Shown here: positions 1 through 64,000 of the stretch, one piece after another
Layout: each line of letters starts with the position of its first letter
How positions within the stretch are numbered: the first letter of the stretch is position 1
Assembly: GCA_963422465.1 (NCBI GenBank)
Contig: OY730171.1
Coordinates: 2,046,001 to 2,110,000, forward strand
Direction of reading: 5' to 3'
DNA: 64,000 nucleotides
Source: Lichina pygmaea
Taxonomy: Eukaryota; Ascomycota; Lichinomycetes; Lichinales; Lichinaceae
The notes under the pieces: generated by a model
Seen by the model: only the letters and a program-made list of their open reading frames with translations
Told to the model about the DNA's origin: nothing
Databases searched by the model: none
Position numbers and translations under genes: made by a program

Positions 1-236
1 TCTGGTGATAGTTCCCCTATGGAACAATCATCTTCAACTCATGTTGTGATCCAGACAACTAGATCTACTTCAATACAATCCTTTTGTACAAAGCTGTTGA
101 TCAGGTGTCACCACCACCATGTTCCACCAAACCCCTTCGCACTCCTTGACACTCCTCTCCTGCGAGAACCAACCCGCCTTCCACCTCTCGCCCTAATCCT
201 ATACTCAGATAGGACAGTACGGTACAGACCGCAACA
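1..236 (+). repeat. LTR fragment of the A/C retroelement family (element D or solo LTR)
   Basis: The stretch matches the 3' half of the LTRs at 1730-2253 and 13371-13942 and ends with the same CCGCAACA terminus at 236. Immediately after it, minus-strand RNase H sequence of element C begins without transition. It is therefore the right end of a plus-strand insertion into C. Whether it belongs to a full element or a solo LTR cannot be told, because the window starts inside it. CACTT at 237-241 would be the expected target duplication. Confidence 0.85.
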
Positions 237-1729
237 CACTTGTTGTCTGCCTGTTGGCATAAACATGCTCCCACTGCCTGATCTGAAGTGTCTGTCTTGA
301 TTTGTGTTGGTTGGCCTGTCTTGAAGTTGAGGAGAACTGGTTTCTTGGCGCAAGTGTCCTTGAGCTGCTGGAATACTTTTTGTTGTCTCTCTGTCTACCA
401 GTACTTCACATCCTTCTTTGTGAGTTCTGTCAGTAGTGTTGCTGTCTGTGAGTAGTTCTTGATGAACTGTCAGTTGAAGTTGGTAAATCCTAGGAAGGCT
501 TGTACTTCCTTAACTGATGTCGGTGTTGGCTATTGTTGAATCACTTTGATTTTCTCAGAGTTAATCTTGATCCCTTCAATCTCTATGATGTATCCAAGAA
601 ATTCAACTTCCAGTTTGTTGAACTCACATTTCTTTGGGTTGAGCTTGAGCCCTGCTTTTTGTAGGTATCGTAGAATATCCTTCACATGTTTGGTATGTTC
701 CTGTTGTGTGTTCAAGTAGACAAGAATGTTATCCAAGAAGGTGATAGCTGTTTGGTCCAGGTGTGCTCTGATGATGTTGTTGATCAATGCTTGACATGTT
801 GCTGGTGTGTTCGTGAGTCTGAATAGCATGACCAGATACTTGTAGTGTCTGTGTCAGGTTCTGAAAGCTGTCTTCCATTCTTCTTCTTTTTTCATGTGTA
901 TCAGGTTGTATGCTTTTTTCAAGTCCAGCTTGGTAAAGATTGTAGCTTGGCTGATCCTGTCTTGCAATTTGTTTGCATTTGGCAATAGATATCAGTTTTT
1001 GATAGTAATGTTGTTGAGTTTTCTGTAATCCACACAAATTCAAAGACTTCTGTCTTTCTTTGGTGCAAATAGTATTGGGTATCCTGCTGGTGATTGAGAT
1101 TCTTGAATGAAACTCTTTTTCAGGTTTTCCTCCAGGTACTCATGAAGTACTTGGAGCTCTTTCTCTGATAACTGGTAAATTGGTCCAAATCCTGGCTCCA
1201 TCCCTGGTTGCAACTTGATCTCATGATCCCAAGGTTAGTGCTTAGGCAACACTACTGTTGTTGTCTCTTCCTGAAAGAGGTTATCATACCCAGGTCAGTA
1301 CTCTTCAGAGATCTCCAGAGGGTTAACAACTTCCTCTCTCTTCATCTCTGACTGTTTGGCCACCTGGTTCTGGGGTGTGCCTGTCAAGGCAGACCTCTTC
1401 TCTTAAGAGTTGTCCTTTCTGTTGGTGAGGTTCCACTGAGGACTCCTTCCCTTATCTGTCCACACCTTCTGTGGCTGGTAACAGGTCTGAGCTGTGTTAT
1501 TAGTGCAGTTCCTAAACGTGAGTACTCCTGTCCTCCAGTTAACAACTGGGTTGTGCTTCTTTAGCCAAGGCATCCCCAAATAGATATCCTGAGTAGCCAA
1601 CTTGATGATATCAAGATGGATCCTTTCAGCATAGTGTCTGGTAACTATTTCTATTAGCTGCATCTCATAGCAGACTAGCTCTGTCTGTCCATTTGCCATC
1701 GTGAGCTGGTAGGGCTGCCGCTTGCATCT
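237..1729 (-). mobile_element. Element C, downstream part: rest of protease region, reverse transcriptase, start of RNase H (fossil)
   Basis: On the minus strand the translated pieces match the pol region of element A (plus strand, 9.3-10.8 kb): a protease-end segment around 1403-1699 and reverse transcriptase around 530-1043. RNase H is cut at 237 by the LTR at 1-236. This is the continuation of the copy whose gag lies at 13943-15647; the two parts were separated by insertion of element A. Ty3/Gypsy family. It is clearly broken, with many interruptions, and is the oldest layer of the nest. Confidence 0.9.
1725..1729 (+). repeat. Target-site duplication CATCT, left of element A
   Basis: CATCT directly precedes the TG start of the left LTR of element A. 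The same five bases directly follow the right LTR at 13943-13947. A 5-bp duplication is usual for Ty3-type integration, and it proves the outer limits of A. Confidence 0.9.
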
Positions 1730-2253
1730 TGTTACAACCCAGGAGGAACACAGTCTTTATATACTCACAGAAAGCAGCAGACAGGATACTGGACAGAAGT
1801 ACCAGACAGCGTGACATGGGAACCAGTCACGTGACCGGCGAGACAAACCAGGGGGTGCTCGCCGCAGCATGCATGAACAAGTGAGCAAAGTGAGCAGAGC
1901 TCACCCAGCTCGCTGCAGCGTGCATGAACTGTGAGCAAAGTGAGCAGAGCTCACTGATCTCACCGAGTGAGCAAAGTGAGCAGAGCTCACTGTGCTCACA
2001 AACTGAGCACTATATAGTCTGGTGATAGTTCCCTTATGGAACAATCATCTTCAACTTATGTTGTGATCCAGACAACTAGATCTACTTCAATACAATCCTT
2101 TTGTACAAAGCTATTGATCAGGTGTCACCACCACCACATTCCACCAAACCTCTTCACACTCCTTGACACTCCTCTCCTGCGAGAACCAACCTGCCTTCCA
2201 CCTCTCACCCTAATCCTATACTCGGATAGGACAGTACAGTACAGACTGCAACA
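1730..2253 (+). repeat. 5' LTR of element A (524 bp)
   Basis: Starts TGTTAC and ends GCAACA. U3 holds three copies of a 22-bp unit that begins GAGCAAAGTGAGC and ends GAGCTCAC. A TATA box (CTATATAG) lies near 2009-2016, followed by the presumed transcription start region. The gag start follows 18 bp after the LTR. Confidence 0.93.
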
Positions 2254-2271
2254 CTTTGAAGACCCTCAAGG

Positions 2272-3249
2272 ATGAGTACCTCAGGAGCAACCAACCCCAG
2301 ATTCCCAGATGGAAAGATTAGCATCACCAAGCCAGACCTGTTCTATAGCAAAAGAAACAAGGTTGACGACTGGCTCATGCAACTCCAAGTCTACTTTCAA
2401 TTCCAACCAGAGACAAAGCTGCCTAAGGAAAAGTGGCCTCTCTTCGCAACCACTTACATAAGAGGCAATACTTATTGATAGATCAAGCCTTACGTCAACA
2501 AACATCTCTCAGGAAACAGAGACCATGATGGCATGTCAGAATAGATGACAAAATGGATGTGATTCAAGGACAAGATCAAAAGAATCCTTGGACTATCTAA
2601 CAAAGACAAAGTGGTTATACAAATGATCCAGCACATCAAACAACAACACTCAGCCGCAGAGTACACCACGCAGTTCAAACAATACTCAGTACTGACTGAT
2701 TGGGATGACAACACCCTGATAGTCATGTACTGACATGGACTCAAGGAAAACATGAAGGATGAAATCACCTTCAATAGACAAGCAGTCAACACACTGGACA
2801 AGCTCATCGCACAAGCAATCAACATTGATGACAAACTATTCAAGCGAGCGATAGAGAAACACCACAACGGAGAATACAGCCACTCTGCATGGCATGTGAG
2901 CAACCACTACAAGCTGCCTAACAAGGCACCACCACATGACCCATATAGCTATGCACCTATGGAACTGGATGCAGTCCACCACAAGGGAAGGTTCACGAAG
3001 GGAAGGAACAACAAGAAAGGGAAAGCACTGAAGTGCTATGCCTGTGGCAAGCTAGGCCACATGGCGAGAGACTGTTGTTCAAAGAACAAGGTGCACTAAC
3101 AGCAACTAAATACACTCAACAGAGACTGGAATGTCATCAAGCCAGAGGACCCACCAGGAGAGGCTCAGCTATCTCTTGAACAATAGGACAACTACAATCA
3201 GATATTGGAAGCAGCCCACCAACTGGCAACATCAGGAGGCAAGGACCTG
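2272..3249 (+). mobile_element. Element A gag region (fossil)
   Basis: Begins MSTSGATNPRFPDGK just after the LTR. It reads as a retroelement capsid protein and ends with a CCHC zinc knuckle (CYACGKLGHMARDCC) near 3040-3080. The related copy in element C (15629 downward) starts with almost the same residues. The gag-pol continuation is interrupted at 3249 by the insertion of element B. The region is broken. Confidence 0.88.
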
Positions 3250-3521
3250 TGACGAGGCAATGGCAGAGCAGAACTCAAGCCTAACTGATTCGGTAACCTT
3301 GACCTGACTTGGCTTGAGACTTGAGACTTGGATTGATGTACAAGACGAAAGACAAGGAAGGAAGAAAAAGAGAAAGGAAGAGAAGAAGCTGGGGGAGCAG
3401 GAGAAGTTCTTATAGGCAGGGGATCAGGCAACGGCGGAGCAAACAGGCAACAGTGCAGATGGAACTTCCCGGCAAGGTGCGTGACTTGTGCCAGATATGC
3501 AACTGGGCCAGAACCGTGACA
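3250..3521 (-). repeat. 3' LTR of element B (272 bp)
   Basis: Reads the same as 8300-8571 throughout. A purine-rich tract (on the minus strand GAAGGAGGGGGGTAA) abuts its inner edge at 3522-3536 and fits the polypurine tract that primes plus-strand synthesis. Confidence 0.95.
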
Positions 3522-6500
3522 TTACCCCCCTCCTTCACATCGCGAACTCCTGTGAGCCTCAGGCCGCTCGTGGGCGTAGTTCCGTGGCCGTGGTTTCCTT
3601 GGGTATTTCTCATGGAAGTTGTAGATGGCGTCTTTGGTGTTGTCAAGATGCTCAATAGGCTCTTCAGTGGCATCTTCAATTGGCCATCCAGACCATGTGA
3701 CCAGGTACTTGAACTTCTGTCGAGACGTTGCTGGCTTGGAGTCAAGGATTTCTTCAACCTGGAACTCTTCATCTGTGTCTTGACCAATGACAGGGCCAGG
3801 GTGTTCATTTGATTGGCCAGGGATAGGATTAGCAGGTGTCAGACGTAGAAGGGAAACGTGAAAGACAGGGTGGATCTTGAGAGTGTGTGGAAGCTCCAGA
3901 TGGCAGGCACGGCTTCCGACTGTCTTCAACACCTTGAATAGTCCAATCCACTTGTCGTCAAGCTTTTTGCATGGGCGGCGTGTCCTGATGTTCTTGGTAT
4001 TCAGCCAAACAAGATCTCCAGTTTGATAGGACGGTGACGGGACTCGATGCAAATTGGCGGCGTGAGCTTGAGCTTCCTGGGATAGTCGGAGTTCCGCTTG
4101 CAACTGTTCCAGAATCTGCGTCATTTCTCCAGAGATTTCCATAGCATCTTGGTTGCAGGCTTCACTCGTGGGTGTGATGCTGAGCCGTGGATGGAACCCT
4201 TTGTTGGCAAAGAACGGTGACATGCCAGAGGAATCAGACTGGGAGTTGTTCTGCGTGAACTCTGCCAGAGGAATCCATTGGACCCAGTCATCTTGGAGAT
4301 AGTTGACATAGGATCTCAGGTAGCGTTCAAGCTCCTGATTCTCTCGTTCTGTCTGACCATCTGTCTCTGGGTGGTGTCCTGAGGATAGTCGTAGCATGAC
4401 ATCAAGATGGGCACAGAGTGCTTTCCAGAATAAGCTGACAAACTGACCTCCTCTGTCTGAGACAATGCTCCTGGGTAAGCCATGGGTACGGACAACAAAC
4501 TGGATGAACATCCGGACAAGATGCGAGGTTGTCATCTCAGCACATGGCACAAAGTGGCGTTCTTTGGTGAGACAGTCAGTGATGACCCAGATGTGCTTGG
4601 CACCAGGGAAGCAGGTATCTCTTGACTTGGGCAAGTCAGTAATGAAATCCATAGCCAGATCCTGCCAACGTTGCTGAGGCACGGGAAGAGACAGCAGCTC
4701 TCCTTGGCGATCACGGGCAGGCTTTGCTTGAGAGCAGACATGACAATTCCTGATGTACTGCCGTATGATGTTCACCATCTTTGGCCAATAGTACCAACGA
4801 GACAGAAGATTGTGGGTCTTGGCAATCCCAGTGTGGCCAGCCATTGCTTGGTCATGGGCTTCTTGGAACAGGCGTAGGTGTAGCTCATCGTTCTCAGGGA
4901 TCCAGAGTTGGTTCTTGTAGAAGAGACGGTCATTTTCCAAGCTGCAGTCTGAGAGAGACACTTCTTGACTGTGCCTGACACCATCCCTTAGCATCTGTGA
5001 CACTGTTGCCACTGGGTCACCTTCAGCAAGGTTGTTATAGGCAGCTTGGATGACGTCTGAAAGAGGTGTAGCATCAGGTTCAGTGTCAACTGGTGCAGCT
5101 TCTGAACGTCTCAGGATCCGGATGGACTTGACTTGAACCTCTGAATGTGCAAGATTCTTGGGCTTGAGGACGACTTGCTCCCTGAAGTCTTGACGGGGAT
5201 CACTGTCTGACGGGAGGTCTTGGGAACGTCGAGTGAGGGCGTCAGCCTTGCACTGACTGCCTGGACGGTAGCTGATCTTGAAATTGAAGTGTGACAAGAA
5301 CTCACTCCAACGGGCTTGACGGCGGGAAAGGCACTTTGACGACATGAAGTACTCCAAGTTCTTGTGATCAGAGATCACTTTGACAGGTTCTGGAGATCCT
5401 TCAAGCTCTGCTCGCCATTCTTCAAAGGCACGGACAATTGCCAGCAACTCTTTGTCGTAGATCTCGTAGTTGCATTCTGCCGGCAGGTGGCGGCGTGACA
5501 AGAAGGCAACAGGGCGTAGAACTGCTTCATGATCTGGCTGTGACAGGACAGCACCAGAGATGTAGTCAGAAGCGTCAGTCTCAACAACACACTCCTTCTC
5601 CAGATCAAAGTGCTGCAGGATGGGTGCAGTGCTGAACGCCTTCTTGATGCTTTCGAACAAGCGCTGCTCTGGGGTTTCCCACTTGAAGGCAACATTCTTC
5701 TTGGTCAGAGCTGTGAGCGGGGATGCAAGCTTGGCAAAGTCTTTGATGAACCAGCGGTAGAAGTTTGCAAAGGCAATGAAGCTCTGCACTTCCTTGAGAC
5801 TGGCAGGAGGATTCCACTCCTTGATGGCGTCAGTCTTGGCTGGGTCCATGCTCACAGATCCGGGTCGGCCATCTTCAGTGGCAGACTGAATGATGAGGCC
5901 AAGGTACTTGACTTGATGCACTTCAAAGTCACACTTGGAGATGTCAACTTGCAGGCTTGCGTCTCGTAGTCGACTGAGAACAAGCTTGACGTGCTTCCGG
6001 TGTTCCTTGAGTGTCTGACTGTAGACAAGGATGTCATCCACATAGGCAGTGCCAAAGACGTCAAGGATGTCAGGTCCCAAAACATCATTGATGTAGTTCT
6101 GGAATGTGCTTGGAGCATTGGCAAGACCAAAGGGCATGACAAGGTATTCGTAGAGGCCTGAGCGTGTGCGGAACGCAGTCTTCCATTCTTCACCTTCCTT
6201 CATCCGGATACGGTTGAAGGCACCAACAATGTCAAGCTTGGTGTACCACACAGCTTTGCAAAGCTGGTCCAACATCTCCCGGATCAGTGGTAGGGGGTAA
6301 CAGTTCTTGATGGTGATGGCGTTGAGTGCTCTGTAGTCTACACAGAAACGCAATCCACCTCCTGGCTTCTTGACAAAGAGGACTGGTGCAGCAGCAGGTG
6401 ATGAAGATGCTTGAATGAAGCCCTTGTTCAGGTTCTCTGTCAGGTACTTCTTGAGAACTTCAAGTTCTTCTCTGCTCATGCCGTACAGAGGTCCAGAGGG

Positions 6501-6809
6501 TGCCTGGGTTCCTGGTTCCATCTTGATCTCGTGGTCAACTCCTGGGCGTAGAGGAGGAAGCTTGTCAGCGTCATCCTTGCTGAAGACGTCCAGGAACTTG
6601 TGGTACTGAGCAGGGAGAAGTGTGGCAGGATCCACGCACTTCTTTGGCTTCAACGCCTGCTCAATGTCTCTCAGAGAAACACTGAACACCTGGTGATCTG
6701 GCTTGGCAGCAAGGAGAGAAAATGCGGCAGCATTGATGGGGATTGGTGTGGCAGAAAGGGGCTTGGGATCCTGAGGCTTTCCAGCAGACGTCTTGGCTTC
6801 AAGATCCAA
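3522..6809 (-). CDS. Element B pol: reverse transcriptase, RNase H, integrase, chromodomain
   Basis: One open frame of 1095 codons. Family motifs in order: RT palm with the metal-binding YVDD motif (around 6040), RNase H with DASDYISGAV (near 5560), the integrase zinc-binding HHCC region (HLRLFQEAHDQAMAGHTG... CHVCSQAKP), the integrase catalytic core (DFITDLPKS; SDRGGQF), and a C-terminal chromodomain (KYLVTWSGWP near 3700). Chromodomains of this kind target integration to heterochromatin, which fits insertion into another retroelement. The frame runs to the LTR edge. The element is treated as a fossil. Confidence 0.93.
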   Translation of the reverse strand: MDLEAKTSAGKPQDPKPLSATPIPINAAAFSLLAAKPDHQVFSVSLRDIEQALKPKKCVDPATLLPAQYHKFLDVFSKDDADKLPPLRPGVDHEIKMEPGTQAPSGPLYGMSREELEVLKKYLTENLNKGFIQASSSPAAAPVLFVKKPGGGLRFCVDYRALNAITIKNCYPLPLIREMLDQLCKAVWYTKLDIVGAFNRIRMKEGEEWKTAFRTRSGLYEYLVMPFGLANAPSTFQNYINDVLGPDILDVFGTAYVDDILVYSQTLKEHRKHVKLVLSRLRDASLQVDISKCDFEVHQVKYLGLIIQSATEDGRPGSVSMDPAKTDAIKEWNPPASLKEVQSFIAFANFYRWFIKDFAKLASPLTALTKKNVAFKWETPEQRLFESIKKAFSTAPILQHFDLEKECVVETDASDYISGAVLSQPDHEAVLRPVAFLSRRHLPAECNYEIYDKELLAIVRAFEEWRAELEGSPEPVKVISDHKNLEYFMSSKCLSRRQARWSEFLSHFNFKISYRPGSQCKADALTRRSQDLPSDSDPRQDFREQVVLKPKNLAHSEVQVKSIRILRRSEAAPVDTEPDATPLSDVIQAAYNNLAEGDPVATVSQMLRDGVRHSQEVSLSDCSLENDRLFYKNQLWIPENDELHLRLFQEAHDQAMAGHTGIAKTHNLLSRWYYWPKMVNIIRQYIRNCHVCSQAKPARDRQGELLSLPVPQQRWQDLAMDFITDLPKSRDTCFPGAKHIWVITDCLTKERHFVPCAEMTTSHLVRMFIQFVVRTHGLPRSIVSDRGGQFVSLFWKALCAHLDVMLRLSSGHHPETDGQTERENQELERYLRSYVNYLQDDWVQWIPLAEFTQNNSQSDSSGMSPFFANKGFHPRLSITPTSEACNQDAMEISGEMTQILEQLQAELRLSQEAQAHAANLHRVPSPSYQTGDLVWLNTKNIRTRRPCKKLDDKWIGLFKVLKTVGSRACHLELPHTLKIHPVFHVSLLRLTPANPIPGQSNEHPGPVIGQDTDEEFQVEEILDSKPATSRQKFKYLVTWSGWPIEDATEEPIEHLDNTKDAIYNFHEKYPRKPRPRNYAHERPEAHRSSRCEGGG

Positions 6810-6848
6810 AGAGATTGGATAGCTATTGTTTGACTTGAGGCATGCGGA

Positions 6849-7211
6849 TCAGCAGTGATCTGACTTGAACATGATTGAGGTGTTTGTCCAATCAATGTGT
6901 GGCCTGTGCTTCTGGAGCCATGGCATCCCCAGAATCACATCATAGTGAAGACCAGGAGACACAAAGAGAGAGACTTCCTCCTGGTGTACGCCATGTGCTG
7001 TGGTCATGATTGTCTTGGCGAGATGCGTGGTTTGTGACGTCTTGCCATCGAATGATCGCAATGTGCGTGGGTAGGGGAGAGGTTCTTGGTGAAGAGATTG
7101 CGCAAAGGAAGCACCAATGCAGCCAAATGCTGAACAGCCAGAGTCAATAAGAGCATTGCACTTGAATTTCCCATCTAGGATACAAGGAAGAAACAAGCAC
7201 TTGCTGTCCAA
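6849..7211 (-). CDS. Element B protease region
   Basis: An open stretch of about 120 codons between gag and RT that carries a retropepsin-type motif (ALIDSGCSAFG) and ends in the ILGMPWLQKH motif, which also marks the protease-RT linker of other fungal Ty3 elements. It lies in a different frame from its neighbours. How this class expresses gag-pol was not resolved here. Confidence 0.8.
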   Translation of the reverse strand: MDSKCLFLPCILDGKFKCNALIDSGCSAFGCIGASFAQSLHQEPLPYPRTLRSFDGKTSQTTHLAKTIMTTAHGVHQEEVSLFVSPGLHYDVILGMPWLQKHRPHIDWTNTSIMFKSDHC

Positions 7212-7282
7212 TCGCTGGTCTGGAGACAGATAGCCAACATGGAGATCCTTTTCATGTCCTTGGGCGCGACGATGACCAAGGA

Positions 7283-8239
7283 CTACTTGTTTTCCGACTC
7301 TGGAGTAGTCTCAACAGTGGCAGACTTGGTGGTGGTCGTGGTGGTGGCAACAACAGGCATGCTTTTCACTGGACAGAAGGTTGAGACGTGACCCTGGTTC
7401 CCACAGTAGAAGCAGAGGCCTTTGCTTCGGCAACGTTCTCGCTCTTCTGGCGTCAGCTTAGAGCGGCTGAGATCCATGGTAGGACTTGGTGGCTGTGGCG
7501 TGAAGGCTGGCTTGATGAACCCTGGACGCAGAACTGAAGCTCCTGACCGTGGAACTGAGGCTTGGGTGGGAGGTGCTTGACGTGGACGGCGAGAGTTGGC
7601 AGAAGTGGCACGCAACTGGTTGTCCTGCAGCTGGCATTCCTCAACAAGCTTCTGATAGCTGATGTCCTTGAGGTTGATGCTGACAAGCTGCTTGGCAAGC
7701 TCTTCAGAGACAGCGCATCGAAGATGGCACTTCAAGGCCTTGTCGTTGAAGCCTGTGCGTGGAGCATACTGATTGAACTCTGTGAAGAACTCGGCAAAGG
7801 AACGGTTGGCCTGACGTAAGGTGATGAGCTTCCTCTGAGCTAGGAACTCTGGGTCTGGGTCGGAGAAGGCGTTCCGGAGATCTTGGACGATGTCGTGCCA
7901 GTCAATGTACTGGCCAGCCGTGATCTTAGCTGAGATGTAGGACTGCGCAGTGCCAGTCGTGCGTGAAAAGACGTACGCAATCCGCGATGTTTCCGTGGGG
8001 TACCAGTCAGCGTTGAGCGTCATCTTGAGTGACAGTGACGTGATGAAGCTCTCAAGCTTCTCATGCGTGATTTCCGTGTTTCCGCCATCGCCACTGAAGA
8101 TCTCTGGGTCAGCAGTGCGTTCGGACTTGGACTTGGGAGTAGTGTTAGTAGCTTGAATTCGCATGAACTCTGCAAACATGTTGCGAAGGAACTCGTCATT
8201 TCCAGCAACTGGCATGGCTTGGTCTGGTTGTTGAGACAT
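7283..8239 (-). CDS. Element B gag
   Basis: 318 codons starting MSQQPDQAMPVAG. The central part is a retrotransposon gag (capsid) domain with W/F-rich helices (ADWYPTETSRIAYVFSR; YIDWHDIVQDLRNAF). A CCHC zinc knuckle near the C-terminus (CFYCGNQGHVSTFCP) would bind element RNA. The start lies about 60 bp inside the 5' LTR edge at 8300, as expected for gag. Confidence 0.9.
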   Translation of the reverse strand: MSQQPDQAMPVAGNDEFLRNMFAEFMRIQATNTTPKSKSERTADPEIFSGDGGNTEITHEKLESFITSLSLKMTLNADWYPTETSRIAYVFSRTTGTAQSYISAKITAGQYIDWHDIVQDLRNAFSDPDPEFLAQRKLITLRQANRSFAEFFTEFNQYAPRTGFNDKALKCHLRCAVSEELAKQLVSINLKDISYQKLVEECQLQDNQLRATSANSRRPRQAPPTQASVPRSGASVLRPGFIKPAFTPQPPSPTMDLSRSKLTPEERERCRSKGLCFYCGNQGHVSTFCPVKSMPVVATTTTTTKSATVETTPESENK

Positions 8240-8299
8240 GACAAGGACGTGAACGTGGCTTGGTGAAGTGTCTTATGGTTGGGTAGGTCTTTCGTAGTG

Positions 8300-8571
8300 T
8301 GACGAGGCAATGGCAGAGCAGAACTCAAGCCTAACTGATTCGGTAACCTTGACCTGACTTGGCTTGAGACTTGAGACTTGGATTGATGTACAAGACGAAA
8401 GACAAGGAAGGAAGAAAAAGAGAAAGGAAGAGAAGAAGCTGGGGGAGCAGGAGAAGTTCTTATAGGCAGGGGATCAGGCAACGGCGGAGCAAACAGGCAA
8501 CAGTGCAGATGGAACTTCCCGGCAAGGTGCGTGACTTGTGCCAGATATGCAACTGGGCCAGAACCGTGACA
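8300..8571 (-). repeat. 5' LTR of element B (272 bp)
   Basis: Looks identical to 3250-3521. Its outer edge is followed by GGACCT, the duplicated host target. Identical LTRs indicate recent insertion. Confidence 0.95.
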
Positions 8572-11500
8572 GGACCTACCAGAACAGACAGGTCAGGACA
8601 AGGGACAGGAGCCCTTAACCACCTCTGATAGGGACTGAGACAAACCCACGTCTATCAAAGAAGAAATACCACAAGAAAGCTATGCTTACAGCATGGACTC
8701 ACAAAATCTACAGTACAGCGAACTACAGTGGAGGTTTTGCACAAAGCACTACTACACCTACCACAAACAACTACGAAGGTATGGAGGACATTCACTCTAC
8801 CACACCACCTGCCACAAGCATTGGGTCAATTGCAAGAAGGATGTGTGTGAGACTCATCTTTGGGACAAACACCAACACACCACATTCCCTGGGCACACAC
8901 ATGATTGGCACAAACACCTCATGTCTCTACAGCAAGGCAACAACCACAACTGCTACATCAACAATTGGCAGTACTGCCTCAAGCCTGGATGTGACAAGCA
9001 TCAGCAAGACAAATTCATGAACAGATTCCTCAGAACTGATGGGAATGGCTGGACCTATTTCCCAGTCAGTGGAAAGACACTTCAATCAGGAAAAAACTGA
9101 ACTCCCTTGTCAAGGGGTGACATCAGGAGCTCAACAACATGACCCCTAGCAACGCAAAGCACCTACAATTGCCTGTGTCACTACACGCCAACATGCCAGT
9201 ACAGACATACACACTTGTTGACTCTGGAGCCAGTGGAAACTACATTTCAAGACAACTTTACGACACCCTTGGCACTGGAAAGAGATGCAAGCAGCAGCCC
9301 TATCAGCTCGTGATAGCAAATGGATAGACAGCTAGTCTGCCATGAGACACAGCCAATAGAAATAGTTACCAGACACCATGCTGAAAGGATCTACCTTGAT
9401 ATTGTCAAGTTGGTCACTCAGGATATCTATTTGAGGATGCCTTGGCTAAAGAAGCACAACCCAGTTGTTAACTGGAGGACAGGAGTACTTATGTTTAGGA
9501 ACTGCACTAACAACACAGCTCAGACCTGTTACCAGCCGCAGAAGGTATAGACAGATGAGGGAAGAAGTCCTCAGTGGAACCTCACCAACAGAAAGGACAA
9601 CTCTCAAGAGAAGAGGTCTGCCTTGACAGGCACACCCCAGAACCAGGTGGCCAAACAGTCAGAGATGAAGAGAGAGGAAGTTGTTAACCCTCTGGAGATC
9701 CCTGAAGAGTACTGACCTGGGTATGATAACCTCTTTCAGGAAAAGACAACAACAGCAGTGTTGCCTAAGCACCAACCTTGGGATCATGAGATCAAGTTGC
9801 AACCAGGGATAGAGCCAGGATTTGGACTAATTTACCAGTTATCAGAGAAAGAGCTCCAAGTACTTCGCGAGTACCTGGAGGAAAACCTGAAAAAAGGTTT
9901 CATTCAAGAATCTCAATCACCAGCAGGATACCTGATACTATTTGCACCAAAGAAAGACAGAAGTCTTTGACTTTGTGTGGATTACAGGAAACTCAACAAT
10001 ATTACCATCAAAAACCAATATCTGTTGCCAAATGCAAACAAATTACAAGACAGGATCAGCCAAGCTACAATCTTTACCAAGCTGGACTTGAAAGAAGCAT
10101 ACAACCTGATACGCATGAAAGAAGGAGAAGAATGGAAAACAGCCTTCAGAACCTGATACAGACACTACAAGTATCTGGTTATACTATTCAGACTCACAAA
10201 CACACCAGCAACATGTCAAGCATTGATCAACAACATCATCAGAGCACACCTGGACCAAACAGCTATCACCTACTTAGACAACATTCTTGTCTACTTGAAC
10301 ACACAACAGGAATATACCAAACATGTGAAGGATGTTCTACGATGCCTACAAAAAGCAGGGCTCAAGCTCAACCTGAAGAAATGCAAGTTCAACAAACTGG
10401 AAGTTGAATTCCTCAGATACATCATAGGAATTGAAGAGATCAGGATCAACCCTGAGAAAATCAAAGTGATTTAATAATAGCCAACACTGACATCAGTTAA
10501 GGAAGTACAAGTCTTCCTAGGATTTACCAACTTCAACTAACAGTTCATCAAGAACTACTCACAGATAGCAACACCACTGACAGAACTCACAAAGAAGGAT
10601 GTGGAGTACTGGTGGACAGAGAGATAACAAAAAGTATTCCAACAGCTCAAGGACACTTGCGCCAAGGAACCAGTTCTCCTCAACTTCAAGACAGGCCAAC
10701 CAACACAAATCAAGATAGACACTTCAGATCAGGCAGTGGGAGCATGTTTATGCCAACAGGCAGACAACAAGTGGCACCCAGTTACCTACTACTCACAAAA
10801 AATAACACAAGTGGAACAGAACTATAATATCCACAACAAAGAGCTACTGGCAGTCGTCAACGCACTCGAACACTGGAGAGTGTACGTGGAAAGCAGTTCT
10901 GAACTCACTGTTCTCACAGACCACAAGAATCTGACAATGTTCACAACAACCAAGAAGCTGAACAGACAACAAGTCAGATAGGCTGAACTCCTAAGGTAAC
11001 ACAAGTTCAAGATCTTGTACACCCCCGGACAGGACAATAGGAGAGCAGACACACTAAGCTGATGAAAAGACCACATGGAAGATGATGAACACCAAGGAAC
11101 AATCTTACAGCAGGACCAGCAAGGAAACCTGGTGCCTTGACCACAGATCAACAAGCTCACAGCAGAAGACACTAAAGAATTAATAAGGAACTACCACAAC
11201 AATCTGGGGTGGCATGGTGTAGTGGGAAGCTGGTGAGAGTTTCCCACTACGTGGCACCCATGACCCGGAACTAGTGGTGTCAGGCTTGGAGAACCTGACT
11301 AAACTAGTCGTCAGGTCAAATCTGACCCACCCCACATTCTGCCACAAAAACCCCCGAGATTCATAGAACTTGTCTAAGATGTACTCCTCGCAAGATGTAT
11401 GAAAACCCCCAAGAAATAGCTCACCCAATATCCGTCAAGATCCACAAAACTCTTATTACTGTGGTTTTCCTATTTCCCCTACAGAGTTTGGGGTTTTCCC

Positions 11501-13370
11501 ACAGTACGTACACTACAAACCACAGGGTGTACAGTAAATACGTGAGGTCCCCGAGTCAAGTCTACCAGAGACAAAAATCCTTCAAGAAGTTCTGCATGGC
11601 TTAACAGCCAAATCAGTGTAAGAATCAAATCAAAATCAAAAACCACAACAATCCAGCACATAGTCACCCAGGAATCACCAAAACCACAGACCTTATCCAA
11701 CAGGCAGGGAACAATGTCATCAACCTCTGACAACATGTCACAAGCTACATCAGCAAATATCTACTGTGCCAGAAAAACAAACACGGAAGACACAAGCCAT
11801 ATGGAGAAGGACACCCGAACATGATACCGAGAGACCTGTGGGAAGACATATCAATAGACTTCATCACAAAGCTACCCAAGTCCAAAGACCCAGTCACAGA
11901 AATCACCTACAACTTGATTATGGTGATAGTGGACAGATTCACAAAATATCTAATAGTGGTACTATTCAAGGAGACCCACACAGCAGAACAGTTGGGACAC
12001 CTCTTACTGGACAGATTGGTCAGAGACCACAGAGTTCCAATCATGATCATTACAGACAGAGACAAACTCTTCACATCCAACTACTGGAAGACAATCAGTG
12101 CAGCCATAGGAACAAAACCCAAAATGTCTACAGCCTATCACCCACGAACTGACAGCCAGACAGAGCAAGCAAACCAAGTCCTGGAGACTTACTTACAGTA
12201 TTACATCAACCAGACCCACAGCAATTGGGTACAGTTATTACTGGTGGCACAGCTGGCAATCAACCAGCACAGATCAGACTCAACAAAGGAATCACTATTT
12301 TTTGCTAATTTTGGACAACATGTGAACATCAGGATACCAAGCAGAGCTTCACCAAACACGGAGAAAGCACTCCAACATGACAAGCTCCTACAACAAACAC
12401 ACACAATGATGAGGCACTACCTTCAAGAGACCTCAGAAAGAATGCAACATCAAATAGACAAGAAATCAAAAATGGCACCTCAGCTAAAGAAGGGGGATAA
12501 AGTCTACCTCCTCACAAGAAATTGGAAAACACAAAAACCAAAGACAAAGAAACTTGACAACATCAAGGTCAGACTATTTTCAGTTGAAGAGAAAACAGGA
12601 CCAGTCAACATCAAGATACAACTACCAAGGGATGCCAGAGTCCATCCAAACTTTCATATATTGATAATTGAACCAGCCGACCAGAGCACACCCTTGCAGG
12701 AAATATTCCATTATCAACCCAAAGAAGAACAAGAGTTCAAAGTTGAACAGATCCTGGCTAGGAAAGGTCAGCAATACCTTATCAAGTGGAAAGGATACCC
12801 AGACTCGGAAAATACCTGGGAACCACTCAAGAACTTCGCAAACTGCCAGCTTCTTCTGTGACAGTTTCGGCAGGAGCAGGACTGAACAGCTTGGCCTGCA
12901 GGAGGGACATATCAATAACTGATCAAGTCAAATTCTTGCCATCTGACTCTATCTCTTTCACCAAGCACTGAAGCTTCTGCCTTGCACAGACCTCAGCGCC
13001 CTCTAACACCTTTCACTTCTGAGACAGACAAGCCTGCACCATGGCAAGTTGTTCAAAGAGTGTGTCGCGCATTGCCTTGTCAGCAGCCACATCCTCACGG
13101 AGGTTGTCCCGGGACATGTTCAGAGATTCCCAGGACATAGAGACACAAGACCTTCCATGCTGAGTGCACGCAGTATATTTCAACTTATTGTCTTCTCCTG
13201 GCATCTGGAAGCACAGACAACCACAGAGAACACAAAAGTCGCAGAGCGTACGTGAAACAAAACCCTGATTATGGATTTGAGCAGCAAGCTGAGTTCAGCT
13301 AACAGTCGCACATGACTTTGGAGGCATGACCAGATTTTATCAAGATGATGAAAGATGGAGAGGAGGATAG
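8572..13370 (+). mobile_element. Element A pol region: protease, RT, RNase H, integrase, chromodomain (fossil)
   Basis: Sequence resumes exactly where element B interrupted it. Recognisable parts: protease active-site motif LVDSGASGNYIS near 9210; RT fingers and palm roughly 9760-10480; RNase H with NKELLAVVNALEHW near 10840; integrase core roughly 11820-12330 (DFITKLPKS; YHPRTDSQTEQ); chromodomain LIKWKGYPDSENTWEP near 12780-12830. About 500 bp of untranslated sequence follows, with a purine-rich tract just before the 3' LTR. The region is broken by several interruptions and by the SINE at 11205-11641. Confidence 0.9.
11205..11641 (+). mobile_element. SINE with tRNA-like head inside element A
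   Basis: A 437-bp insertion between RNase H and the integrase zinc-binding region of element A. It is flanked by perfect 12-bp direct repeats ACCACAACAATC (11193-11204 and 11642-11653). The 5' end contains TGGTGTAGTGG, a full match to the polymerase III A-box consensus (TRGYNNARNGG). No good B box was found. The 3' end is an A-rich tail of AATCA-like repeats. Variable-length duplication plus A-rich tail means target-primed reverse transcription. Its last ~45 bp resemble the tails of the insertions at 28119 and 38955, which suggests shared use of one LINE machinery. Not coding. Confidence 0.82.
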
Positions 13371-13942
13371 TGTTATGACCCAGGAGGAACACAGTCTTTA
13401 TATACTCACAGAAAGCAGCAGACAGGATACTGGACAGAAGTACCAGACAGCGTGACATGGGAACCAGTCACGTGACCGGCAAGACAAACCAGAGGGTGCT
13501 CGCCGCAGCATGCATATGTGTGAGCAAAGTGAGCAGAGCTCACCCAGCTCGCTGCAGCGTGCATGAACTGTGAGCAAAGTGAGCAGAGCTCACCCAGCTC
13601 ACCGCAGCGTGCATGAACTGTGAGCAAAGTGAGCAGAGCTCACCGATCTCACCGAGTGAGCAAAGTGAGCAGAGCTCACTGTGCTCACAAACTGAGCACT
13701 ATATAGTCTGGTGATAGTTCCCTTATGGAACAATCATCTTCAACTCATGTTGTGATCCAGACAACTAGATCTACTTCAATACAATCCTTTTGTACGAAGC
13801 CATTGATCAGGTGTCACCACCACCACATTCCACCAAACCCCTTCGCGCTCCTTGACACTCCTCTCCTGCGAGAACCAACCCGCCTTCCACCTCTCGCCCT
13901 AATCCTATACTCAGATAGGACAGTACAGTACAGACCGCAACA
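13371..13942 (+). repeat. 3' LTR of element A (572 bp)
   Basis: Same termini as the 5' LTR (TGTTAT... GCAACA). It is about 48 bp longer because U3 carries four rather than three copies of the 22-bp unit with its linker. TATA box CTATATAG lies near 13700. Confidence 0.93.
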
Positions 13943-13947
13943 CATCT
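13943..13947 (+). repeat. Target-site duplication CATCT, right of element A
   Basis: Same five bases as 1725-1729. Element C protease sequence resumes here on the minus strand. Confidence 0.9.
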
Positions 13948-15647
13948 CCTTCCAGTGCCAAGGGTGTCGTAAAGTTATCTTGAAATGTAGTTTCCACTGG
14001 CTCCAGAGTCAACAAGTGTGTATGTCCGTACTGGCGTGTTGGCGTGTAGTGACACAGGTAATCACAGGTGCTTTGTGTTGCTAGGGGCCATGTTGTTGAG
14101 CTTCTGATGTTGCCCCTTGACAAGGGAGTTCAGTCTTTTCCTGATTGAAGTGTTTTTCCACTGACTGGGCAATAGGTCCAGCCATTCCCATCAGTTCTGA
14201 GGAATCTGTTCATGAATTTGTCTTGCTGATGCTTGTCACATCCGGGTTTGAGGTAGTACTACCAATTGTTGATGTAGCAGTTGTAGTTGTTGCCTTGCTG
14301 TAGGAACATAAGGTGTTTGTGCCAATCATGTGTGTGCCCGGGGAATACAGTGTGTTGGTGTTTATCCCAAAGATAGATCTCACACGCATCCTTCTTGCAA
14401 TTGACCTAATGCTTGTGGCAGGTGGCGCAGTAGGGTGAATGTTCTCTGTATCCTCGTAACTGTTTGTGGTAGGTGCAGTAGTGCTTTATGCAGAACCTCC
14501 ACTGTAGTTCGCCATGCTGTAGGTTTTGTGGGTCTATGCTGTAAGCATAGCTTCCTTGTGGTATTTCTTCTTTGATAGATGTGGGTTTGTCTTGGTCTCC
14601 ATCAGAGGTGGTTAAGGGCTCCTGTCTCTTGTCCTGACCTGTCTGTTCTGGTAGGTCCTTGCCTCCTGATGTTACCAGTTGGTGGGCTGCTTCCAATGTC
14701 TGATCGTAGTTGTCCTATTGTTCAAGGGATAGCTGAGCCTTTCCTGGTGAGTCCTCTGGCTTGATGATATTCCAGTCTCTGTCGAGTGTATTAAGTTGCT
14801 GTCAGTGTACCTTGTTCTTTGAACAACAGTCTTTCACTATGTGGCCTAGCTTGCCACAGGCATAGCACTTCAGTACTTTCCCCTTTTTGTTGTTCCTTCC
14901 CTTCGTGAACCTTCCTCTGTGGTGGACTGCATCCAGTTCCATGGGTGTGTAGCCATATGGGTCATGTGGTGGTGCCTTGTTAGGCAGCTTGTAGTGGTTG
15001 CTCACATGCCATGCGGGGTGGCTGTATCCTCTGTCATGGTACTTCTCCATCACTTACTCAAATAACTTGTTGTCAATGTTGATTGCTTGTGTGATAAGTT
15101 CATCCAGTGTGTTGACTGCTTGTCTGTCGAAGGTGATTTTGTCCTTCATGTTTTCTTTGAGTCCATGTCAGTACATGACCATCAGGGTGTTGTTGTCCTA
15201 ATCAGTCAGTACTGAGTATTGTTTGAACTGCGTGGTGTACTCTGCAGCTGAGCGTTGTTGCTTGATGTACTAGATCATTCGTATAGCCACTTTGTTTTTG
15301 TTAGATAGTCCAAGGATTCTTTTGATCTCATCCTTGAATTGTGTCTATTTTGTCATCCATTCTGATGTGCTGTCGTGATCTCTGTTTCCTGAGAGGTGTT
15401 TGTTAACGTAAGGCTTAATCCATCAGTGGGCATTGCCTCTCATGTAAGTGGTTACAAAGAGTAGCCACTTTTCTTTAGGCAGCCTTGTCTTTGGTTGGAA
15501 TTGAAAGTAGACTTGGAGTTGCATAAGCCAGTCGTCAACCTTGTTCCTTTCGCTGTAGAACAGGTCTGGCTTGGCAATGCTAATCTTTCCATCTGGGAAG
15601 TTGGGGTTGGTTACTCCTGAGGTACTCATCCTTGAGGGTCTTCAAAG
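13943..15647 (-). mobile_element. Element C, upstream part: gag and start of protease (fossil)
   Basis: On the minus strand this begins at the 5' LTR (15648) with MSTSGVTNPNFPDGK at 15629, nearly the start of A's gag. It runs through a CCHC zinc knuckle (CYACGKLGHIVKDCC near 14830) into the protease and is cut at 13943 by element A. The protease sequence continues at 1729. The part homologous to A's target for element B is intact here and serves as a natural empty site for B. Broken by many interruptions. Confidence 0.92.
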
Positions 15648-16115
15648 TGTTGTGGTCTGTACTGTGCTGTCCTAACCAAGTGTAGGATTGAGGGTGAGAT
15701 GTGGAAGGCAGGTTGGTTCTTGCAGGAGAGGAGTGTCAAGGAGTGTGAAGGGGTTTGGTGGAACATGGTGGTGATGACACCTGATCAGTGGCTTCGTACA
15801 AGATTGTATTGAAGTAGATCTAGTTGTCTGGATCACAACATGAGTTGAAGACGATTGTTCCATAAGGGAACTATCACCGGACTATATAGTGCTCAGTCCG
15901 TGAGCTCAGTGAGCTCTGCTCACTTTGCTCACTCGGTGAGATCGGTGAGCTCTGCTCACTTTGCTCACGCATATGCATGCTGTGGCGAGCAACCCCTGGT
16001 CGGTCTCGCCGGTCACGTGACTGCTTCCCGTGTTATGCGGCCTGGTACTTCCGTCCAGTATCCTGTCTGCTGCTTTCTGTGAGTATAAAGACTGTGTTCC
16101 TCCTGGGTCGTAACA
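15648..16115 (-). repeat. 5' LTR of element C (468 bp)
   Basis: The reverse complement begins TGTTACGACCC and ends ACCACAACA, matching A's LTRs. It has only two copies of the 22-bp U3 unit. The right border at 16115 is the outer limit of the whole nest. CCTGG (16116-16120) would be the target duplication; its partner lies left of the window. Confidence 0.9.
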
Positions 16116-16937
16116 CCTGGCCACAACCATGACCATGACCACAAGTCCTGCCTGGTCCTCTCTGTCCTTGTTCTTGTTGATGTCCCTGTCCCCCTCCTCT
16201 TCCCCTTCCCTGTCTCTCAACAACCTCAAAGAATAATAGATTACAGTGTGTTGACTGCAAAGAAATATTCTAGCTAGCAACTATACAGTACTATAGATCT
16301 AAGGTGTCATGTTAACAAAGCTAATGATGGGCGTTGTGCTAACAAAATCTTGGGTGTTGTGCTAACAAAATCTTGGGTGTTGTGCTAAAAGAAGTGGGTG
16401 TTGTGATAACAGCACCGATTTAGGAAATGACTACGTAGCCCTACCAGGTAGACCTACGACTTTCCATTCGTAGTCAAGACGACCTCGAGGTATCATGAAC
16501 CTCGCTCTCTTCCGTCTCTCCCCGGACCTCTAAAAATGTATTGTGTCGAACATCTCCTTGTTCTTCTCTTGACACGGTTTTTCACCCCCACCCTCTTCGT
16601 ACATGTGATTGGAGATGACAAAAAGGGACAGGAAAAAAAAACCCCCCCATGTCGACGGGGATGAAGGACAGGAGAGGCAGCAGAAAGAGAAGAACGGAGA
16701 TGAGATGAGAAGGTTAGAGAAGAGAGTTGTGATAAAGATGTAGAGGTAGATGCAGCTGCTCCAGTAGACAGGGGAAAGACGAGAAGGAATTCGGGCGGCC
16801 AAAAGGAAATTTTGTGTGTGCCCGCTGGAGGCGGGAGGGAAAGAAAACCCCCATGGACGCCCAAGGACCAGGAGACGACGACCATGAGACAGCGACCATG
16901 AGACGACGACCATCAGAAACCGACCGATCCAGCCACA
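16116..16937. other. Intergenic, 3' side of the next gene; short tandem repeats
   Basis: No gene is supported. A pyrimidine-rich stretch lies next to the LTR. A 23-bp tandem repeat is at 16329-16411. A GACGACCATGAGACA-type repeat near 16870-16920 lies just downstream of the stop of the minus-strand gene and may be in its 3' UTR. Confidence 0.6.
16329..16411 (+). repeat. Tandem repeat, 23-bp unit, about 3.6 copies
   Basis: Unit GGGTGTTGTGCTAACAAAAT followed by CTT. The first two copies are nearly perfect and the last two are degenerate. Confidence 0.85.
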
Positions 16938-17564
16938 TCATTCGGTCAGAGGCACCCAGGCGTCGTTGTTGCCCTCGTCGTTGTTGTAGCTGGGATCGTT
17001 CTCGTCCTCTTCGAACGGGTCGTCCGAGTCCGACGGGAGCTGGTCCGAGATGTCGCTGGCCGGGTCCTTGGCCGTCGCGTCCGTCGGCACCTCGAGATGG
17101 TTCTTGTTGGGTGCGTTGGGCGCCTTCGCCGGCGGCGCCGGCGCCGGCGCCGACGTCTCCCGAGCTCTGTCGGCGCCTGCTGCCATACCGATGCTGACCC
17201 GTCGTTCCGGGGCCTCGGCGACGGAGAACGGAATGCCGCCTTCGCCGTCAGCGCCATCGCCGGCGACGATACCGATGCCCCTGTCCGCGCCCGTGTCCGT
17301 GCCCGTGCCTATGCCCATGCCCATGCCCATGCCCAGACCCATGCTCAAGTCATCGCCGTTGATGTCGCCGCCCGGCATGCCTCCCACGCTCATGCGTCGG
17401 TCCATCGTCGGGGACTCGGTCTCGACGCGCCGGCGCTTGTGGTCCGATGGAGCGGACGTGGCATGCACGCTGTCGTCCATCGGGTGGTCCGGCTCGAACC
17501 CGTGGTGGCCCTTGCCGGCGCCGGCATCTTTGAAGCTGTTCGTCTTGTCGTCTCGGTCGTCTCG

Positions 17565-17603
<39 letters not shown>

Positions 17604-19546
17604 CAGGGCGTACGGTCGGCCGTGAGAGGCCAGGTGCGACGCGTCTCGTTTCTGCGCGGCACGGTCAGCTTGCAGGGAACGATCGTGGCCGGTGTGCGAC
17701 ACGACTTACGCTGCCCACGGGGAAGGCTGCCAGCTGCGGACCGTCGTGGAAGCGCGTCGAGGTCGGCTTGTTGCGCGACGTCTCCCGGTCGTGCGCCTCG
17801 ACCAGCGTGTCGTAGGTCCGACGGTCGTACCGCACGCACTGGAGGATGACGTAGGTCATGCGCAGGTTCGGTTCGGTCCTCTGAAGGCCGGGGGTTCGGT
17901 CAGCCCGTCTCCCCTCGCACGTCCCGCTCGCGTCTCCTGCCCGTGGTCGGGGACGGACTCACCCGTCGAAAGTAGTCGTAGATCTCGGCCTCGCCGATCT
18001 GGCCGGCCTCCTTCTCGCGGTTGACGAGGCCGCGCTTGGACAGGAAGTTGTACTTCGGGTTGTGCTGCATCTTGGCGACCTTGCTGACGACGGACATCTG
18101 CTTGTCGCGCTCCCACTTCTCCCACACCTCGGGCGGCACGATGACGTGCTTCACGGTGCGGTACTCGCCCTCGTACTCCCAGCCCTCGCCGTGCTTCCGG
18201 AACAGCGGCGAGTCGACGTTCTGCTCGTGCCGGTTCTCGAGGCCGTCGATGACGACGACGGCGCCGTGGCAGCCCATCTGCGGCGCCCAGATCTCGTTCT
18301 TGACCCGGATCACCTGGTGGCACGAGATGATCTGGTTCCTGGTGCCGCTGACCTTGGCGAACGTGCCCTTGTTCCCGCCCACCTTGTTCTGCAGGAAGGC
18401 CAAGGGGAAGCTCATGGGCGACTCGGGCAGCCGGTCCCTGGCCGGCTGCGGCAGCGCGTGGACGGCCTCGTCGATGGCGCGGTACAGCGCCACGGTGGGG
18501 CTGCCGATGCGAGCCCGCACCGGCGGCGCGCCGCCCGAGGTGGCCGTCTTTCGCAGCGACCGCGGTCCCGTCGGTTCCTCGGACGGCCGAGTGCTGGGAG
18601 TCGAACGGGCCGGGGACGGAGGGTCAAACTAGACGGGGGGCGACGAGACGGGAGTCAGTTCCACGGACGAAGACGAAGAGGAAGAAGAAGAAGAAGGAGG
18701 AGGAGAAGAAGAAGCCGACGACGACGACCAAGAGCATCCGCGGGGGGGGGGAGCAATCGACACACGTACCGTATGATCCGGTGGTGGCGGCGGCGGATGA
18801 TCGATCGCCAAGGGCGGGGGCTCGGGCAGACGGGACACCCTATCGCGGTCGTAGTCGTTCAAGCTGAGCCTCTTGGCCCTGCCGCGCCCTCTGCCCCTGC
18901 CCCTGCCTCTCCCGCGCCCGCGAACCTCGCCCTCGGAGCGCGGCGTCGCCAGCTTGCCCTGGTACGGCGTCGGCGGCGGCATTCGCACGTGGCCGTCCTC
19001 GGTGCTCGGGATCGCGGGCGAGTCGAAGGTCGGCGGGCGCTTGTAGTCGTGCACGCCGACGCCGACGCCGCCGGCGGCGGCACCCATCGCGTTGGCGTCT
19101 CCGGCCGCGGCCGCTCGTCCGTCGCGACGCGACCCGTCGGCGAAGGCAGCGCCGCCGTTGCCGAGCAGCTGCTCGCTAAGCTGGGCGTGCAGCGACTGGC
19201 AGTAGTCCTGCTCGCCGCGCAGCTGGAAGGTCTTGTCCTCGATCGCGTGCAGCGGCTGTCGCAGGCTCAGGATCACGTCCCCGAGCTCCTTGCGCAGCCG
19301 AAAGGAGCCGTCCTGGGTGGCGCTGCCGCCGCGCAACGGCCGGTTCTGGCTGACGGCCTCGGCGTCCTGCTCCTTGCGCAGCCGGAAGAAGGCATCCTCG
19401 ACCGCGCGCAACCGGCTGCTCAGCGCCTGGATCTCGGTCTCGTTGTCGAGCGCCAGGCGCTTGGCGTTGTCGATGCCGTCTCGCAGCAGATCGTTGAGCC
19501 TCCAACCGCCGCGACCGTCCCTGCGACCGGAGCTTAATTCGGCCAT
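16938..19546 (-). CDS. Large conserved-looking fungal protein with N-terminal coiled coil, central globular domain and acidic low-complexity tail
   Basis: Four exons, all phase 0: 19546-18770, 18628-17963, 17880-17710 and 17651-16938, giving about 775 residues. Residues 1-150 are heptad-rich (DETEIQALSSRLRAVEDAF and similar). Residues about 190-250 hold a GR-repeat stretch and proline runs. Exons 2-3 encode a compact domain with IWAPQMGCHGAVVVIDG, LFRKHGEGWEYEGEYRTVK and MTYVILQCVRYD. This pattern recalls fungal DUF6697-type domains, but that is an uncertain memory-based match. Exon 4 encodes a run of 13 Asp followed by Gly-Met and Gly-Thr repeats and an acidic end. The start at 19546 (MAELSSG) was chosen because the longer frame upstream reads a poly-A tract. 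Function unknown; the acidic and basic low-complexity segments would suit a nuclear protein, which is inference. The large plus-strand open frames over this gene are shadows. Confidence 0.75.
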
Positions 19547-21754
19547 TGCCTGTGCCGTAAGCGACCGGGCCAGGCTGCTGAGCTGCGTCCGGCCTTGACA
19601 CCTCCCCCGACCGAAAGAGGAAAAAAAAAAAAAATTTTCCCTTCTCGATCGGTCAGACCTGGGCTGTTCAGAAGGTCGGTGGCATGAAAGCAAGGCCGTT
19701 GGTCGGGCTTTTGCGAGTGACGGAGCTTTGTTCCCCTGGTGTTGTAAGCAAGAAAGAAATCAAGAGGCTGAGGCTGGGTGGTGGAGGTATTGCCGGCACT
19801 TGTCCGGGACAGGGTGAGGTGGAATGAAGTAGGATTGGCAAGTGGCAAGCAGGATCTATGGTGGTGGTAAGAGTAGGAAGAGGAAATCAGAAGGGGAAGA
19901 AGGAGGAGGGGAGGCTGGAGAGGTATTATATTTCTAGTCCTAGGCCAGCACTTGAACCTCTTGGCTTGAGTGTTCCAGCTGGAGGCCTATAGGGCAGTAT
20001 TGTCATCAGTAATACGGAAGCACGTACGTACTATGTACGTAGGTACCTTCATCTTACCTTTAGACTGGTCCTTCCTTCCCTATTGTCCTCTGGCTTGATA
20101 CATCTGTACTCTTCCGTCCGTCCATCAATTAATTAATTAACTATTGCGCTGAACAACGCGTTCCATGACAACAATAAGCCTTGGTATCCGCTTAAAGTTG
20201 CTGGTACGTCCGTCTGTACGTACAGCTGATGATTACGATACGAACGCTTCAGACTCTGGTACTCCGCCAGTATCTCGCTGATGCCGAGTTCATCCTTTCA
20301 GCTGGCCAAAGCCGGCTCTCGCCCTTACATCAGTCGGCAAACATCTCCACACGTACCCTAGCGGTGGTGACGGTGCTGTAGATGGGTCAGGCCGTGACGA
20401 GCAATCACGAAAAAAGCTCTGCTCCACTTTTCGCTCCACTTTTTTGACTTGGTCCGACCAACGGCTTTGGCATGATGCCGGGAAAGACGAAGGAAAAAGA
20501 AAGGATGATCAAGTAGTCAAGTTCGATGGAGAAAGTCTCGAGATGTCTCGAGACTGATCAACTCGACTCGTCTGTTCTTCCGGCTCTCGAAAGCTTCCTT
20601 GGCATCAGCCTATCGTTCCTCAAGGGAGAGCCTGCTGGCCTGATTGGTGGTCGGGGCCACGGCTGTGTTACTGTACTTGAGCCTGGGGCAGTTGGGGCTG
20701 GTGCTGCAGTTGCTACTACAGTGCCAGTGCAGCATAGTAATCTGCTCAGGCCCTGCTCCAGCTTATAAGGTTCATGCGAGCCAGACACGCTAGCGCTTGA
20801 TCCGGCCTAGTCGCAATAAGCGCGGAACGCGATCGGAAAGATTGGTTCTCCCTGTTCGCCGTCAGCAGCTTCTTCTACCGGTAAAAGTATTCTTGCACTT
20901 GATAGGCGCAGGTCCTGCCGCGGCGGACCGAGTGAGTGACAAGTGACCGCTTGGCTGTTCTAGAAGTGATGACAAAAGAGGCCGCTGTTGGTCTTGGCGG
21001 TAGAAAGCGTAAAGGAGACCTGAAGGCCCCCCCCCCCCGTCCGAGCATACTGGGGCGAAAGGAAGTAATACGTACAGACGTAGATTACTGCACCTCGTAC
21101 ACAAGCTTTTCACGTTGGGTGTCTGGAAACGTCGCGATGGTTGAGCTGTTGTATGTTCGTACCCCAGCTGATGTTCCCAGCACAGCGGACTACCCTGTCG
21201 TGGTACGAGCCGACTCGTTGTCTGCCGGTGGTGCAACTGAGCTGTGCTTGTTCTCATCTAAGCGTGGTGCCGGTGTAGCGACGCTTGACTGCATCGAGCC
21301 CGGGTGGCCTCTGTTGATTCTGTCTTGCGCTACGCAACGTACTACTTCCGTGCTGGCAGAACATCGCCAGCTTTCGCAAGGCCACCTCCAGGCAGAGCTG
21401 TTGTTCCGACATCGTCGACCATGCAAACAGGAAATGTTTCGGAGACGGCGACACCCGAGCCCTGCTCGATTCGGCAAGGAATGGCGAGCCTTCGTTTCCC
21501 GTCGTGTCCGACCACGACGGCCTCGACTCGAGGCACTTGTTTCAGCACAGAGGCCGCTCTGATCCTGATCGAATGATGGCGACGCTAGTTCCGTACATAC
21601 ATGCCTTTCCGGCCACCGACGGACCCATGCAGTGTCTGTGAGAGGGCACGGAGGCGTATCTTCCCTTGTTTGGTGGCACGACTTTTGTGTGACCATCGCT
21701 CACGTGATCCGGACGTGTCACATGACCACGTCACGTGACCCATCGGCACGCGCT
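19547..21754. other. Intergenic stretch, no supported gene
   Basis: Holds a poly-A run at 19621-19634 just upstream of the previous gene, several TACGTAC motifs (20010-20050), ATTAATTA at 20127 and a poly-C run at 21030. Overlapping open frames exist between 20860 and 21700 on both strands, but none shows a family motif or consistent splice signals. Confidence 0.5.
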
Positions 21755-22797
21755 CTAGAGCCTCAACGCCCCTGACACGATCTGTTGCCGTACCCCTAGG
21801 ATCTGGTCGCGCTCGCTGGGCTGCATGGCGCTCAGTTGCTCCGACGTCAGGCTGAGCACGTAATGGAAGAGCGTTGCCTTGTCCAGGCCTGCAACCTGTG
21901 CCGGGGCTGCCGCCGCGGCCGTTGCCCCTGTTTGTGGCTGTGGCTGTGGCGTCGGTGCGGCGCCGGCCGTCCCAGGGAACACCTGGCCGTACGTGGCCGC
22001 ATTCGGCGCTTGCATCTGGTTGTACTCCGGGTATTGTGCGTGAGCCTGCTGTGCTGCTGGCGGCGCTGCCGGCATCGGAGGACCTTGCGAGTTCGCCTGC
22101 GGCGTCGCCGTCTGCTCGACGACGGACTGGAGAGAATGGGCGTCGACGAGACCCAGGAGCAGGAGGGCCTGGAATATGGCGTACGACAGCTGAGGTGCTT
22201 GGGTCAGGAGCTCCGTGGCCTTGTTCGGGTCTGCCATCACGAGGCTTTTCATCTGCGAGATGATGTCGAGAAGCTGTGCCGGGGGCAGCGAGCTCAGCGT
22301 GCGAGAGATCGCGTCCGGGCACGTGACTCCTGGCGGGAGGTCCACGCCCGGTGGCAGTGGCGGCAGGCTGTGGTTCTGCTGCTGCGGTGCTCCCGGGGGC
22401 CCCGTTCCGTTCGAGGCTTGAGACGTCGATGCTCCGTGGTTTGCGGCGTTGGTGTCCTCGTCTCCGCCTTCGTGTGAGAAGTCCACCCGTAGCTTCCTTC
22501 CCATGGTCTCGTAGTCGTTGAGGTTGCGTACGGCCGATGCGGCCGAGTCTACATCTTGATACTCCGCGAAGCCAAAGCCTTTCGGTCGTCCCGTTTCCCG
22601 GTCGTGCACCAGCCGGAAGTTGAGAACATTGCCGGCTTGGCTGAAGATGCGGATGATCTGCTCTTCCGTCAAGCCTACGATGGCGTCAGCGGCATCCTCG
22701 ATGGTCGTCCGGTGGAGCGGGCCTCCGGAAGGGGAAGGGCCATACCGTAGGGGATGTTGCCCACGAAGACCACCCGGGATGACTTGTCCGGCGCCAT
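21755..22797 (-). CDS. RNA15: Cleavage stimulation factor CstF-64 / Rna15 (mRNA 3'-end processing)
   Basis: Two exons, 22797-22746 and 22674-21755, giving 323 residues. The intron splits the second RRM strand region (NIPYG | LTEEQ). RRM at about residues 8-85 has RNP2 VFVGNI and RNP1 KGFGFAEY, typical of CstF64. It binds the U/GU-rich element downstream of the poly(A) site within cleavage factor IA, in the nucleus. A hinge domain (MADPNKATELLTQAPQLSYAI cut short: MADPNKATELL) binds Rna14/CstF77. The Pro/Gln/Ala-rich linker is followed by the C-terminal three-helix domain (SLTSEQLSAMQPSERDQIL) that contacts Pcf11. Length is close to yeast Rna15 (296). The gene is divergent from PHB2, with 403 bp between starts. 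Identification is firm. Confidence 0.95.
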
Positions 22798-23200
22798 CCT
22801 AAAGCGGTAGGTATGATCTGAGATTGCCGGACGATGGGATCTTGTCGACAGCTCAGATCAGAGGGTGGGACTGCAGCTTTGAAAGCTGTAGGCAAAGCTC
22901 GCGGCGAAGTGATGATTATTGGGAGTCACAAGTGCCAATGGACAGCCGTGAGAGCTCTGCCATCTCTTCCGTGGCTTGCTTTCAGAGACTTTTGAAAGAT
23001 CACTACGGGCTCAGCTGGAAGAGATGGTTGCGGCTCAAGACCGTCTAGCTTGTCGATTGGCCACGCAAGCGAGAAGCACTGTGCTTATGTAATGCAAGGG
23101 ACTTCGTCTTTTTCGTCACCGTCGCGACGAGGCGGATGCAACGGGGCGACCACTTTCCCAACGGAACATAACCGACGCCTGCTGTCCCTGGACCATCACC
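22798..23200. promoter_or_regulatory. Divergent promoter region between RNA15 and PHB2
   Basis: 403 bp between two ATGs that point away from each other. No clear TATA box is seen. Both promoters must lie here. Confidence 0.6.
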
Positions 23201-24378
23201 ATGGCCAACAGAGACGCCTGGCAAGCCTTTCAGCGGACCATGCAGTCGTACCAAAGGGGCGGAGGACGCGGCCCGGGGGGCCCGGGGGGCCCAGGAGGAC
23301 TGGGAGGCTTTCCCAAGCGTCTCTTCGGCTCCGCTGCCGGAGGTGCCCTTTTGATCGGTGGCGGCATTCTTCTGTCTAATTCCCTGTTCAACGGTACGAT
23401 ACTGGGCTTCTGGATCGCTGCAGCTTGCACCGGCGAGGGCTGCTGCTGACATGGGGGTCTGGTCCGTTAGTCGATGGAGGTCACCGCGCCATCAAGTACA
23501 CACGGATAGGTGGCATCAAGTCCGACATTTACAGCGAAGGTGCAGTCAAACCCAAAGGTGGGAGCGCCGGTCGACAAGCGGAGACTGATGTTGCCCGACT
23601 CTGGCAGGCACGCACTTCAGGCTCCCCTGGCTCGAGACGCCCGTCACCTACGATGTCCGAGCCAGACCTCGCAACGTCGCCTCTCTCACGGGCACGAAGG
23701 ATCTGCAGATGGTCAACATCACCTGCCGTGTCCTCTCCCGACCCCGGGTCGATGCTCTCCCGCAGATCTACCGGACCTTGGGAACGGACTACGACGAACG
23801 GGTGCTCCCATCCATCGTCAACGAGGTCCTCAAGAGCGTCGTGGCACAGTTCAACGCCAGCCAGCTGATCACGCAGCGCGAGAGCGTCAGCAGGTTGGTC
23901 CGAGAGAACCTCGTCCGACGAGCAGCTCGCTTCAACATCATGTTGGATGACGTTTCCCTCACCGTGAGTCGGGACCATGTTTCATTCGACACTGGTATGC
24001 GTGCTCGTGCTCCTTGCTGACGGCCCCGTGCCTCGCGATCAGCACCTCGCCTTCTCGCCCGAGTTCACGGCGGCCGTCGAGGCCAAGCAAGTGGCCCAGC
24101 AGGAAGCGCAACGGGCCGCCTTCGTGGTCGACAAGGCGCGACAGGAGAAGCAGGCGATGGTGGTCCGGGCGCAGGGTGAGGCGCGATCGGCGGAGCTCAT
24201 CGGCGACGCCATCAAGAAGTCCCGAAGCTACGTCGACCTCCGCCGGATCGAGAACGCCCGGAACATCGCGACGATCCTGCAGGAGGCTGGCGCCAAGAAC
24301 AAGGTCTACCTGGACACCGAGGGTCTTGGCCTGAACGTCGTCGACAAGGGTGGATCTGGCAGCGTCGACTCGAAGTGA
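23201..24378 (+). CDS. PHB2: Prohibitin-2 (mitochondrial inner-membrane scaffold)
   Basis: Four exons, 23201-23393, 23471-23539, 23608-23963 and 24043-24378, giving 317 residues (family about 310). A Gly-rich N-terminus is followed by a membrane segment ([19 protein letters not shown], about residues 44-62). The SPFH/band-7 domain starts at [15 protein letters not shown] and contains [20 protein letters not shown]. The C-terminal coiled coil ([20 protein letters not shown]) pairs PHB2 with PHB1 in the ring complex that stabilises inner-membrane proteins and the m-AAA protease. All splice junctions restore the conserved family sequence, for example SEG | THF and SLT | HLAF. Start at 23201 is the first ATG and has a CACC context. 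Firm identification; choice of PHB2 over PHB1 rests on the long Gly-rich N-terminus. Confidence 0.95.
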
Positions 24379-26746
24379 GGGGAGCAGAGGCTCCGGGTAA
24401 ACCTGTGATGCCCTTAGGCCTTGGTGTTCTGGGCAAGCGCGTGGTCATCTGTGATTGAAGATCCGGAGAACGCAGACAAGAGGGAAGGATGAGAAAGGCT
24501 ATATCTGTATTTTGTACAGTACCGTACGATATACCTTCTCAACCTGGCTGGGATTTTCTCGTCACCACCACCATCGCTTTTCCGAAAGTTGGCTTCCTTT
24601 TGGTATTCCTGAGTGCTCCTTTCTAAACCACTTACTCTCCCCACCTACATCTACAGCACTCCAATCCACATCCAGCTACCGAACAATCATTCGGCACTAA
24701 CATTCAGCTCCGTTCCGCACGAGTCGATTCGTTCCTATACGCATACCTCGTACGTACAGGGTGCGTATACTGCAGTTCGGTTTAATCAAAGATCTGTCGT
24801 CAACTCCCCACATCTGTTCTTGAAGCCGAGACTGCATCAACGCCGGTATACGACGTCAAAGTCGGGAGAGCGCGAGAGGCTGTTCGCAGCTCACGATCAA
24901 AGATGGGGTTTCTACGTGGCAATGACTAGCTCTTGCACCAGACCAGCTGCATGCGTGCAAGCAAATATCGAAGGTGTTGATCGGCAAGGCCTTGGCAGAT
25001 GATCGCACAAGATACACAAGGTATGATACGAGAGCTCTCATATCTAGGGACAAGACGGCACTGACACGTCTGACAGGGCTTGTCGCATTCTAATCGGCCG
25101 TGTCGGGCTTGCGGCCGTTGGCACATGCGGCGAAACTTCTGACTGCCAGTCAACGACGTGGGACCCAGTGGCGACACTGCTCTGTGAAAGGAGGCGCTTG
25201 TCGTGGCAAGTGACCGGCCTACTCGGTCCTCTGCAAGTACCAAGTGGCAAAGAAAAGAACCATCTGCTCATCTGATGGAAGGGAAAGGATGACAGCTCTT
25301 GTCAAGCTTGTGCATGACGTCTCGTGAATGCTGGCGGTCTGTCGCTCACGTGCTTAGTGTAGCCGCAAGGAGGAGAAGCCTCGTTCAGCTCCGTGCTGAT
25401 ATATACACGGAGGAATGGCGTGGTCTTGGATTCGATCTGCACAGGGAATGAGGATAATGGAGACCTACGCACCACCACCTCCAACGTGTACTGTACGTAT
25501 CTCCAGCCCCCGAGCTAACAGCACTCAGGGTCCGAGGGGCTACAGCTTCACGCCAAAGATACTGGAACCCGTCATGTTGATCTGCGAGATGGAGCCAGTC
25601 CTCAATCGGCTGGACAGACCACCAACCGAACAAGTGGGAAGACGTGGGTCGGTGCTGTTCGTATCGCCGTTCCATCACGATGACGACATGCCAACGCTCG
25701 TCAGCTTTCAGTTCCGTCAGGTCTGGTGTCGTGGTGTAAGCTGATCACATCCTCTCCAACAGAACACCACCAACGGCCGCATAGACACCCGACACAGTCG
25801 GTCATGACGGATATGCACGACGCAGGCAGCATCCTAGTCTGCGAGATTCATCGACAGGGGTGACAGCTTCAGCGCGAACCAATGGCCCATCTACGGCGAC
25901 TCTGGTGCCTAGGACGGCCACCCCGACCCACGGACAGACTGGAGTGCGCCTTCGTGTGTCTGATGGTCAGTGGAGGTCGGCATTGAGGCATGCCCCCGGC
26001 GACGTGCATGGCGGACCTGGCCAAAGGTTACAATCATCACCGTGGACATGTGTCTTTGTTGTGACATCTTGCTTCCAAACCCAACACGGCGTCCTGGGCA
26101 ATTGTCACGCGGGGGATAAAATGCAGTCTATACCGATACCACTGAGCTGTTTGACCTGTGCTCACGTGGCATGGCCTCCCAGGGGCTACTACCCCGACGG
26201 GGCCTTTGTCTTGCCGGCACTTGGACGTGGAAGAACGACCGCTCTGCCTTTTTCCCCAAGGGGATGCTCGCCACAACGACCTTTCGTCTTCACATCAGGC
26301 CGCACAGGCGAGTCTGCCATGGCGTACCAGATCCCGAGTCGATCATCATGGACGTCTCTTCTCCCAGGACAAGGCTGGACCGCCGGTCAAGACTTGTTCC
26401 GTGGAAACCGGACCACCGATGCAACCCCGACCTACAGGCTCTGAACATCGTCTACTAGCTGCTGCTGCAGGGTGCTGAGCTCGGTGATCCGGCCGAAAAG
26501 TCGTCCCTTTGCAAGTGGTCACGTCGTGTCACGTCCCAGCCCTCCTCCCCGGAACACAGTCGTCTGATGGGGTCGGTGTGTGTTTCTGTGGGGTCGGACT
26601 GCTTGATCGCACTCGGGTTCGCTTCTGAAGAGCAACACCGTCGTGACGTTCAATCACCGCCGGGCCGAAAGGCACACACCAGCGTTCTAACCCGGATCCG
26701 CACAGGCGAGATAGGTCTTGCTGCCCTTTCTCCATCGCTGCCGGGT

Positions 26747-26809
26747 CCCCGGCTTTGGGTCCCCGGCTTTGGGTCCCCGGCTTTGGGTCCCCGGCTTTGG
26801 GTCCCCGGC
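26747..26809 (+). repeat. Minisatellite, 14-bp unit CCCCGGCTTTGGGT, about 4.5 copies
   Basis: Perfect tandem copies at 26747, 26761, 26775 and 26789, then a partial one. Confidence 0.95.
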
Positions 26810-27032
26810 ATGCCCCTGTGGGTGGCAGTGGGAAACAGCTAAAGGTGTGATCCTCCAGCGCCAGCGCTTCGCAGGCGAGTGACGGGGTGCTGCGACAGCT
26901 CACTCCCACCACCGACTTCCAGCAGCTAACCTCCAGTCACCAGGCGGCAGCCGCCCTGGCTCGGTGGTTCTTACCTCGTGCGTCTTGGGCCTTCTCTCCC
27001 CATTCTCCTGGGCCCAGGACCAGCTGCGCCCT

Positions 27033-27188
27033 GATTGATTGATTGAATCCCTACACCATTCTAGTGCTAGTGTAACTAGACTATGCTGGGTCTTCTATAA
27101 ATCTAGGCTAGAAAAACTTGAAACAAGTAAAAAAACCTCTCCCTACAGCGCCTCACCAGCGCTATTCCTGTCGAGTCACTATAGAACG

Positions 27189-27222
<34 letters not shown>

Positions 27223-27557
27223 GGCTACTTAGTAGCCAGCTTCCAGCTGCTCCTGAGCCCAGGAGAACTGGGGAAGGTCACCGTGGCGGAGGATCCACGC
27301 TGTAAGGGCGGCAGCGGGCCGCGGTCGCGAAGTCCAGCTGCGCCCTACTTGACTGCCAAGCAGCCACTTTTTGTTGTTCTACAGCTAGTTGGTAGGATGG
27401 TGTCCGCCTAGGGGGGGGGGGTTTTTCATCCCTAGGATCGGGTGACCAGAGGATTTTTCCCTTGCCACTTTCATAGTGTTCCCAGCATAATCTAGCTTGG
27501 CTAGAGCTTTAGAATGGTGTAGCATCTCAATCCAATCCAATCCAATCCAATCCAATC
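27033..27557. mobile_element. Candidate MITE or degenerate DNA transposon with terminal inverted repeats
   Basis: The left end (27033-27099) and the reverse complement of the right end (27465-27557) align over about 65-70 bp at roughly 75 percent. Both begin with a GATTG(G)ATT repeat and share CTACACCATTCTA and TATGCTGGG. Length is about 525 bp with no coding capacity. The interior holds 31 consecutive G (27191-27221) and another G run at 27411-27421. No clean target duplication is visible. Part of the interior (27335-27445) resembles 59798-59877 on the other strand, which supports a dispersed family. Confidence 0.45.
27191..27221 (+). repeat. Poly-G run of 31
   Basis: Uninterrupted G31, able to form G-quadruplexes and likely length-variable; an assembly or sequencing length error is possible. 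Confidence 0.9.
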
Positions 27558-28105
27558 ACCGCCGGGATCAAGTGACTTTCTCCGGAACGTCCAGAGCAAT
27601 CGCGACCGAATCTGGGGCTGGCTCGAGACAAGACGGTGCTCTGACGAGCCATCTCAAGTACGTACAGTAGCTGGATGCAGGTCTCGCGCGCGCCAGACGA
27701 TGCCGGATAGACTCCGGAACGTACGGTAAGGGGCGTTCGGATCTTGATCCAACTTGGACGTGGTGGCCGGTGGTTTCCAGGCGCCGAACTACCGCTCTCG
27801 GATCAATCTTTCCGAGACGTCGGTCACATCCAGAAGCCCGGGCACAAAAACAGTTGTCTTCCTCGGTCATGATCTTTGGGTTTGTGATGCTCGAACAGAT
27901 GTTTCTTGTTTTCTTTGGTGTATCAGGATGGTCTCCTTGGTCGTCAGCTCGTTCTGGAATCTCATCCCAATCGACCGTTGCGGCGCAGCAGCCTAACACC
28001 GTCTCTTCACTCGATACCCAGGCTGTGTTTGGAATTGGACGCGGTGGGCGTGAAGCTCTAGCCCTAAAGCCTTACCTTACCACCGTCACATCTATCTTGC
28101 TCTTC

Positions 28106-28118
28106 CCCTCATGTCTTT
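28106..28118 (+). repeat. 13-bp direct repeat, left (target duplication)
   Basis: CCCTCATGTCTTT, repeated exactly at 28335-28347 on the other side of the insertion at 28119-28334. Confidence 0.75.
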
Positions 28119-28334
28119 TTTATTTGATTTCATTCTTACTCTGATTTGGCTGGTGAGCCATGCAGAACTTCCAGATACATGCTTGTTTTTCTCAGAAAAC
28201 CTTTAAAGGAATAAAAACCGAGACTTGGGGTAAGACTAGAGGAATATCTTGAGGAATATGTAGTGTCTGAAGAAAATAGGAATCACAGAGATGATGTGTT
28301 TTCTGCCAAGAGTTGGTGTGCTAGGTTGAACTGG
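28119..28334 (-). mobile_element. Non-LTR retroelement tail, copy 1 (5'-truncated LINE or SINE)
   Basis: 216 bp similar (85-90 percent by eye) to the left part of 38955-39277 in the same orientation. Flanked by its own 13-bp direct repeats, CCCTCATGTCTTT. Read on the minus strand, the insertion ends in an A-rich tail (GAATGAAATCAAATAAA) next to the duplication. Relative to copy 2 it is shorter on the opposite (5') side, which is the pattern of 5' truncation in target-primed insertion. No coding potential recognised. The family is not known to me. Confidence 0.72.
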
Positions 28335-28347
28335 CCCTCATGTCTTT
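28335..28347 (+). repeat. 13-bp direct repeat, right (target duplication)
   Basis: Exact copy of 28106-28118. Confidence 0.75.
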
Positions 28348-31300
28348 AGGGCCAGCTCTCTCCAACAAGAACAACATCACAAGCTTCTTCTTGCCGTGCC
28401 GCCAGAGTCGATCGGACCGTAGGCCTGCCGGCACCGAGACGGCACCCTCTCTCCCTTTATCGTCTTCCCGACCCTAGGCCGCCGGTAAGAGATGGTGAGG
28501 GTTGACTACGTCAGCTCTACGATACCGTAGCAGGTGGGAGAGCTGATAGAGCTGACGGGGCTTTTCCGGCCTCAGAGGTTCGCTCGTCAGGGTAGAGCTA
28601 CGGCAAGACCGCCGGATTTCCGAAGGAAAGGGTGTCAGGTGTTTTGAGAGATGGGAAGCGCGAGTGCTTGAGTACTTCGAGTCTTGTGCCTACAGTAAGA
28701 TCCCTTACAGTATGAGAGAGCTTGACGTGTTTGCCCCGGCGTGCCTGCTTCGATCGGTCATGGTCTCATGGTCCGTCTGGTCGTGGTGCCTCTTGACTTA
28801 CTCGTAGGGCCGTCCAGTCACGGTACTGTATGCAGTATGTCTTATTACCGAGTCAGCACTCACTGGCTTCTTCGATGGGTCCAATCAGTCAAAAAGCATA
28901 GGTAATGCGTAGTGGTAGTGGTTTCCTGTCCGCCAGAGTCAATTCTCTCGACCGTTCGGCCGATGTCAGGATTACCCGGTCAAGCCGGTCACGCCGGCGT
29001 GACTTCATCTCAATCCATACTCAGACACAACTTATCTCGGCAACGCCGAGTACTGTACCCTTGTACGTATGTACCGTAGCGTGCGCGGCAGCCGAGCGTG
29101 CCAAGATATTCGGTATGGGCTATGTTACGTACAAGTCAGGGTCGGTGACAAGCCAGCAAAAGGGGCCGACCATCGGGGAAGAGAAAGCTGATCCAGTGAG
29201 GCCTCAAAGGGGCCGAGACGGATGCCGTATCGGCAAAGATCTCTGGCCGACCGAGTCCCTCCTGACTAAGCTTGGCCGGCGGCGCCAACAGTGGGCGAGC
29301 TCGAGCCAACAGTTCGTCGGACAGGAGCTCTTCGGTTGAGGAGGATTCTCGTCTCACGTGACCTAACCCCAGAGTAGCTCTTACCATACTGCGTCTGTAC
29401 GAGTTTATGCTCGTGCGTATGTATGTCTCAACTAAAACCACGGCCACTACGGCACTCAAAGTATTGCCTCGCGGCAGTCGAAATATCGATTCAGACTTCA
29501 CGACCCTGACCTCGACCCTGCCCTTGACCCTGACCATGACCCCCGTCTGTGCGAGACATTACGTCACCGCGCTCACCTCCAGTACTCTGCTCCATTCTTT
29601 CGTCTTTTCCTAACAGAAGCAATCGCGGCGGCATTGGGCTCGGTCGTCGCCTATAATTAGTTGCCCCCGCTAGGCACTCCCGACAGAACAGCTGCGCCGG
29701 CATGGATTCGGTCGTGTTGGTCTATAGTAGCCTGGCGGTGGCTTCACGGTATCGCCTTTCAGTACGTACGTACATATTGCCGTATGTACAATCCCACAAG
29801 CCCTAGCCCTTCAGGCCTGATCGTGCATCAGCGACGAGAACAGGGCGAAGAACGGATCACAGCAGCATCTCTTTCGGATGCTGTACTCGTACGAGTATTC
29901 CGCGCTGCGTAGCTCCTTTTCGATTCTCTGTTTTCTTTTTTTCCTCTGCTGCCATGCCGGCAGCGAGCTACCAAGTTCGTCTGTCTCTTGTGTCCTTTTC
30001 CGGTCCGCATGGACCGAATGTCGTGACCACATGTCGTGGGACGGTGCGATGCCGTGTGAGTTTCTTGCGCTTGGCGGCTGGCACGCTGCTTGCAGCTTGC
30101 AGCCGACGGCACCTGCCACTGCTGTGAGAGTACGTAACGTACATACTGTACGTGCAGCAGTAAGCAAGATATTCTCCGGTTGGGTTGCCTTTTTGGCTGC
30201 GTCTCGTGTCCCTCCATCGTGTGTTGAGAACAAGGACTTGGTGTGGCAGATGCTCGAGCACAGAAAAGGCGTGTCAGCAATAAGTGCTGCGTCTACTTTC
30301 GTAGTGTTATCTACGGTACGTACGTATGTACGTACTCCCTGTAGACATGACCGTTGATGAGCGTCTTCTCCCACAGGCCGCGAGAGAATATATGAGAGGC
30401 GTCTTGTCTTGGGACTAGTGCAGCCTTGTCGATGCTCTCTTTCACTGCTCCTGCCGTGTAATCACAATCAACAAGTCTCTTGTTCTGCAAGATTGGCTGC
30501 AGCCATCTCGTCGTAGCATCCTCGTACGTTACGTATGTAGCTGCTCGAACATCGAGCAGCAGCCCCGCATCTGCAGCGAAGATTGTTCCACATGCAGCAG
30601 TGCAGCTCAGCTACGGTACTGTTCTCTTGCGATCGCGGTGGATCGTCAGCCTCGTGCTGCTGCACTCCGTACTGTACATCATCTTTGCTCCCTCCATGTC
30701 GGTGGGAAGGAATCAGACAGCCTTGATCGCCAGATGCTGGGTCAACCTTGGCATCTACACCTCTGGCCAAGTAATCGACGGCTAGACGGCCCATCCTCCT
30801 GCCGTACTGTGCCAACGGAGCACCGTCTCCGTTGTCGAAGGCGGGTGGAGGCTTGAGGACAAAGACGAGCCGGGCCCCTTGACGCCGCTCGCCGACTCTC
30901 CTGTCCAAGTCCGTGTCAGTCCGAGCGATCTCCGACGGGAGACCGGCACGGCGACCTTTTCGTCGGTCCATGGAGACTTCGCAAAGAATGCACCTGGGAT
31001 GCCATCTTCGCAGACCCCTCGAGGCTTGTCCGGCTCGCTCTCGGCAGGGATGTGAGAGCGCCCCTCGGACCCGAAGTTTCGACGAAGAAACCTCCGACAT
31101 CTCCTTGCCCCAGCACATGTGCTTACCCACCTACACTTCCGTACAGCGGCCCGCAGTTTTCGTCGCTCTCTTACCGGATCGTTGCGTCTCTCGGGCCAGA
31201 TTGATTCTGAGAGGGAGCGCGCCGATGCTCTGCAGAAGCATCTGCAGCCTAGGCACGCTAGGGTACATACTACGTACGTACCCAAGTACGTACCGGTAGC

Positions 31301-34300
31301 TCTAATTAAAGCCTAGTCTCGAGTCACAGGGGGCGGACCGCGTGTTTCGTCCATCGAGAACTCTGGTCGTCGATGCCGCTAGGTTTCAGACGTGCAAGGT
31401 GGTTGGTATCGTCCTGGATTGGGCGAAGAATGCCATGACGTCCCGCTGCCGCGCCGGCTGTTGGTTCCAAAGACGCGGAAGATAAGCCGCTAGCTAGGCC
31501 TTGATGCCTATTTCGCGAGGCACGTCTCCCCTGGAAGACAGAGAGAGGCCCAGCGAGGCCCTGAAGAGACAGGCTCGGAGTCGCCATAGCTCGTCTTTCC
31601 GAGTAGGCTTTCCCGCGGTGGAGGGACACCCAACCGGCCGCATCACGTGATCTATCAACCCGTCGTCGACATGCCTCGGCGAGGCTCCATGTTTCGAGAC
31701 GACTCCCCCTTCGAGGAGTCGACGATGCTATCGTATACGAGGCACACACATCCAACGCCACTCCCGCGGCGTGGGGCACGGTGCTCCAGCCACCGCTTTG
31801 AGCACTCTGCGTCGGAGCGAGGTCAGCTCACTTTCGGATCACACGATCCGACTCTCGCGAGGGTTTTCTCCGATTCAGGAGGGGTGGGGGGGGAGGGTCG
31901 AAAGGGGTCATCGTGACTCAGGTTTCAACCGAGCCGAGAAGTCGACGGCTAAAGTCGGCGATGTCAGGCCCCCCTCCTTCGACTCGATCCAGCTCCCGTT
32001 TCGCGGGCACTTCTCCGTTCGATCTTGGGTCGATTGAAATCCTCCTTTTTCGACAGCCGGTGTATCAAGGGTCCCGGAGATTAGCGCCCCAGGACTCGTA
32101 CGTAATCGTGGGGATCCGGAGGTGGGCTCGCAGGGACGGACTGTGCCTCGGACACGCATCCGACGACCTGGCCGCCGTATGAAGCGGTGACATCTCGGTT
32201 CGAACGCACCGGATTCTGGAATGCCAGCCTTCCCCTGCCCGTCGTCCTCCCTTCCTTCCTTTTCCCCCCCCCCGCATGTCGACATCCCTGGCTGTTTACG
32301 CGATGTGTGGCGGAAATAACGTTTCGGGGGTACGATCGGCAAGCGTCCAAGTCAGCATCTGCAACTTAAGTACCGAGTCTCTCCGCCCTGCTGTGCGCGG
32401 ACGTCTGACTTCACCTCTTTTGAAGAAGAGGCTCTGCGGCGGGCCTTCACTCGTACTGCGCTAACATTGTTTCCCGCCACGGACGTCGAGGGGATCTACA
32501 GTACAGACGTTACGTACTGTACATAGGTACGGACGAGTACTCCTGTATGTATGTACCGATCGGTCCAGCAGAGCGCAATAACGCGCGGTTGGCGTAGCAC
32601 GGCAGGTGCGCTATGAGACGTTGCCGTACGTATGTACAGTACGTAGCCGGTCGAAGCGGTGGCACAACCGGACAGCTCACCAACGCTCGACCTCCTCGAC
32701 TTGCCTTATCGAGGCCGGAAGAGCTCCGAAAATAGAAGGATCCCCTGGAGCCGATTTTCATACGCCGGAGAGATGCACCAGAAAAAGACCATCGACGTCG
32801 TATTCGCCGGCGCCGCGACGCACATGCGCCCGCCCACCCATGCCCAGACCCGTCCCAAGCTTGTCAGGCGGTTGTCAATCCACGTCTCTCCCGTCGTACT
32901 ATCGATCGCCATTCTTATTTGTTCCCGGTATCGTGCTGCGGTCCGGGGAGGTGCAGGACGCCGACGGCCACCGATTTTGATGCTCGAGCCGGTCTTGATC
33001 GGGCCCCCGAAGGAAGAGGCAAGACCGATGCCCACCCCCCGTCCGGCGAGCGCGAGATGTTAGACCGAGCCGGAGGACAGACGGGCACGACGCTGGGTCA
33101 CAGCAAGGAAGAGATCGTCCTCCTGTCACGAGCATAGCCTGCGTCGAGACGACGACCGAGCAATAGCACTGTCGTTGCCGCCGTTGCGGTCGTTCCCCCG
33201 CCCGCGATCAGCCTCGTCGTTCTTTCCCTCTCGCCCTCCTTCATCCTGACGGACGCAACCGCTCGCTGGGAGACTCTTCTCACCGTCGCCGTGCTCTTCT
33301 CTCGTCCCATCTCCGCCTGTGGATCTAGATCCGTACATTCGTCCTGTTGACCCAGCCCGGCCCAAACATCCGGTTTGTGTCATCGAATCCTATGACCGCC
33401 CGGGAGTCTTGAATCCACCGTCGTCAGCCATCTTCGGCTCGACGGCGCTCGTGAGTGCCCGTCCGTTTCATGAGGCTTCGTCATCCTCCCCCACCGTCGT
33501 GTGAAACGTGTTGGCCCTGCCGACGACCTATCGTTCCCTTGCCGTCCGCTTCCGATTTTCGTGCTGTGTACGCGAGAGACAATGATGCTAAAAGCGATGG
33601 CTTCGGCTGCAGCCGACGTCGGTGGTGCATGTTCGACAGCTGGTCGCCGTCCGCCGCTCGGTGAGGTCTCGTCCAATCGTCCACCACCTCGGACTTCCTC
33701 GATCCCGCTCTGTCGACACTCGCACCGGTCGTCGGTGCCGGGTCTGGCTTCGTCGGACGGCCGAGGCCATCCCTCCCCGCTTTCGACTTCGGAGCCGAAA
33801 GCCTGCTCGAAGCTCACCGCCTTGGTCGAAGCTCATCGCCTCGCCATCCCTGCCTCGTCGGCGTCCATGTCGTGGAACGAGCACCGACACGACAGTCGTT
33901 ACACTCGTTCATCGCCAAGCCTGACACTGGCCACCGGCACCGCCGTCGCGCTCTCGTGGGCCCCGGACGGCGGACGTCCGCTCGCGCCTACCCACATATC
34001 AACCACCGTCACCGGCCCAGGATCCTCGTACCCTGCCGTCCTTCCTTCCGTCTGCCCGTCTGCCCGTCTGCCCGTCCGCCCGTCCGCCCGTCGTCCTTTG
34101 TCGGCACTCCGCCGACACGTCGGAGTCGAGCAGCCACGGCCGGGTCGAGCCGATTACTTCAGTCGTTGTCGGTCCTCCCCGCTGACGTCGTTCGGCTCTC
34201 TCTCTCTCTCTCTCTCACGACGACGTCTCGCGCAGCAGGCCTTCTCGGATCACGATCGTCACACCGCGAGCTCCCGTTTGACGGCGTCGCGGGTGCGGGA

Positions 34301-34629
34301 ACCCTGTAGGAAAGGGGCCTGCCGCGCGTCCCGTGCTTGCGTCCGGGACCTTGCATGGACCTTGCCTCTCTGGGGCTCTCAGGTACGCTTGAGATCCGTC
34401 GCTCGTCTGCGGCCGGTACGACGCTTGGTCGTCACCGCGCTTCGTTGGCTGGATCTGGCCGCGGCCCTCCGGGTGCGGACAAAGAAGAGCCCAGGACTTG
34501 CCCTCATGGCTGACCCCGCCATCGTGTCCAGCTTGATCGTCCTCGACCAACCTCCCGTCAGGTGGAGATTTCGGCCCCGATACCACCATGATGATCTCGC
34601 CAGGATCACGCTCCTCGAGGCCGAGCCTC
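28348..34629. other. Gene-poor stretch upstream of the tyrosinase gene
   Basis: 6.3 kb without a supportable protein gene. Overlapping open frames on both strands (for example 30468-31130 minus and 33501-34886 plus) reflect high GC and carry no recognisable domain. TACGTAC and its variants are frequent (29764-29775, 30318-30338, 31271-31295, 32505-32640). CTGCCCGTC repeats lie at 34048-34092, and a (CT)n run lies near 34198-34215. Confidence 0.5.
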
Positions 34630-37051
34630 ATGCTCTCCTTGTCCTTGGCCGTCCTTGTCGCCGTCGCGTCGGCCGTCCCCAGCGGCCCTTCCTCCGGCCC
34701 GTCGTGGGCGCGAGGGCTCGTCAGGCGCCAGATGGGCGACTACGCCGTCACGGGCGTCCCGGTGGCCCCCTATGGCAACTTCTCCCTGCCGGCCCGGCTC
34801 GAGATTCGCGAGCTCCAGAGGGACGAGTACCAGTGGAACCTCTATCTCCTCGGGCTCAACCGCTTGCAGTCCACCGACCAGGATGAGATGCTCTCGTGGT
34901 ATCAGATCGCAGGTGCGTCTCGCTCGTCCCCATCGGCCGCCTTTTCCTCGGAGGACTGTCGAGCCGACCCGTCCGGCGCGCTCCAGGTATCCATGGTCGT
35001 CCTTTTGTCGACTGGAACGGCGTCCCGGCCATCCCAGGTCAAGAGAACCGCGGTTATTGCACCCATGGGTCGGCGCTCTTCCCGACCTGGCATCGCCCAT
35101 ATCTCGCTCTCTACGAGGTACCGCGCTCTTTTTTGCCCCCCCTCTCCCCTCCTCTGCGTCTTGGTCCCCGCCCCTGCTGATGGTCCTCGCCGCCCGGCCG
35201 ATGTAGCAAGTGCTTTACAATCTGATCCAGCAGATTGCCAACGGCTTCAACGGGACCGATCGTGATCGACACGTGCAGGCGGCGGCCACGTTCCGTGTTC
35301 CGTACTGGGACTGGGCTGCCGAACCCGACGGCGACGGTCCCGTCCTTCCGGCCAGCGTCAGCTCCTCCGAGGACGTCCAGGTCGTGGCGCCGAACGGCAC
35401 GCGGTCCATCCCGAACCCGCTCTTTCGGTACACCTTCCGGCCACTGGACACGGACGAATTGCCCGACGCGCCCATCTCCGGCTGGGCGTCGACGCTGCGC
35501 TACCCGTCCGACGAAAGTCCCTCGGCCGTCAGCCGCAACGGCCTCGTCGAGCAGCAGCTCCGCAACAACAGGCAGTCGTATCGCGACCGGCTCTACAACC
35601 TCTTCACCGCCTATGACAACTACACGAGAGTCAGCAACAACGCCTGGTTCCTGAGCGACGGCGGCGACTTCGACTCGATGGAGTCGGTCCACGACCAGAT
35701 CCACGGCCTCGTCGGCAACGACGGACACATGAGCTACGTAAGCGCTCCGGACGACTGGCGTGACGCCGAGAGCGAAAGATTCTCACCCTCGTCCGAATCA
35801 GGTCGAATACTCCGCCATGGACCCCATCTTCTTCCTTCACCATGCGTGAGTTCTGTCCCCGTCGTCGCTGCGACCCGTCTCGACCGAGAGCCGATGGTGC
35901 TTCTGGTTCTGACGGCCGTTAGCATGATGGACCGCGTCACTGCCATGTGGCAGGTCCTGCACCCAGATGCCTGGGTCGAGCCCGTGCTGAATCAGGTCGG
36001 TACCCGAACGATTGCCACCGGCACCACCGAGGACGCCAACACTCGTGAGTTGCGCCCTCGCCCGCACCCGTTTTCCGCGCTCGGTCTCGGGAGAAGCTGG
36101 CTTCTGACCGGTCGACTTTAGCCTTGACGCCGTTTCGCGCCGGTGCCGATGGCACGTTCTGGACCTCGGCCACCGTCAGATCGGTGAGGACGTTTGGCTA
36201 CACCTACCCGGAACTGGACGGTCGATCGCTCTCGCCAGAGCGGCTGCGGAGGCAGGTCCGAGCGGCGGTCAACCGGCTGTACGGGGGCAACGCACCCGGA
36301 GCTGCCACTCGACGACGGCGCAGACGCAGCCTCGACCGTCGAGCCGTCAGCGCCGGAGCACCTGAGATCGTCGCGGAGGCCAGGGCGGAAAACGCGACGG
36401 GCGTGGCCGATCGATACGCGCCGGCACCTGTCGAGCCGCAGCCGGAGGAGCAGGACAAGTACTTTGAGTACATTGCCAACATCCGGGTCAAGAAGAATGC
36501 GCTCGACAGCTCGTACTTCGTGCACGTCTTCCTGGGCGACTTCGACCCTGACCCGTTCTCGTGGACGTTCGAGCCGAGCCTCGTAGGGTCGCACTGCGTT
36601 TTCGCACGCAAGGGCAAGCGCTGCAACTGCCCCGACGACGACGGCGCGCTCGATGTCGAAGTGGCCGGGGCCATCCCGCTGACGACGACGCTGTTGGCCG
36701 GGATCGAGCAGGGCTGTCTCGGCAGTCTTGATCCGACCGAGGTCGACGCGTACCTGATCGAAAATCTTCACTGGCGGGTGTCCACGGTGAGTTTCGAACA
36801 GGCCAAGGTCAAAACGTACTCGGATACGGGACGGTGCCGTACTTGCTGCACGTGATACATGACTAATCCGAGATTTTCTGTTCTCTATCTAGCTCGACGA
36901 CAAGGTGATCCCCAACGACCAAGTGCCCGGGCTCAGCGTCTCGGTCGTCAGTTCGGAGGTCAAGAGGGCCGAGTCGGACCAGACCTTTCCCGAATGGGGC
37001 GCCTTTACCATCAGAGAGGACGCTACGCAGCGCAGGCGGACAGGCTATTAA
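34630..37051 (+). CDS. Secreted tyrosinase (type-3 copper monooxygenase)
   Basis: Seven exons: 34630-34912, 34987-35117, 35207-35737, 35802-35845, 35923-36044, 36122-36786 and 36893-37051, giving 644 residues. The start at [15 protein letters not shown] gives a signal peptide; an upstream in-frame ATG at 34588 would bury it. CuA ligands are His97 (AGIHGRP), His121 in CTH (Cys119 placed for the Cys-His thioether bridge) and His130 (WHRPY). CuB ligands are His300 and His304 (VHDQIH) and His328 (FFLHH). The usual Asn of the HHxNxDR motif is Met here (HHAMMDR). The C-terminal tyrosinase domain ([19 protein letters not shown], then FVHVFLG) normally covers the active site until cleaved; RRRRRR at about residue 435 is a possible protease site. 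The enzyme hydroxylates phenols and oxidises diphenols to quinones in melanin or defence chemistry. No other pigment genes are adjacent. Confidence 0.93.
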
Positions 37052-38941
37052 GCCGGGCAACCGGCGCGGATGGCCTGCGGGGGAGGGGGGGGGGGGGGGG
37101 GGGGGGTTTTTTTTCTCTTCTTGCCTTCTTTCCGATCGTTCTTGCTGCCGTGTGGGGTTGCTTCGTGCTGCGGCGTTCAGCGAGGGTTCGACGAGACTTG
37201 AAAGAGAGAGAGAGCACAGTGCCAAGGGCACAAGCTAATCATTAAAAGTAGACGGAGCTACCTACCTAGTTACTTCGTCTTTGTAATGAGATTGTGTAAT
37301 GAACGGTCAAGACATGTTGTTCTTCCCCTTCTCCCTCTTCTCCGTCTTCTGCTCCACAGAGTCTTTTGTCTGGGCTGTGCGTCCCTTTCTCCGCTCGTAC
37401 TTCTTTCTCGGCTCTTGAGCATCTCTTGTTCATCTCTTTCTTCTTCTTCTCTACAGAGTCTTTTGTCTGGGTTGTGTGTCACTTTCTCCGCTTGTACTTC
37501 TTCTCCTGCAATTGAGCGTCTCTTGATCGTCTCTTGAGCGTTTCTTGATCGTCTCTTGATCATCTCTTCTTTCTCTTCTTCTTTCTCCTCTTCTTCTTAG
37601 GTCGGACTTGGTCATTCGGTCATTCTCTCTTTTTGCATTCCTCCTCCATCATCATCATCGTCATCGTCATCATCCTCATCATCATCATCATCATGTTTCG
37701 GTCTAGAGCTACGTACCACTGGCTACATGCCTCTTACTTTGTTGTCCTCATCTCCGTTCTCCTTGTCCTTCTCCTTTTCCTTCTTTGTTGGCACCCAGTG
37801 CTCTTGGTATGCTCGATCCGCTCTGTCTTTGGAGTGGTGTTGCGGGTGTCGTCATCGTTATTGCCGTCATCATTGTCGTCATCATTTTCGTCATCATCAT
37901 GATGACTGTCAAGTCTCTACTTGGTAGAATTGAGCATGAGGACTACTTTGATAGTCCTGACAACAAGGATGATGATGATGATGATGATGCTGATGATGAT
38001 GATGATAATACCCTGGATGACGATGGTGCTGAGGACGGTGCTCAGAACAAGAAGAATAAGGAAAAACACCCGACGAACAGCCCTTGACGGCTTCTGGTAG
38101 AAATCAAACATACTGTTGGTGACAGCCGGATATCTGATACAGTAGCCAGGTATGTACGGACTAGATATCTGCTCGATAGCTTGTCTGTCTGTCCGTCTGT
38201 TTGCCTGCTAATCTGCCCCATCTGGCTATCTGTCCATCTGCCCATCTGTCTGCCCATCTATCCGCCCATCCATCTGTCCATCTATCCGTCCATCTATCTT
38301 CATATCCATCCGCCCATCTGTCCGTCCATCTACCCATCTGTTTGTCTGTATATCCACCCCTGCATCTGCCCGCCAACAAAGAGACGACTCCACCGTCCTG
38401 TAAACACTCATTTTCCTGATCAGCTGGCGAACATGTTCCTTCTCTAATCATCTCCCACCCCCCCCAGAATAAGTTCCTTCTCCCTCCCTCTCTCTACAAC
38501 CCTCCCTCCTTTATTTTCTCGTCTGCCAGAGTCAATGTCATAGTGTTCGACCACTAACACTGTACCGCACTGTAGCGAGCAGCGGGAAGAAGATCAGAAC
38601 GTAGCTAATCAACTATATGTAGTCACGAAGCCTTTGTTTGCCTCGGAGCCGTCCCAGCTCTAGAAGGCACTAGGCGCTCCTGGAAGGCACTAGGCGGCGC
38701 CACGCCGGATCAGCGGCCGCCATGCAGGATCAACATCGAACACATGGGACAAGTGATTGTGAGAAGGAGAAGAGAAGAGAAGAGAAGAGAAGAAAAGAAA
38801 AGAAAGGAAAAGAAAAGAAAGGAGAGGAGAGAATGGAAAGAGATCGTACCCTAGAAGAGGACGTCGTGAGTAACACCCTCTCTTTTCCTGTTGTGGCTGC
38901 TTTGCTGGCTACTGTGCTGACTGCTGTGCTGACCTCTGAGT
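37052..38941. other. Repeat-rich intergenic stretch
   Basis: Contains a poly-G run of about 22 (37085-37106), an imperfect two-copy tandem of about 97 bp (near 37356-37550), (ATC)n tracts at 37646-37694 and 37840-37905, a (GAT)n tract at 37967-38012, an ATCTGTCC-type minisatellite at about 38175-38350 and a GAGAA purine tract at 38761-38835. No accepted gene; one repeat-built open frame (37785-38087) is discussed under findings. Confidence 0.6.
38175..38350 (+). repeat. Degenerate minisatellite, ATCTGTCC/CATCTATCCGCC units
   Basis: About twenty imperfect repeats of an 8-12 bp pyrimidine-rich unit. Open frames across it on both strands are by-products of the repeat. Confidence 0.85.
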
Positions 38942-38954
38942 TGGCTACTGAGGT
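38942..38954 (+). repeat. 13-bp direct repeat, left (target duplication)
   Basis: TGGCTACTGAGGT, repeated exactly at 39278-39290. Confidence 0.78.
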
Positions 38955-39277
38955 TTCCTATTTATTTATTTTATTCTTACTCTGATTTTGCCGGTGAGCC
39001 ATGCGGAACTTCTACTTAGATGCATGCTTGTTTTCTCAGAAAACCTTTTTAAAGGAATGAAAACCGAGACTTGGGGGGTTAGACTAGGGAAGTGCAGTAT
39101 CTTGAGGAATATGCAGTGTCTGAAGAAAATAAGAATCACAAGGATGTTGTGTTTGTTGACAGGAGTTGGTGTGCCAGGTTGAACCGGTCCAGTCTTTTTA
39201 AAGACATAAACCAGAGAAGAAATTGTTTAAGAACTTTGGGCTTTGAAGAAGAGTAGAAAAATTGTAAGAAAGAAAAG
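38955..39277 (-). mobile_element. Non-LTR retroelement tail, copy 2
   Basis: 323 bp flanked by exact 13-bp repeats TGGCTACTGAGGT (38942-38954 and 39278-39290). On the minus strand it ends in AATAAAATAAATAAATAGG before the duplication. Its 3' part matches copy 1 at 28119-28334, and its last ~45 bp (AAGTTCCGCATGGCT... AATCAGAGTAAGAAT) also match the 3' end of the SINE at 11205-11641. It is therefore either a 5'-truncated LINE 3' end or a second SINE type. No protein motif seen. Confidence 0.75.
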
Positions 39278-39290
39278 TGGCTACTGAGGT
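39278..39290 (+). repeat. 13-bp direct repeat, right (target duplication)
   Basis: Exact copy of 38942-38954. Confidence 0.78.
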
Positions 39291-39879
39291 AGTGGGTAGG
39301 TCACATGGTCTTGTCTCGAGATACCCCCGATGTGCCCTTGTATTTGTCCGATCGAATCGCGAGCATCGACATGTTCTCGACCCGAGTCCCGCTCACACAC
39401 CTTCACCTTTCAGTTTCTTTCCTCCGGCATCTTCTTCAGCGTAAAATTCAACCCCGTGGACCTTTTTCCACATTGCCCCCAATCCGCTGCTCCGCACCTC
39501 CCTTCCTCCCACCCCTAATCCTCCTGCCCGAGCTATCCCACTCCACGGACCTATATCTCTTCGAGCTTCGAGCGTAGTAGATCGATACGCGATGGAAGAG
39601 GTCTCCCAGCGATGCCCTCCCAGTCATGTGTCCGAGCGAAGATTACCAAGGTACTGAAGGTCTAGTATGCACGCAACATGAAGACGGTTGTAAGACCTGG
39701 AAGAAGGAAGAGGAAGAGGAGAAGCAGAGGAGAGCTAGGAGGAGGAAGAAAAAGGGGAATTAGCATCAGTAAGATGGTTTGATAAGACAGGCGACGGCAG
39801 GCAAGTTGGAGAGAACCTCGTCGAAAGGGGTTTTTCCTATTGGACAAAGGAGAGCACCGGCCAGCAAGGAGACATCGGT
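39291..39879. other. Intergenic, nothing recognised
   Basis: Pyrimidine-rich 39400-39560 and a purine tract at 39700-39760. The last part is the 3' flank of PRE2. No gene seen. Confidence 0.5.
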
Positions 39880-41050
39880 CTAATCTAGCTCAGAAGTGAC
39901 GTTGGAAAACTCGTGCTTCTCGAGCTTGGTGTTCCAGAAGATTGGGTTTGTATCCTAAGCGGAGTTCACGTTAGCCATTTGCGTGCATAGCTTTGTCCTA
40001 GCACAAGGGAGGAGACGCACGGAAAATCCATGCTTGACCCATCCGTCCTCCTTCACGTGATACAGGTTGATGAAGCCGCCAGAGTACGCGTCTCGATGGG
40101 TGGCCGCCAGGATGCTCCGGCTGCCGAGCGCCAAGGCCTCTTCCTCCGTCAGGTCGTACCGGTACTCGGCGTCCAGCACGCCGTACGCGAACGTCTGGCC
40201 CGACCCGACGCAGAACAGGTTGCCCGACAGTCGCGTCCCGTCCGAGTCGATGTAGTACAGCGCTGGGCCCTCCTGCGGCGTGACGCCAGCGCACATGGTG
40301 CCCTGGGTTGCGGACGGCCTGTCAGTTTGGGCTTTCGAGTGGTCGTAAGGTCCGTCCGGACATACCATGCTCAGCCCCCGTCCCTTGTACGAGTATACCA
40401 AGTTGGCCAGAATCTTGGACGCAGCAGCAACCGATATCCGCCGTTTGTGTCGCAGCTCGTGCAGACGACATTGCATGCCGAGGTAGGCGAGCCAGAATTG
40501 ACAGTCCTGAACCACGACGACAGAGCAGATCAGCACAAGACCACCACCGAACTGCAGCCGTTCGAGGAGCCCAAACTGACAGCAGCACCACCGGCCATCG
40601 TCCCCAGCAGGCAGTTGTTGATCTCGATCACTTTCTTGACCGTTTGACTCGCGATCCAGTTGCCTGCCGTCGCCCTCGAGTCCGTAGCAACGATGATGCC
40701 GCCCTGGAAACGAAAGGCCAACGTCGTCGTCCCGTGCGCCAGCTTGATCGGGCAGTCTGGGTTCGAATGGTCGTCTGTCGCGGCGCGTAGCCATGCCGAG
40801 GGCTAGGTCGGAGCATTAGCCGTCGGTTCGACCTTGCACACGATGATCGACTGCATTGCCCCTGAAAACAGAAGAGAGGGCTGGGATGGGTATGCTCAGC
40901 CGACGACAGACGACGTACCCGGCCCACGGGAGGTAATGCGAACTGCAGCGACAACGGAGGCGTAGGCCGACAGAGCTCCCACTCGTCCTGTGCCGAATAG
41001 CCTTCGTCCTCGTGCGCCGGTTGGCTGTAATGCGCGACTAGGGCGTCCAT
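39880..41050 (-). CDS. PRE2: 20S proteasome subunit beta5 (chymotrypsin-like)
   Basis: Five exons, 41050-40919, 40802-40581, 40506-40366, 40302-40021 and 39954-39880, giving 283 residues. The N-terminal 68 residues ([20 protein letters not shown]...) are the propeptide removed during assembly. Thr69 (KLAHG | TTTLAF) becomes the catalytic nucleophile; Asp17 (VATDSRA) and Lys33 (QTVKK) of the mature numbering are in place. Conserved [13 protein letters not shown] and [16 protein letters not shown] follow. The last short exon ([16 protein letters not shown]) restores the expected C-terminus. The enzyme cleaves after hydrophobic residues inside the core particle in nucleus and cytosol. Intron 1 (116 bp) has an alternative upstream acceptor near 40862 that would give the wrong frame. 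Firm identification. Confidence 0.95.
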
Positions 41051-41497
41051 CTCTGTAGGGCTCAAGAGGCGATGGCCGACGAGGCGGAGGGCGATGATGT
41101 GGCTTTCTGGTTGCTGTACGGAGTAGGCGAGGCGTTTTCAACCTCTGGCAGCTTTTAGCCGCGTCAGACCCGTGCCTGGAAGGAGCGAAAGCACGTGACA
41201 TGGGTTGCTTAGTCATACGTCGATCCTCATCGTACTCTGAGAGTGCCCTGAGGACGCATTCAAGATCCAATGTTACAAATCAGCACCAAGCATGGAATGA
41301 TCATTTCTCATCAAGTACGTGAAAGCCCCGCGCCACTAAATTGCAGTTCGCAGCCTAGAATACACACTCCAAAGGGATATCAAGCTGGCATGATCCGACA
41401 AGTATCAAAGACATACGGCAAGTGGGTAATGAAAGGAACACCACATTGATCATCAAGCACCAACTCAGGGACCTCAAGCTCTGACATCTAACCACCC
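41051..41497. other. Intergenic 447 bp: PRE2 promoter and 3' flank of the eisosome gene
   Basis: Tandem minus-strand genes lie on either side. No obvious proteasome element (GGTGGCAAA) was noticed on either strand. Confidence 0.5.
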
Positions 41498-42509
41498 TCA
41501 AGCGGTCGTGGCCGTTTCTCGGTCTCCAGAAGTAGTGTGAATCGAGCCGGCGATGCTAGAGTCTTGCGTTGACGAAGCCTGCTGAGCCTCTGGCTGAGTC
41601 TGAGGTTGCGCCGTAGAGGCTGTTTCGCTGCGGTGCGACGCCGAAGGCATAAGATTGGTATCCAGCGCGTTTCCCGAGGTGGAGACGGGCTCGAAGTCTG
41701 GTCGCCAGTCGCGAAGGTCGTCCTCGGCATCGTTGAGGATCTGACGGGCTTGGTTCCCGTGTTCGAATGCAGAACGTACATCGCCAGGTACGACGGGTTT
41801 GTCGTCTAGGAGATTCAGAAGGCGTCGGCCATGTCGAGCAAGGATAATCTGCTTCTCGGCCCGCTCGATCGTGGCTGCAAATTGACGATCGTATGCTTCC
41901 TTGAACTTCTGACGTGTCTATCGGGTGCGTGTTAGCGCCCCAGAGCTTGACTGTCGCCGGTGGTCACAGCATCGACGTACAACATTGGTCAACTGGGCTT
42001 CGGCAACAAGATTCTCGGCCTCGGCTCGGACGAGCTCCTGCTCAAGCAGCGCAATCTTCGGACTCTGAGGATCCTTGTACTTCAACTTGGCGATCTCGTC
42101 CGTCACCTTCGACTTGTTGTCTCTGCTCGGCTGCACGGAGCTCTCGGTGTTGCGGATTTGCTTGAGAACGGCTCGATAATCCTCGAGATTCTCGGCGAAA
42201 GTAGTCTCCTGCTCGCCCAACTCTGCCAAGAGGACGCCGACCTTGTCTGAGACCTCCGACACCGCATCATCGCCGGTGGCCTCGCCCCAATCGGACAGTT
42301 GCGAGGCGATGCCCATTCGTTCACGACCAGCCGCGTCGTGTGCTCCGATAGCGTGGTTCTCCATCTTTATCAGCTTGAAAAGCTTCTTGCTCAGCTCCGG
42401 CTGTTGCATGCCGCGCAGCGTGGCCATTGTGAAACGATGTTTGCCGCCACCGGCACCGGAGCCACCGGCGGCGGCATCTTTCTTGGACCTGACAGACAAG
42501 GATCGGTTC
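41498..42509 (-). CDS. Eisosome BAR-domain protein, Lsp1/Pil1 family (first exon not resolved)
   Basis: Two exons are clear: 42509-41981 and 41917-41498 (about 315 residues). The sequence follows the Lsp1-type family closely: NRSLSVRSKKD, LRGMQQPELSKKLFKLIK, GIASQLSDWGEATGDDAVS, VQPSRDNKSKVTDEIAKLKY, LEQELVRAEAENLVAEAQLT. The exon junction gives NV | TRQKFKEAYD. It builds the banana-shaped BAR scaffold that shapes plasma-membrane furrows (eisosomes) and binds PI(4,5)P2. The Ser/Thr/Gln-rich C-terminus is usual. In relatives the start is a very short exon coding two or three residues before NRSLSV. I could not find it with confidence here; the alternative is the in-frame ATG at 42598 (MAPLSPAYTF) without an intron. 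Confidence 0.9.
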
Positions 42510-42598
42510 CTAGACCGGACAGCGAGTATTGTCAGCAGTCTGAGCTTGGTTGTTGAAGGTCCATAATCGAAAGTATACGCTGGAGACAGGGGAGCCAT

Positions 42599-44028
42599 GG
42601 CTGGTGGTCGACAGCAAGGAACAGGTATTGACGATGTTGCTACTGAGGACAGGACCATGATCTCGAGAGCATCTAGAAACATTTCGAGCACTGACGATCC
42701 TGCCGACAAGGAAGCATTGTTGAATCATGCTTACATGCTGTCTTTCTGTGAATTTGATTTCCTTCAGGAGGCAATATCGCTGTGTCCCAAGTTAGGGGCG
42801 TCGCAGTCCAAACCCAGATCTTGCAAAGGGTTACCTTACCGTACCGTGCGTACCAGGGTTCAGTATCGAATCTTGCCACACTGAAGACAGATTTTTCGAT
42901 GTTTCTTCGCGTTTGACCGTGGTAGCCTGGACGGTTGCCAGCGAGGAAGGCTGTCGACGAGCTGATGATCTGCTGCGATGTTTCTGGCGTCATGCATCGT
43001 GATAGCTTGAGCGGGGATCAATACCGGATTAGTCAGCCAATTATTGACACGTGACTGTCGAGCGAGTACCGTATGGAAGTACAGAAGTACGTATGATAAT
43101 GACGGTATGAACCGATGCACCTCAGTGTCAAACCGATTCGCTGAACAGCCGCTGTGTATTTACTACACTGCATCTGTGCATAGTGAATTACAGATGATGT
43201 CGTCTGCTTCTACGTCATCAATCTCTGCTGCCACAATCTCCGCCACATGGATCCCGTCAGCCACTGAGACCCATCCTCTGGGTTTCCCATAGGATACTAG
43301 CAGTGACTAGGAGATGCTGGAGACCATTCACATTCAGCCGTTGTGGCTCAAAGTCCATCTGGAGTATCAGAGTCAAGCGCCTTTTCTGGTCCAGGCTGGA
43401 CTATCTCAACATGCTTGAAATCGGGTCCTGTGGCTACCATGGGTGCCAGCGCATCCGTTGCGCGACTGCTCCAACCAGTACTCGATACTGGATACTGTTT
43501 TCTTATATCTGGAGCTAGATCTACGCATGGCAAGGCAGTTCCTTGGACAATGGACCAGTATGGCCCGAGAGGAAGAACGATGTCAGATCCACTGTTATCA
43601 TTATAAAGGGACAGTGAAGCATGCGCTGCGGCGGAGCCGGCGCATTGCCTGCTCAGAGTTCTTTTCAAGGACCTCGATCACACGTCATTCAAGCCAACCT
43701 GCATTTCCTTTCTGGGCTGGCAAATGAAACCTGTCTTGCCACTCGCCTCCTCTCTCTCAGGCGCAGTTTTCCGACCTGCCATTTGCCTGCGCTTGCACTA
43801 CAGGGTCTGCTGGTGACTTTCCCCAGGGGCCCTAGCGCATTCCCTTGCTTCGGTGAATTGAGCTTCCAGACGCCGGTCGTCTATAAAGCCGGCTCTCTAT
43901 GCTGCCATCCATCAACATCCCTCTCATCGCCGTTCCCTTCTCTTCACGTGCCTTCAAAGCCTTTTGTTCAACCTAGACCGGTCAGCTGCATCGGGACTGC
44001 TTGAAGCTGTCCCCATCAAACTGCCGAC
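42599..44028. other. Intergenic stretch, 1.4 kb
   Basis: Promoter side of the eisosome gene, which must also contain its first exon. A minus-strand open stretch 43348-43668 reads protein-like but has no motif or start context. A TATA box lies at 43882. Otherwise nothing recognised. Confidence 0.45.
43882..43887 (+). promoter_or_regulatory. TATA box of the gene at 44029
   Basis: TATAAA in the context GTCTATAAAGCC, 142 bp before the ATG and followed by a CT- and CATC-rich leader typical of fungal transcription start regions. Confidence 0.6.
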
Positions 44029-44682
44029 ATGTGCCAGACCGTCGAGACGACATTCTCATGCGGCCATGTAGTGCCCTACTCCATCCCCTGCGCCGAATGC
44101 ATGGCTGCCAACGACCTACCGTTCTGCCCGACAGTCCCAGACGGACGCGAGACGGTCTTGTACAACACGCAAGCCGGCTCGTGCTTTGAATGCATTGTCG
44201 CCGGCGACCCGGAGCTGCAGCTGCTCGAGACGCCTCGCAGCGTGCCGCAGTTCTTCTGGCGGCAAGCATTACGCTTCACGACCTGCGGGCATACGTCCGT
44301 GCCGGTGACGACGGAGAACGAGGTCGAGTTGAGTCTGATGGACGAAGACGCCTACTGGGAGGGCGCGCTGCACGAGGAGGAGTTTGTGCTGTACGAGGAC
44401 TTTGAGGGACTTTGCTGGGACTGTTTCTTGCGCGTGCACCTCGAGGACCTCGAGCATGCGCAGGACCTGGGACGCGGCGCCGAGTCTGGTGCGATCGCCG
44501 ACAGGAGCGTTTTCGACGACCGGGGCTTTGGCGTCGACGGGGACTCCGCGATGGCGAACGGCCTCGGTCAAGCTTCGCGGCAGGATGGCGATGTCGACGC
44601 CCCGCACGACGGGCCAGATGCGGGCGTCGCCGACGGGGACGACGGCAACGAGACTGGGCGGCGACGACGGGCACGAGGCTGA
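44029..44682 (+). CDS. Small Cys/His-containing protein of unknown function
   Basis: Intronless, 217 residues; ATG in context CCGACATG with a TATA box upstream. The first 140 residues are cysteine-rich and look like a divergent internal pair: TVETTFSCGHVVPYSIPCAEC and ALRFTTCGHTSVPVTT with a later GLCWDC. Each half has a C-G-H and a C-x2-C, so each could hold one metal ion; that is inference. There is no signal peptide or membrane segment. The C-terminal 75 residues are an acidic, Gly/Asp-rich tail ending in GRRRRARG. Small C-G-H proteins of this layout occur in filamentous ascomycetes as uncharacterised proteins, as far as I recall. Function unknown. Confidence 0.75.
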   Translation: MCQTVETTFSCGHVVPYSIPCAECMAANDLPFCPTVPDGRETVLYNTQAGSCFECIVAGDPELQLLETPRSVPQFFWRQALRFTTCGHTSVPVTTENEVELSLMDEDAYWEGALHEEEFVLYEDFEGLCWDCFLRVHLEDLEHAQDLGRGAESGAIADRSVFDDRGFGVDGDSAMANGLGQASRQDGDVDAPHDGPDAGVADGDDGNETGRRRRARG

Positions 44683-44718
44683 AACCCGCCGACAAAGCCG
44701 CCGTGTTGCTCCAGATAG

Positions 44719-44749
<31 letters not shown>

Positions 44750-46001
44750 TCACCTGGGAGACTGCTAGCTATGCCGGGCATGGAAAAACAGGTCACTTCC
44801 GACTCAACCGACCGGTGTGCCACCTTCTTTAGCCAACAAGCTCTCTCGCACATGATGCCCGTGCCCGATTCCAACCGGAAAAGAGGACCCATCACTCTGC
44901 ACGCTGTACATAGAAGATCTCTCTCCTTGCTTGTCCCCCTCATTCTCCCCCGCTCTACTTCTTCTTTGCCACGGACGTTCCTCCTCGGAGCCGTTCCAGC
45001 CGTTGCCCAGTCTACCACTTCTGCCACTTGACGTCCGCGCTCGACAATGCCAAGCAGACGTTCAGAGTCGATGTATTCCCCTCCGATCTACCACATGGAC
45101 CACCGTCCCTCGTCTCCTCTCTCCTGTACCGGGCACGACCATGTGGCCCTTGGAGCCGACTGAGCCCAGAGAGCCTCGGCCCTCGTGCGCTGAAGTAGCC
45201 AGTCTTGCGCACGTCTCCGACTAGACGAACCCAATCGAACCACGTCGCCGGTACAGATGCACCGCTCAGTCCGCTGTGCCTCGTGTCTCGACGGTGTTTC
45301 CCAGCATCGTCCTTCCGTCAGGGCTCTTTTAGTCGACTCCGCTACACTACGCTTTACAATACCAGCTGCAGTATCTTCCACCACCTAACCCATTCCTCCT
45401 TCTCCTCTTCTCCCCCTTCTTCATCGCCCGGTCTGGGAGCACTAACCCAACACCAGCTCAGCTCAGGTCAATTCAATTCAATTCACCACGCCGGTCCCTC
45501 CATCCCAACCAATTCACTTCTCGCAGTTTCAGCTCGATGCAGATCAAGCTTCACCTGACTTGCTTCATTGCACCCGGAAGCTAGCTTTGTACGGAGTACA
45601 CAAGGCCGAATGGATTTTTCGTGACAGACCACCCAGGAAAGGTACGGTGTGGAGCGATAGGCATCTGCTGTACGGAAGTATGTGCTCGGTACGCCATGTG
45701 CTCTGTACTCGCACCGTGCTCTGTGCAGAGGTCGTGGTGATGCCCTTGTGGGTAGCTGACGTACCGGTAGTTGCTGTAGGTAGGTGGGGTGAGCAGGGTA
45801 GCTACTGCAAGTAGCCACGGTACGTAAGCGGGGTACGTATGTACCGTAAGCGGATAAGTAGGCATGTAACTTAGGCAGGGTAGCCAAGTAGGTCGAACAC
45901 AGTACAGTACGTCTGTAGGTAAGCAGATGCAGTACGGAGTACGGAGGCCCGCGCCAAAAGTATTCGGGAACTTTTCTATAGAAGTGACAAGAGTCGTGAT
46001 A
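44683..46001. other. Intergenic stretch, nothing recognised
   Basis: Includes a (GAC)n tract at 44718-44746, CT-rich DNA at 45390-45440, a short AATTC repeat at 45468-45483 and GTACGTA motifs at 45820-45930. No supported gene. Confidence 0.5.
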
Positions 46002-46376
46002 CTATCCTATCGTTCCCCCATTATCATGATTCTTGTTGTCATCCACCACCACCCCCACCACCTCTGTGTTTTGAGGTCTTGAGGTCTGAAGTCCTCGTAC
46101 ATCTTCTCGTAAAGGTCCAGTCTTCTTCCCACTCTGAGCTGTCACTATTCTTGTCATTGTTGTTGTTGTTGTCATCACTGTTGCTGTTCTTGTCTGTGGA
46201 GTTGCTGACTGGATACTTAGTAGCCACAGTTGTACACAAATTTGATAGATTGTACTGGAAGAAAGGTCTGTGAGATCACTGACATACTTCACAGGTACAC
46301 CTTCTTCAAGAAGAGCAAGCACACATGCTTTCTGTGCAATGTTGATACTTTTTTTTAGTTGTTGTTTATCAGTGGT
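46002..46376 (-). pseudogene. Relic of a Tc1/mariner-type transposase DNA-binding domain
   Basis: On the minus strand, 46376-46230 encodes a helix-turn-helix of the transposase type (IAQKACVLALLEEGVPVKYV, then SDLTDLSSSTIYQI), with the usual spacing for Tc1/mariner N-terminal domains. Beyond it the frame runs into Asn/Asp-rich repeat sequence and stops. There is no catalytic DDE/D part and no terminal inverted repeat was found. The surrounding DNA is more AT-rich than its neighbours. It could also be a host fragment with a homeodomain-like fold. Not functional as read. Confidence 0.45.
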
Positions 46377-46616
46377 GTGGGGTCGGGTGAGATGGTTTTG
46401 GTGGGAGGGGCATAGTCTTATCACTTTTTGGTAGGATTCCGAATATTTCTGTCGCCAGCTCCGGTACATACGTACGGTACGGAAGTAGCTAGGCACGCTA
46501 GGGTAATTAGGGTGATTACATAGTAGATACCTTAGATGGACAATCAAAGACTCCAGTCCAGAGCATATCAGCACAATCTGACGATAGCCAAGGCACTTCT
46601 ACTGCGGGAGCCCGTC
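46377..46616. other. Short intergenic stretch downstream of the two-unit secreted protein
   Basis: AT-richer than its surroundings; nothing recognised. Confidence 0.4.
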
Positions 46617-47925
46617 TCAGAAAACACCCCTTGGCATGAACGACCTTGCTCGCGGCGGGCTCGCCCAGCCTCTGTCGTGCGCCGCAGCATCGGGCGCGAC
46701 GGTCCCTCTGGATCGAGGCTGCCGCCCAAAGTACCTGATGAAGAGCTGAAACCCGCGATCGAGGAGATCATTGTCTGTGCCCCGTCGTAGGCGTCGTCTG
46801 TACTCGGGCACTCCCGTCCTGATTTCGCGCTGGGGGGGTTCGTTGGCATCATCCCGCGTCGGTGCACCCGATGCTTCACCCGGCACTTCGCCCGGCAGTC
46901 CCGGCTCTTCTTCTCCGCTGTCGATGTTACCCTCCGAGACGGGCGTCGACCCGCTGTCACCCACACCATCTTGCGCTGAAGGGGTGCTTATCCCGGGCTG
47001 TTGTGCTCCATCGGAATTGGCTTGGCGAGAGCTCCGTCGGGGCCGCGGCGGTATCCCGTGACGCTCTCGGCAGATCGAGTCTATGTAGGTGAAGCGGCGG
47101 CCGTCCGAATCGCCTTTCGCGCGCACCTACGTTTGGTCGCGCCTAGTCAGCTTGAAAGGGCTCGGTAAGTCTCCAGTTCCAGCAGATGCTATATCTGCGA
47201 CCAGACACCTACAAATGCCTCCAGGTTCGCGATGCACTCCTCCAGGCTCGCGCCCTTGTCGGGCATCTCGTCCGGATGAAGATCAAAGTAGCCTTCCCAG
47301 TACACAGCACTAAACCGTGGAGATCCATCGGACCGTAAGGGTAACGGCCTTGAAGGTTCTCTCGTCCAATCGGCCACCTGCTTTCCGATGGTTGTCCTTC
47401 GTGGCTCGGCCTTTGGGTACACAGGGCGTTCAGTGTTGTCCATGCCATGCATCTCGAGGCATTTGGAGATCAGATACTGGTCACGTCGGTCGTCTCGGTC
47501 CCCTCTGGACATCACCTGTGGGGTTCACGAGCGTTAAATATATAACTGAGAAAGGCATACATCTGCAGACAGCCTAGCGTTCGCCAGAGGGAGGGTCTCC
47601 ATACGTAACGCTTGAGGTTGATAAAGCATTCGTGATTGTTGTTTCCCTTGTCAGGAAGTTCTTCGGGACGCCTCTTCCACCAGTCTTCCCAATAGGCTTT
47701 ACTGAATCGAGGCATCCGAGGCCGAGCCGGGAAGCGCTTTCGAAGCCTCGGGGAAAGCGACGAGACTGCTCCAGCAACGCGCCTGTTTTGGAGGGTGCTC
47801 CTCGTGTTGTCATCCTTGGGGAGGGAAGCGGGGCCAGCTTCTCTCAGACCTCGATGGTCGATTCTTGTCCCCTGGGCCGCAGCGATGCTACCTCCAAGGC
47901 ACACCACCGCCCACAGAAGATGCAT
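46617..47925 (-). CDS. Secreted protein with two 60-residue YWE-PDKG-EC units; candidate effector
   Basis: Three exons, 47925-47605, 47515-47213 and 47126-46617, giving 377 residues. A signal peptide (MHLLWAVVCLGGSIAAAQG) leads a basic pro-region with a Lys-Arg site (LRKRF, residue 64) that Kex2 could cut. Two units at residues 72-131 and 173-232 align without gaps, with 29 of 60 identical. Consensus: PRFSxxYWE, PxExPDKG, EC, NL, V, GDxDxRR, Y, C, HG. Each unit has two Cys, suggesting one disulphide. Each unit is split by a phase-0 intron after its residue 36, and both acceptors are followed by GTG (Val), so the second unit arose by duplication that included the intron site. The C-terminal 145 residues are low-complexity (Pro/Gly/Glu, then basic). 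A TATA-like box precedes the start. I know of no matching family; the function is not known, and the effector role is inferred from secretion, duplication and accessory surroundings. Confidence 0.8.
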
Positions 47926-47971
47926 TGATGCTCGATCGGCGTTTGGGCTCTTGGACAGGCATGGCCACTTT

Positions 47972-47983
47972 TGCTATTTATCG
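47972..47983 (-). promoter_or_regulatory. TATA-like box of the two-unit secreted protein gene
   Basis: Minus-strand CGATAAATAGCA about 47-58 bp upstream of the ATG at 47925, the only AT-rich element in the short leader. Confidence 0.5.
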
Positions 47984-49248
47984 ATGTCTGGGGTCCTGCT
48001 CCCCCGCCACCTGCAGCCGTATTGAACGGGCCGTACTTCCGTACGGACCGTACTTCGGACTGATTTGATGGACCTCCTGTGCATGTTTTGCTTAGGTGCC
48101 AAGGTCCCGTATGCAGCACCCTGTCATCGGTGCCTGGATCCTCGTAAAGTGTCTTTCGTAGGATGCTTGATGACCACACAACGCTGCAAGACATCTTCGG
48201 AGCGTTCTCGCTCGTTTCGAAGTCAGCTCTGCACACGATCGCGAGCCTGCTGGTTGTTGTCTTACCGTGCCCTGTGGTCGTCGCAGATGTGTCCCATCAA
48301 GCTCCGCAAGGAGCCTCGGCGATTGAGCCGTCACTCGCTTCGTGGCGGCGCACAAGCCTTTCTGTCGGAGACGTCTGACGGTCGATACTCGCTGAGCAGA
48401 CGACCTCGAGCCTCATAACGCCGAGACGACGCCGCTGTCGGCCCCCCCCCACTGTCGCGATGCAGTGCCATGTTATCTCAGACATGCCATTACGAGTGGA
48501 GTTAAGCTTCAAGCTGCAAGCTTCACGAAACGGGCTTCTCGAATGAACTGCCGTACGGTAAATGCTTGGCGGCACGAGCGGGAGCCGGTACGGGTACGGC
48601 CGCCACAGATGCACAGATTGGTCTGCGAGTCGGAAAGGGATTCAAGTACGTATCGCATGTTACGCCTACGAGGTCGGTCTCCAGATATCTCCGGAGGTAC
48701 GCAGGTACAGGCGCCGCCGATAATGATCGGCTCTCGGTAAATATGAGAAGGTCGACGTGAAGAAGCTCCGATGAGAAAACTTCTCGAGTGCCGTCGTGTA
48801 ATCAACTGCCGGTTCTGTGCGCCCGGAGATATCTGAAGACCGACCTCGTACGTACGTGACGGGACTCTTCCGGAGTGTTCGAGAAGCACGTGAGATGATC
48901 TGTCCGCGGCCCGGTGGATCCTGATCGGCTGGTCAGCCGTCTTGCCAAAGCGGCCTGCGTCTGCCTCACCAAGTTTCGGGTCGTCGCGCGCTCAAGCCCC
49001 TCCCGTTCCTCCCGCCTCAAGCTGCTGCTGTTCGTGGCTTCGACGCTCCGTTCAGGCCGCGAGGGGAAGGGAGAAGGTGCATCGAGACCTGACGATCCGT
49101 AGTATCAAAAGATTGCTTACTTCGGCGTGGATAACCCAATGGAATGGAGAAGATGCAAGGATATATACGTAAAAGGAGAAGTCACCGATAGGCCCACGTG
49201 GCCAAAACATCCGTAGAAGGGCCACCGGCCCAGATGATATGATCCCCG
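47984..49248. other. Intergenic stretch with a long inverted repeat
   Basis: No supported gene. A 28-bp inverted repeat is at 48667-48694 and 48823-48850. A poly-C run is near 48442-48450, and TACGTACGT is at 48848. Confidence 0.5.
48667..48850. repeat. Inverted repeat, 28-bp arms (27 of 28 pair), 128-bp spacer
   Basis: Arms TACGAGGTCGGTCTCC... and their reverse complement. Could be the ends of a 184-bp MITE or a stable hairpin. No target duplication seen. Confidence 0.6.
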
Positions 49249-50291
49249 TCATCCTCCCCCACCTCCGCCCGACATGTCCCCTCCAGCGCCATGTGAGCCG
49301 GCGTGTGTATCGGTGTGATAAGCACCCCCGGCTCCGCCGATCCTGTAATCGTAATCTTTCCGCGGACGGCCGTGGTTGACCGGAGAGGTGTGAGAGGCGT
49401 TGGTGGTTGGACTTGCCGTGGCCGTCGGCTGCTGTGGGTGTTGCTGGTGCCGATACTGAAGAGGATGATGCCCGACTCCGTGACCGGCCGGAGCGCTGCT
49501 GGGCACCGGGGGCGCGCCACGGTTGTGGGCATACGGATTCGGGTCGTACGAGGGTGGGCCGGCGGGGTATGTCGTCGAGCTCGACGGGCTCGAGGTCGAG
49601 CCGATCACGCCGGGATGTGGGTGTTGCTGGGGGTGCTGGCCGAGCACCGGCGTCATGGGCGGAGATGGATGAAACTGGTCGAGCTCGACGTCTGCGCCGG
49701 CGTGTCTGCGTTCGTCGTAGATACGACGCTCTTGGGCTGCCTGCCACGTCGGCATCGGCTGCAGGGCGTCGGGGTTGGTGGCATGGCTCTGCGACGGGGG
49801 GTGCTGCGGAACGGCCGGGCTGGACGGCCCCCGCCCACGGTAGGCCGCGGCGTGGCCCAGTGGCCAATTGTTGTAGGCAGGTGGTGGCATCGGCGACGGA
49901 GGGGCTTGCGGCCCGAGCCCCTTCGGTTCGTCGCCCGCCGCTCCTCGCCGCCGTCGACGACGACGACCGCGACAGCATCCGCAGCATCCACAGCAGCATC
50001 TCGTGCCGAAACATATGCAGCCGACGAGGCACCAGACGATGACGATGCTGACGAGGCCTGCGGAGATGATCGCTGCAATGACCGGCCATCTGAGGTTCGA
50101 CGGCACGATTCGAGTCAGCTGCCGTCGATGCGATGAGTCCGAAGCTCTCCTCGGCGCCGGAGAAGCGCCGGTCGGAGGTGGGGAAAGACCAACTTGCAGT
50201 ACGACTTCGACATGCATTTGTCCCAGCTCGAGAGCGTGTCCCGCGACCCGGATACGTCGCTGCCAGCGTCCTGTCGGGGGAAGACGGCCAT
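49249..50291 (-). CDS. PIN2-like (PSI induction protein) single-pass membrane protein
   Basis: Two exons, 50291-50194 and 50089-49249, giving 312 residues. The N-terminus SSWDKCMSKSYCKWPVIAAI is the family hallmark, with the intron inside the Lys codon before WPVIAA. One membrane segment (residues about 34-57) is followed by a Cys-rich stretch (CICFGTRCCCGCCGCC), likely palmitoylated, then seven Arg. The rest is a Pro/His/Tyr/Gly-rich cytoplasmic tail (PPPAYNNWP, PAGPPSYDPNPYAHN) with PPxY-like sites that could bind Rsp5-type ubiquitin ligases. It ends in GGGGGG. Yeast Pin2 is a plasma-membrane/trans-Golgi cargo; role in filamentous fungi is poorly known. Start ATG chosen from the short leader and match to the family. 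Confidence 0.85.
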
Positions 50292-52580
50292 GGTCGCTGA
50301 GCTGTCGCCTGCTGTGGTTAAACACGGCCGAATCGCTGTCTGGGAGCGACGCAGCAACGCAGACGGCGCGCTCCGCTCAGGCGCCTGCCTGCCGCGGCCA
50401 CTGCTCCAAGCAGGACGCGATGGATCAAGATCGGTCGCTGCACGTCGGGCCGTCCCTGTATTCGGTTACGACGCCGGTAGCTCGCTTCTCCACGTCCGCA
50501 AGCGAGACCTCTGATGTGAAGGCGTGGCACGATAGCTTGACGATTCGCGATCCAGCCAGCGTTGTCGTCGTCACCGTCGTCGCCGTCGTCGCCGTCGTCG
50601 TCCTGATGAGTCGCGATTCTCCAGGTCCGGTCTCGGATCCAACAGATTTGCCCGGAGACGATCCAATGCCGAGCGTGGACGGGACGATGGCTCCTTGCAC
50701 TGTATGTTACGCGGTACGGTAATGCAGGAGATTTGTGTGGGAGTAGAACTCGGCCGTTTCGCATCAAATTAACGGTACGTAACGTACGTAACGTAGCTGG
50801 GCCACGCAACCACAGCAGCGACGGGCAGGCCCGTTCGACGATGGGTGAAGGCGGAAGACAAACGCGACCGGCCTGGTTCTCGGCTGGTCGGCGGGCACCA
50901 GCCACGTCTTTATCAAGTGCAGATGCCCGGCAGGCTGGCCGACCGCACGAGCACAGCCCCGGACGCCGTAGCCGTTCGCCACCGCGCAGGTACCGTACTG
51001 CAGCTCAGCAGTGCGGTGGTGACGGCCGCTTTGCATGGCCGCCCCGCTGTAGGGTGACAAGCGCCTGTGAATGCCCGGTCGGGCTGCACCTGGATTGGGC
51101 ATCCACAGGCCCGACTAGCCCTGATGAATTGGTGGCTCGAGACCGTTTATAAGTTATGATCATGTACTGCTCGAATCACAGGCGTAGGTAGCTCAACAAC
51201 CTTTGTCACACTTCGCACAGCCTCTTCCTCACGACCGGTGGCGTCAACGCCCGGGACGACTTGAAAAAGAGAAGCCGGCGAGCGACGTAGAGTGACTGAC
51301 TGAGGCATTGTCGACTCTATATTTGGGCTGTAATGTACTGTACGTGCGGCGCCGTACGGAAGCTGTACCGTCATAGCTGAATCTTTAAGAGATCTACATA
51401 CTTTTCTACGCGTGGCCCCGGTAGTGCTGGGCTGAAGCGCCGGCAAGGTTGATGATTTGCATGGTCCTCGCAGCTCTACGCTGTAAGTTGACTCGTAGAA
51501 CACGGTCGTCTACGTCGTCCGTGTGTACGGTACCTTCGTACGTATCGTACGCCTCGTACATCCACTACCTAGCTCCGGGTCCGCTATGGTAGCACCAGCT
51601 GTCGGGTAGCGAAGTATGTAAGGCTTTCTCCCGACTGGCCGTGTCGTTGAGTTTGGTATACGACATCGTGGCGTCTCGTTGTTCGAAGCGGCGGCTGTCT
51701 TCCCGTGCCAGGTCATGGTACGTGGCTGGCTAGCCCTTCCTACACCGCTTGCGGATGATCGTGGCGCACGACGTTCCGTCGCAGGTCGCCAGCTTCGTCT
51801 TGATCCAGGGTATCGTCGGTCATCCGATCCCTGGACACCACCTAGGTCGAGACCGTTGGCTTGAGATCTTGGCCATCTCTACTTTCTACGCTGGCTATAG
51901 CTGTCACACGAATCGGAGCTTGTCATCAGAATCGGCACGGAGGCAGGTGGTTGCATGTGGCCCTTGATGTCTGAAACCATCGGGGCGCTGCCCTCCATCG
52001 ATCCCCAATTGCGGCTAGCTTTTGATTCGGTCTGAAGCCAATGACGTGCATCGTCGATGAACGTCGTCGACGTAGCATCGTCACGATTGGCCTGCGGACA
52101 GGCTGAATCATCTAAATGCCTTGGTGCTGATAGATCGGCGACGACATGAACGACTTGGCATTATATAGGACGCGCTGCAGAGTTGACATGCACCTTATCA
52201 CTGTCTTGTTGGCAGAGCGGAAGAAGCACATGCGAAACCGGCGGAAAAGTGTCCGCTGCATGACATCGACCATGCCAAGTCGTACACTGAGAAATCAACC
52301 CGATCAACCCGATCAACCCGTGTGAAAGCGCCTGCGATGTACTATAAAACCCGTTGGACCCTCATCCGACATCCGAACTTCGTTCTCACGAAGCACGCCC
52401 GTCTGAGCAATCCCGCGAGAAAGAACGAGGAAGGGTGGACATGAGAAAAAGCAGTTCTGCAGGTGTGTGATTCTGGGGCTAGGTCGGTGGAGTCCTTGTC
52501 GTGTCGAAGAGTCATTCCGTTCCAGGTCTCCATCCTCGTCCGACCAAGCCTGCGATCCATCTCCGCCGTCGTCTCGTCCT
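50292..52580. other. Intergenic stretch, 2.3 kb
   Basis: Promoter side of the PIN2-like gene and 3' flank of the RCR-like gene. Contains a (GTC)n tract at 50564-50603, TAACGTACGTAACG at 50778, more GTACGTA motifs near 51530-51550 and a short CGATCAACC repeat at 52298-52320. No gene supported. Confidence 0.5.
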
Positions 52581-53154
52581 CTATGCCTTGTTCTGGTTCG
52601 GAGGCGGTCCCGGAGGCGGCGCGTATTCCGGCTCGGGGGCGCGCTGAGGTTGATAGACGTTGCTCGGCTGCTGCAGCTCGACTCCGCCTTGGGGGCCATA
52701 GTATCCCCCGGCGCTGTTATTGTAGTACCCTTGGTTGGCCGGAGGATAATACTGAGGAGCTGGCGATGCGGGGGCCTGGTAGGGGGGACTCGGGTCCGTC
52801 GGTGGCGGTGCGGTGTAGACGGCTCGACCGTGGCCCGGAGGCGGCCCGCCCATCCATCCAGTTCCGCGGAACGGCAGCCTCCCGGCTCGGCGACGGCGTC
52901 TGGCGGAAATGCATCTGCTCGAAACAGACCATGGTCAGCTTCGACTGCGCGTCGTACGTCGACGTGGGTCAACTGACGCGAGTATAAAGAAGAGCAGGAA
53001 GAGGCCGACGATGCCGGCGAGGAAGACCCATCGCCCCCAGTCGGACCATCGAGTGCGGCAACCGTAGTAGCTGTGGAGGAGTCAGGATGATTGCTTGACG
53101 TGGCCACGGCACCTTCTTGGGGATCACTCACCGGCACCTATCGTCCAGAGACAT
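52581..53154 (-). CDS. RCR-type membrane protein (resistance to Congo red / chitin regulation)
   Basis: Three exons, 53154-53132 (23 bp), 53070-52978 and 52914-52581, giving 149 residues. Pattern: MSLDDRCRYYGCRTRWSDWG, then one membrane segment (WVFLAGIVGLFLLFFILACI, residues 22-41), Arg cluster (SARRRRRAGRLPFRGTGWM), and a Pro/Tyr/Gln-rich tail (PSPPYQAP, PQYYPP, PEYAPPPGPP). This is the layout of fungal Rcr proteins, which act at ER, endosome or vacuole and recruit the ubiquitin ligase Rsp5 through PPxY-like motifs to control plasma-membrane transporters and chitin deposition. The junctions restore the CRYYGC and LACISARRRRR sequences. The very short first exon is supported by phase and by the CRYYGC motif. 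Confidence 0.85.
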
Positions 53155-55394
53155 CAGCGTATGCGTGTTGACGTCAGCTAGGCCACGTCGCCATTGGAAC
53201 ACTCGACAAACAGGGGCATCGGCACAGAAGAACGAAGACACGAGGGAGAAATGATGCCCAGGGAACAACGAGCCCGAGTCGTGGAGAATCCTAGATCCTG
53301 GAAGTCAAGATCAGTTGAACATACCGCACATCTTGAGATTGTCTCGGGAAAATCATCGTGACCGCTGTGTGTGGCCGCGCGACCGTTCGCTGCGAACAGT
53401 TTCTCGACGCCGGAGCGCGTGGTACGCAGCGAAGCCGATACTCGATCAAGACTTTTATCGAGGGGTTCTGGGTAGCGGAAGGTCGTGGAGTGGGGTGAAA
53501 ATACTTCGTATCAGGAGTTGGAAGTTGAAACTTGGAGGAGAACGACAAGGACGGAACCGGAAGAGTTGGAGGCCAAAGGATCACGTGGCTGTTATGACGA
53601 AAATTACGACGACAAGCAGGCTGAGGCTCTTGGCGCTTGGCGGGCAGTGCTTCGTGCCTCGTATAGGAAAGGTCATCAATGCTGACAGATAGGTGAAGTG
53701 ATGAGTCAGCTCTGACTAAGCCTGACGCTGATTAAGCACACGAAACCTCGTTGGCGGAGAGTCATACCTGAGGATTTAGGTAACCAAGATGTACTGGTGG
53801 GTCCCGTCGTGGAACATTGAGGCGTTGGTACTAACTTTGCAGCTTCATGTGTACCGTATGCAGCCAAGGTGGACAACCTGATATGTAGGTTGACCACTTC
53901 ATCCGGAACAACTTGGGTCTACGGAGCGTAAGTAGCCGACAATCTCTCAGCATCTGGAAGGTAAAAAGGTGGTGAGAATGCGTCAGGGCAGTCTAGCTGA
54001 GGGAAGGTTATAAGAGCGACTGAAGAGTGATTAGATATCAACGGTTGTTGACAGTGGTTTGACTAGCTACGGTATCGAGCGTCATGAGAATTCCGCCGCC
54101 AAGCACCAAGGTCTGAGGTCCTATCACCACGATCGAGGAAGGCCCGAGAAAGCCCCAAGAAAGCACCAAGACCCGTCGTTGGGCATCTACGCCACGGAGA
54201 ATCCGCGGGCACAGCACTAGGAGAGGTCATGTACATAGTCGGGGCCATCCTGTCTGTCTAGAGCAGCAGATCGCTCAGCGATTTAAAGTGCTTCTCAACA
54301 GTGCATCTGCTATTCAGCAGAAGAGCTACGTACAACAGCGCCAGCACTGGCCAAGAAGAGTACTTCCACCTCGGTTGCGCTCCACATCTATGAACTCAAT
54401 ACCCCAGGGCTTCCCGGGTGTGGCTCGCAGCATATGGCACTCACATTCGGGATGTAAAGTTGATAGTTGCTTACATGTGAGGATTCCGCGGATCCGCGGA
54501 TAGTCTATCGATAGTGTAGTCGATATGCTATGGAAGATCTTGACTCTGTACCACTGTAGTCCCAGAGTAGGGACATGTACGGGGTACGAGGCGACTTATA
54601 GTTACGTACGTACGTACCCATACGTACTGTACGCAGATCCTCGGATTAGAGCTCGCACCAAGTCACGTGATGCGGCTCTGCCCGGCGCGCTAGGCCTAAT
54701 ATGGACGGCCCTGACTTTACCGCTCCTTGCGTCTGCTTCTGCATTCAAGTCTCTTGTCAGGTAACACATCTCGCTATGCTCTACTGGTAGCGCACATCAA
54801 CTCTGCTTGTAGAGCCCCTCAACCTTGGCTAGAGCAACTAAAGCATCTTAGTTGTCTTACCAACGTACGTGTGTACGTGGGTAAGAATGGTGCGGAGACA
54901 AGAGCACCGGGGTAGTGGCCCACGCCACTACATGTCGCAATGTTCGTGCCTGTTATCTTATCCTGGTGTCGGGGAGTGTCGCGGGAGAGACCGGGGTCTT
55001 CAACGCCAAATTGACATGTGATACGTGGAGGGTAAGCGCAGCTATACAACTTGGTGACACGGATCGAACCCCCCTTTGCCCCCTCCCCTGTTCCGCACAC
55101 CGCACCTCTCCTTTGTGTTGGATGCTGATAGGGGTCGATAGTCTAGCTTTTCCTCTTTCCTATAGCCTTATTCTGTGCGGTTCGTCTATCTGCGACAGTC
55201 ACCATCCTCTAGATATATGTTCCAACGGTCAACCACGGGGAAAAGAAAAATATTGCAAGAAAGACTTTCGAGTTGGGAACCCCTGTCTGTGGTGAGGAAA
55301 GAAGATCCAATTGGTCGGGATCCTGGCATATGGGAATCGTAGCCGCTACTACTTGCCACGAGCTGTCCATATCAGCCCCTCGAGGTAGACAGTC
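53155..55394. other. Intergenic stretch, 2.2 kb
   Basis: Lies between divergent genes (RCR-like to the left, permease to the right), so it holds both promoters. TACGTACGTACGTACC is at 54604. A tRNA-like stretch near 54772-54832 lacks a T-arm. No gene supported. Confidence 0.5.
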
Positions 55395-57395
55395 ATGACG
55401 CAAGACGCCGATTCAGAAAAGATGGGGGCGTCCGAGTTGTCGCCGTCTGTTGGCTCGCCGCAGCCGCCGATCTACGGCGAGTCGTCACCGACCCAAGCCA
55501 GCCTCGGCGCCAGATTCGTCGACAGCTTCAGGCGCGATCCCAACGCGAGAACGGTGCCCAAGGGAACAGAGGTCCACGGCTACGACGCCGAGAGCGCCGC
55601 GAGAGCGACGGCCGAGTCGCCCTTGGCACGGAAGCTCAAGGGTCGACATCTGCAGATGATCGCCATCGGCGGCTCGATCGGTGCGTTTCCAAGTCCTCCT
55701 GGCTCGATCTGTGGCCTGTGCTGAGCCTCTTCCGCGTCCACAGGCACAGGTCTCTTCGTCGGCTCCGGAAGTGCTCTGGCGAACGGCGGTCCGGCGTCGC
55801 TTCTGATCGCCTTCGCCCTCATTGGCATCATGCTCTATTCCACGGTGCACGCGCTGGGCGAGATGGCCGTGTTGTTTCCCGTCGCCGGCTCTTTCTCGGC
55901 TTTCTCGACCCGCTTCCTCGACCCCGCCTGGGGGTTCGCCATGGGCTGGAACTACGCCATACAGTGGCTGGTCGTCCTGCCCCTCGAGATCGTCGCCGCC
56001 TCCATCACGGTGAACTACTGGAACGGCGGTAGGATCTCGAATGCGGCCTGGGTCGGCATCTTCTGGGCCCTGATTGTCGTCATCAACATGTTCGGCGTCA
56101 AGGGCTACGGAGAGGCTGAGTTTGTCTTTTCGATCGTCAAGGTCATCGCTGTCATTGGATTCATGTGAGTCTGGTCCTATGGTTCCTTCCGTGTCCTCGT
56201 CGTTTCGTCTGTCGAGCGGAGCGCCGAGCGCTGACATGCCATCCCCATCAGCATCCTTGGCATCATCATCAACTCCGGAGGGGGAAAGAATGACTATATC
56301 GGCGGCCGATTCTGGAAGGACCCCGGTGCGTTCAACAACGGCTTCAAGGGTTTTTCTAGCATCCTCGTGACCGCCGCCTTCTCCTTCGCCGGTACGGAAT
56401 TGGTGGGTCTGGCGGCGGCCGAGACGAGGAACCCGCGCAAGTCCTTGCCGACGGCCATCAAGCAGGTCTTCTGGCGCATCACCTTGGTAAGCGTAGCCCC
56501 CGATTCTGCCCTCCCGCCTTTGGCGTCCGATAACATTATCAAGCATACCCCGCTGATTGCAATTTTCCAGTTCTACATCGTCTCCCTGACAGTCGTAGGT
56601 CTCAACGTCCCCTACGACGACGCGAAGCTGCTGTCGGGCAAGTCGAGCGCCGACGCCACGGCCTCGCCCTTCGTCATCGCGATCAACAACGCCGGCATCG
56701 TCGGGCTCGACTCGGTCATGAACGTTGTGATCATGATCGCAGTGCTCTCGGTCGGCAACTCGTCCATCTACGGCTCGTCGAGGACGCTGGCCGCGCTGGC
56801 CGAGCAGCATCAAGCTCCACGCATCTGCGCGTACATCGACCGCAAGGGCCGGCCCCTTGTCGGCATCGGCATCGCCTCGGTTATAGGTCTGCTGGCCTTC
56901 GTGGCCGCGTCCCAGAAATCGGAGGATGTCTTCAACTGGCTGCTCGCCCTCTCGGGTCTGTCGTCGATCTTCACCTGGGGCTCCATCTGCCTCGCCCACA
57001 TCCGGTTCCGGCGCGCCTGGACGCTGCAGGGACACTCCTTGAAGGAGCTGGCCTTCCGATCACAGCCGGGCTTGATCGGGTCGTGGATCGGTTTCATCTT
57101 CAACGCGCTGGTGCTCGTCGCTCAGTTCTGGGTCGGGTTCGCGCCGATCGGGTACGGCAAGATGACGCCGTTGGCGCAGGTCGAGAATTTCTTCAAGGTC
57201 TACCTCGCCGTGCCCATCGTCATCCTCAGCTACATCGGCTACAAGATCTGGTACCGCACCCCGTTCATGCGCGCCGCCGACATGGATCTGCAGTCCGGCA
57301 TTCGCGAGCTCAACATCGCCGAGCTCGTCGCCGAGGAGAGAGCGGAACGCGCGACCTGGTCAGCCTGGAAGCGGGTGTACAAGTTCCTATGCTAA
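55395..57395 (+). CDS. Amino-acid permease, YAT family (Gap1/Dip5-like)
   Basis: Four exons, 55395-55680, 55744-56164, 56252-56486 and 56571-57395, giving 588 residues, the usual length. A cytoplasmic N-terminus of about 90 residues ends in LARKLKGRHLQMIAIGGSIG, the signature before helix 1. GTGLFVGSG follows, and about 12 membrane helices can be traced (for example PVAGSFSAFSTRFLDP; GWNYAIQWLVVLPLEI; NSSIYGSSRTLAALAEQ). It is a proton-coupled amino-acid importer of the plasma membrane. The substrate cannot be read from sequence; the VGLNVPYDD and FSFAGTELVGLAAAETRNPR motifs are general for the family. N-terminal Lys and Ser/Thr residues are likely targets of ubiquitin-dependent turnover. Intron 3 (84 bp) keeps the frame and has no stop, so retention would still give a protein. 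Confidence 0.94.
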
Positions 57396-58225
57396 ATTGA
57401 TGATTCTGTTCTTTTTCTTCTTCTTCTTCTTCTTTTTCATCATCTTCTTTGACTTGTCTCTCGAATATACGATCTGGATCATTTTCCGAACCGTGAACCA
57501 TTCTTAGCAGTGAGCGCGCGTTCGTTTCTGTTCGGCCCCAAGGAGCAGGAAAAGCAGGAAGAGCGCCGGAAGAGCGCCCGGGGGGGGGGGGCTGATCAAA
57601 AACCATCTTCGTCCATGACCCTTCTCGCTTACGAAAAGAGACGCGACCACACGTACTGTAAGAGACTCAAGGCCTAAAGCTGGATCTACTTCAAACAGAT
57701 GGGAACGGGATCTAGAAAAAAATCCCATCCACGTATCCTCCGTCCGACAGAATTGAAAGAAAGAAAAAAAAAGTGCCTTTGCGTTACCCACAGTTTCCGG
57801 GCTGGGGGGTGGGGGCCCTGTTTGACGTTGATCCTGCGTGGTGCCGCTGAGCGCTGCATGGATCCGCATAGTGCCTTTTAGAGCCTTTTTCGCTCCGAGG
57901 CAAACAATGGCTTCGTGACTTGATACAGTTGATTACGTAGCTAGTTCTCCCTAATCAATCAATCAATCAATCAATCAATCGGTCGTCACTCATCTTCTTC
58001 TTCTTCTTCTTCTTCTTCTCCCCGCTGCTCGCGACAGCGTTCCTAGTCGAACAGCGCCTGCCCACTCCACTCCACTCCCGGGGAGCTCCCGATGGTAAAA
58101 ATTACTTTCCTTGTCGGGGATCGCCTGTCGCTTTGAATCCAGATCGATTCTTTTTGACGTGTTCCCCCCGCTACAACTAAGAGACGGTGATTCAGGATGG
58201 CATCTCTTTTCGGTTTTGCGGAGAC

Positions 58226-58299
<74 letters not shown>

Positions 58300-58478
58300 A
58301 AAGGAGAGGATATGATAGCGAAAAGGATATGATCAAAAAAAAAAAAAAAAAGAAACAACAGCTGGAGAGGCGTCCAAGCTCTCACTACGATGGTATAGTG
58401 CGTATGTACTTTTGTATCATGTGAGCAGCCATCGCCGTACTGGTATTGCCCGCCGGGTTCGAACGGGACTATAAGGAC
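57396..58478. other. Intergenic stretch with microsatellites
   Basis: (TTC)n at 57417-57434, poly-G at 57581-57591, (AATC)n at 57951-57980, (TTC)n at 57994-58019, (AG)n at 58229-58299 and poly-A at 58336-58351. These may form part of the 3' ends of the two converging genes. No gene. Confidence 0.7.
58229..58299 (+). repeat. (AG)n microsatellite, about 35 units
   Basis: Almost uninterrupted AG dinucleotides. Confidence 0.95.
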
Positions 58479-59447
58479 TCATGAGGTCTCTTGCCCTTCT
58501 TGCCCCCTTCCTGCAGGGCCGTGCTTCCGACGGCGCTTCCGCTTCCTGGGAGCCTCGGATGCGTCGTCGGCTGGCTGGTGTTGCGCCTCGAGAGCCTCGT
58601 CACGGACTCGCTTTCTGGGCTTCTTCACGCTCAACGGGTTCGGCCCTTTGGGTCCTCTCTTCCTCTTCTTGGCGGTCGCCTCGTCCTGTGCTGTCGACGG
58701 CTTGATCCCGTCGATGGTACCCTCCAGGGTAACCCCGATGGTCGCGACGCTCGCCGTCTTTCGCTTCGAGGCGTCCGGTCCGGCTCTTTTGTCCTTGAGC
58801 ATCGCTCGGAATTTGCCCTTCTCGCTCCTCTCCCGCGCGTCCTCGGTGATGCGAGCCATCGGCTCCAGGATCATGACGCTCCGGTTGAGGTAGATCAGCG
58901 GCACTCCTGGTATCCTGCGCATCGCAGCCCGGACATCAAGCGATTGGCTGGCCACGACGTATCGATTTCTGTTCGTGCCGCTGCCTTTCGGGTCCACAAC
59001 GCCCTTGAGACATTCCAACGCTGTAAGAGGTTCTTTCAGGGTGTGATGGTTGCATCGTCGTCGTTCAAAGGTTTGGGCTAGCTCGACGAGCTCCGGCACC
59101 CGCGGTTCAGACACATACAGATGTCTCATGCAGCACTGTGTGATCACTGTACAAAGCATCAGCCAAGCAGGTCGAGTAGACTTGATCTTGTTGACTTGTT
59201 TCCCGTACATGGCTTGACCCTCCCATGCAGAGCCTTCTCGAGGTTGTGGACCAGGTCCATCGTAAATCGGCTGGCATCCTTGATGGTATCGGCGTCCACT
59301 ACACCAATTCTGTATCAGTACAGCTGTCACCGGTGCAATACCTCTGAACAGATGCTTACGCAGGACCTGATACGGCTCTCGAAAGCCGAACGCGATGCCA
59401 TATTGCTGGATTAGCTTGCGATACTGCTTGGATCTTTTCCCCCGCAT
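58479..59447 (-). CDS. UTP23: rRNA-processing protein Utp23 (small-subunit processome)
   Basis: Three exons, 59447-59360, 59298-59209 and 59146-58479, giving 281 residues. Starts MRGKRSKQYRKLIQQYG, as in the Fcf1/Utp23 family, then the PIN-like domain (PYQVLLDADTIKDASRF; DLVHNLEKALHG). The Cys/His set in ITQCCMRHLY and RRRCNHHTLKEPLTALEC fits the zinc finger typical of Utp23. Later motifs are NRYVVASQSLDVRAAMRRIP and GVPLIYLNRSVMILE. The C-terminal third is Lys/Arg-rich (KKRKRGPKGPNPLSVKKPRK), a nucleolar tail. Utp23 binds 18S pre-rRNA ES6 and helps release snR30 in the nucleolus; its PIN domain is not thought to cut RNA in yeast. Upstream in-frame codons before 59447 are not part of the family. 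Confidence 0.94.
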   Translation of the reverse strand: MRGKRSKQYRKLIQQYGIAFGFREPYQVLRKHLFRGIAPVTAVLIQNWCSGRRYHQGCQPIYDGPGPQPREGSAWEGQAMYGKQVNKIKSTRPAWLMLCTVITQCCMRHLYVSEPRVPELVELAQTFERRRCNHHTLKEPLTALECLKGVVDPKGSGTNRNRYVVASQSLDVRAAMRRIPGVPLIYLNRSVMILEPMARITEDARERSEKGKFRAMLKDKRAGPDASKRKTASVATIGVTLEGTIDGIKPSTAQDEATAKKRKRGPKGPNPLSVKKPRKRVRDEALEAQHQPADDASEAPRKRKRRRKHGPAGRGQEGQETS

Positions 59448-60334
59448 GTTGTTGGTCTGTTGGGACAGATGTTTTGGCAGACAGGGACCTTGCTCACGTG
59501 TTCCTGTCAAGGTGCGGTCCGTTCTCCGCGGGTCAACCTGGTCAGAGAAAGGTGTTGCAAATCAAATTGATATTCCTAGAATCTGTCGTGACTGGAACCG
59601 CTCACTCCAACTACTTCCAGTCTCAAGCCCCTACAAAAAGTTTTCTAGGCTGGTACAGCTTTGTATCGAAGTCCTACTGTACGGAAGGTACTCGTACGGA
59701 GTACTCCGTACCGTACCGTACAGGAGTACGTAACGTACTTGCGGTATCCTAAAACTCGTTGATTAGGGAAAGCTTACGAGGTACCAGAGCCTATCTAGTC
59801 ACCTGACCCTAGGGCAAAAACCTCCCCTTGGTAGGCGCCCTCCTACCTAGAAGCAATGAAACAAGGGGGGCGCAGGAATTGGTCCAGGGACTATATTACA
59901 ACCTTACGATAAGCTGAATATTTCAAAAAGAAGATGAAGATGCGCCTACAGAAGTACTTGAACCAGATCTGCATGTCATCCCACCACATGATACAACAAG
60001 CATCTAAAAGCATGTCCGACTTGACTTTCATCAAAAAGTCATATATATGTGCGCTGCTTGCGGGGCAAGCCGGTACAAGAAATTTTCAAAGGACCTTCGC
60101 CATGTAGTTCCTGTCCTGCCTTGCCCCAGCCGGGGTCTGATGAGGGTGTGGAACAAGGGAATTCCACACCCCCTTATACAGCCCTGACCAGTTGTTTTAG
60201 GCCCGCAAACCACTTGTTTTGTCAGGGAGAACAGAGGGTGAGAGCTCAGAAGCAAGTCAAGGGCTAATCGATCTGCTGTTGATCACAGCAGTTGGTGAAG
60301 CCGGGGCAGACTACTGCTGCTCGCAAGACTATCA
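59448..60334. other. Intergenic stretch with a degenerate dispersed repeat
   Basis: A palindrome-rich block of GTACGGAGTACTCCGTACC type lies at 59683-59735. A stretch at 59798-59877 resembles the interior of the MITE candidate near 27335-27445. A short inverted repeat (GGGTGTGGAA ... TTCCACACCC) lies at 60144-60173. No gene supported. Confidence 0.5.
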
Positions 60335-61637
60335 TCAGCCATGACCTTGCTGTCTGCACATGGCTGCCACAACGCTGATGTCATCAAGCTTCCCTGCCGT
60401 AGACGTCAATATCCATATCAATTCTTCGCCTGATGAAATCTCCCTCACCTCCCTCCATGGCCAGACCCTCTTCCACAGCGTGCTCCATGAACGGGCTCTC
60501 CGCAAAAGGGTCCTGTGCGATGACCCGTGCGGCAGCAACCAGTTCACGTGCGACAAACACCATCCGTCCTCCGATGGCTGCCTCACCGTGGTCCTGAAGC
60601 TGGTCTCCACCTTGGGCTTCCCACTTCTCCAGGCTGTCGACAACACTCTGTACAACTTCATGTTCCCAGAGGTTGTCGGTCACCCCGTCCGACATGGCCA
60701 AGACAACATCGTGCTCCTGGATCACGATGTGGCCGGAAACAGCATTCTTGGATGGGGTGTCGGGGCTGTTGGTGCCGAGCTGACGTGGGCAGTCAAACCA
60801 ATGCCACTGCTCGGTGGATCTGTAAACGACTGCCTGCTCCCGAGGCCGAAGTATCAACACCTTGGAATCACCAAGGTTTGTTACGTAGACCGCCGGCTGA
60901 CGATCTGGCTCATTGTTCGGATGGAGAATGGCAACACATGCCGTTGTCGTGCCTTGCCACTCCTCCAGAAACGACGTCGCCTCAACCGTCTTCTCATAGG
61001 CCTGTTGCAGATACTCGGTGGGATTCAGAGTCGATCCAGACGCGGACGCCTGCAATGCCTGATCCACCTCCAATGCCCAAAAATGAAGTATCAATCGTGA
61101 CCACAGACTGCCCATGGTCTGCCTAGTCAGCGGTACTACCAGCTGCAACAGGACGGTCTAATCAATCCAAAGTGCTTACGCGGCATGCCCATTGGGCCGC
61201 GTCGACCACGCACCAACGCCATCGTTCACGCCTATGTATCTCCGTGTTGCGAGGATGGCATCATCCCCGTTCGTGCAGCCTCGAATTCTCGGGCCTTTGA
61301 TGAGCCTTCGCAGACGCCGGAGCTGCTCCTGGACGTCAGGCGTGCCATGCCGGTCCGGGAGAGGATCGGATGCGAGAGCGTCAAAGAGTGGGGGAAAGGG
61401 ACGGGTAGTCCGCTTTGCGAAGAGGCCATAGCCTGTCTCGAAGAAGAAGCCAAAACCGTGACGGCCATCGGGCAAGGTGCTCAATTGCCTCTTCAATGCA
61501 GATGTCGTGATAGCCAGCCTCGGTCGTCGCGGTTCTCTAGAGAAGGAACAGGTCGCAGAGTATGATCCAACGAAAGTCGATGTCGAGGCTCTCGCTCGAT
61601 GGCAGTTGCGAGAGGGTCTGCACCTCATGAAACTCAT
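60335..61637 (-). CDS. PP2C-type protein phosphatase, PTC7/AZR1-like (probably mitochondrial)
   Basis: Three exons, 61637-61180, 61107-60449 and 60393-60335, giving 391 residues. The Arg/Ser/Thr-rich first 50 residues look like a mitochondrial presequence. The conserved N-terminal block GFGFFFETGYGLFAKR leads to the first metal-binding motif (IGVNDGVGAWSTRPNGHA). The junction restores GHAA | LWSRLILHFWALEV. Further PP2C motifs are YVTNLGDSKVLILR, VLAMSDGVTDNLW and, in the last short exon, GKLDDISVVAAM with the late metal-binding Asp. Without that 59-bp exon the protein would lose this motif. The family removes phosphate from Ser/Thr with Mg/Mn; yeast Ptc7 acts on coenzyme Q biosynthesis in mitochondria. 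An additional upstream exon cannot be excluded. Confidence 0.88.
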
Positions 61638-62038
61638 CTATGCCGCGGGCTTGGTACTCTGGCGGTGGCGTCATCGATGTCGGGGATCCGACTTGTCCAG
61701 GGCCAGACGGACGAGCTTTCCCAGTAGCATGCGTCAACCAGCATCAAGACACCCCTCTGGGTTCTAGACCAGCTCATCGAACAGGGTAAGATGGTATTAC
61801 ATGTGCGTACGTACAGTACTTTTGTCCCGAAATGTCTCCCAACTGGGAGAAAATAGTAAATAATAATTACTGGGAGATTGATGTGATGTCTGTACGTTAC
61901 GTACTGGCCCTGCACTGCCCTACTCCTGGCCCGTAGCCCTGTCACCTGACTGTCAACAATTAGCTGGAATGGGTCGGTTCACCCTACGTAAGTGCCAAAC
62001 ATCAACAGCCATCTCTCGATCTTTCCAGAGTCGAAATC
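61638..62038. promoter_or_regulatory. Divergent promoter region between the PP2C gene and LEU2
   Basis: 401 bp between diverging starts. A CGTACGTACAGTAC motif is at 61807. No Leu3-type site (CCGGNNCCGG) was seen on either strand. Confidence 0.55.
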
Positions 62039-63606
62039 ATGCCATCGTACAATATCGTAGTCTTCCCGGGGGATCACTGTGGCCCAGAGGTAAGGGACCA
62101 CTATATCACAAGCATCTTGAGTTGAACTGGCTAGGCTCAAGACTTGTCACATTCTAGGCCATGGCTAACTTGCGTCTCACCGCCGGGACTTTAACATAGG
62201 TTATCAGGGAAGCTCTAAAGGTGAGAGACAACTGCGTGACATCCCCTGAAAGAATATCGCGGTCTTTTACTGAGCTTGTCTATTTTACAGGTTCTGAATG
62301 TCGTCCAACAAGAACGAGCAGATGTGCAGATCAACCTCTCGGAGCTCTTACTTGGAGGCGTAAGCGCTTCTACCTCGATCAAAGCTGTCCCCGGCAGCCC
62401 CTGCTGACCGGGTCAAGTAGGCGTCGATTGACGCTACGGGTTCACCCCTCACGGACGACGCGCTTGCTGCCGCAAAACAAGCCGATGCGGTGCTGTTGGG
62501 AGCCATAGGCGGACCGGTCAGTGTCCCGTCCTTGATGCCTGCACATCTACCTCTCCATGCGCTCCTTGTGCATCTCTATATATCGAAGAGAGAAATGAAT
62601 GGCTTGCAGACCTCACTAAGTACAGGTGTGTTTCTGCAGGAATGGGGAACCGGTACTGTGAGGCCCGAACAAGGACTTTTACGACTTCGAAAGGAGATGC
62701 AAGCTTTTGGGAATATCCGGCCTTGCAACTTTGCATCCGAGAGTCTGCTGTCCATCTCCCCGCTGCGCGACCATGTATGTCGTGGCGTGGACTTCACCGT
62801 CGTTCGAGAGCTCACCGGAGGCATCTACTTTGGAGCTCGGAAGGAGGCGGAGCCAAGTGCCGGACAAGAGGAAGAGGCGTGGGATACCGAGCGGTATACC
62901 CGTCCTGAGATCGAGCGCATTACCCGGTTGGCCGGGCATCTGGCGCAGCGACACGACCCGCCATTGGCCGTTTCGAGCCTGGACAAGGCCAACGTGCTCG
63001 CGTCGTCCCGGTTATGGCGTCGCGTCGTGTCGGAGATCATGGCGAAGGAGTTTCCGAGCGTCAAGATCAGCCACCAGCTGATCGATTCGGTGGCGATGCT
63101 CATGGTCAAAGACCCACGGTCTCTGAACGGCATAGTGCTGACCAGCAACCTCTTTGGGGACATTATCAGCGACGAGTCGAGCGTGATCCCCGGAAGCCTT
63201 GGTCTCTTGCCGAGCGCCAGCCTCGGCGCTGTTCCCGACAGGCAAGGATCTCGAGTGAAGGGGATCTACGAGCCCATCCACGGTGTGTTGGGGCCCTTTT
63301 CCCCTTTCGGAAAGCCACGCGCAACCAACGTCGCGCAAATGCTGACCCCCTCACGATACAGGCTCGGCCCCGGACATCTCGTCCAAGAACCTTGCGAACC
63401 CCATCGCAGCCATTCTATCCGTGGCGATGATGTTCCGCTACTCGCTGTCCCTGTCGGCCGAGGCCGAGGCGATCGAGGAGGCGGTGCGGGTCACTATCGA
63501 CAGCGGTGTTCGCACCAAGGACATTGGCGGCTCTTCGTCGACCACGGACGTTGGCGACGCGATCGCCGCAGAGCTGAGAACCATCCTGCAACGACAAGCC
63601 AAGTGA
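62039..63606 (+). CDS. LEU2: 3-isopropylmalate dehydrogenase (leucine biosynthesis)
   Basis: Six exons, 62039-62089, 62200-62220 (21 bp), 62291-62359, 62421-62516, 62640-63282 and 63362-63606, giving 374 residues. Motifs in order: [13 protein letters not shown] (usually GDGIGPE), [37 protein letters not shown], the dimer-interface Lys in [32 protein letters not shown] and [14 protein letters not shown]. It oxidises and decarboxylates 3-isopropylmalate to 2-oxoisocaproate with NAD, in the third step of leucine synthesis. DHCGPE in place of DGIGPE is unusual for the family. Filamentous fungi often carry two LEU2 paralogues; this could be the minor one. The micro-exon codes VIREALK exactly. Confidence 0.92.

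Positions 63607-64000
<394 letters not shown>

Follow-up and report, generated by a model that had tools for sequence, protein, structure and literature searches.

The window analyzed here, a 64,000-nucleotide stretch of the Lichina pygmaea genome (contig OY730171.1), carries on its minus strand a gene at 47925-46617 whose three exons join in frame to encode a protein of 377 residues. The gene is located in the chromosome interior, at about 2.09 of 5.30 Mb and away from the ends; the genome from which the window was taken comprises 32,469,017 bases in 8 contigs. Exon 1 (47605..47925, minus strand, as are all features of the gene given below; 321 nt) contains the start codon, a signal-like N terminus, and the first half of a unit that is repeated within the protein, and its product matches P0001 from the protein set searched. 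It is followed by intron 1 (47516..47604, 89 nt, GTATGG...CCACAG, phase 0), which lies within unit 1 after the residues NLKRY. Exon 2 (47213..47515, 303 nt) encodes the second half of unit 1, a linker, and the first half of unit 2, and intron 2 (47127..47212, 86 nt, GTAGGT...ACGTAG, phase 0) lies within unit 2 after NLEAF. Exon 3 (46617..47126, 510 nt with the stop codon) encodes the rest of unit 2, followed by a tail of 145 residues devoid of cysteine. Both introns are spliced out in P0001 and interrupt their units at the equivalent residue, and no sequence similarity beyond chance was found between them (92 of 500 shuffles scored at least as well). A simple branch-point pattern was present in intron 2 and absent from intron 1, a minor point against the gene model.

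The 377 residues of P0001 are all identical to the three-exon product. This protein carries the source label 'lgn', which we take to refer to the Logan assemblies of public reads, and comprises 3 members on 5 contigs, the longest of 3983 bases. Since neither 89 nor 86 nt is divisible by three, an unspliced reading cannot yield P0001, which argues for a spliced mRNA. Additionally, P0003, a protein of source 'ena' predicted on a 2.1 Mb contig, includes translated intron sequence of the sister gene described below; the gene caller there did not splice, so the 'lgn' proteins are most likely derived from RNA. The gene is thus apparently transcribed, a conclusion that would be weaker if the 'lgn' source models introns.

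At the N terminus, residues 1-17 (47875..47925) form a putative signal peptide with an A-x-A motif before Q18, the predicted cleavage point. The call uses only the hydrophobic N terminus, seen in the hydropathy profile, and the A-x-A rule, features that suggest export of the protein. Its mature form would have 360 residues and holds four cysteines, two per unit, ahead of the long cysteine-free tail. The dibasic listing places an LRKR motif at residues 60-63 (47737..47748). The Kex2-like site of the initial annotation is real as a motif, but it has no counterpart in the sister protein, P0002, whose sequence ahead of unit 1 contains no KR or RR.

Regarding the genomic surroundings, 15 stretches of the window were scanned with Pfam, 14 of them among the 39 listed reading frames of at least 220 amino acids. 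A Ty3-type gag-pol element with a chromodomain was identified at 3522-8272 and a second integrase-chromodomain piece at 11731-12861. The earlier description of the gene as lying beside transposon relics is therefore unsupported, as about 34 kb separate it from the transposon genes identified in the scanned stretches, and no other genomic copy of the nearest inverted repeat was found (261 bases of flank searched); degraded relics may still lie in the rest of the flanks. This repeat (48667-48694 and 48823-48850) has 28-nt arms that are 96% complementary, lies upstream of the gene at a distance of about 740 bases, and, over 48667-48850 as single-stranded DNA, folds far better than shuffled sequences (z -6.58). 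The nearest scanned frames, at 44005-44682 and 49249-50376, gave no Pfam match; the latter encodes 375 residues that include a hydrophobic stretch and end in a proline-rich tail. Farther out, Pfam identified genes encoding a proteasome subunit, Pil1, an amino-acid permease, a UTP23-like protein, a PP2C phosphatase, an isopropylmalate-dehydrogenase-type protein, a cleavage-stimulation factor, and a tyrosinase. Two short words were over-represented in the whole window and located outside the gene (e.g., at 29762-31293 and 45590-45942), namely GTACGTAC, with 15 occurrences against 0.37 expected, and TACGGAGTAC, with 4 occurrences against 0.06 expected.

Two-unit architecture and sequence constraint

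The repeated units correspond to residues 72-131 and 173-232, which align without gaps and share 29 of 60 residues. Unit 1 is divided by intron 1 into a first half holding Cys100 (residues 72-107; 47605..47712) and a second half holding Cys126 (residues 108-131; 47444..47515), and unit 2 is divided by intron 2 into a first half holding Cys201 (residues 173-208; 47213..47320) and a second half holding Cys227 (residues 209-232; 47055..47126). The cysteine pairs occupy matching positions in the two units, 101 residues apart. The best gapless self-match of the protein was found at this same offset of 101 and scored 166; in 1000 shuffles, scores averaged 32.8 and never exceeded 57. Most of what the initial annotation had read from the letters was borne out by these results: the three-exon model, whose spliced join agrees with P0001 and so passes the test of transcript support, the secreted appearance of the product, the internal duplication into two gapless 60-residue units, and the two cysteines at equal positions in each.

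When the units were compared by codon position, identity was 68% at first, 62% at second, and 32% at third positions; by the NG86 method, dN was 0.50 and dS was not estimable. Substitutions have saturated the third positions and silent sites, yet the protein has been kept, the pattern expected of a selected coding sequence. A crude test of the units lent no support to helix periodicity or to a helical fold (3433, 396, and 4047 of 5000 shuffles were at least as good). Unit 2 is acidic, with a computed pI of 4.95.

A sister gene and the extent of the family

Searching the genome with each unit returned, besides the focal gene, one locus near 3939465-3939605 of a different chromosome, C2 (E 0.0227 and 0.0014). 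A third match (E 0.055) was rejected as a chance hit to a low-complexity, glutamine-rich stretch. The genome holds at least two such genes, a count from a search that scored only the best candidates and ignored introns. The sister gene is represented by P0002, a spliced product of 329 residues on a 1346-base contig, which maps to positions 4210-5429 of L012. Its splice junctions differ from those assumed in the search query, so P0002 was not derived from that query. Three introns interrupt the sister gene, the first of 79 nt in phase 1 and the other two, of 87 and 64 nt, in phase 0; these latter two, after NWLTW and NWLDW, fall at the same unit residue as those of the focal gene.

P0002 resembles the focal protein in its signal-like start (judged by eye), its two units, the gapless W-to-C spacing in the first half-unit, the phase-0 intron at the same residue of each unit, and the second cysteine at the 19th or 20th residue past that intron. 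It differs in overall sequence (27% identity in the alignment), in one additional phase-1 intron, in units free of internal KR or RR, and in its tail. A profile of the focal half-units scored 56.0 and 30.5 at the two units of P0002, whereas none of 3000 shuffles of this protein exceeded 29.0. Across the four units, W, P, G, C, N, and the second C are invariant, and all four fit one module, W-x11-P-x2-G-x5-C-x2-N-x3-aromatic, the intron, 18-19 residues, and C; the second halves require one gap to align. The presence of an intron inside all four units makes it most likely that the ancestral unit already bore one. Agreement over 34 half-unit positions was 15 within the focal pair, 12 within the sister pair, and 8-10 between focal and sister units. 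On these alignments, either the units would have duplicated in each gene after the two genes split, or an old duplication would later have been homogenized within genes. The mature proteins are basic, with computed pI values of 9.59 and 10.17.

The wider spread of the family was approached with several queries. A 37-residue consensus query, drawn from all four half-units, recovered these four, by construction, and nothing else to E 10 (4 candidates scored). A profile search with exon-sized pieces (273 candidates scored) returned three proteins, of which P0003 and P0004 each represent part of one or the other of these two genes, at exon scale, on contigs whose lengths disagree with this assembly. 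The third, P0005, comprises 84 residues, is related to the sister gene, and comes from another assembly, where its contig measures 787,586 bases; 43 of 58 residues (74%, counted from the alignment) are identical to P0002. As judged from this alignment, at least one more assembly, a diverged one, contains a member of the family. The full-length focal query returned only P0001 among the best 7995 candidates, where even P0002 was absent, and the full-length sister query gave no further family members among the 3506 candidates scored; the protein search requires shared five-residue words and easily misses distant relatives. Overall, the sequences point to a small and apparently lineage-restricted family whose spread has been weakly tested.

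Comparison with known families and secreted effectors

The initial annotation could not assign the units to any family, and the searches support this: neither Pfam nor NCBIfam nor the solved structures yielded a significant match. Specifically, no Pfam model was found for the focal protein to E 5 or for P0002 to E 0.001, and no NCBIfam model for P0001 and P0002 to E 5, although silence from this prokaryotic library means little. One of the four units touched a domain of unknown function weakly (E 0.14). Among the solved structures, two matches to P0001 (E 0.75 and 0.87) were located in the tail, one match of P0002 to an engineered protein (E 0.033) was likewise in the tail and outside the units, and eleven matches to the unit profile were short and weak (best E 1.6); all were discarded. 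Searches for Enterotoxin (PF01375) and GH7 (PF00840) found nothing, a result of little weight, as 14 control genomes also gave 0. Rfam had no match within the window, a scan for bacterial promoters upstream of the gene, a method unsuited to fungi, was empty, and the single pattern used against viral contigs had no match. A literature search retrieved no description of this two-unit family, a text search being unable to find a sequence.

Orphan secreted families are common in fungi. Candidate secreted effectors as a general class are marked by a signal peptide and by the lack of a transmembrane span and of a catalogued domain. The focal protein shows a hydrophobic start, a putative signal only, and no Pfam match, while its 360-residue mature form with a long tail exceeds the typical small secreted effector. 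A closer comparison is offered by the Y/F/WxC effector candidates of powdery mildews, which, in the available part of their description, have an aromatic-x-Cys motif near the mature start and a phase-1 intron (PMC2886064). The likeness lies in an orphan protein of secreted type with a cysteine motif and a conserved intron position common to its members, as far as that part of the source describes them (PMC2886064). The aromatic-x-Cys motif itself, however, does not occur in P0001 and occurs once in P0002, at residues 234-236, and the two focal introns, one per unit, are in phase 0 as opposed to the phase 1 described in the same excerpt (PMC2886064), which places the focal protein outside the Y/F/WxC definition on both counts.

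Functional interpretation

Taken together, the locus holds a real, constrained, and apparently transcribed orphan gene whose product is of secreted type. The family is new at the sensitivity used and ordinary as a kind. What had been a single odd protein becomes a small family with a definable module and with evidence of splicing and constraint, and is for these reasons well suited to structural studies and to deletion of the gene. Because orphan secreted families are so common in fungi, the gain is one well-documented case and no new principle.

Fungal orphan secreted proteins often act extracellularly on host or competitor targets. The interpretation we tentatively prefer, and to which we would give slightly less than an even chance, is that of a secreted-type, apparently lineage-restricted protein whose paired modules of about 60 residues serve as an extracellular two-site binder of a host or competitor target. 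The protein would likely enter the secretory pathway, the two cysteines of each module would form one disulfide, and the paired modules would provide two-site binding outside the cell; whether the target would be found on a host, on a competitor, or on the fungus itself is a guess. Points against this interpretation are the size of the mature protein, the position of the gene in the chromosome interior, the unsupportive helix test, and the weakly tested narrow spread. An effector or toxin role is plausible, and the protein may be regarded as a candidate for one. A broader proposal, which we consider possible but more doubtful, is that the module represents an undescribed disulfide-bearing domain, with an ancestral intron in every copy found, that one fungal lineage uses in pairs in secreted proteins acting on another organism.

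Several other explanations were weighed against that of a two-site binder. The product could be a secreted antimicrobial or toxin-like protein directed at competing microbes instead of a host, as the secreted-type start, the basic mature proteins, and the paired cysteines would allow; the acidic unit 2 and the lack of significant similarity to any catalogued family speak against it, and we consider it unlikely. Equally improbable in our estimation is a protein that the fungus uses in the structure or development of its own surface or spore wall. In favor of this role, one could cite the genes of core metabolism and cell function farther out in the neighborhood and the long cysteine-free tail after the units, but it fits poorly with the lack of a wall-type Pfam domain and with the narrow spread within reach of the searches.

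Less probable again is a precursor from which Kex2 would release two peptides of about 85-90 residues, each with a single module. In its favor, the dibasic sites KR63, RR146, and RR238 of P0001 bracket its units, and RR119, RR160, and KR248 of P0002 follow or separate its units. As with the Kex2-processed repeat proteins, in the part of their description available, a signal peptide (here putative) is combined with internal repeats and surrounding dibasic sites (PMC6339444). These proteins carry three or more near-identical motifs according to that portion of the paper, and three similar repeats are the minimum in the pipeline it presents, whereas the focal protein has only two, long, units (PMC6339444). 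Unlike the proteins described there (PMC6339444), P0001 also has five KR or RR sites inside its units, at positions 84, 85, 105, 117, and 218. Finally, a drifting orphan gene without function, to which the lack of a homologue beyond close relatives at limited search sensitivity might point, is hardly credible given the saturation of third codon positions (32% identity against 68% and 62% at first and second), the dN of 0.50 with dS beyond estimation, and the existence of a sister gene that shares this architecture and likewise has a spliced product.
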